DNA of 38,077 bases from Solobacterium sp. GTDB taxonomy: Bacteria; Bacillota_I; Bacilli_A; Erysipelotrichales; Erysipelotrichaceae. Made by a program: the position numbers and the translations under genes. This document shows, piece after piece, positions 1 through 38,077 of the stretch (position 1 is the first letter of the stretch; every line of letters begins with the position of its first letter). Under the pieces are notes generated by a model, which saw nothing but the letters and a program-made list of their open reading frames with translations, was not told the origin of the DNA and did no database searches. The stretch is from contig JAILQT010000056.1 in the NCBI GenBank assembly GCA_024698805.1, forward strand, positions 1 to 38,077, written 5' to 3'.

Positions 1-361
1 TAGAAGGCGATCGCCGTATCGTTCTCATAGCGGTCCGTATAGATGCGCGTATGCGAAAAGTCCCTCTCACGCGCAGCTTCTTCAAACAGACGGATCAGTT
101 CCCTGCCGTGACCGCGTCTGCGGTACGGCTCGAGAATGCCGAACCAGCCTAGCCATGCGCTGTCCGGATCCGTATCATAGGTATACAGCCCGGTGATGCC
201 GATACATGTATCCCCGTCATAAACTAGGGAGTATGCACTGTCTGTTTTCCCGGTGATGCTGTCAATATAATTGGCTTCCCCGTTGTATTCCGGGAAGATC
301 GTATTCTGGATGCGCACCGCATATTCCAGGTTCTCTTTCGTTACGGGTACAAGGCTTGGCA
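1..361 (-). CDS. GNAT family N-acetyltransferase (partial; C-terminus off window)
   Basis: Minus-strand translation from ATG at 361: MPSLVPVTKENLEYAVRIQNTIFPEYNGEAN...SLVYDGDTCIGITGLYTYDTDPDSAWLGWFGILEPYRRRGHGRELIRLFEEAA; RRRGHG acetyl-CoA loop typical of GNAT. Confidence 0.8.
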
Positions 362-378
362 TAAAACACCTCCGTCCG

Positions 379-2130
379 TCATCCTGCATCCTGCATGGAT
401 CCTTTTTTATGACCCGGTCCGTAATACCTTACGCACAGCATCGTGAGGTCGTCGAACTGCGGTTCCTCCCCGGCAAAGGCATCTGCCGCATCATGCACAT
501 TTTTCAGGAGTTTTTCCGGTGACGCATACGGTTCCGCATTCAGTGCCTCGAGCATCCTGTCCGCACCGAACATCTGTTTGTCAGCGTCTGTCGCTTCGGG
601 CACACCGTCCGTATAGACGAATAAAGCAGCACCCGGTTCGAGCGTGAACTCGTATTCTCTGTATTTCGCATCCTGCATCCCGCCGACGACGAAACTGTGT
701 CTGTCTTTATACAGACGGAACGTGCCGTCTGTCCCCTGCAGCGCCGGGTATTCATGTCCCGCATTGACTGCCCTTACGATGCCGGTGGAGATCTCAAGGA
801 CTGCCAGCCATACCGTCACGAACATCTGCCCGTCGTTGTTTTCGCAGACATCGTTGTTCACGGTCTCCAGCACTTCCGCAGGCGAAAGGTCCATGCGCAT
901 ATGGTCTTCGATCCGGATCTTGGAAGCCATCATGAACAGGGCTGCCGGTATCCCTTTCCCGGATACGTCGGCGATCGTCATGACCAGGTGATCGTCATCC
1001 GGCATATAGAAGTCGTAGAAATCGCCGCCGATCTCCATTGCCGGGTCCATCGAAGCATAGATATCAAAAGCGGGACAGTCTTTATAATCGTCGAAATTCT
1101 TCGGCAGGATGCCGTCCTGGATCTTTTCAGCCAGCTGCATCTGCGTGGCATAGCGTTCGGTATTCGCAATACTGACAGTCAGTTCGTGTTCGTATTCGCT
1201 CAGATCCTCCTCCATATTCGACATGACATTGCCGAGGTTCTCGATCTCATCCCCTGTCTGTATATTCAGCGCGGAGAAATGGTCTGTGCGCGTTGATCCG
1301 TCTTTCCTGTCCCTGACATAAGTCTGCGCAGCTTCCGCGATGCGGTTGATCGGACTGACGACGGTGCGCATCATCCTCCGGCTCATCATCCTTTCCAGCA
1401 CGAATATGGCCGCAGCCAGTGCCAGGGTGAATGCAAATACAAACTGCCGCATGCCGGAAAGCAGCTTTCCGAGCGTGACTTCACAGAAAACAAAAAGAGG
1501 GAAATCGGGTTCATCCGAGATCATCAGACCGCTGATGCAGCGGAAACCGTTTCTTTCGGAAAAACCGATATCATAGAGTCTTTTCATGGGATCGCTGCAG
1601 TTCAGGAACTTGTTTATGACCCTGTCCTCCATCGGTTCCCAGTCCCCCGGATAATACTTTGTGCCTTCACGGGTGTTCGGTTCGCATACATAGACCAGTG
1701 CCTGCGTATCGGGATCGATAACGGCTGCGTAGAGATTGGATACCGTGCTGTTGCTGAGAAACTGGTCTATCGTGTCGATCAGCTTCCAGTACTCGGGATT
1801 GTCCGTTGCGGACCGGAACAATGCCCTGTATTCTTCCGTGCCGGTCTTCTGCTTTTCCTCTACGTCCAGTCCCCGGTATATCTCCAGGACATTCCTGCCG
1901 ACGCTGCCGGCGTCGATGGTCCTGTTGATCATACTGCCGGCTGTGCACGCAAGGCCGTATGCCTTGTCGATATACTGGTCGGCAACACTGTAGGTATAGG
2001 TCGTCAGGCCTGCAGCCAGCGCGACCAGCCCGATCAGCAGCGAGCCCATCAGTACGGCGCGGTACACCTTTGCCTGCAGGGATCTCTGTATTTTTGTTTC
2101 TGCTGCGTTCGTTTCTTTCATGGTGTTCAT
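379..2130 (-). CDS. Membrane sensor with HAMP-like linker and C-terminal SpoIIE/PP2C-type serine phosphatase
   Basis: GGDFYDFYMPDDDHLVMTIADVSGKGIPAALFM and FVYTDGVPEATD are SpoIIE/RsbU-type motifs; two TM segments flank an extracytoplasmic region. Start trimmed to MNTMKETNAAETK because the upstream ORF extension crosses a terminator hairpin. Confidence 0.88.
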   Translation of the reverse strand: MNTMKETNAAETKIQRSLQAKVYRAVLMGSLLIGLVALAAGLTTYTYSVADQYIDKAYGLACTAGSMINRTIDAGSVGRNVLEIYRGLDVEEKQKTGTEEYRALFRSATDNPEYWKLIDTIDQFLSNSTVSNLYAAVIDPDTQALVYVCEPNTREGTKYYPGDWEPMEDRVINKFLNCSDPMKRLYDIGFSERNGFRCISGLMISDEPDFPLFVFCEVTLGKLLSGMRQFVFAFTLALAAAIFVLERMMSRRMMRTVVSPINRIAEAAQTYVRDRKDGSTRTDHFSALNIQTGDEIENLGNVMSNMEEDLSEYEHELTVSIANTERYATQMQLAEKIQDGILPKNFDDYKDCPAFDIYASMDPAMEIGGDFYDFYMPDDDHLVMTIADVSGKGIPAALFMMASKIRIEDHMRMDLSPAEVLETVNNDVCENNDGQMFVTVWLAVLEISTGIVRAVNAGHEYPALQGTDGTFRLYKDRHSFVVGGMQDAKYREYEFTLEPGAALFVYTDGVPEATDADKQMFGADRMLEALNAEPYASPEKLLKNVHDAADAFAGEEPQFDDLTMLCVRYYGPGHKKGSMQDAG

Positions 2131-2296
2131 CCCGGATATATCCATTATACACGCTGCGCATGCCCTGCCTGAAACATCCTGCATTTTCCAGCATGGATTT
2201 GTTTTTCTGCACAGATCCCGTACGGCTGCAGGGAAAGCCTGCAGAAGTTCCCGGGTATTCCCGGATATGGCTGCATTCCCCTGTAATACAGGAAAA

Positions 2297-2340
2297 CGCT
2301 GTATACAAACAGTTCCCGTACTGTGTATACAGCGCTTTTT
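2297..2340. terminator. Strong (possibly bidirectional) intrinsic terminator
   Basis: CGCTGTATACA-AA-CAGT-TCCCGT-ACTG-TGTATACAGCG, about 15 bp stem, followed by CTTTTT on + and TTTTCC on -; lies between the LRR gene and the SpoIIE gene. Confidence 0.75.
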
Positions 2341-2420
2341 CATTTATATCATCCAGGCATCCGGAAGACTGCAGCTGATCCTTCCCGACAGTATGAGGAC
2401 CCTGTGTGAAACGGTGTTCT

Positions 2421-3532
2421 TCAGCCCTGCCTCAGCATCACCAGGCTCAGCTTATACCATGCGATGTATTCCTGCACCGCGCGGTTGCCGTGATGATGGA
2501 TCTTAAGCCCGTAAGCGTATCTGTCATAGATGCTGTACTGGTATTTCTCCCTGTAACTGCTTTGTTTGAATCCGAGAGCGAAATGACCGATCTGCCTGAC
2601 TGTGGACGGGATCGTGATGCTGGTCAGGCTTTCACAGTCGCCGAATGCCCAGGAGGCGATCTTCCGGAGTCCCGGGTGCAGGGTCACCTTTCTCAGCTTT
2701 CTGCAGCGCATGAATGCATAGGACACGATCTCCTTTACACTGCCGGGTATATCCGCCTCTTCCAGCGCCGTGCAGTCCTCAAAGGCATGGAAGCCGATCT
2801 CTGTCACGGTCTTCGGGATCGAGACATGTTTCATGGTCCTGTTGGCCTTGAAGGCATATCTGCCGATCGCTGTGACTCCTTTCGGGATCGCCATGTTTTC
2901 ATCCGTACCGTTATAACAGAGCAGGACGCCGTCCCTGATCTCAAATTCGGGCAGTACGGCTTCTTTTTCTGCCGGGATGAACAGGAGGTCATTCTCGTGC
3001 GCATAGGTACGGGCCGTGCTGTATACAGACGCATGTACTTCAAAGCCTTCGACCTTCTCAGCGTCCGGGCCGAAATTACTGGTGAATCCGAAAGCCTCCG
3101 CGTCGATCTGTGTGACGGTGTCAGGGACCGCAATGCTTTTCAGCTGCTTACAGTCTGCGAAAGCCCGCTGCCGATATATCTCAGACCGAAAGGCAGCTCA
3201 ATACTGCTGATGGCCGTTCCCATAAAACACTGGTCGCCGATCTTCTTCAGGCCTTTGGAGAGCCGGACAGACTGAACGGCACCGCACTGATAAAAAGCCC
3301 TGCTGTCCGCGGCTGTCACACTGTCCGGCAGACTGACGTCCTGCAGGGATGTGCAGCCCATGAATGATTCTTTCCCGATCTCCTGCAGTCCTTCGGGAAA
3401 TACGACGGAAACGATCTCCGTGTGTCCCTCGAAAACATTGTCTGCGATCTTCGTTACGCCTTCCGGTATAACGAGGTCTGCTTCCTGTCCGCTGTATCCT
3501 GTGATCATCCCGTTTTCGATCTTAAGACCCAT
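2421..3532 (-). pseudogene. BspA-like leucine-rich repeat (LRR_5) protein, frameshifted
   Basis: Repeats such as VIPEGVTKIADNVFEGHTEIVSVVFPEGLQEIGKESFMGCTSLQDVSLPDSV in ORF 3140-3532 continue out of frame as AFADCKQLKSIAVPDTVTQIDAEAF... into ORF 2421-2894. Break at the CCC run near 3164-3166. Confidence 0.8.
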
Positions 3533-3562
3533 ATGTACCTCCGTTATAAGATTGCTGTTCGC

Positions 3563-5866
3563 TCAGATCAGTATACTGTCCGTTTTCAGCCCGATCTGCG
3601 GCTTGATCTCACTGAGGAAGTATTCCTCCGTCAGCGGTCTGTCATAATCCCAGTACAGGACCGTGATGCCGTGCGCCCTGCAGCGGCGGAACTTCCGTTC
3701 ATCCCGCTCCCGGTTCCGTTTATGTCCTTCCAGGCCGCCGAAGAACGCGACCGGTTCGTAGTGCTGCTTCCCCTGGTATTCGATCGCCGTATCCGCTGAG
3801 GGGATATAGATATCAAGTCTCTGTCCGAACAGGAAGTCCGGCTGGTACTGGAACTGCGCGTCGGGGTAATGTTTCAGCACGATCGCATAGGCTTTCTGTT
3901 CCGATTTCCATTTTGCATGGGTCTTCCCGTCCCCGATCAGGTATTCATAGATCCTGTTTGTTTTTGAATTCAGATCCCGGTGATAGTCCTGCAGGAGCTT
4001 CTTCAGTTCAGGCTCTTCGATCGACCGCAGGCTCCGGTATTCCTCCCGGTAATAATTGACCTGGTACATCAGGTATTCGATCTTTGCGATACGGTTGTAC
4101 TGCATAAGGAACTGCGCTGCCGGTTCCGGATGGCCGTGGTCATACTGATTGAAAAGATTCCGGCCGGACATCACCAGCAGTTCGATCAGCGGATAGTCGC
4201 TGCGCCGGATCCGGATGACATACGCATTCTCCCCGGTCTGCACCGGTTCATCATACCGGCCTGCCAGATAGTGTTCGATATCCCCTCTTTTGCCATCCGG
4301 GTAATGATAGCGGTATTCGATCTTCCCCCTGCCCCGGACAGTATCCCAGATACCGTCTGTCATGGCCTGCTGCACAAGGCTGCCGATCTGTGCATGCAGG
4401 TCATCCAGGATCTCCTTTTTCCTCTTTTCCCTCTCCAGCTCCTTCTGACGGTGCGTGCGTTTCTCATCGCTTTCCATGAGCTGCTGTTCCTTCATGAATG
4501 TCGCGCCGCCCATGCGCAGGCCGCAGAATTCAGGATAGCGTTCCATATACGCGTCAAAGTCTGCGAGGTCAAGGAACGCCTCCAGTTTCGGATCTTTCTT
4601 TTCCTTCAGCCTGTCCAGCGTGATCCGGACATTGCGGTCGGATGGTTCGAGGTCATACGGCCATTCGACCAGCTGCACCCGGTTCTCTTCGCAGAGCTTC
4701 TGTTTCTTCCTGTCCAGTTCCCATCTCGTGATGAGCGCTTCCTCACCGCCGAAGAAAGGTACCGGGCGGTAATGCTGGATGCCCTGGTATTCGATCGCCG
4801 TGCGCAGCGAAGGGATATAGATATCAAGGCTCTGCGTGCCGAGCCATTCCGGCCGGTACTGGCAGAGCGTATCCGGGTACCGTCTGCGCACGGCATGAAA
4901 CAGCGACAGTTCGTGTTTCCATTTCGGTTTAATGACCCCCTGCTCTGTCAGCGCGGTCCGGATCTTCGTCCGTTCCAGTTTCCAGTTCGTTTTATAACCG
5001 TCCTTCTCTTCATAGAGTGCAATGTCTTTGTACCACCACTGGAAGACCGGCATGATCCGTGTCGTCAGGTTCAGGAAAAGATCAAGTTCCGATGCGAAGT
5101 AGCCGCATTCCAGGATATGCCGGATATTGCGGCGGACATAGACGGCTTTGGCCGGGTTGAGATGGTAAGGCAGCGCTCCGAGATAGACTGCCGTCCTGTC
5201 AGGCAGGTACGGGGAGCGGAGCACGGTATCATTCTGGCGCAGATGTGTCTGGTACCAGGACAGGGAATAGTCATACAGCGAGTAACCGCCGAAAAGATCC
5301 TGCGAGGTGTTCGTATACAGGAGATGGTACATCAGCAGGACATCGTCCATGTTTTCTTTATCGAACACAGCCAGGTAATGGACCTTGTCCTCATCCGGGA
5401 AGAGGTTGTTTATTGCCCTGAACTGCTTTGCGCGGCTGCAGACTTCGGTGATCACAAAGAACTGCGATACATAGCTTTCGGGAAACAGGAAACAGGCGTT
5501 CTGATCGGTATCGATATCCGCAAACTGTTCCATAAACGCATTCACATAACGGTTCTCTTCCGGCAGCCCGCAGGATTCGATGATCTCTTTTGTGGCGTAC
5601 CGGTACGGCAGGTCACTCAGTGCGAGCTGGATGAGGAACTCATCGCAGCGTTCTGCCTTGTAATCCTCCTCAAGGCCTTCGAAGTCAGCCTGAAAAGATG
5701 CGTGTTCCGCAAGCAGCTGTTCCAGATCCGTAAAGACAGTCTTTTCATGATACCGGGGATAGCGCTCCCACAGCATGTCCAGACGGTCAAACGTATCCGG
5801 CATATCCGGTTTTGCATGTATTTTTACGGTCATATCCCTAATGGAGATTATAGCCGATTCTGACAA
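3563..5866 (-). CDS. Uncharacterised 767-aa protein with two duplicated Vsr/EDxHD/PD-(D/E)XK-like nuclease-type domains
   Basis: Two copies of KWK-E...YPD...QY-P...LDIYIPS..TAIEYQG.QHY.PV.FFGG.E...(E/R)xDxxK...C at about aa 314-405 and 651-742. Confidence 0.7.
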   Translation of the reverse strand: MSESAIISIRDMTVKIHAKPDMPDTFDRLDMLWERYPRYHEKTVFTDLEQLLAEHASFQADFEGLEEDYKAERCDEFLIQLALSDLPYRYATKEIIESCGLPEENRYVNAFMEQFADIDTDQNACFLFPESYVSQFFVITEVCSRAKQFRAINNLFPDEDKVHYLAVFDKENMDDVLLMYHLLYTNTSQDLFGGYSLYDYSLSWYQTHLRQNDTVLRSPYLPDRTAVYLGALPYHLNPAKAVYVRRNIRHILECGYFASELDLFLNLTTRIMPVFQWWYKDIALYEEKDGYKTNWKLERTKIRTALTEQGVIKPKWKHELSLFHAVRRRYPDTLCQYRPEWLGTQSLDIYIPSLRTAIEYQGIQHYRPVPFFGGEEALITRWELDRKKQKLCEENRVQLVEWPYDLEPSDRNVRITLDRLKEKKDPKLEAFLDLADFDAYMERYPEFCGLRMGGATFMKEQQLMESDEKRTHRQKELEREKRKKEILDDLHAQIGSLVQQAMTDGIWDTVRGRGKIEYRYHYPDGKRGDIEHYLAGRYDEPVQTGENAYVIRIRRSDYPLIELLVMSGRNLFNQYDHGHPEPAAQFLMQYNRIAKIEYLMYQVNYYREEYRSLRSIEEPELKKLLQDYHRDLNSKTNRIYEYLIGDGKTHAKWKSEQKAYAIVLKHYPDAQFQYQPDFLFGQRLDIYIPSADTAIEYQGKQHYEPVAFFGGLEGHKRNRERDERKFRRCRAHGITVLYWDYDRPLTEEYFLSEIKPQIGLKTDSILI

Positions 5867-5934
5867 GGAGGATACAGGCTGTGATCATGGGAAAAGCGTT
5901 CTGCAGTGTCCCGGTTATCCGTAAAGCTGTCATA

Positions 5935-5962
5935 TAAAAAAGGGATCCCGGAAGATCCCCCG
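5935..5962 (-). terminator. Intrinsic terminator
   Basis: Minus strand GGGATC-TTCCGG-GATCCC-TTTTTT, just downstream of the GNAT gene ending at 5994. Confidence 0.75.
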
Positions 5963-5993
5963 TTTCCTGAACCGATATAACAGTAAGTCCCCT

Positions 5994-6446
5994 TTATTCC
6001 CCCGTAGGGACCCGGGCATTCAGGCTCTTGTTGCGGTAATTGATATTTGTACGCAGCGTATACCCCCTGCTTTCCCAGAATTCATTCGCCGCATCATTAT
6101 CCTTGAATACGATATCGAAGACCTTATGGATGCCTTCTTTCTTCAGGGCCTCCTCAGCACATGCGACGAGCCTTCCGGCGATCCCCCTGCGGCGGTGGGC
6201 GGGATGGATGCACAGATGATGGATGATGCCGCGGCGCCCGTCATGACCGGAGAGGATCACTCCGGCGATCTTTCCGTCCGCTGTCGCCGCAAAACAGGTG
6301 TCCGGGTTGCGCTTCAGATATCTCCCGATCCCCTCTCGGCTGTCGTCGACCGGGTTCAGTGCCCTGCGGGTCTGTTCCGTGCTGTTCCATAACTCATAGA
6401 TCTCATCATAATCATCGATCGTGATCTTCCTGATTCCGTATTCCAT
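5994..6446 (-). CDS. GNAT family N-acetyltransferase
   Basis: MEYGIRKITIDDYDEIYELWNS...GIIHHLCIHPAHRRRGIAGRLVACAEEALKKEGIHKVFDIVFKDNDAANEFWESRGY; RRRGIA motif. Start moved to the internal Met. Confidence 0.88.
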   Translation of the reverse strand: MEYGIRKITIDDYDEIYELWNSTEQTRRALNPVDDSREGIGRYLKRNPDTCFAATADGKIAGVILSGHDGRRGIIHHLCIHPAHRRRGIAGRLVACAEEALKKEGIHKVFDIVFKDNDAANEFWESRGYTLRTNINYRNKSLNARVPTGE

Positions 6447-6493
6447 TGAAGCTGTTCCTCCGTTCTGCTGCCCTGCCGGTATTGATGATCTGT

Positions 6494-6997
6494 TCATTTT
6501 TGTTCAGTCTGCAGGCAATGCGTTCCCAATTCACGGATCATGATATATTCGTGCTCATTTTCACCTGTGATGCGGAATCCGGCCTTTTCATATATCCGGA
6601 CGGCATAATTCTCCTTCCACACCGCCAGGGAAACGCGTTCGAAACCTTTTTCCCTTAGCAGCTGCAGCATTGCCTCCAGCATGCGCGTCCCGATGCCCTG
6701 CCCGCGGTAATCTTTGTACAGCGCTATGGCCAGCGACGGCGTATCCCCGTCCACATGGCCGTAATCCTGCATGATCCGGGCCCAGGCCGCGCCGACAGGC
6801 CTGCCGTCATCTTCCGCGACGATGCCGCAGTCCGCCCTGCCTGCCCCGAAATCCGCATAGTAAAGCTTCAGTTCCGGCCTGTCTGTGATCTCCCTGGGCG
6901 GCGCCTCTGCACCTTCCGGGATGAATATCGCCTCATATACGAACTCTTTCAGAAGATCTGTCTCTCCCGCTTCCAGCCTGCGCAGTCTCATTACCAT
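6494..6997 (-). CDS. GNAT family N-acetyltransferase
   Basis: SLAIALYKDYRGQGIGTRMLEAMLQLLREKGFERVSLAVWKENYAVRIYEKAGFRITGE; YRGQGIG motif. Confidence 0.9.
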   Translation of the reverse strand: MVMRLRRLEAGETDLLKEFVYEAIFIPEGAEAPPREITDRPELKLYYADFGAGRADCGIVAEDDGRPVGAAWARIMQDYGHVDGDTPSLAIALYKDYRGQGIGTRMLEAMLQLLREKGFERVSLAVWKENYAVRIYEKAGFRITGENEHEYIMIRELGTHCLQTEQK

Positions 6998-7116
6998 CAT
7001 GCCTTTCCTGCATTCTATTATCTTCACTGCCGTGCAAATATGCAAATATCCGGCAAAACATGCATACACTCACGCTGATTCTGTGAGATGATACATGTAG
7101 CAGCAGGAGGCAGCTT

Positions 7117-8028
7117 ATGGAAAACAGAATCACGAAAGAACGTATCCTTGACGGCGTCTTATTCAGTTCATTCGAAGAGTTCTTCGACCTTGCCAAGCTT
7201 CTGATCTATGACGATTTCGAAGCAGAGATAGAGCCGTCCCTTGAGAACCTCAAAATGATCATGCAGTCCCAGAAGGATTATTATGTCCTGCTGACATGGG
7301 AAAACGCGGATCTGTCCAGGATCGCCTTCAGCTATGAAGCTACTGCAAAATACTATAAAGACCGGATGGACAGACATCCCGAATACGCGGAATATGCGGA
7401 AATGGCAGAAAAGCAGCTGGGCAGGACACTGTTCGGCCTGATCACCGATATCTTCATGGACCGGGACAGCGGTTATCTCTGCGAGCTGCTGCTGGTCGAC
7501 GGGCTGAGGATGGCCGAATATACGTTCGATATCCGCAAACTCTCCGGCATCTATGACGCGCAGCTGATCAGGGAATCGGATTATGAAGACGTACTGAGAC
7601 TCTACCGGGACAACATGCAGTATTTTGAACAGCTGGGCATCACGCCGACGATCGATACCGTGCGGCACGACGCTGAAAGATGCCCCAAAGGCTGCGATCC
7701 CAAGAACAAATACTTTGTCGTACTCCGCGATCCGGATGTGGTTTGTGCTGCCAGGCTGTGCCTGCATTACCCCCGGCAGGACGCTGTATGGATCGACTTC
7801 ATGATGATCCCCAGCGACATGCAGGGCTTCAGCTTCGGCTCCGAGATCTTAAGGGATATGCTCGACGCCTTCACGGAATGCGGCTTCATGTGGGTCGAAG
7901 CGGGCTATGCGAAAGGAAACCGGCAGGCGGAAAAATTCTGGCACAGGAACTGGTTCGTCGACCTGCATTCGGAAACGAATGAAGAGGACGGCCTTACCTA
8001 TCACCATATGATCCGCGGGCTGCAGTAA
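7117..8028 (+). CDS. GNAT-like acetyltransferase, 303 aa with a long N-terminal region
   Basis: C-terminal half (RESDYEDVLRLYRDNMQYFEQLG...IDFMMIPSDMQGFSFGSEILRDMLDAFTECGFMWVEAGYAKGNRQAEKFWHRNWF) resembles a GNAT fold; AGGAGG RBS upstream. Confidence 0.65.
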   Translation: MENRITKERILDGVLFSSFEEFFDLAKLLIYDDFEAEIEPSLENLKMIMQSQKDYYVLLTWENADLSRIAFSYEATAKYYKDRMDRHPEYAEYAEMAEKQLGRTLFGLITDIFMDRDSGYLCELLLVDGLRMAEYTFDIRKLSGIYDAQLIRESDYEDVLRLYRDNMQYFEQLGITPTIDTVRHDAERCPKGCDPKNKYFVVLRDPDVVCAARLCLHYPRQDAVWIDFMMIPSDMQGFSFGSEILRDMLDAFTECGFMWVEAGYAKGNRQAEKFWHRNWFVDLHSETNEEDGLTYHHMIRGLQ

Positions 8029-8062
8029 GCTTTCCGGCAGGAGAAGACGGGAAAATGACCCG

Positions 8063-8079
8063 TGTTACGATTCGTAACA
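8063..8079. promoter_or_regulatory. 17-bp perfect inverted repeat TGTTACGATTCGTAACA, candidate XRE operator
   Basis: TGTTACGA-T-TCGTAACA, about 100 bp upstream of the XRE regulator start. Confidence 0.55.
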
Positions 8080-8174
8080 GGCATGATACGGACCGTCTAT
8101 TGTGAAGCAGGCAGCGGGGATCTATAGTGCAGACAGAAAGAAAAAGCGCAAATGGCGCACCTGGAGGTCTGTAT

Positions 8175-8750
8175 ATGACATTTGGAGAAAAGCTAAGGGA
8201 AGCGAGAAAACAGGCGAAACTCTCCCAGGAGGAGTTCGCGGAAAAGGCAGGTGTATCCCGCTCTGCCGTAGCAAAATGGGAATCGGACAGGGGCATGCCC
8301 GATGTGGATAACCTGAAGGTGATCGCATCACTTCTGGACATCAGCATCGATTACCTGCTGGCAGAGGATACCCGTCTCACATTCAATGAGACAAGGGAAC
8401 CGATCGATCTGGATTCCTATACGAAAACAGGGAAATGCCGGGATAAGAAAGATGCCGCATGTTATGCAAAATACAGCAATGCGGATGCGATCTATCCCCT
8501 GATCCGGAGAAAGAACCAGTCCCTGCTGGAAAAGACAGTGGATTTCATCGTGCAGCCGGGGATCGTGCAGATCGCCGATTATATGAACGACAGCGATGCC
8601 TGTTTCCTCGTGGAGACAAAAGGAAGGCAGATCCTGGTCCGCGTCGGGAAGGATTTCATCACCTCCTCCGAGCTGGCGAACAAAGTGGATCCGAAGCGGT
8701 TCACGATCGGGAACAGCATATTCCGCAGTACGGTATACCGGCTTATCTGA
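8175..8750 (+). CDS. XRE-family HTH transcriptional regulator with a distinct C-terminal domain
   Basis: MTFGEKLREARKQAKLSQEEFAEKAGVSRSAVAKWESDRGMPDVDNLKVIASLLDISIDYLL is a canonical HTH_3 domain. Confidence 0.92.
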   Translation: MTFGEKLREARKQAKLSQEEFAEKAGVSRSAVAKWESDRGMPDVDNLKVIASLLDISIDYLLAEDTRLTFNETREPIDLDSYTKTGKCRDKKDAACYAKYSNADAIYPLIRRKNQSLLEKTVDFIVQPGIVQIADYMNDSDACFLVETKGRQILVRVGKDFITSSELANKVDPKRFTIGNSIFRSTVYRLI

Positions 8751-8798
8751 AAACGGCCTGTACGCAGACAGGACGTTCTTCAGCATAAACTTATGAAT

Positions 8799-8843
8799 AC
8801 AGCTCATCCTGTACACATTGTCCGGGATGAGCTGTATTTTTCT
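8799..8843 (+). terminator. Intrinsic terminator of the XRE gene
   Basis: ACAGCTCATCC...GGATGAGCTGT followed by ATTTTTCTTT. Confidence 0.85.
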
Positions 8844-8878
8844 TTCTGTATCCGGATGCAGGCGTGATCAGCCGTTTT

Positions 8879-10750
8879 TCACAGCAGGTTATCGCAGATG
8901 AGGATCACATCGTCTTTTTCCGTAAATTCAACCTGGGCTGAACTGCCGGGATTGATCTGGATCGTAAAGCTGCCGTCGCCTGTGAATTTCTTGTATCCGA
9001 TGGCGATCTCGTTATTACGTGCAGCAGACGCCTGGAGCGTATGGAATGAAACAGGTCTGCCGGTCTGTACATAGCGGGCAGCGGGTTTCATGTAGATACC
9101 GGATCCGCCTTCCGACAGGAGGCTGTTCAGGATATCCTTTGTCTGTCTCTGCTCGGAGATGTGCGCCATCATCCTGGCAGCGATCCGGCTGCTTACAACG
9201 AAGTCTGTCCCGCGCATCATCTGGGAAAGCTTCTGATTGTGGGTGCTGTTCATTTCGATGATCAGCGGGACATCGGCGCCGATCTGTGCGGAAATATCCG
9301 TCAGCAGCAGCTGCAGCATGAGTGTTTTCGCATCCGCTTCTTCAGCTTCCAGCCTGGTGTCGCTTAACAGCAGGATGCCCGAGGGATTCTCCGCACAGAG
9401 TTTCTCCAGCGTGTTCCGCCGGTATATACTGCATTCCCGAACTTCCGTACGGATATTGGTAAGTGTACTGAGATCGGGCAGCGCATCCATATCGAGCGCA
9501 CCTTCTTCTGCAGCGATAATGACCCTGGATCCCGCAGGGGCGTACGCATTTTCCTCGATGAGGATCTGCCGCAGCAGATCGGAACTGCCCAGTATGAGCA
9601 TTGTGTCCGGGTCGGTCCCTTCTTCCTGTCCATATGCGAAAACAGATTCATCCGGTTCTGCCGCGTCCTCAAGCCGGATACCGTTATCATCTTCCGCGAT
9701 AACGATCAGACTGTCGTCTTTTTCAACCTTTACGGCAGGGTCCGGATTGAACAGCAGCTCCCCGCTGCGGAGGATACCGACTGCACAGATATCCGGCAGC
9801 CGCTGGTTGACCTCTGCCAGTGTATATCCGGCAGCGGGTGCACCGTCCTCGACATAGATCTCATTGCCCTTGAAGCTGAGCAGCTGCGAGAGGATCTCCG
9901 ACATGCCGGGATGACGTCCTGCCTGGACCATGAGACGTGCCATGGTCTTGTGGAAATTCAGGATCTCCACCCGCTGACCGCCGGCGATCTTTGCCGGCTG
10001 CAGGACTTCCCTGTCACGGATCACAGCCGTTATATATGCGGCATCGTTATCCGTTTCATTCAGGAGTTCCTCACAGGCAAGGATCGTCTTCACACACATA
10101 AAATCATCTTCAAGGTTGACGATGACCGACCGGCAGGTATCCAGTGAACATACTTTCAGATCATGGACGGAATCCGGCCTGCCGCTGCGGCATATGATCC
10201 GGAGGCTGCCGGTATCATCGATCTCATCACGGATGGTATCCTCCATATCCGTTTTATCATGATCTGCCATGATCACGCAGCATGCGTCATTTTTGTTTTC
10301 ATTGGCATAGATCAGTTCCCGGATGATCTCTGTCACATTCTCATCAAAGCCGAGTATGACCGTATGTCCCTCCTCAATGACAGATGACCTGCCCCGCTGC
10401 AGCTGGACTAGTTTTTCCTTGATCGCATTGGATACGGTACCGATCAGGAAACTGGTGATGAAAATGCCGACAAATGTGACAATCGTCATAACAAACAGGT
10501 AGGCTACGGTACCTTCCTCCTTGGCAAGGACACCGCTTGAAAGTGCGTGCATGAGTGTGAACCAGATGGTCGACCCTGCCGAATTCCCGCCGGACCCGTC
10601 CGGTCCGCCCAGGGCGATGGCCGCAAAGGCCCCTGCCAGAACGGTAACGGCGGTGATCACGGCAAGAATAAGCAGCAGGGACGGTGTGCCTTTTGACATG
10701 AGATTGTCAAAACGGTAGCTGAGGCGCTTGCGCAGTGATGTTTTTTTCAT
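8879..10750 (-). CDS. CASTOR/POLLUX (SYM8)-type ion channel / TrkA-N domain membrane protein
   Basis: N-terminal TM segments (LLLILAVITAVTVLAGAFAAIALGG...VAYLFVMTIVTFVGIFITSFLIGTVSNAIKEKLVQLQRGRSSVIEEGHTVILGFDENVTEIIREL) followed by RCK/TrkA-like regions. Confidence 0.85.
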   Translation of the reverse strand: MKKTSLRKRLSYRFDNLMSKGTPSLLLILAVITAVTVLAGAFAAIALGGPDGSGGNSAGSTIWFTLMHALSSGVLAKEEGTVAYLFVMTIVTFVGIFITSFLIGTVSNAIKEKLVQLQRGRSSVIEEGHTVILGFDENVTEIIRELIYANENKNDACCVIMADHDKTDMEDTIRDEIDDTGSLRIICRSGRPDSVHDLKVCSLDTCRSVIVNLEDDFMCVKTILACEELLNETDNDAAYITAVIRDREVLQPAKIAGGQRVEILNFHKTMARLMVQAGRHPGMSEILSQLLSFKGNEIYVEDGAPAAGYTLAEVNQRLPDICAVGILRSGELLFNPDPAVKVEKDDSLIVIAEDDNGIRLEDAAEPDESVFAYGQEEGTDPDTMLILGSSDLLRQILIEENAYAPAGSRVIIAAEEGALDMDALPDLSTLTNIRTEVRECSIYRRNTLEKLCAENPSGILLLSDTRLEAEEADAKTLMLQLLLTDISAQIGADVPLIIEMNSTHNQKLSQMMRGTDFVVSSRIAARMMAHISEQRQTKDILNSLLSEGGSGIYMKPAARYVQTGRPVSFHTLQASAARNNEIAIGYKKFTGDGSFTIQINPGSSAQVEFTEKDDVILICDNLL

Positions 10751-10782
10751 GATTTCCTCCCATTGCACTGAAGCTGATTATG

Positions 10783-10827
10783 AAAAAGAGACTTTCACAC
10801 AGACAAAACATCTGCATAAAAGTCTCG
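10783..10827 (-). terminator. Intrinsic terminator overlapping the 3' strand of the riboswitch aptamer
   Basis: Minus strand GAGACTTT-TATGCAGATGTTTTGTCTGTGTG-AAAGTCTC-TTTTT with inner CAGA/TCTG stem; sequesters the GCGAGAC segment of the aptamer. Confidence 0.8.
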
Positions 10828-10920
10828 CTTCTTACAACATATTCCGGGGATATTCAGTCCCGTACTGACGATAATATGTTACACATGACGGTGCAAGCTA
10901 CTCCCTGATACGCTTTTTAT
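10812..10920 (-). ncRNA. Candidate yybP-ykoY (Mn2+) riboswitch aptamer upstream of the CASTOR/POLLUX-like gene
   Basis: Minus strand GCGUAUCAGGGAGUAGC...AACAUAU-UAUCGUCAGUA-CGGG...CCCG-GA-AUAUGUU...GCGAGACUUUUAUGC. Conserved-looking GGGAGUAGC, CGUCA and GCGAGAC elements; P1, P2 (UUGC/GUAA), P3 and a small CAC/GUG hairpin can form. Confidence 0.72.
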
Positions 10921-10993
10921 TATCATACCAATCATGACAGGATAACGTCAATACAGCATGCATGAATACTTCGTTTTTTTCCTGTGCCGGGAA

Positions 10994-11899
10994 CTACAGT
11001 TCGATCAGTTCATATTCCCGTACGCCCATGCCGAGGCGGTCAGCCACTTCGACCGTGTATTCCCCGTTCCTGGTCGTGACCCTTTCCATGAAATGGTCCC
11101 TTCCCGGATCCTTCGACGCCTTTACAAGATCCAGGCATGCCTGGTCGATCGCGACCGGGTCGGTCGAGATCAGGATGCCGATATCCTTCAGACAGGGGTC
11201 TTCCGCAACAGCACAGCAGTCGCAGTCGACCGACATATTGACCATGGCGTTTACGAACACCATGTTCCCGTTGAAGTGATCCGTTACTGCCGAAGCTGCT
11301 TCCGCCATCGATTCCAGGAAGGCATTCTGGGGCGGCAGGTCGCCCCATACGACTGCCTGCTCTTCCGCACTGCGGTATTTGCCGGCAGAGTGGATGTTCA
11401 CCTTTCCCGCACAGGAGGCACAGCCGATCGACAGCTGCTTCAGGGCGCCGCCGAAGCCGCCCATCGGATGACCCTTGAAATGGGAAAGAACAAGCATTGA
11501 ATCATAGTTCAGGATGTTTTTGCCCATGATGTCTGAAGCCAGGTGTCTCTCATGCTGGCCGTAGCGGCTGATCGCAAATTCGATATCCGGTCCTTCCGCA
11601 TCCATCAGGTCCACATTGAAATAATCGTTCCAGCCGTGTCTGCGGATCAGGCGTATATGCCTGTCCGTATAGTTTCTTTCCCCTTCATAGGCGGTATTGC
11701 ATTCCACCACGGTCCCGCCGACATGATCGATGATTGGTTTCCAGAACAGCGGCTTCAGGAAATTCTGATTGCCAGCTTCCCCGGAATGGACCTTTACGGC
11801 GACCCTGCCGGTCAGTTTCTTTCCGAGTTTTTCGTACAGTCTGATAATGTTTTCCGGTGTGATTTCTGTTGTGTAATAGATCTTTGATACTGAACCCAT
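10994..11899 (-). CDS. DUF362 domain-containing protein
   Basis: VKVHSGEAGNQNFLKPLFWKPIIDHVGGTVVECNTAYEGERNYTDRHIRLIRRHGW...LVLSHFKGHPMGGFGGALKQLSIGCASCAGKVNIHSAG is typical DUF362. Confidence 0.85.
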   Translation of the reverse strand: MGSVSKIYYTTEITPENIIRLYEKLGKKLTGRVAVKVHSGEAGNQNFLKPLFWKPIIDHVGGTVVECNTAYEGERNYTDRHIRLIRRHGWNDYFNVDLMDAEGPDIEFAISRYGQHERHLASDIMGKNILNYDSMLVLSHFKGHPMGGFGGALKQLSIGCASCAGKVNIHSAGKYRSAEEQAVVWGDLPPQNAFLESMAEAASAVTDHFNGNMVFVNAMVNMSVDCDCCAVAEDPCLKDIGILISTDPVAIDQACLDLVKASKDPGRDHFMERVTTRNGEYTVEVADRLGMGVREYELIEL

Positions 11900-12144
11900 G
11901 CTGAACCTCCTTCATTATGTTATTTGCAGCACAGTCGATTACAGGATGTCCGGATGATCCCGGCACCGGCCAGCGGCATAGAGCTAGGCCGCCGGAAATG
12001 ATTATATTTAAATTGTAACATTCATTTTCCTGCATTACACATCTTTCAGCTCCGGCGGGAAGATCTGTTTTACCGGGGCCGTGAAGCTTGGATCCTCCGG
12101 GCATCCTGAAGGAATTCTTTTCCCAATCAGTCACCTTTTTCGTG

Positions 12145-12205
12145 AATACAGAAAAGGGATCTGATCCTGCAGCCGGTCGCAGGTACGGATCCCTTTCTGC
12201 CCCGA
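12145..12205 (-). terminator. Likely terminator of the uronate operon
   Basis: Minus strand AAAGGGATC-CGTA-CCTGC-GACCGGCT-GCAGG-ATCA-GATCCCTTTTCTG, downstream of uxaC. Confidence 0.6.
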
Positions 12206-12250
12206 GGAATGCAGGGCATATAAATATGGAGGTCTTAATGGAAACTATGT

Positions 12251-13684
12251 TCACAGGCCGAAATACCGGGCTGCGTTGTTATAACTGATGCCTTCCACGA
12301 TCTTCTTCAGGGAAGCATCGAAGTTCGGATATTCACCGTTTTCCACCCAGTTCCCGATCATGTTGCACATGATCCTGCGGAAATAGTCATGGCGCGCATA
12401 AGACAGGAAGGAGCGTGAATCTGTCAGCATGCCGACAAAGTTGCCGAGCAGGCCGAGGTTTGCAAGTGCACGCATCTGGTCTTCCATGCCGCTCTTTGTG
12501 TCATTGAACCACCATGCGGAACCAAGCTGGATCTTTCCCGGTACCTCATCCGACTGGAAGCAGCCGAGCAGTGTGCCGAGCAGCTCATTGTCGACAGGGT
12601 TCAGGGAATAGAGGATCGTCTTGGGGCACTCATTGGTGTAATCCAGTTCGGAGAGCAGGTCCGCGATGCTTTCGCCGCAGTTGTTTGTGGCGATCATATC
12701 GAAACCGGTATCCGGTCCCAGACGGCGGTACATACGCTCATTCGCATTCCTGTGGCAGGAATAATGCAGCTGCATCGCGATGCCAAGACGGTGATACGCC
12801 TTGCCGAGCGCCAGCAGGACAGCTGTCTGGTATTTTTCCGCTTCTTCCAGGGAGATCGCTTCGCCTTTCATGACTTTGCAGAAAGCAGCGTTGATCTCTT
12901 CCGCAGTTCCTTTGCGGTACGGGATATAGTCCAGGCCGTGGTCGCTTGCACGGCAGCCGAGCTCTGCGAAGAACTCAAGTCTTTCGATCAGGGCGTCGAT
13001 AACTGCCCCGGCAGAATCCAGGGATTCTTTCCCGACGCTCGCTGCGAGTTTGCCGATATACTCCGCGAAGCCTTCTTTATTGATGTTGATCGCTTTGTCC
13101 GGACGGAAGGAAGGACATACCTTCACCGTGATGGAAGGATCTTCCTTGATCTTCCGGTGCCATTCAAGGGAATCGACCGGATCATCGGTCGTGCCGATAA
13201 AGGCAACGTTGGATTTCCGGATCAGGCCGCGTACAGTCATGTCCGGGTCATTCTTCAGCATGTCATTGCATCTGTCCCAGATCTTCTTTGCCGTCCCGAC
13301 GGTGAGCGGCTCCTCAATACCGAAGTATTTATGGAGCTCCGCATTGCACCAGTGATACATCGGGTTGCCGATCGCCATTTCCAGTGCTTCCGTGAATTTC
13401 ATGAAACGCTCAAAGTCAGGCTTGTCACCGGTGATATAGTCTTCCGGCGTGCCGTTGGAGCGCATGACCCTCCATTTGTAATGGTCGCCGAAATATGTGC
13501 CGTCCGGATTCCTGCCGCCGAGCCATACTTCAGCCAGGTTGCCGAATCTTCTGTCTTCGTAGATCTCCTTCGGGGAAATATGGCAGTGATAATCCACAAG
13601 CGGCATTTTGTCCGCATAGTCGTGGAAAAGATGCTGTGCAGTCTCTGTTTCCAGAAGGAAATTCTTATCCATAAATGCTTTCAT
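12251..13684 (-). CDS. uxaC: Glucuronate/galacturonate isomerase
   Basis: MDKNFLLETETAQHLFHDYADKMPLVDYHCHISPKEIYEDRRFGNLAEVWLGG... full-length 477 aa with conserved UxaC N-terminus. Confidence 0.96.
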   Translation of the reverse strand: MKAFMDKNFLLETETAQHLFHDYADKMPLVDYHCHISPKEIYEDRRFGNLAEVWLGGRNPDGTYFGDHYKWRVMRSNGTPEDYITGDKPDFERFMKFTEALEMAIGNPMYHWCNAELHKYFGIEEPLTVGTAKKIWDRCNDMLKNDPDMTVRGLIRKSNVAFIGTTDDPVDSLEWHRKIKEDPSITVKVCPSFRPDKAININKEGFAEYIGKLAASVGKESLDSAGAVIDALIERLEFFAELGCRASDHGLDYIPYRKGTAEEINAAFCKVMKGEAISLEEAEKYQTAVLLALGKAYHRLGIAMQLHYSCHRNANERMYRRLGPDTGFDMIATNNCGESIADLLSELDYTNECPKTILYSLNPVDNELLGTLLGCFQSDEVPGKIQLGSAWWFNDTKSGMEDQMRALANLGLLGNFVGMLTDSRSFLSYARHDYFRRIMCNMIGNWVENGEYPNFDASLKKIVEGISYNNAARYFGL

Positions 13685-13695
13685 AATCTGTTTTC

Positions 13696-14780
13696 CTATC
13701 TCTTGATATCGTAATTCATATTCATCAGGTTCCGGATCGATTCCACATCGTCGACGATATTCCCGTCGCCGTGGATCGTATGCTTGATGACGCTTGATGC
13801 GACCGCGAAATTGATCATATCCATCGGTTTGTAATTGTTCATCATCGCGTAGATCAGGCCGCTGGCAAACGCGTCGCCTCCGCCTACCCTGTCGAGGATA
13901 TTGAACGTGAACTTCTTGCTTTCAAAGGTATGGCCGTCATACCACATATACGCCATCAGGCTGTTCTCGCTGCCGGAATGCGCATAGCGTACATGGCGGG
14001 CAATGCATTTGATATTGGGGTATTTCTCAATGAATCTCTGGAAGACCTCATCCTGGTCCTCATAGCTCGGATGCATGGACAGGCCGTCCTTGTAATCGCC
14101 TGCAGCCGGATCATCGTCATTCTTATAGAGATGATACGGTTCGATGCCGAACAGTACGTCCACATACGGCAGGCACTGCGTGCAGTAGTCGCGCGCTTCA
14201 TCCCAGCCCCACAGTTTTGAGCGGAAATTGCCGTCGAAGCTGACTGTCAGTCCTTTTTCCTTCGCTGTTTTCATCAGGCGGAGGATGAACTCGCGGCAGC
14301 TTTCGCTGAGAGCCGGCGTAATGCCGCTGAGGTGGAGCCAGTCAAAACCTTCCAGCAGTTCGTCCGCGTCGATCACCGAGAAATCGAATTCCGAGATCGC
14401 GCTGTGCTTGCGGTCATAGGTGACCCTGGACGGACGGATCCGTATCCGGTCTCCAGATAATAGACGCCCATCCTGTGCGTCGGTGTCTGTTCCGGGGTGG
14501 AGAGGATGATCGGCGTGCAGTGCACATCGTTGCTTCTGAGCATGCGGACAGCGCTCTTGCCGAGTGAATTGTCCGGGACGACACTGAAGAATGTGCTGTC
14601 CACTTTCAGGTTGGCAAGGGCCAGGGCGATATTTGCCTCGGATCCGCCATAACTGATCTCAAAGTTTGTAGCCACCCGGATCTTGTCATAATTCGGCGGT
14701 GTCAGGCGCATCATGACTTCACCGAACGTGATGAACTTCTTTCCGGGGGATGCGGTCAGCAGAGGATTATGATGTTCCAT
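13696..14780 (-). pseudogene. kdgK: PfkB-family 2-keto-3-deoxygluconate kinase-like gene, frameshifted (second kdgK copy)
   Basis: N-terminal ORF 14373-14780 (KKFITFGEVMMRLTPPNYDKIRVATNFEISYGGSEANIALALANL) and C-terminal ORF 13696-14376 (FNILDRVGGGDAFASGLIYAMM). The frames join if one base is restored near 14442, giving ETGYRIRPSRVTYDRKHSAISEFDFSVIDADE. Confidence 0.85.
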
Positions 14781-14804
14781 AATCTTTTCTCCTTGATTTC
14801 CCGC

Positions 14805-15833
14805 TCAGCGCTGGATCCGTCCCGAACCGTCACCGCCGGCAAGCTTTTCCACTTCCGCTACAGTCATCATGTTGTAGTCGCCTTCGATCGTATGCTTCAG
14901 GGCAGAAGCTGCGACTGCGAATTCGACTGCTGCCTGCGTGCCCTTGCCGTTCAGCAGCGCATAGATCAGACCGCCGCCGAAACTGTCGCCGCCGCCGACC
15001 CTGTCAATGATGCGCAGCTCGTATTTTTTCGAGAAGCAGTACTCGTCGGAAGCGACGTCATACAGCATTGCGCTCCAGCCGTTGTCGGAAGCGCTGTGGG
15101 ATTCACGCAGCGTGATCGCCACCTTTTCAAAACCGAATCTGTCAGCGAGCTGTTTTGCGACAGACTTGTAGCCTTCATGATTCAGCTGGCCGCCGTAGAT
15201 GTTGGTCGCTTCCGCTTCGATGCCGAAGACATCCTTCGCATCTTCCTCATTGGAGATGCAGACATCCACATACTGGCAGAGGTCTGTCATCGCAGCCCTT
15301 GCCTGCTCGCGTGTCCAGAGCTTCCCGCGGTAGTTCAGGTCGCAGGAGATCTTAATACCGCGCGCTTTTGCGGCTTTGCATGCCTGACGGGTGATCTCAA
15401 CGACGTTTTCACCCAGTGCCGGGGTGATGCCGGTAAAGTGGAACCAGTCCGCGCCTTCAAGGATCTTATCCCAGTCAAAGTCTTCCGGCTTTGCAAGCTG
15501 GATCGCGCTGTTGGCACGGTCGTAGATACATACGCTTCCGCGCTGGGAAGCACCTTTTTCGTTGTAGTAGATGCCTACCCTGTCGCCGCCGCGGACGATG
15601 CAGCGGGTATCGACGCCGTATCTGCGCAGGCTGTTGACTGCAGCCTGGCCGATCGCGTGCTCCGGGAGCTTCGTAACGAATGCCGCATCGAGCCCGTAGT
15701 TTGCGAGCGACACAGCTACATTCGCTTCACCGCCGCCGAATGTGAATTCCAGTGAGTTTGCCTGGACGAAACGCTCATAGTTGAACGGCTGCAGGCGGAC
15801 CATCAGTTCGCCGAATGTTACTACCCTTGTCAT
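14805..15833 (-). CDS. kdgK: 2-dehydro-3-deoxygluconokinase (PfkB family)
   Basis: VVTFGELMVRLQPFNYERFVQANSLEFTFGGGEANVAVSLANYG...LRIIDRVGGGDSFGGGLIYALL. Confidence 0.92.
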   Translation of the reverse strand: MTRVVTFGELMVRLQPFNYERFVQANSLEFTFGGGEANVAVSLANYGLDAAFVTKLPEHAIGQAAVNSLRRYGVDTRCIVRGGDRVGIYYNEKGASQRGSVCIYDRANSAIQLAKPEDFDWDKILEGADWFHFTGITPALGENVVEITRQACKAAKARGIKISCDLNYRGKLWTREQARAAMTDLCQYVDVCISNEEDAKDVFGIEAEATNIYGGQLNHEGYKSVAKQLADRFGFEKVAITLRESHSASDNGWSAMLYDVASDEYCFSKKYELRIIDRVGGGDSFGGGLIYALLNGKGTQAAVEFAVAASALKHTIEGDYNMMTVAEVEKLAGGDGSGRIQR

Positions 15834-15835
15834 CT

Positions 15836-16477
15836 TCAGCCCCTCACCCTGTCAACGATCTCCCTTGTCTGTCTGCAGAGATCCCTGATCTTGTCCCAGT
15901 TCTGGTTTTCGATATCGTCAGCCTTGACCATGTAGGAGCCGCCGCATGCAGCGATCACCGGGCAGGAAAGGTATTCTTCCAGGTTCTTCAGGGAGATACC
16001 GCCTGTAGGCATGACCTTGAACATCGGGAACGGCGCATTCATTGCCTTGATCTTTGCCAGTCCGCCGGACTGTTCAGCCGGGAAGAATTTGACGACTTCA
16101 TATCCGTACGGGAGTGCCATCTGGTATTCCGTAGGCGTTGTCACGCCGGGGAAATACTGGATGTTCATCTCGACGCATTTGTCAGCCAGATCCTTGGAGA
16201 AACCCGGGGAAACGATAAACTGCGCACCTGCATCTGCAGCCTTCTGTGCCTGTTCGACAGTCAGGACTGTTCCTGCACCGACGATCATTTCCGGGCATGT
16301 CTCTTTCATGATGCGGATCGCTTTGTCCGCGCCTGCTGCACGGAACGTTACCTCTGCCACCGGCAGGCCGCCTTCGCATAAAGCCTGTGCCAGCGGCGCT
16401 GCGTCGCGCTCCGGATCTGTCAGTTTGATAACGGGTACTACACCGATCTTTGCAATTGCTTCATTCAGCTGATTCAT
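15836..16477 (-). CDS. eda: Bifunctional KHG/KDPG aldolase
   Basis: IAKIGVVPVIKLTDPERDAAPLAQALCEGGLPVAEVTFRAAGADKAIRIM...IVGAGTVLTVEQAQKAADAGAQFIVSPGFSKDLADKC...FFPAEQSGG...KVMPTGGI. Confidence 0.95.
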   Translation of the reverse strand: MNQLNEAIAKIGVVPVIKLTDPERDAAPLAQALCEGGLPVAEVTFRAAGADKAIRIMKETCPEMIVGAGTVLTVEQAQKAADAGAQFIVSPGFSKDLADKCVEMNIQYFPGVTTPTEYQMALPYGYEVVKFFPAEQSGGLAKIKAMNAPFPMFKVMPTGGISLKNLEEYLSCPVIAACGGSYMVKADDIENQNWDKIRDLCRQTREIVDRVRG

Positions 16478-16556
16478 TTATTTCCTCCTTTTCAGTCAGC
16501 CGGCAGAGACTCCGTGCCTGAAGCTTCCGCCGGCATTTATCGATTATCTGTAACGG

Positions 16557-17411
16557 TCAGACTTCCGCATACAGTTTTTCCAGATACATCCTGGACTGCA
16601 CTGCGTTTTCATTGACCGTGTTTTCAAGCGTCGCCTGGATATACGGCTTGCTGTGTTTCATAAAGGACAGGATCTGCCGGTAATCCATCATCCCCGTACC
16701 CGCTGCGATGCTCTTAAGGTCATTGCCTTCGGGCACAAAGTCTTTCAGGTGGACGACCGCGATATCCTCTTTCAGCAGTTCGATCGTCCTGCCGAATATC
16801 TCCTCCCGCCGGTCCATATTCTCTATACAGAGAAGGTTCACCGGGTCAAAGATGATCCGCAGGTTCGGGCTCGCAATGGCATCCAGCACGATCCTCGCCC
16901 GCTCCGGACTGTATACGATATGTTTCCATACCGGTTCGATCGCCATGCTGACGCCGTACTTTTCCGCACATTCCACGACCGGTGCAAGTCCCCTGATAAA
17001 GGTCTCCAGCGCTTCTTTGGAATGTGTATTTGCGTCCGTCCTGTACTGTGCATTCGGCGCGCCGGTCTCCGTACCGACGACGGAAGCGCCGAGCACGGAA
17101 GCGACACGGATATTGCCGTAATATCGGGACTGGATCTCTTTCAGCTTTTCCGGATCCGGATGTGCAAGGTTCAGATAACATCCGAGCACCGCGACATCCA
17201 GCTCCTGTTTTTCAAAGACCCTGCGCGTATAACGGGCAAGTCCTTCCGTCAGGGCACAGTTGTCAAAGGTATAGCCCGGGATCACTTTCGAATATGCCAG
17301 ATGGACGCAGGAGAAACCTTCTTCCCTGGCTGTCTTCGCCCTCTCCTCCAGTGTCTGTTTTTCGGAAGGAAGGGAAGCGTTGACATCATGCAGACGAATA
17401 CCCAGCTGCAT
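16557..17411 (-). CDS. Sugar phosphate isomerase/epimerase (xylose isomerase-like TIM barrel)
   Basis: MQLGIRLHDVNASL...VSMAIEPVWKHIVYSPERARIVLDAIASPNLRIIFDPVNLLCIENMD...VVHLKDFVPEG. Confidence 0.82.
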   Translation of the reverse strand: MQLGIRLHDVNASLPSEKQTLEERAKTAREEGFSCVHLAYSKVIPGYTFDNCALTEGLARYTRRVFEKQELDVAVLGCYLNLAHPDPEKLKEIQSRYYGNIRVASVLGASVVGTETGAPNAQYRTDANTHSKEALETFIRGLAPVVECAEKYGVSMAIEPVWKHIVYSPERARIVLDAIASPNLRIIFDPVNLLCIENMDRREEIFGRTIELLKEDIAVVHLKDFVPEGNDLKSIAAGTGMMDYRQILSFMKHSKPYIQATLENTVNENAVQSRMYLEKLYAEV

Positions 17412-17431
17412 ATCTCATTCCCCTGCTTTCC

Positions 17432-18904
17432 TTAAAGGACGACGCCGTCTTTGAAGATGGAGATCTCACGGAAGCCCTTGCGCTCCGTACATGTCTTTTC
17501 ACCGGACGCAGTGCGGATGACCAGGTCGAGAAGGTCTGCTCCTGCCTCATCCAGTGTCTTTTCCCCATCCGCGACGACCCCGGCATTGAAGTCGATCCAG
17601 TTTGCCTTCTTCACAGCCAGCGGTGTATTGGTGGCGATCTTCATCGTAGGTGCGGGAGCACCGAACGGTGTGCCGCGGCCTGTCGTAAAGAGGATCATAT
17701 GCGCGCCAGCAGCTGTCAGCGCAGTCGCGGAGACAAGGTCATTGCCCGGTCCGTAAAGCAGGTTGAGGCCTTTGGTCTTTACCTGTTCGCCATAGCCGAT
17801 GACATCGGCGATCGGCGCTGTGCCGCCCTTCTGCACGCATCCGCAGGATTTATCTTCGAGAGTCGTGATGCCGCCCTGCTTGTTGCCTGGCGACGGGTTA
17901 TCGTACACGACTTCATTATGGGAGATGAAGTAATCTTTAAAGCCGTTGAGCATGCCGGCTGCCTTTTTGAAGACTTCCTCATTCACGCAGCGGTCGAGCA
18001 GGAAGCTTTCCGCGCCGAACATCTCGGGGACCTCTGTCAGGATGGTCGTCCCGCCCATTGCGGTCATCATGTCGGAGAAACGGCCGACGGTCGGATTTGC
18101 CGTAATGCCGGAAAGTCCGTCGGAGCCGCCGCACTTCATGCCGACGACCAGTTCGCTGACGCCGATCTCTTCGCGTTTGAACTGTGAAGCGAATGCAGCG
18201 CATTCTTCCAGCAGCTGTCTGCCGGCTTCGAATTCATCCTCGACCTGCTGGCAGGTCAGGAACTTCACGCGGTCGGGATCATATTCGCCGAGCTCCGCAA
18301 GGAACTGTTCGTGCGTCAGGTTCTCACAGCCCAGGCTCAGTACCAGCACGGCACCCGCATTGGGATGGCGTACCAGGGAGGCAAGGAGCTTCCTTGTCTG
18401 CGCATGGTCATGGCCGGTCTGCGAGCAGCCGAACGGATGTGTGAATGTATACAGGCCGTCGATCGTCCCGCTTACAAGGTCCTGGCAGTCCCTGACAAGA
18501 GCCTTGGCGATATCGTTGACGCAGCCGACGGTGGGAATGATCCAGATCTCGTTGCGGATCGCTGCCCTGCCGTCCTTGCGGCGGTAGCCCATGAATGTGC
18601 GCTCCGGCAGCGGCTGCTTTGCGGCATTTACCGGGCAGTATGTATACTCAACTTCACCGGACAGGTTCGTTGCCATATTGTGCGTATGGACCCAGTGCCC
18701 CTGTGCGATCGGTGCTGTTGCATGTCCGATCGGCAGACCGTATTTGATGACGTTCTCATTTTCCTGGATATCCCTTAACGTGGCTTTATGCCCCTGGGGG
18801 ATATCCTCTTTGATCTCAACGCCGTTGAAGACGGTGCCTGCCTGGATCGGATGCAGGGCGACCGCTACATTGTCCGTTTCGCTGATACGGATAAAATCAA
18901 GCAT
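17432..18904 (-). CDS. uxaA: Altronate dehydratase
   Basis: SETDNVAVALHPIQAG...IPQGHKATLRDI...GHATAPIAQGHWVHTHNMATNLSG...GYRRKDGRAAIRNEIWIIPTVGCVNDIA; 490 aa fused SAF + dehydratase architecture. Confidence 0.95.
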   Translation of the reverse strand: MLDFIRISETDNVAVALHPIQAGTVFNGVEIKEDIPQGHKATLRDIQENENVIKYGLPIGHATAPIAQGHWVHTHNMATNLSGEVEYTYCPVNAAKQPLPERTFMGYRRKDGRAAIRNEIWIIPTVGCVNDIAKALVRDCQDLVSGTIDGLYTFTHPFGCSQTGHDHAQTRKLLASLVRHPNAGAVLVLSLGCENLTHEQFLAELGEYDPDRVKFLTCQQVEDEFEAGRQLLEECAAFASQFKREEIGVSELVVGMKCGGSDGLSGITANPTVGRFSDMMTAMGGTTILTEVPEMFGAESFLLDRCVNEEVFKKAAGMLNGFKDYFISHNEVVYDNPSPGNKQGGITTLEDKSCGCVQKGGTAPIADVIGYGEQVKTKGLNLLYGPGNDLVSATALTAAGAHMILFTTGRGTPFGAPAPTMKIATNTPLAVKKANWIDFNAGVVADGEKTLDEAGADLLDLVIRTASGEKTCTERKGFREISIFKDGVVL

Positions 18905-18909
18905 CTGTT

Positions 18910-20409
18910 TTACCTCTCAAGGGCTTTTGCATAGGCCGCAAGCGCGCCTTCCGCACGAATCAGTTCGAGCGCTCTGCAGGCTGCTTCCTCAAACCCCTCA
19001 ACTGTCGTCAGGTCCATTCCCCACATACGCTCATCTTTCATGACTGCGTTCGCAAGTTCTGCTGCGGTGTCGTTCCTGTGGTCGTAATAGAATTCCAGGA
19101 CGAAGCGGTCGTCATTCACCGTGTATGTATTCCCGGCTGCCCTTCTGCAGACGAGGCCTGCATCAGTCAGTTCCTGGATATCACTGGAGTAGAATGCCAT
19201 ATATGCCGCGAAGCTTGTCGCGAGGCACGGAGGCAGTTTCCCTGTCTTTTCTCTGTATTCCAGCAGGCTGGGCAGGTCCCTTGCACGCCACTTCGAGGTC
19301 GAGTTCAGGGAGATGCTCATCAGTTCATGGTTGACGAACGGGTTGTTGAAACGGTCCTGGACCGCTTTTGCGAAATCAAGCAGGTCTTCCTTATCAAGCG
19401 GGAGCGTCGGGATCACTTCGTCATAAAGCATCGTGTTCATGAAATTGAGGATCGTCTCATTCTGCATGCAGTCACGGACGATATCGAATCCTGCCAGGTA
19501 TGCGCCGAGGACAAAACCTGTATGCGCGCCGTTGAGGATACGGACTTTACGCTTCTTATACGGTGTGACATCCGGTACGACCGGGCAGTTGAGGCCTGCC
19601 TTTTTGAACGGCAGCTTCTCTTCCAGCCATGCCGGTCCTTCGATATTCCAGACACCGAATACTTCGCCGACGTCAAGCAGCGGGTCGCTGTATCCGTGGA
19701 GCTGTTCCAGACGTTCGACTTCCTTCGGATCACGGATGCGTCCCGGAACGATACGGTCAACGAGTGTTGAACAGAAGAGGCAGTCTTCATTGACATATCT
19801 GCGGAATTCATCGGACAGTTCCCACTGGTCGATATACTGGTTGACGCATTTCTGCAGTTCTTTGCCGTTGTTGTCGATCAGCTCGCAGGAGAGGATAACG
19901 AGTCCCTTCTGACCTGCCCTGAATCTTTCCAGAAGTACCTGGGTCAGCTTGCCCGGGAACGAGGATGCAGGCCTGTCTTCCAGACTGCATTCGGGATCAT
20001 AAACGATACCCGCTTCGGTCGTATTGGATACGACATATTCGAGGTCTGCCGAACGTGCGACTTCCATCATGGCATCGAAGTCAGCGTCTTCATACGGGTT
20101 CAGGCATCTTGAAACAACGGAGATCACTCTCTTGCGGTCCACTTTTTCACCGTTTTCACGGCCTCTCAGATAGAGGGTATACAGGCCTTCCTGCTCATTG
20201 ATCAGATTGGCCAGTCCGCCCCTGATCGGGCAGACAAGCACACACTTGCCGTTCCAGCCCGCCTTCTCGTTGGACATGTCAAACCAGTAATCCGCAAATG
20301 CACGCAGGAAGTTTCCTTCGCCGAACTGAAGTACCTTTTCCGGAGCGTCCTTCAGGATATATCCGTCATAACCGGATTCTTTCAGTACTTCATAGTTTAA
20401 TTTTTTCAT
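18910..20409 (-). CDS. uxaB: Tagaturonate reductase (altronate oxidoreductase)
   Basis: MKKLNYEVLKESGYDGYILKDAPEKVLQFGEGNFLRAFADYWFD...KVRILNGAHTGFVLGAYLAGFDIVRDCMQ; mannitol dehydrogenase-family uronate reductase. Start trimmed to MKKLN. Confidence 0.93.
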   Translation of the reverse strand: MKKLNYEVLKESGYDGYILKDAPEKVLQFGEGNFLRAFADYWFDMSNEKAGWNGKCVLVCPIRGGLANLINEQEGLYTLYLRGRENGEKVDRKRVISVVSRCLNPYEDADFDAMMEVARSADLEYVVSNTTEAGIVYDPECSLEDRPASSFPGKLTQVLLERFRAGQKGLVILSCELIDNNGKELQKCVNQYIDQWELSDEFRRYVNEDCLFCSTLVDRIVPGRIRDPKEVERLEQLHGYSDPLLDVGEVFGVWNIEGPAWLEEKLPFKKAGLNCPVVPDVTPYKKRKVRILNGAHTGFVLGAYLAGFDIVRDCMQNETILNFMNTMLYDEVIPTLPLDKEDLLDFAKAVQDRFNNPFVNHELMSISLNSTSKWRARDLPSLLEYREKTGKLPPCLATSFAAYMAFYSSDIQELTDAGLVCRRAAGNTYTVNDDRFVLEFYYDHRNDTAAELANAVMKDERMWGMDLTTVEGFEEAACRALELIRAEGALAAYAKALER

Positions 20410-20478
20410 AATCGGTGTTCTCCTTTTTATTACCGCGATTAAATAAAAGTGAAGATACGTACGTACCTTCACAGTTCA

Positions 20479-21258
20479 TCAGGGTACGTAGCTGAATAGA
20501 CGGGTGATCCATGTCCGGCACAGGGGGACCCACTGTCTGCAGACGTGGTCGGGAGTTTCAACCTCCTGTGTGCACATGGATATTCCGTGTACGCCTGTTG
20601 CAAATAAATGATATTCAACCGGTACATGCTGTTTCCGCAGCTGCACCGCAAGCATGAGACTGTTTTCCGGGGGCACGCTCGTATCTTCGCCGCCGTGCCA
20701 CATGAATGTGGGCGGAAAGCTTTCGGTCACATGGTCGGGCTGATGCATTCTCTGCCGCATCAGCGGGTCATTGCCGCTGACCCACATGGCCGACTCCTCA
20801 TGCGCATACTCTTTTGTGCTGATGACCGGGTAGCAGAGGATCAGGGCGTCCGGGCGGATCTCAGGTCCGCCGCAGATCACTGGATCATTCCAGTAGACGC
20901 CGAGACTGGCTGCCAGATGTCCGCCGGCCGAAAAGCCGAGCACCGCGATCCGGTCAGGATCGATATGCCATTCCGTGCTTCCGGAGCGGATCTGGCGGAC
21001 GGTCCCCGCCAGTTCCTTCAGCGGTCTCATATCCGCCGCATCCTCTCCGCATGAGTATTCCAGGATGAACACATGGAATCCCATGTTCAGGAACTCGAGG
21101 GCTGCCGGATCCTTTTCCCGCGGCGAACGCCAGCGGTATGCCCCGCCCGGACAGATGACCAGGGCAGGACGGGTCCTGTGCGCCTTCAGGGTATCGTATT
21201 CATCCTGAAGGATGCCGCGGACTTCCGCATCACCAGACACAAAACGGATCTGTTTCAT
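20479..21258 (-). CDS. Alpha/beta hydrolase, acetyl-esterase-like
   Basis: PALVICPGGAYRWRSPREKDPAALEFLNMGFHVFILEYS, GFSAGGHLAAS nucleophile elbow, terminal HGIS. Confidence 0.85.
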   Translation of the reverse strand: MKQIRFVSGDAEVRGILQDEYDTLKAHRTRPALVICPGGAYRWRSPREKDPAALEFLNMGFHVFILEYSCGEDAADMRPLKELAGTVRQIRSGSTEWHIDPDRIAVLGFSAGGHLAASLGVYWNDPVICGGPEIRPDALILCYPVISTKEYAHEESAMWVSGNDPLMRQRMHQPDHVTESFPPTFMWHGGEDTSVPPENSLMLAVQLRKQHVPVEYHLFATGVHGISMCTQEVETPDHVCRQWVPLCRTWITRLFSYVP

Positions 21259-22055
21259 TACGGCTGTTTTCCGATATAAGCCAGGATGCCGCCGTCAACG
21301 TACAGGATATGCCCGTTCACGAAGTTGGACGCATCGGAGGCAAGGAATACTGCCGGTCCCTGAAGGTCTTCCGGTGTTCCCCAGCGGGCTGCCGGTGTCT
21401 TGGCAATAATAAACTGGTCAAACGGATGTCTGGAGCCGTCTGCCTGGGGTTCCCTTAACGGGGCTGTCTGCGGTGTTGCGATGTAGCCCGGGCCGATGCC
21501 GTTGCACTGGATGTTGTATTCGCCGTATTCCGAGCAGATATTCTTTGTCAGCATCTTCAGTCCGCCCTTGGCAGCCGCATATGCAGAGACAGTCTCACGT
21601 CCGAGTTCGGACATCATGGAGCAGATGTTGATGATCTTGCCGTGTCCCTTTTTGATCATGCCGGGAATAACCGCTTTGGAAACGATGAACGGTGCGTTGA
21701 GGTCAACGTCAACGACTGCACGGAAATCTTCCGCACTCATCTCTGTCATCGGGATACGCTTGATGATGCCTGCATTATTGACAAGGATATCGATCGTGCC
21801 GAGTTCCTTTTCTATATCTTCGACCATGGCAGTGACTTCATCTTCCTTCGTGCAGTCTGCCACATAGCCGCGGGCATCGATCCCCGCTTCGCGGTATTTC
21901 TCAAGGGCTTTCTGGCGTGAATCTTCAGAGAGGCAGTTGAAAACGATCTTTGCGCCTGCTGCCGCATAAGCTTCGGCGATCGCGAATCCGATCCCGTATA
22001 CTGCGCCGGTGATCAGCGCGACTTTGCCGTCAAGACGGAATGCATTCATATCCAT
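21258..22055 (-). CDS. kduD: SDR family 2-deoxy-D-gluconate 3-dehydrogenase-like
   Basis: FRLDGKVALITGAVYGIGFAIAEAYAAAGAKIVFNCLSED...LVNNAGIIKRIPMTEMSAEDFRAVVDVDLNAPFIVSKAVIPGMI; Y-x3-K (YAAAKGG); adjacent to kduI. Confidence 0.88.
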   Translation of the reverse strand: MDMNAFRLDGKVALITGAVYGIGFAIAEAYAAAGAKIVFNCLSEDSRQKALEKYREAGIDARGYVADCTKEDEVTAMVEDIEKELGTIDILVNNAGIIKRIPMTEMSAEDFRAVVDVDLNAPFIVSKAVIPGMIKKGHGKIINICSMMSELGRETVSAYAAAKGGLKMLTKNICSEYGEYNIQCNGIGPGYIATPQTAPLREPQADGSRHPFDQFIIAKTPAARWGTPEDLQGPAVFLASDASNFVNGHILYVDGGILAYIGKQP

Positions 22056-22118
22056 ATTTATTTCCTCCTGTCAGCCGCCTTTTCCGGGCAGCCATATCGA
22101 TATTATTTTCCGATCCGG

Positions 22119-22961
22119 TTATTCAAGGTCTGTGGGAGCCAGGTTGTCCATATCATCGAACGCCTGGTTCTCGCCGCCCATTGCCCAGATGAATGTGTAA
22201 TTGGCTGTGCCGCAGCCGCTGTGGATCGACCATGAAGGAGAGATCACCGCATCAAAGTTCTTCATGACCAGGTGCCTTGTCTCCTTCGGCTGTCCCATCA
22301 GATGGATGACAGCTTCCCCTTCCGGGATCTCGAAATATGTATAGACTTCCATGCGGCGCTCATGCGTGTGGCTAGGCATCGTATTCCATACGCTGCCTTC
22401 ATCAAGCTGCGTCAGGCCCATGGAGAGCTGGCATGTCTCAAGTACATCCGGGTGGATGAACTGGTTGATCACGCGCTTGTTTGCGGTCTTCACATCCCCG
22501 GTCGGACGGTGGTTCGCCTTTTCAAAGGTAAGCAGTGTCGTTGTGCATTCCCTGTGAGCCGGTGTGGACGCAAGATAGAACTTCGCAGGCTTTTCGGGGT
22601 CATCACTTTCGAAGAAGACTTCTTTCACTCCCTTGGAGATATACAGACAGTCCTCGTAATTCATCGCATAACGGACGCCGTCCGCCGTGATGCTGCCGCT
22701 GCCACCGAGGTTGAAGACACCTGCTTCGCGGCGCTCAAGGAAGTAGGAAGTCCCGAAATTGGCCCAGATATCGATCCCCTTGTCGATCGATACTTTTTCC
22801 TGTACCGGCATAATGCCGAGGATCACCATTCTGTCAACATGGGAATAGGTTGCTTTAACTGTGTCCGCAACATACAGGTCTGTGATCAGGAACTCCCTGC
22901 GCAGTTCCTCTGTCGTGTATCTTTTTACATCATTGGGACTGGCGGAATAACGGATATCCAT
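22119..22961 (-). CDS. kduI: 5-dehydro-4-deoxy-D-glucuronate isomerase
   Basis: MDIRYSASPNDVKRYTTEELRREFLITDLYVADTVKATYSHVDRMVILGIMPV...WNTMPSHTHERRMEVYTYFEIPEGEAVIHLMGQPKETRHLVMKNFDAVISPSWSIHSGCGTANYTFIWAMGGENQ. Confidence 0.96.
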   Translation of the reverse strand: MDIRYSASPNDVKRYTTEELRREFLITDLYVADTVKATYSHVDRMVILGIMPVQEKVSIDKGIDIWANFGTSYFLERREAGVFNLGGSGSITADGVRYAMNYEDCLYISKGVKEVFFESDDPEKPAKFYLASTPAHRECTTTLLTFEKANHRPTGDVKTANKRVINQFIHPDVLETCQLSMGLTQLDEGSVWNTMPSHTHERRMEVYTYFEIPEGEAVIHLMGQPKETRHLVMKNFDAVISPSWSIHSGCGTANYTFIWAMGGENQAFDDMDNLAPTDLE

Positions 22962-22973
22962 AAGTCATCTCCT

Positions 22974-24056
22974 TTAGCAGGCAATCCTGAATTCTGTTTC
23001 CGAGTCGAAGAGATATACATTCTCATACGGGATATAGAAATCGATCGTATCGTCGATCTCCGGCGTATCATGCGGATCGACCTTGAGAATAGCCTTATCT
23101 TCGCCTGTTGTGATATATACGTTCGTGTTGTCGCCGAGCATCTCGGTCAGTTCGACATCAGCCGTGATCTTATAAGCCTGTTCCTGACTGTTCAGGTCGA
23201 TGGACTCCGGACGGAAACCGAAGATGATCTCTTTTCCTTCGTAATCCGCAGTCTTTCCCCCGAGCTTCGGATTCAGATCGATGGTGTTCTCACCGAAGAT
23301 GATCTTTCCGCCGCTGACCTTGCTGCGGACAAAGTTCATCGGGGGTTCACCAATAAATCCTGCGACAAACACATTCGTCGGGTTGAAGTACAGCTCATAC
23401 GGTGTACCGATCTGCTGTACGTATCAGTCTTTCATGACGACGATCCTGTCTGCGAGTGTCATGGCTTCCGTCTGGTCATGCGTGACATAGATCGTTGTAG
23501 CCCCGGTCTCACGGTGGATCGATGCGATCTCGGAACGCATCGTGACACGCTGTTTTGCGTCAAGGTTGGAAAGCGGTTCGTCCATCAGGAAGATACCGAC
23601 CTTGCGGATGATCGCGCGGCCGATCGCGACACGCTGTCTCTGACCGCCGGACAGAGCCCTGGGCAGACGGTCAAGATAATCGGTCAGGCCGAGGATCGCG
23701 GCTGTCTTTTTGACCTTTTCTTCGATCACTTCCTCATCAACACCCTGCAGAGTCAGACCAAAGGCGATATTGTCAAAGACTGTCATCTGCGGATACAGAG
23801 CATAGCTCTGGAACACCATCGCCACCTCGCGTTCACGCGGGCCAAGCTCATTTGCACGGTTCCCGTTGATCAGGAAATCACCGTTGGAAATATCCTCAAG
23901 TCCGGCTATCATGCGCAGTGTCGTTGATTTTCCGCATCCGGAAGGACCGACAAATACAATGAACTCCCCTTTGTCGATCTCCAGATTGAAGTCATGCACT
24001 GCATGATAACCGTTCGGATAAATCTTATTAATGTTTTTCAAAGTATTGTATGCCAT
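22974..24056 (-). pseudogene. MsmX/UgpC-type sugar ABC transporter ATP-binding protein with in-frame TGA
   Basis: [51 protein letters not shown] at 23424-23426 within IVVMKD[*]YVQQIGTPYELYFNPTNVFVAGFIGEPPMNF, then same frame resumes to 22974. Confidence 0.88.
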
Positions 24057-24083
24057 ACAATACCGCCTCCTAGCGTATTCATT

Positions 24084-24257
24084 TATCACCTGATTCTTTT
24101 CCGCAGCTTCCCTGTCGATATCATAGAGCCGGACAGTGCCGGATATCCTTTTTTCACACGCAAGATCCGTCATGAACGTCCACTCCCATCCGCGGCTGCC
24201 GCCGCCGATATAGGCGATCTGAATGTCATTGACTTTCCCGTCTTCTGTAAATTCCAT
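24084..24257 (-). pseudogene. N-terminal remnant of a GH4 family alpha-galacturonidase-like gene (LplD-like)
   Basis: [59 protein letters not shown] resembles the GH4 NAD-binding N-terminus; then runs directly into the RBS/start of the ABC ATPase. Confidence 0.78.
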
Positions 24258-24285
24258 AAACAGCCTCCTTGTGCAGTGAAATTAT

Positions 24286-24294
24286 AACATCCGT
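24286..24294 (-). promoter_or_regulatory. Extended -10 element (TGTTATAAT) of the uronate operon
   Basis: Minus strand GGATGTTATAATTTCACTGCACAAGGAGGCTGTTTATG: TGnTATAAT followed by AGGAGG RBS and start codon at 24257; no clear -35. Confidence 0.5.
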
Positions 24295-24324
24295 AACGGG
24301 AAAGCACCCACTGACAGAATACGG

Positions 24325-24396
24325 AAAACAAAAAGACCGGCAGCCCCGCCGGGGACAGAAGGAGCATCCCCCCTGCCGGACATTCCGGTCCCTTTT
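24325..24396. terminator. GC-rich hairpin, probable terminator of the small membrane protein gene
   Basis: CCGGCAG...CTGCCGG inverted repeat; minus strand ends CTGCCGGTCTTTTTG and plus strand ends GGTCCCTTTTTC. Confidence 0.6.
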
Positions 24397-24726
24397 TCAA
24401 AACACGCCTTTGTTATACCGGAACATCGCCCGGATTATGATCGCAAAACCGGCTGCAAGGCCGGCAATGAGGATACCTGAGCCGATCGTATCCATAACCG
24501 GCATCTTCAGCTGTCCGGCAGCGAATTCCAGACATGCCTTAGCGATCAGGGCACAGCCGATAATGATCGTACCCGTTCCGACTTTCCTGCCGAAAGGCAG
24601 CCGGTCTTCTTCACGCACTCTTTTACGGTGATACGAGTGAAGGGTGTCAATGTTTCCTTTCCGGTTCATGACACCGAGAACGATCAGAATGATGCCGATA
24701 AGGACTGGTATAATAAGTGATTCCAT
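24397..24726 (-). CDS. Small integral membrane protein (DUF3784-like)
   Basis: MESLIIPVLIGIILIVLGVMNRKGNIDTLHSYHRKRVREEDRLPFGRKVGTGTIIIGCALIAKACLEF...; three hydrophobic segments. Confidence 0.6.
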   Translation of the reverse strand: MESLIIPVLIGIILIVLGVMNRKGNIDTLHSYHRKRVREEDRLPFGRKVGTGTIIIGCALIAKACLEFAAGQLKMPVMDTIGSGILIAGLAAGFAIIIRAMFRYNKGVF

Positions 24727-24844
24727 GATTTTACCTCGTTTGATGCGGATCTGCGCAGCACTGTACGCATGAAGTTTCTGTCCCGGCGCCTGCACTGCGT
24801 ATAAACATAATATAACAGCATATGCCGGGAGTTATTCTCTTATT

Positions 24845-24877
24845 TATAAAACACGCATACCGCCGCAGACGGTATGC
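24845..24877 (-). terminator. Terminator downstream of the CotH-VTC-DUF4956 cluster
   Basis: Minus strand GCATACCG-TCTGCGG-CGGTATGC-GTGTTTTAT. Confidence 0.65.
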
Positions 24878-24901
24878 ATGCAGAGATCAGGTACAGAGCG
24901 G

Positions 24902-25576
24902 TCAGAACGTCACTTCCCCGTCATGGGACAGCAGTGAAGCAGACGTGACGCCTTCTTCCTGCAGGATATCCTGTAACAGTTCGCTGCCTGCCGCAGTCCG
25001 CAGTTCCACGATCAGGTCCAGCGAATTCCCCGTCATGTTCCGGGACTTTACAGTGCTGTGCTTTGCATACTTGGACGCTGTATCCATGATCCTTTTTTCC
25101 GCATCCAGATCGGAAGTGTTCACGACCAGTATCATCGGCGCTTTCGCTACAGGCAGCTTGTCCAGCACAACGATGCCGATCGTCAGGATCAGGCTCAGCG
25201 TGATGGCGATCAATGCCATGCCGACACCGCAGATGATGCCTGCCACGATAGCCCAGAACAGGAATGTCAGGTCCATCGGATCTTTCACAGCAGTCCTGAA
25301 TCGGACGATAGACAGGGCACCCACCATACCCAGGGACACGACAAAGCTGGACTGGATGGTGACGATCACCGCTGTCGTGATCACCGTGATGGCTGCCAGG
25401 GTGATATTGAACGTCTTCGAATAGAAGGTCTTCCGTGTCAACACGCGGTAAACCAGGAAAATGTAAAGACCTATGAGGCAGGAAACCAGCATCGCAGCCG
25501 ATGCGATATAGATGTTGATGTCCGCGCTGCTGAAACCATCCAGGAACAGCTTTTTGAGAATATCATAAATTGACAT
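24902..25576 (-). CDS. DUF4956 domain-containing membrane protein
   Basis: TM segments plus SFVVSLGMVGALSIVRFRTAVKDPMDLTFLFWAIVAGIICGVG, the typical DUF4956 core. Confidence 0.88.
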   Translation of the reverse strand: MSIYDILKKLFLDGFSSADINIYIASAAMLVSCLIGLYIFLVYRVLTRKTFYSKTFNITLAAITVITTAVIVTIQSSFVVSLGMVGALSIVRFRTAVKDPMDLTFLFWAIVAGIICGVGMALIAITLSLILTIGIVVLDKLPVAKAPMILVVNTSDLDAEKRIMDTASKYAKHSTVKSRNMTGNSLDLIVELRTAAGSELLQDILQEEGVTSASLLSHDGEVTF

Positions 25577-25589
25577 GACGGTCTCTCCT

Positions 25590-26291
25590 TCACTTTTTGA
25601 GCATGTATTTTCTGCAGAGATAGTATTTTGAGTAAGCTGTCTGACGCAATGTGCCGAGATTCAGGCCCCGGTAGATAAAGTCCGGCAAAAACTCGTCGAA
25701 CTTCACTTCCATCAGGTGCATCCCCGGCGGCATCACGGGACGCCTGGGCAGGTCTTCATCCCAGAACCGGGACGTTTCGGCAGACGAGGACATATTCATA
25801 TCAAAGGTCACACGCACATTGCCGTTCTGATAAATGTACGGGATACGCTCATATTCCACGATCACCACAGGCCGCAGCAGCCGCGTATCCATCTGCAGCT
25901 GCATTTTCCTGAGGAGCGGCGGAAGGCCCTCCGGATCTGTCCAGGACGATCCTTTCATGGCCTGGCCCACCTGCTCCGCGGTGATCGAAGCGGAGGTCTT
26001 CCGTGTTTTCCCCCGTTCCTTCCGTTTGCATTCCAGATGAATGACAGCCGGGGAATGGTTGTAGATCCGGATCCGGAATTTCTCCCTGGGATCGGTCCCG
26101 TTTTCATTATCGTAATAGCAGTGATTGTCATAATCATCGAAGTACAGGCTGCGGATGGTATAACTCCCGTCTGCGCCTGCATGGGGGTCCGGACGCATCA
26201 TGACAGCGATCCTGCTTTTCAGCAGCGCGATCTGTGCCGCGCTGACGATGTATTTCAGCTCATGCCGGTATTTTTCTTCTGTATTATGCAT
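25590..26291 (-). CDS. VTC domain (polyphosphate polymerase-like) protein
   Basis: YRHELKYIVSAAQIALLKSRI...SYTIRSLYFDDYDNHCYYDNENGTDPREKFRIRIYNHSPAVIHLECKRKERGKTRKTS...VEYERIPYIYQNGNVRVTFD...LMEVKFDEFLP: VTC tunnel motifs. Confidence 0.9.
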   Translation of the reverse strand: MHNTEEKYRHELKYIVSAAQIALLKSRIAVMMRPDPHAGADGSYTIRSLYFDDYDNHCYYDNENGTDPREKFRIRIYNHSPAVIHLECKRKERGKTRKTSASITAEQVGQAMKGSSWTDPEGLPPLLRKMQLQMDTRLLRPVVIVEYERIPYIYQNGNVRVTFDMNMSSSAETSRFWDEDLPRRPVMPPGMHLMEVKFDEFLPDFIYRGLNLGTLRQTAYSKYYLCRKYMLKK

Positions 26292-28119
26292 GGCCGTGAC
26301 TCCTTCCCGGCTTGTTTCGGCGGTAATCAATGATGAGCAGAATGGCGGTCAGGAACAGGAAGGAGATGACCGGGATGATCATGGCCAGCAGTTTCAGGCT
26401 GATGAAGGAACCGGCCGGTCCTTCCGCTGCAGGTTCCATTTTATTATACAGTGTCAGGTCCCCTGTAATAACGGAATGATGATCAAACGGTTCGTCATTA
26501 TCCAAGCGGTACCAGATATACTCCTCCCCGATCCCCATATCCTCCGGTCTCGGGACCAGTGTGCCCGGGCTGTTGAGGGGCACATATAAGGAAACGATCG
26601 GGAATCCCCGCGGTCCCTGTGACGCAAAAGATACTTCACAGTATTCCTTATGATCGATCCACAGTGAATTCAGGAAACCGACGCGCTCAGACAGGAAACG
26701 CCCGATGGGCATCAGATCCTTACTGTTTTCATACAGCACCGGCCATCTGATCTGATCGGCATATACGGCTTTTTCGATTTTTTCAGCTGCAGCAGGGAGA
26801 TCATCGATCATCCGGTCCAGCAGCGGAAGGAATTCGGTATCGTAGAGATTCTGCACATATTCCGCGAATCCTTCCTGTTTCCAGAGATCCCTGTACCATA
26901 TTGTGCCCTGCATCTTAAGGTTATACGGCGAGATCCAGTCTACCCAGGTCGCATCGCCTAATGTCATATCGTAATCCCAGCAGGGACCGGCATACAGTTT
27001 TTTTGCGGATTCATCCCAGTAATAGTACTGGCTCGCTTCTCCCCCGTCGATATTCGCAAATATCTCCTCGATCAGGTATTTCCTGGCAAACGTATCCAGA
27101 TCGATATAATCCATCCAGTTTTCTTCAGGCAGTGCGTCCATGAATTCCTGCAGATACGCTTTCAGACGTTTATATTTCGCGTCCGTCGAAATGCTGGGCT
27201 CGACGATCTCCGCGAATATTGTGTCATCCAGCTTCAGGGCGGTATCCGGGTCATCCAGTTTCGTTACATAATTATTCAGGCAGATCGTAACGTATTCGAC
27301 CTTCTTTTCCTTAAACCTGTCTGCAGCATTCTCTTTTCTTTCGCAGAGCAGGTACAGGCCCGCATACTCGCCGTCCAGGTACAGGTCGACATATTCATTT
27401 TCAGGGACCCAGCCCGGATGCGGGCTGACACTGTCCGCAAAATCATAGATCAGTTTATTGCGCAGATGCGTATTGTCGGATGCGTTTGCGATCAGCACCC
27501 ATTCCATGGCTTCGCCCATTTCCAGAAGGGATGCCGGTTCATAGAAATACAGGTTATAGGGCTTTTTCTCATAGTTCCACGATGAATTCCCGCGTCCACG
27601 GATATCATTGTATCCCTGATAATCGAGATGCCCGTCCGCAGTGTAGACAGTGGTGACGGCCCGTTCCTTATGGCTTTTATCCGCATTGACCCGTTCCATA
27701 TTCCGGGAAAAGGTATCGACATACATGGCCGCCGCATTGGCGGACTGGACAAACTGCAGGATCCTGGGGGAAAACCCGTCACCGGTCAGTTCATAATCCG
27801 TATTCAGGGAAAAACTGCTGCAGTCCATCCCCTGCGTCAGCTGCACCCCGTCCAGGCGGTAATCCAGCGAAGCAGGCAGCTGGATCTCCGTCCTGTCCAG
27901 ATCTGCGTACGAGGGCAGGAAAACATAGTACCTGTCACCATCCCGGTTCCAGCACACGATCTCTTCAGATCTTTCGGGCGTTTCCCCTGCGGACACACGA
28001 AAAGAAAGAAATGAGACCGGGTCTTCTTCCGGTTCTGCCCTTTGCTCAAGATACAGGAAGAATACAAAAACCAGCCCCAGTCCAATGGTCAGAAGTATCA
28101 GCCATCCATTTTTTTTCAT
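26284..28119 (-). CDS. CotH kinase family protein (membrane-anchored)
   Basis: N-terminal TM; DIRGRGNSSWNYEKKPYNLYF and CWDYDMTLGD, CotH kinase signatures; C-terminal TM. Confidence 0.9.
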   Translation of the reverse strand: MKKNGWLILLTIGLGLVFVFFLYLEQRAEPEEDPVSFLSFRVSAGETPERSEEIVCWNRDGDRYYVFLPSYADLDRTEIQLPASLDYRLDGVQLTQGMDCSSFSLNTDYELTGDGFSPRILQFVQSANAAAMYVDTFSRNMERVNADKSHKERAVTTVYTADGHLDYQGYNDIRGRGNSSWNYEKKPYNLYFYEPASLLEMGEAMEWVLIANASDNTHLRNKLIYDFADSVSPHPGWVPENEYVDLYLDGEYAGLYLLCERKENAADRFKEKKVEYVTICLNNYVTKLDDPDTALKLDDTIFAEIVEPSISTDAKYKRLKAYLQEFMDALPEENWMDYIDLDTFARKYLIEEIFANIDGGEASQYYYWDESAKKLYAGPCWDYDMTLGDATWVDWISPYNLKMQGTIWYRDLWKQEGFAEYVQNLYDTEFLPLLDRMIDDLPAAAEKIEKAVYADQIRWPVLYENSKDLMPIGRFLSERVGFLNSLWIDHKEYCEVSFASQGPRGFPIVSLYVPLNSPGTLVPRPEDMGIGEEYIWYRLDNDEPFDHHSVITGDLTLYNKMEPAAEGPAGSFISLKLLAMIIPVISFLFLTAILLIIDYRRNKPGRSHGHA

Positions 28120-28176
28120 TGATCGTGCCCTCGTAAAAAACCGTTTTCACCATGAATCAGCAGGAGATTTTTTTTG

Positions 28177-28205
28177 ATTGTATGTAAATTTAACTGTTGT
28201 GTCAA
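28177..28205 (-). promoter_or_regulatory. Consensus sigma-A promoter of the CotH-VTC-DUF4956 cluster
   Basis: Minus strand TTGACA-N17-TACAAT about 58 bp upstream of the CotH ATG. Confidence 0.75.
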
Positions 28206-28312
28206 CTTAAGCCCTTCTGCGCTGCTGCACTGCCGCATCTGCGGGAACAGCGGGATCACTTTCAGCCGGTCCGGCAGGAAGCACTGCATGGACCATATCG
28301 GCAGACGGGGAT

Positions 28313-28900
28313 CTATCTGAACCAGTAGATCCCGTCATTCTGAGACTGGATATAAGCTCCTTGAGGCACCTGTCTGAGTACCATATGGACATCCATATAA
28401 TCCGGCATGGGGCTCAGCATTCCGATAATACCGGACGGCACACATACAGCTGTAAGTATTGGGGACGACGGCGCAGTCAGAAATACAGCAAGCGGAATGA
28501 TTCCCAGAAGTACCGGCATCAGACTCATAACAACGAACCTCTGCCTGCTGATCTTCTCATGACAGACTGCAAACGCTGCGAATTTCTCAAGGGAGATCCC
28601 AATATATACCGTCTGGCCTTCGCAATAACAGACTGCATGCAGCAACTCATGGACAGGTATCAGTAACAGGCCTGTAAGGATCCCGACAGGTACAAGGGCA
28701 GGGTAAACTGTTTTAGTCCCCAGCCAGTGCCACTTAATAAAGATGATCAGGAGGCAGATCAAAAACGGAACGATCCCGTACGGGAGGCTGCCGGTGAAGA
28801 TGCCGTCGTTTCTAACCAGTTTTACAGCATTTTCGGGCAATGGTTTTTCCGGGAACCTGCTGTCCCATTTTTTATTGCCGCACCAGATGATATGCGCCAT
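28313..28900 (-). CDS. DUF3267 putative membrane zincin metalloprotease
   Basis: TM segments and IPVHELLHAVCY (HExxH); SPMPDYMDVHMVL near the C-terminus. Confidence 0.82.
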   Translation of the reverse strand: MAHIIWCGNKKWDSRFPEKPLPENAVKLVRNDGIFTGSLPYGIVPFLICLLIIFIKWHWLGTKTVYPALVPVGILTGLLLIPVHELLHAVCYCEGQTVYIGISLEKFAAFAVCHEKISRQRFVVMSLMPVLLGIIPLAVFLTAPSSPILTAVCVPSGIIGMLSPMPDYMDVHMVLRQVPQGAYIQSQNDGIYWFR

Positions 28901-28948
28901 TTTTACACCTCCGCAAATCCCGGTGTTCCGGACTGCCGCTGCAGGGAT

Positions 28949-30223
28949 TCATCCCTGCGGCAGATCATGTTTCGGCAGCCGTTTCGGATAAGGCCCTTCT
29001 TCTTTGCAGGACAGGCCGATTCTGGCCAGTTCTTCCCGGAATGCACGCGCATATTTATCCGTGTCGACCAGCTGCATGAATCCGACGATGATCTTATCTG
29101 CCAGCGCAGTGATCTCAATTGTGAAATGGCCTTCAATGATATATGCATACCAGTCTATATAGTCAGCTACTTCCCCCCAGTCCATCTGCCCCGTGTAATT
29201 GAGGACAAAGCTGCCGTGCCCTGTTGAATGGCTGTGCTCAGCAATGTATTTCCTCTTGTTTTTTATGCCATGTTCCTGGTCCGCTGCATCATAAAGACTG
29301 TACAGATTCCTGAGTTCCGCATGACTGACCGAGGGATCTGACTGAAGGATGATCTGTCCCCTGGTCATCGTTCCGAGCGTCTCCAGATCCCTGTCGAGCA
29401 TATCCCTGTCGAATCCCACATGTATATGGCTCATAATATCGCAGTGCGTATCCGGAAGCCCCAGGCTTTCACGCGGGTTATGCGCGCACTCCCCTGTGAT
29501 CGTCTTATACTTTTTTGCGAAGAAGCGGTCAAGGACCCTCGCGAAGATAATAAAGAATAACGCCATTACACTCGCATCATTCTGCCTGGCAACTTTGATC
29601 AGTTCCGCCTGGTCGATCACAAAGACCCGGTAATTCGGCTTCCTCATAAAGGGATTCATCAGACCGTTCAGATAATCCGCTGCAAGTATCGGTGATTTTC
29701 CATCCTTCCTCCTGAAGACCGGCTCTTCTTCAGTCAGCATCCCCATGGAAGGCTCGGCTGTTTCCGTCGGGAGCAGAGCGCTGTCCGGCTTCCGGATCCC
29801 CGGGGAATCGGGATCAGCGTTATATTTCTCCTTAACGTATTCATAGACCGTCGTCATGACCCACGGCTGGAATCCCTTTCCGCCGCACAGGCTGTGACTG
29901 ATATTCAGATAAATGTCTTTCCCTTCGCAGTCTGCATAGACCAGGTGCCCGTTGACAGCCTTGCTGCCAAGCTTCGGCAGTTTCTTCCCTGTCGGCAGCA
30001 CAACGACTCTTGCGTCATTCGGCAGGAGGACATATCCGCCCTCTTCGTCGAGGGATACCCTGACCGCAAAGTACGGATATCTCTTCATTGCCGTATTTAC
30101 AGCCTGATCGAGTACGGCTCTGTCTGCCTCATCCTTCATCCGCACATGGATCCTTACCGTGTGTGAAAACATTTTCTCGCTCTGGTAAAGCCTGTATGTA
30201 TTAATGCTGTATTTCATGTTCAA
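28949..30223 (-). CDS. Condensation/alcohol-acetyltransferase-like CoA-dependent acyltransferase superfamily protein
   Basis: ADRAVLDQAVNTAMKRYPYFAVRVSLDEEGGYVLLPND...YLNISHSLCGGKGFQPWVM (HxxxG-type motif); 424 aa. Confidence 0.6.
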   Translation of the reverse strand: MNMKYSINTYRLYQSEKMFSHTVRIHVRMKDEADRAVLDQAVNTAMKRYPYFAVRVSLDEEGGYVLLPNDARVVVLPTGKKLPKLGSKAVNGHLVYADCEGKDIYLNISHSLCGGKGFQPWVMTTVYEYVKEKYNADPDSPGIRKPDSALLPTETAEPSMGMLTEEEPVFRRKDGKSPILAADYLNGLMNPFMRKPNYRVFVIDQAELIKVARQNDASVMALFFIIFARVLDRFFAKKYKTITGECAHNPRESLGLPDTHCDIMSHIHVGFDRDMLDRDLETLGTMTRGQIILQSDPSVSHAELRNLYSLYDAADQEHGIKNKRKYIAEHSHSTGHGSFVLNYTGQMDWGEVADYIDWYAYIIEGHFTIEITALADKIIVGFMQLVDTDKYARAFREELARIGLSCKEEGPYPKRLPKHDLPQG

Positions 30224-30232
30224 GATCCCCTT

Positions 30233-30877
30233 TCAAAATTCAGCGCCTGCCGCGAACCTGCCGTCTTTGTCTGCGAGTTTCCTGTAAAACCCACTGCTTT
30301 CGTATTTCGGCTCAAAGGCTTCGTCATATCTGTCAAGTCCGTCCTCGATCGCATCCGCATCGTCCTCATTGCCGGAAGAGACCCGGAAACGCGTACCGCT
30401 GCTGTTTGCCGGCACATAATCCGGCGTGTTTCTGTCAAGGTATTTGACCAGTGAATAATCGATATGGCCGTTTGCCTTTTCCAGCGTCGTAAAGACCGTG
30501 TAGCCGTGCTTTTCGTAAAACAGTCTGGCCATATAACTGGCAGTGCCGAGTGTCACGACCCGGCAGCCCTTCTCTTTTGCAATACGCTCGGCCTCGCGGA
30601 GGATCATCGAGCCGATCCCCTGATGACGGTATCGTTCATCCACTCAAAGCTCTTCAAGCAGGACTCTTGCCCAGTGGTATTCATAGGCCTCCGCGATACA
30701 GCCGCCGATGATCCTGCCGTTTTCGTCTTCGACTTTGAGAACGAATTCCTCTGCGTCTGCGTCCACTTCGCGCGGAACGATCTCATCGATCTTCGCACTG
30801 ATATATCCGGCTTCTTCTTTTGTCAGATCTTCAATTTTCAATCCATTATTCTTTTCCGCAAAACCCGGTTTGCTCAT
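30233..30877 (-). pseudogene. GNAT family N-acetyltransferase with in-frame TGA
   Basis: ORF 30644-30877 ends ARVLLEEL[TGA] and the same frame continues VDERYRHQGIGSMILREAERIAKEKGCRVVTLGTASYMARLFYEKHGYTVF. The stop sits where Trp (LWVDERYR) is expected. Confidence 0.85.
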
Positions 30878-31224
30878 AGTCCCCCGCCTCTTTTCAGATG
30901 ATACAGGTCTATTGTATCAGCTCATATCCTGTCATGACAGCTTCCGGCTTCATATTCGCACCGTATTCAGGAAACAGATTCTGTGCAGGAACTCTTTTGT
31001 CTGTTATATGATCTGCACATTCCCGCATGATTTGCCTGAATGTGTATTCTGCTTTTCTTCCCATGAAAAATCACATCTCCGCAGGAAGCGCTTTTGATAC
31101 TTGCGCTGTCTGCTTCAGTGAGACGATATCACATTGCCTTCCGTCTTTTTGCTTTCTGAGCATCATACCCTTTCGCCAAGCAGTTTCGTATTATGATTTG
31201 TTCAGCAATAAAGGAGTAATGATC

Positions 31225-32043
31225 ATGCGTAAAAATGACATTCAGGAAATGATCCTGGACATCTTTCATCATTCAGATGACAACCTGGTCCATCTGCCTG
31301 AAGAAAATGCGGATATTCCGATCCTGGAAGAACCGCTGACCGGTTTTGCCTCAGCCGATGACCCGCTGTTTGAGGAATACAAAGACCCGGAAGCGATCGG
31401 TGAAAGCTGGCTGGCCCCGCATGAGTGGCTGGACAGCGCAAAGACTGTGATCGTGTTCTTTTTCCCTTATTCCGAAGCAGTACGCAGCCGGGCTGCCGCA
31501 TCAAAGGAACTTATCAACGAAGCCTGGAAATATGGCTATCCGGCCGGTGCAGACCTGTCCAAAAAAATGACAAATATACTGCAGAAGCAGCTGGAAGAAG
31601 CAGGTCTGACCATCTGCAATCCCATCTTTGATCCGCGCATGAAGACAACCAGCATCAGGGTCACGAGCGGCGGTGATGAGGACCGCCATTACATCCCTTC
31701 CTGGTCCACCCGCCACGCAGCCTATGCGGCAGGTCTGGGTACGTTCGGTATTCACCGTCACCTTATTACCGAAAAAGGATCGTGCGGAAGCCTGACTACC
31801 CTGATCACCGATGCGGAATTTGAACCTGATCCCCGGCCGTATACAGGGCTCTATGAATACTGTATCCGCTGCGGCACATGCGCGGTGCGCTGTCCGGCGG
31901 ATGCGATCACCCTGAAATATCTGCGCAATCTGAAAAAGTGCTCAGATTTCGGTCATTACCTGACCGATAACTTTGGCGGCGGAGGCTGCGGAAAGTGTCT
32001 GTTCGGAGTATCCTGCGAGCATATCAACCCTTCAAAACACTGA
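31225..32043 (+). CDS. 4Fe-4S protein, epoxyqueuosine reductase (QueG)-like
   Basis: YIPSWSTRHAAYAAGLGTFGIHRHLITEKGSCGSLTTLITDAE...YCIRCGTCAVRCPADAITL...CGKCLFGVSCEHINP; RBS AAAGGAG upstream of ATG 31225. Confidence 0.8.
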   Translation: MRKNDIQEMILDIFHHSDDNLVHLPEENADIPILEEPLTGFASADDPLFEEYKDPEAIGESWLAPHEWLDSAKTVIVFFFPYSEAVRSRAAASKELINEAWKYGYPAGADLSKKMTNILQKQLEEAGLTICNPIFDPRMKTTSIRVTSGGDEDRHYIPSWSTRHAAYAAGLGTFGIHRHLITEKGSCGSLTTLITDAEFEPDPRPYTGLYEYCIRCGTCAVRCPADAITLKYLRNLKKCSDFGHYLTDNFGGGGCGKCLFGVSCEHINPSKH

Positions 32044-32148
32044 AGTTCTTATTTAACAGACCATGACATTAGTTCACCGGCTGCACACCAGGCAGCGTAC
32101 CGTCTCATCGATCTGGCGATCAGGAAACAAATCAAAAAAACTGAATGC

Positions 32149-32661
32149 CTACAGTTTCAATACTGCGGGTATTTCATCCCATCCTTCGGGCATCTTCTCC
32201 GCTTCCACGAATCCGAAAGACCGGTACAGTTTTCTGGCGACATCATTCTGCGGTTCATAGGAAAGCCAGCAGTATTCCGCTTCCCCGCATGGCCATGTCC
32301 GTATGAAGTCCAGCGCAAGTTTCATTGCTGCCTTACCATAGCCTTTCTTCTGATGATCCTTATCGATCATAAACCGCCAGATCAGGTAATTGTTTGTGAG
32401 CAGAGGATATTTCTTTCTGTCGGCTTCGTCATCAGCAATATCAAACCCGATCATCAGGAATCCGACCGGCGTATCTCCGTTATAGATTCCGAAAGACTGG
32501 GCATATCTGCCGTTTGTAATATTGGCATAGGCTTCCGCAAGGCTGTAACAGTTACTTGCTACGAACGCATACTGCGATTTATCCGGCGCCAGATCGATCA
32601 GTTCATCAAAATTCTTTGTATCTACTTTTACAAGCCGGACATTTCCATTCTCTGTATTCAT
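32149..32661 (-). CDS. GNAT family N-acetyltransferase
   Basis: YLIWRFMIDKDHQKKGYGKAAMKLALDFIRTWPCGEAEYCWLSYEPQNDVARKLYRSFGFVEAEKM. Confidence 0.9.
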   Translation of the reverse strand: MNTENGNVRLVKVDTKNFDELIDLAPDKSQYAFVASNCYSLAEAYANITNGRYAQSFGIYNGDTPVGFLMIGFDIADDEADRKKYPLLTNNYLIWRFMIDKDHQKKGYGKAAMKLALDFIRTWPCGEAEYCWLSYEPQNDVARKLYRSFGFVEAEKMPEGWDEIPAVLKL

Positions 32662-32841
32662 TTTACGTTCTCCTTAATTATTCCTGATTCGTGTCAGCTT
32701 CTTCAGGCACTGCGCATCTTTTTGTTCAAAGGGACTGGGATGAAATCCTTCTTCTGGCGGTACAAACAGGATACCGTCTCTATGTGAAATGAAAGCTGAA
32801 ACAGATCAGCAGATAAGAATGCGTCATATATCATATATTAT

Positions 32842-33168
32842 TTAATGGTTAATTCCAAAATTGCCTTTCTGTTCTGCACCTGTCTGGAAAAACCATTCAG
32901 CCTGTATATGTGTCATACCCGGCACAAAAAAAGGATAATGATGCAGCAGAGCACCAATATCCTCATAAGTCATACTTTCAGGAATCAGAGTTCGGATCCG
33001 TTGGAAGCTGTCACCTTCTGATACCCGTAACAGCAGTCTTTTTACTGCGCTTTCCTGTTCCGTTTCCGTAATTGTCATAGTCCACATAAATGAATCCGGC
33101 AGCGGGTTATTATCTTTAGTCAAACTGGCAGATCCACAATAAAAAGCCTGTGCAGGCTGCCGGTTCAC
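32842..33168 (-). CDS. Hypothetical protein
   Basis: 108-aa ORF, ITETEQESAVKRLLLRVSEGDSFQRIRTLIPESMTYEDIGALLHHYPFFVPGMTHIQAEWFF, protein-like composition, no recognised family; start uncertain. Confidence 0.4.
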   Translation of the reverse strand: MNRQPAQAFYCGSASLTKDNNPLPDSFMWTMTITETEQESAVKRLLLRVSEGDSFQRIRTLIPESMTYEDIGALLHHYPFFVPGMTHIQAEWFFQTGAEQKGNFGINH

Positions 33169-33239
33169 TGACAGTCCGCACCGGGCATTGTGTCAGCTCA
33201 GGATCCTGACTGCGCTTTCGAGGCTGCTAAGCCGCTTCT

Positions 33240-33806
33240 TCATGAAGCCGGCAAAGCCTCTTCTTTTTTGTCCTTTTCCCTTCCTTCATCGCTTTCCAGG
33301 ATCGCATAGATATAGGTGTCCTTCCAGACCGGTGCACCATCAGCGTCTTTAAGGAAATAAGTATTCTGCCTGAGATGTGCCTCGCGCCGGAAACCAACGC
33401 TTTCCAGCAGTTTCCACGAAGCAGTATTCCGCGGATCGCATTCGGCATAGACCCGGTGCACACCTTCCAGAAACGCGCTGCGGATGACTGCAGAAAGGGC
33501 TTCGCCTGCGTAACCCTGTCTCTGATAGTTTTTATTGATGATATAACCGACTTCTTTCGCGGCAAAATCCCTGGCTCCGCAATAGATATTGCCGATCACT
33601 TTCCCGGACGGGATATATTCGACGGCATAGAATTCATCCGAATCAAGCCTTGATTCCAAATGCTCTTTGCCGTTCTCACAGGTTATTCCCGGATAGCCTT
33701 CAAATTCGTCGTCTTCAAGCTGCGACAGGAATTCAAACAGATCATCGCAGTCGGACTCCCTGAATCGGCGCAGGAGCAGCCTGCTGGTTTTGATCTCTGT
33801 TTTCAT
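33240..33806 (-). CDS. GNAT family N-acetyltransferase (RimJ/RimL-like)
   Basis: IKTSRLLLRRFRESDCDDLFEFLSQ...VGYIINKNYQRQGYAGEALSAVIRSAFLEGVHRVYAECDPRNTASWKLLESVGFRREAHLRQN. Confidence 0.92.
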   Translation of the reverse strand: MKTEIKTSRLLLRRFRESDCDDLFEFLSQLEDDEFEGYPGITCENGKEHLESRLDSDEFYAVEYIPSGKVIGNIYCGARDFAAKEVGYIINKNYQRQGYAGEALSAVIRSAFLEGVHRVYAECDPRNTASWKLLESVGFRREAHLRQNTYFLKDADGAPVWKDTYIYAILESDEGREKDKKEEALPAS

Positions 33807-34234
33807 CGTTCCATTCCCCGCGGCTTTTGTTCCAGCACGCGCGTGATCGGCACCCAGCCTGAATATCTGGGATGGTCTCCCGTAAACGCCGTCATCTGTT
33901 CGACCATTCTGTAGTCATCTGTTCTTACCCTGTCCCAGGCATGAATAAGCCTGCCGTCTCCAAGGCTGATCCCGCAGTGACCCCAGTTCACAGGGCCCTC
34001 TTCGCTCAGACACAGGCAGTCATAGAAAACGAAAGCGCCTCTTTCGGGGATACCGTCCCGCAGTGCGTCCCTGTACAGCTCACAGGATTCTTTCGCGGAA
34101 TCCCCGCCATAGATTTCAATATGATTGCTGATTTCAAGTGCGTCCTCGATAAACGCCAGACACCAGCCTGCATACTCTGTGCTGCCAAGCCTGCTTTCAG
34201 CCCAGCGAATCATATTCTCTGTCAGTTTCTCCAT
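33803..34234 (-). CDS. NlpC/P60-like cysteine peptidase-fold protein
   Basis: GWCLAFIEDALE...GIPERGAFVFYDC...NWGHCGISLGDGRLIHAWDRVRTDDY: Cys then HCGISLGDG pattern. Confidence 0.65.
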   Translation of the reverse strand: MEKLTENMIRWAESRLGSTEYAGWCLAFIEDALEISNHIEIYGGDSAKESCELYRDALRDGIPERGAFVFYDCLCLSEEGPVNWGHCGISLGDGRLIHAWDRVRTDDYRMVEQMTAFTGDHPRYSGWVPITRVLEQKPRGMER

Positions 34235-34271
34235 TTGAAAACCTCAAATCTCCACAAATGAGAAGATTGCT

Positions 34272-34748
34272 TTATGTGAAATTCCGGATAGTATTGGGTT
34301 CACTTTTTCTTTTCTGGTAAGAGTTGAACCCATCCTCAGCCTTTATGATCCGATAACCTGATCTTCTGTAAAAAGCATTTGTCCGCTCATTCCAGCATGG
34401 GGTATCCAGATTAAACTCAGCAGCCCATGGGAAATTCTTTTCTATGCATTCCATCAAACGAATTCCGTAACCTTTTCTATGATAGACGCTGTCAATAAAG
34501 ATCCTGCCAATATATACGCTTTTTTCTGTTTCATCCGGGAATACAATGGCTGCCCCTACCAAATCATTTTCTATCATTGCCTGATACAGATGCCCCTGAC
34601 GGGCCATTTGCTGATGCCATTTGATCGAATCGAATCCAGGTGGACAATCACCTTTTTTTCCGCCGACATTTACATCTGTCTCAAAAGCTCTGACAGACAT
34701 CTCTGCTATTTTTTCTGCCTGATCTGCTTCTGCTTTGACAATATACAT
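34272..34748 (-). CDS. GNAT family N-acetyltransferase
   Basis: VYIGRIFIDSVYHRKGYGIRLMECIEKNFPWAAEFNLDTPCWNERTNAFYRRSGYRIIK. Confidence 0.9.
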   Translation of the reverse strand: MYIVKAEADQAEKIAEMSVRAFETDVNVGGKKGDCPPGFDSIKWHQQMARQGHLYQAMIENDLVGAAIVFPDETEKSVYIGRIFIDSVYHRKGYGIRLMECIEKNFPWAAEFNLDTPCWNERTNAFYRRSGYRIIKAEDGFNSYQKRKSEPNTIRNFT

Positions 34749-34781
34749 CCCACTTCTCCCGACTGTCTTACGAACATCGAC

Positions 34782-34807
34782 TGGGAATGAACCATTCCCA
34801 GGGTTTT
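34782..34807 (+). terminator. Hairpin followed by T-run on + strand
   Basis: CTGGGAA-TGAACCA-TTCCCAG-GGTTTTT; no + strand gene seen upstream. Confidence 0.4.
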
Positions 34808-35002
34808 TATAACCCGCTGCATTTTGTTATCTCATCATCCGCAAACCCTTGCAGATAGTGAATCTGCAGATGTTTTACTTTCCCTTGTGTTATATCGTCC
34901 CGCAGTGCTCTATAAGTACTGATAAGGGAAAGAATCCTCAGTAACACGATTTAATACCTGATGGGCAATCGAACTGCTGAAATGCTTTTTATAAAACAGA
35001 TC

Positions 35003-35851
35003 CTATTTTTTTCTTATGTACTCATGTACATGCCAGAACAAACTGAGTGCTGTCTCTATGTCATGGGTCTCCCATGTAGCGCAATCCTTTGTAAAGCCGC
35101 CTTTCCAGGGGAAACTGTCAGGCTCTTCAAAGTAATGCGTGTCCGTCAGTTTTAATTCACAAACACAATGATCCTGAAATGGATAAGCTGTTTTATTGTC
35201 ATAATCCTCTATTGCCTCAATTACGCCATTGAATATGATAGGATAAGTTTCCCCGCAGGAAGGTTCCCATGCCCTTGCACTGTCTTTGACCGTAATACAT
35301 GTAATATTTGGCGACAGCTCTAAAGCCTCCTTGTGAGATGCGGCACAACCTATGTTTGCAAGGTACGGTACACCACAAAAACACATAACGCTTTGACCGA
35401 TTTCGGCAACATGTAGCCCGTTTATATAGAATGAATCGATCGGGGGTGTATGGATTGTATGAGGAAAATAAGCGTTTTCTTCGCCTGCTCTTGCGTGTTG
35501 TCCAACAGTTATTATTCCGTATGGATCAATAGCAGCCTGACCGCGTATCCTGCTCCATAACGCTTCTCTGTTGGGCAAATCGAATGTACGCACAATCGAT
35601 GGAAGCTTCTCAATTTGCACATTATACTCCCTGCATCCGGCAAAATGCTCATCATAAAGAAGAATATCATCGATTCCCATTTCAACAGCAGCATTGCATA
35701 CCGCCAGAACATCGCTGGTAATGCAGTCTCTTCCATAAGAACGCCACAGGGTATTCTGAGGATGTAATTCCTCATGCCAGCATGCTTCTCTGTTCGAATC
35801 AAATATTCCGCTTGCACCTTCCATATCTGCAATAATTATCAACTGTTTCAT
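35003..35851 (-). CDS. M55 family metallopeptidase (DppA-like D-aminopeptidase)
   Basis: MKQLIIIADMEGASGIFDSNREACWHEELHPQNTLWRSYGRDCITSDVLAVCNAAVEMGIDDILLYDEHFAG: DxEG N-terminal metal site and D.H motif of M55. Confidence 0.85.
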   Translation of the reverse strand: MKQLIIIADMEGASGIFDSNREACWHEELHPQNTLWRSYGRDCITSDVLAVCNAAVEMGIDDILLYDEHFAGCREYNVQIEKLPSIVRTFDLPNREALWSRIRGQAAIDPYGIITVGQHARAGEENAYFPHTIHTPPIDSFYINGLHVAEIGQSVMCFCGVPYLANIGCAASHKEALELSPNITCITVKDSARAWEPSCGETYPIIFNGVIEAIEDYDNKTAYPFQDHCVCELKLTDTHYFEEPDSFPWKGGFTKDCATWETHDIETALSLFWHVHEYIRKK

Positions 35852-36106
35852 GTATGAGTTCTCCTTCATATTGTCATTTTCTTCTATGCGCACAGCATAT
35901 TTAAGAGTCTTATTCTTTTATCATTCTGACTTCCTTTGTAATGATCAATTCAAGACTCACAGCCGGCAGAGGAATATATCTTCAGAAACAGCTCCGCTGC
36001 CAACGGGTTTTGTATTGCTTTCATCATTACCTCCGCCTGTTATCGTCAGCACTTTCTGCTCCAGCCGTCCGGAAACTGTATCTGCCGGTCCGTATGGAAC
36101 CAGTAC

Positions 36107-36580
36107 TCACGCCACGGGAAAAAACAGTTTATTCTGCCCGGTTGCCGGTTCCGTAAAGTCACATACCGCACCAGCAAGCTTCATCCCAAGTTCCGGTATA
36201 AGGCTCTGGATCACGTAATCAAATATCACGCCGTAGTTTTCCGGATGAACCCCGGTCACAAGCTATTTTCTTACCGGCATGACCCATTTTACCCATCCGT
36301 CCGGAACAGGAGTATCATCATATACTTCACCGCCTGCGAGATACAATCCCCTGGAGAAACCATCCGTCCACGGCATAAAAGACATCGTTTCATCGCTCAT
36401 GGCCCCCCAGAAACCAACAAAAGAACCATCCGTGTTTTTCATTCCGAGATCCGCAATATCACGGAAATTGGAACTGGCCTGCTGCCACAGATCCTGAACT
36501 ATGTTCTTTTCTTTCGTACATAAGCCTTCCCTGCCAATAATTGCTATTTCAGGTAAATCAATAATCTCGTATTTTACCAT
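36107..36580 (-). pseudogene. GyrI-like (AraC effector-binding) domain protein with in-frame TAG
   Basis: MVKYEIIDLPEIAIIGREGLCTKEKNIVQDLWQQASSNF...GWVKWVMPVRK[TAG]LVTGVHPENYGVIFDYVIQSLIPELGMKLAGAVCDFTEPATGQNKLFFPVA*; same frame continues after TAG at 36263-36265. Confidence 0.75.
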
Positions 36581-36623
36581 TTCACCTCCGGCATTATTAA
36601 GTTCCTGTTCCCGCAGCGGGGAT

Positions 36624-37193
36624 TCATCCGTATCGGTCTCCATATTCCTTTCGTGCTTCCGCCGTCCATCTGGATATAAAATCTGTCTTTGCATCTGTAT
36701 AAGCATCCCGGTTATGCTCATATTGTTTCCAAAGCCGGAACTTCAGTGTTTCATATTCTTTTGCCACGCCAGGATGCTCATTCAAATAATCACGGAAGTA
36801 CAGTTCATCATTGTCCCCGGCGTATCGCAGATGGATATGATACACCTTGTCCGCAAATCCGTTTGCCCTATATCCCTGATTGAGCGAGATCCGGTTTGTC
36901 CCGGAGGACATGATGATAAAACCGTTCTGTTCCAGTATCTGCGCCGCATCTTTCATGTCGGCGCGTTGAGGGATCTCAACCATCACATCAACGATATTCT
37001 TGGCCCATATTTCCGGAATGGCGGTGCTTCCGACATGACTGATCCGTACAGCAGGCTGATCAGCCAAAAGACCGGTCAGCGTTTTTGCGATCTCATTGAA
37101 GCTGTCTTTCCAGCCATCATCGTGCTCCACCAGAAAGACAGGAAATAATTCCCATAACTCTTCCAATGTCATTTCTGCCGGATCTTTTCCCAT
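36624..37193 (-). CDS. GrpB family (UPF0157) nucleotidyltransferase-like protein
   Basis: WKDSFNEIAKTL...RISHVGSTAIPEIWAKNIVDVMVEI...YHIHLRYAGDNDELYFRDYLNEHPGVAKEYETLK. Confidence 0.92.
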   Translation of the reverse strand: MGKDPAEMTLEELWELFPVFLVEHDDGWKDSFNEIAKTLTGLLADQPAVRISHVGSTAIPEIWAKNIVDVMVEIPQRADMKDAAQILEQNGFIIMSSGTNRISLNQGYRANGFADKVYHIHLRYAGDNDELYFRDYLNEHPGVAKEYETLKFRLWKQYEHNRDAYTDAKTDFISRWTAEARKEYGDRYG

Positions 37194-37217
37194 GCCATAA
37201 GCCTCCGAAAATCGGAA

Positions 37218-37673
37218 TCATCTTTCTTCCGCCTCGCACAGGATAAGTGTTTGTACAGATTCGGCAGTCTTTTGATTCAGCGTCATAAGAAACGCCATGC
37301 TGCGGCATTTTTTCATCAGCTTACCGTCCAGTGTGTAGGTATATCCACCGGGACAGGCAGGCGTACAGGGCAGCCCGTTCAGTTTTTTACAGTCGGCAGC
37401 CTTTCTCAGTTCTGCTTTCATACTGTCCGGGAGCACGGCAAGGCGATCCTCATAAGCTGCAATTCCCGCAGCATAAAGCCGCACCTTGATGCCGCTTTTC
37501 CTGTATACATAGTTGAGAAGGACCTTCCTGTCCTTCCTGTACGATAAAACAGGGCCGCTTTTCGCTTCCTTGATCTCTTCCGAAAAACCCATCGCCGATA
37601 ATTCAGCGTGAATTCTCTGTACGGTATCACGTATTTCGGATGGCAGCAGTTCCTGATATTCGGAAAACTTCAT
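37218..37673 (-). CDS. Hypothetical protein
   Basis: MKFSEYQELLPSEIRDTVQRIHAELSAMGFSEEIKEAKSGPVLSYRKDRKVLLNYVYRKSGIKVRLYA...; RBS-like sequence upstream of this Met. Confidence 0.7.
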   Translation of the reverse strand: MKFSEYQELLPSEIRDTVQRIHAELSAMGFSEEIKEAKSGPVLSYRKDRKVLLNYVYRKSGIKVRLYAAGIAAYEDRLAVLPDSMKAELRKAADCKKLNGLPCTPACPGGYTYTLDGKLMKKCRSMAFLMTLNQKTAESVQTLILCEAEER

Positions 37674-37875
37674 TTTATCCTCCCTGCTCTTATAATCTGT
37701 ATTCCATCTGGACGTCAAACGGCTCCGCTGCTGCCGGTTTTCTTCATAGGCATTCTGCACAAGCTTCCGGTCGCTGTCTGTTTTTCTCCGGCACTCTGCA
37801 GCATTCTCGCAGCGGACAAAATCATCCAATGAATCACCTGTGAAACTGTTATTGTCCAATCTCCTGTGTTGATAT

Positions 37876-38077
37876 TTAAATCCCCATATAGAAGGCAAGG
37901 TTTCTGACTTCACAGCCCTTGTCCGTATAGTAGGCAAGCATTTCCGGCATCTTCTTTAAGTCATAGCTGGTCACACAATCGGAGATGACATGAACGGTAT
38001 ATCCGGCCTTTGTCATGTTGAAACAGGTGGATTTCACACAGGCAGTAGCATCAGCACCGGTAATGTAAAATTCCCTG
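37876..38077 (-). CDS. Isochorismatase-family cysteine hydrolase, C-terminal part (N-terminus off window)
   Basis: Minus translation REFYITGADATACVKSTCFNMTKAGYTVHVISDCVTSYDLKKMPEMLAYYTDKGCEVRNLAFYMGI*; GADATACVKST motif. Confidence 0.82.
   Translation of the reverse strand, partial: REFYITGADATACVKSTCFNMTKAGYTVHVISDCVTSYDLKKMPEMLAYYTDKGCEVRNLAFYMGI

Follow-up and report, generated by a model that had tools for sequence, protein, structure and literature searches.

In the yybP-ykoY riboswitch of L. lactis, Mn2+ stabilizes the helix P1 and thereby gives antitermination (PMC11087558), and the nucleotides G9 and A41 contact Mn2+ (PMC9190785). A three-way-junction riboswitch that responds to both Ca2+ and Mn2+ is reported for pneumococcal mgtA (Martin 2019, as cited in PMC9495176 and PMC7674665). 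The Streptococcus RNA SSRC10 was reported as a small RNA with a terminator and in S. pyogenes is located upstream of a putative calcium transporter gene (PMC3675131), and the leader preceding a Ca/Mg ATPase gene of S. agalactiae has already been named yybP-ykoY, with regulated termination (PMC4448216). The leader analyzed here lies in a window of 38,077 nucleotides, i.e., the whole stretch of Solobacterium sp. DNA under study, and very probably (about 0.85) represents a riboswitch of the yybP-ykoY (Mn2+) class that acts on transcription in the ON direction and has the P4-less three-way junction. The class, its mechanism, and the three-way-junction form were already known; as far as the open-licence literature searched extends, the wide distribution of compact elements among the Erysipelotrichales, the failure of RF00080 to return them, and the CASTOR-like channel as a target are new.

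Layout and conserved fold of the leader

The leader is situated between a DUF362 gene (10994-11899) and, on the minus strand like all the leader parts described below, a gene for a CASTOR/DMI1-like RCK channel (8879-10750), whose ATG at 10750 is preceded by the ribosome site GGAGG (10760-10756). The sequence features listed in the sequence-only reading were all present on the minus strand at this site. The promoter and the helix P1 had been overlooked there: a sigma-70-like promoter, TTGACG-18 nt-TATGAT (10951-10922), was recognized as a consensus match only, with 10/12 consensus positions and a TG before the second hexamer, and from it transcription would be expected to start just ahead of the aptamer. 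Elsewhere in the window (13696-14780), a PfkB sugar-kinase gene is seemingly split into overlapping frames, 13696-14376 and 14373-14780, which adjoin an intact PfkB gene and uxaC.

The compact aptamer spans 100 nt (10913-10814) and comprises P1, P1.2, P2, and P3 without P4. The 5' strand of the switch helix P1 (GCGUA..AG, 10913-10905) pairs with 10822-10814 and shows compensatory changes across relatives, while the helix in the window contains a UC/UU mismatch. On the 5' side of loop L1, formed by GGGAGUAGC (10905-10897), GGGAGUAG faces GCGAGAC beside P1, as the yybP-ykoY class requires; GCGAGAC itself (10828-10822) forms the 3' side of P1.2, L1, and P1 and is common to the terminator. The P2 hairpin (GCAC...GUGU, 10894-10881), with both-side changes in 3/4 pairs, is followed by the P3 hairpin (10880-10836), in which the AACAUAU/AUAUGUU stem (10880-10869 with 10846-10836) encloses CGUCAGUA in an asymmetric internal loop. 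This loop, L3 (UCAGUAC, 10868-10862), displays the class feature of an asymmetric P3 loop of the CGUCA or UCAACA type with an invariant A, here A10866, which corresponds to A41 of L. lactis. A junction linker of 5 nt (10835-10831) occupies the site of P4 in four-way members.

The leader fold was more stable than that of all 200 shuffles (z -3.7), chiefly owing to the terminator. A blastn search of 100 related genomes identified five relatives of the leader (71-82% identity, E 7e-25 to 7e-4), which show that the leader is more than a chance arrangement. All of them carry GGGAGUAG, the CGUCA loop, and the AGAC strand, behind which lies a terminator-like hairpin, and substitutions in their stems are compensatory. 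The genes following them encode a channel, a CitMHS/ArsB-type permease (in two cases), a Na/Ca exchanger, and a CNNM protein. Comparison of the window with these relatives, by which P1, P1.2, P2, and P3 were drawn, revealed both-side changes in 10/29 pairs. RNAalifold arrived unaided at the same helices from 81 further copies, with compensatory changes in 22/25 pairs, although the alignment given to it had been fitted to the model. The counted positions were paired in 90.5% of cases versus 64% in shuffles, with 677 versus 205 both-side changes, and the structure was well above slid controls as well. The unconstrained minimum-energy fold, pairing GCGUAU with AUAUGU, was ruled out by this covariation.

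Conservation extended to the loops. The L1 core GGGAGUA was unchanged in 124/124 aligned copies, and AGAC and the L3 adenosine were likewise invariant in 81/81. P4 was absent from 121 of the 124 copies, the window included, and the linker between P3 and P1.2 measured 5 nt in 116 of them; in three copies (L040, L041, and L044) a 13-nt linker is able to form a small hairpin. Because a three-way-junction member has been published for pneumococcal mgtA (PMC9495176), P4 is taken here as typical of the yybP-ykoY class and not as defining it.

Terminator and proposed switching

An intrinsic terminator, GAGACTTTT...AAAGTCTC followed by TTTTT, has a stem of 17-18 bp (10826-10788) and a T-run reaching 10783. 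As had been proposed, it overlaps GCGAGAC, and it also shares bases with P1. One such terminator was found, against 0.2 expected in shuffles. The hairpin (-21.5 kcal/mol) occupies the bases of GAGAC and of the P1 3' strand, and the two pairings are therefore mutually exclusive. With the aptamer enforced the fold reached -21.3 kcal/mol, versus -41.6 kcal/mol for the terminator fold; the latter is far more stable by energy alone, and switching must therefore be co-transcriptional. The same overlap recurs beyond this locus, as a T-run hairpin starting in the GCGAGAC region was found in 106/122 copies and overlapped AGAC in 104/122, whereas the controls yielded 10 in shuffles and 12 in downstream sequence. 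The former count was 85/122 when the start was limited to GAGAC and rose to 106/122 when the interval was widened by five bases.

By analogy with L. lactis, the switch would operate in the ON direction. At low levels of the divalent cation, GAGACUUUUAUGC would pair with GUGUGAAAGUCUC further downstream, and transcription would end at the T-run without reaching the channel gene. At high levels, the metal would bridge loops L1 and L3, and their docking would stabilize P1, which would then retain the GCGAGAC strand, so that no terminator could form and the channel would be made. The counterparts of the two Mn2+-contacting nucleotides of L. lactis, G9 and A41, lie in the invariant GGGAGUA and in the L3 adenosine (PMC9190785). 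We infer that the RNA binds a metal, that this metal is Mn2+ (possibly also Ca2+), and that the channel would serve in divalent-cation homeostasis.

Covariance models and class membership

A covariance model, R1, was built from the window and its five relatives, and it found the element in 200/297 Erysipelotrichales genomes (E<=1e-3 per genome; about 0.3 expected by chance). The search with RF00080 suggested in the sequence-only reading gave a different outcome: Rfam returned no match above threshold on the window, and RF00080 was not listed for the 301-base stretch searched even at E<=10. At its gathering score of 45 bits, RF00080 found nothing in the window's own genome, and the cut-off was reached by 0/297 genomes of the order and 0/397 of the class. 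At E<=1e-3 it matched 25/297 genomes of the order, several of these matches overlapping those of R1 (G227:C11, G186:C91, and G035:C223), and MntP-type copies scored 28-37 bits with E down to 6e-9. The E. coli elements also fell short, with mntP (L192:3462-3558) at 41.6 of 45 bits and alx (L203:2370-2468) not listed at E<=0.5. Because mntP, alx, and all 397 genomes of the class miss it as well, the gathering score constitutes a weak test of membership. With 200/297 genomes matched by R1 and none by RF00080 at its cut-off, the failure on the window owes more to the library model than to the element itself. The RF00080 structure line, in the part displayed, is without P1. Most Mn-type riboswitches of an entire order of gut bacteria are missed by the standard library. 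The remaining Rfam matches at this position, including mir-488 and SSRC10 (13 bits), were at chance level for the window alone.

With a second model, R2, built solely from Erysipelotrichales copies, the mntP and alx elements of E. coli each came out as the best match of their region (E 0.007 and E 0.23, respectively), and the P4 of mntP was placed as an insertion within the 5-nt linker. On the strength of this ranking and this placement, the yybP-ykoY class is a single family whose members either have or lack P4. The window's own membership is supported through relatives that bridge to RF00080, SSRC10, and the E. coli elements. The proposal of a yybP-ykoY-type riboswitch was in this way borne out by the 200 genomes found with R1, by covariation, by the invariant L1, L3, and AGAC elements, and by the ranking of mntP and alx with R2.

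SSRC10 aligned end to end with one copy, L005 (34 bits, E 4e-5), and also with copies of the wider class, the matched loci including L185, L187, L188, and L189. These alignments, together with its calcium-transporter context and the yybP-ykoY leader of S. agalactiae, suggest that SSRC10, listed as a small RNA family, is probably the terminated product of a compact yybP-ykoY riboswitch.

Controlled genes, the ligand, and comparison with known systems

The channel assignment was supported by Pfam Castor_Poll_mid (1.3e-19) and by matches to the solved structures of CASTOR (PDB 6o6j, E 1.9e-48) and DMI1 (1.3e-39). The element was found upstream of 3/8 close channel orthologues (59-67% identity), namely the window gene, RUG12927 (L051), and RUG11214 (L053), and was absent before the other five (L048, L049, L050, L052, and L054) and before about 28 more distant channel paralogues. 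The expected conservation of the leader in orthologues was thus seen in 2/7 further close ones and not in 5/7. The five orthologues and about 28 paralogues show that the riboswitch does not accompany the channel family in general, and what survives of the proposed tie between that family and Mn2+ is a link that is real but narrow. Through it, bacterial CASTOR/POLLUX-like channels gain a candidate physiological input, divalent-cation excess. The channel gene also turned up in MAGs whose labels denote widely differing bacteria, and therefore either the gene or the labels must be mobile.

Among the 122 copies whose gene context was inspected, 115 precede ion-transport genes. The following gene encodes a P-type cation ATPase in 39 cases, a Na/Ca exchanger in 28, and MntP in 20, and the rest comprise CNNM (11), Na/Pi (8), CitMHS (6-8), and channel (3) genes. 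Genes for calcium or other cations hence follow most copies and outnumber MntP. The association of the class with genes for Mn2+ or cation export is present, and the window's own gene encodes a channel, not a known exporter. The controlled genes for Na/Ca exchangers, CNNM, Na/Pi, and CitMHS proteins and the channel become candidates for Mn2+/Ca2+ handling. Several individual contexts were also recorded. The window's genome holds a second copy (G000:C55:18420-18516; L047:1921-2017, minus strand) before a DUF6054 gene, with no clear terminator, and in L020 (G127:C44, minus strand) two adjacent Na/Ca exchanger genes each have their own copy (297-397 and 1501-1599). Single copies precede a membrane protein gene that is flotillin-like by eye with no Pfam match (L118), a YibE/F-like membrane protein gene (L151), and a TetR-like regulator gene (L130); these three are possibly new regulon members or chance associations.

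These contexts bear on the identity of the ligand. It is unlikely, though argued for by several observations, that the same RNA and mechanism serve chiefly a Ca2+ signal, in a calcium branch controlling Ca2+ ATPases, Na/Ca exchangers, and the CASTOR-like channel. Of the 122 copies, 67 stand before genes for a P-type cation ATPase or a Na/Ca exchanger, the CASTOR channel of plants is selective for Ca2+ (PMC6697748), and the three-way-junction mgtA aptamer of pneumococcus reportedly binds Ca2+ tighter than Mn2+ (PMC9495176); the same review, however, has mgtA transcription activated more by Mn2+ than by Ca2+, and the adenosine that contacts Mn2+ through its N7 is invariant. The loop L3 points in the same two directions. 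It is of the UCAACA type in 19/20 MntP leaders and of the CGUCA type in 57/58 leaders of Na/Ca exchanger, CNNM, Na/Pi, CitMHS, and channel genes, with P-type ATPase leaders mixed, but both types also occur in E. coli, UCAACA in mntP and CGUCA in alx. Since alx is a Mn2+ exporter gene, CGUCA does not mean calcium, and the L3 type alone is not diagnostic of the ligand; it may merely track the ancestry of the leaders, and common ancestry is the simpler reading of the pattern. It is quite doubtful that, within the class, the P4-less CGUCA-type elements of the Erysipelotrichales make up a branch responding to Ca2+ or to Ca2+ and Mn2+ jointly. If such a branch did exist, bacteria would possess a calcium regulon under RNA control that comprises P-type ATPases, Na/Ca exchangers, CNNM exporters, and the CASTOR-like channel.

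A related fold switched to another ligand is very improbable: non-MntP genes, among them Na/Pi and CitMHS transporter genes and a single DUF6054 gene, do follow most copies, but neither L1 nor the L3 adenosine varies, and the copies found with MntP are members of the same family. It is scarcely credible that the element works without a ligand, either as a constitutive attenuator or as a small RNA that ends at the terminator. Although the Streptococcus relative SSRC10 was described as a small RNA with a terminator (PMC3675131), aptamer loops distant from that hairpin do not vary, P1 shows covariation even though it overlaps the terminator, transporter genes stand directly after the copies, and the S. 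agalactiae Ca/Mg ATPase leader has already been named yybP-ykoY, with regulated termination (PMC4448216).

The Mn2+-class riboswitch in compact form, the preferred reading, can be set against three described systems. SSRC10 (RF02617, "Streptococcus sRNA 10") shares the motifs, the order of stems, the lack of P4, and the overlapping terminator; it differs in its description as a small RNA, and the window scores just 13 bits with it, against 26-43 bits for the window's relatives. The Streptococcus mgtA riboswitch, as described in PMC9495176 and PMC7674665, has in common the three-way junction, the terminator platform, the compact length, and a cation-transport gene; its downstream gene is a different one, and it was compared only via SSRC10, with which it was equated by gene context. 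The yybP-ykoY riboswitches proper (RF00080; L. lactis yoaB, E. coli mntP and alx, X. oryzae) differ in their four-way junction, the crystallized aptamers containing the P4 that is missing from the three-way junction of the window, and the window is unmatched by the RF00080 model and controls a CASTOR-like channel. With these it nevertheless shares L1 (GGGAGUA/GAGAC), the invariant A of L3, the order P1-P2-P3, the competition between P1 and the terminator, and the control of metal-transport genes.
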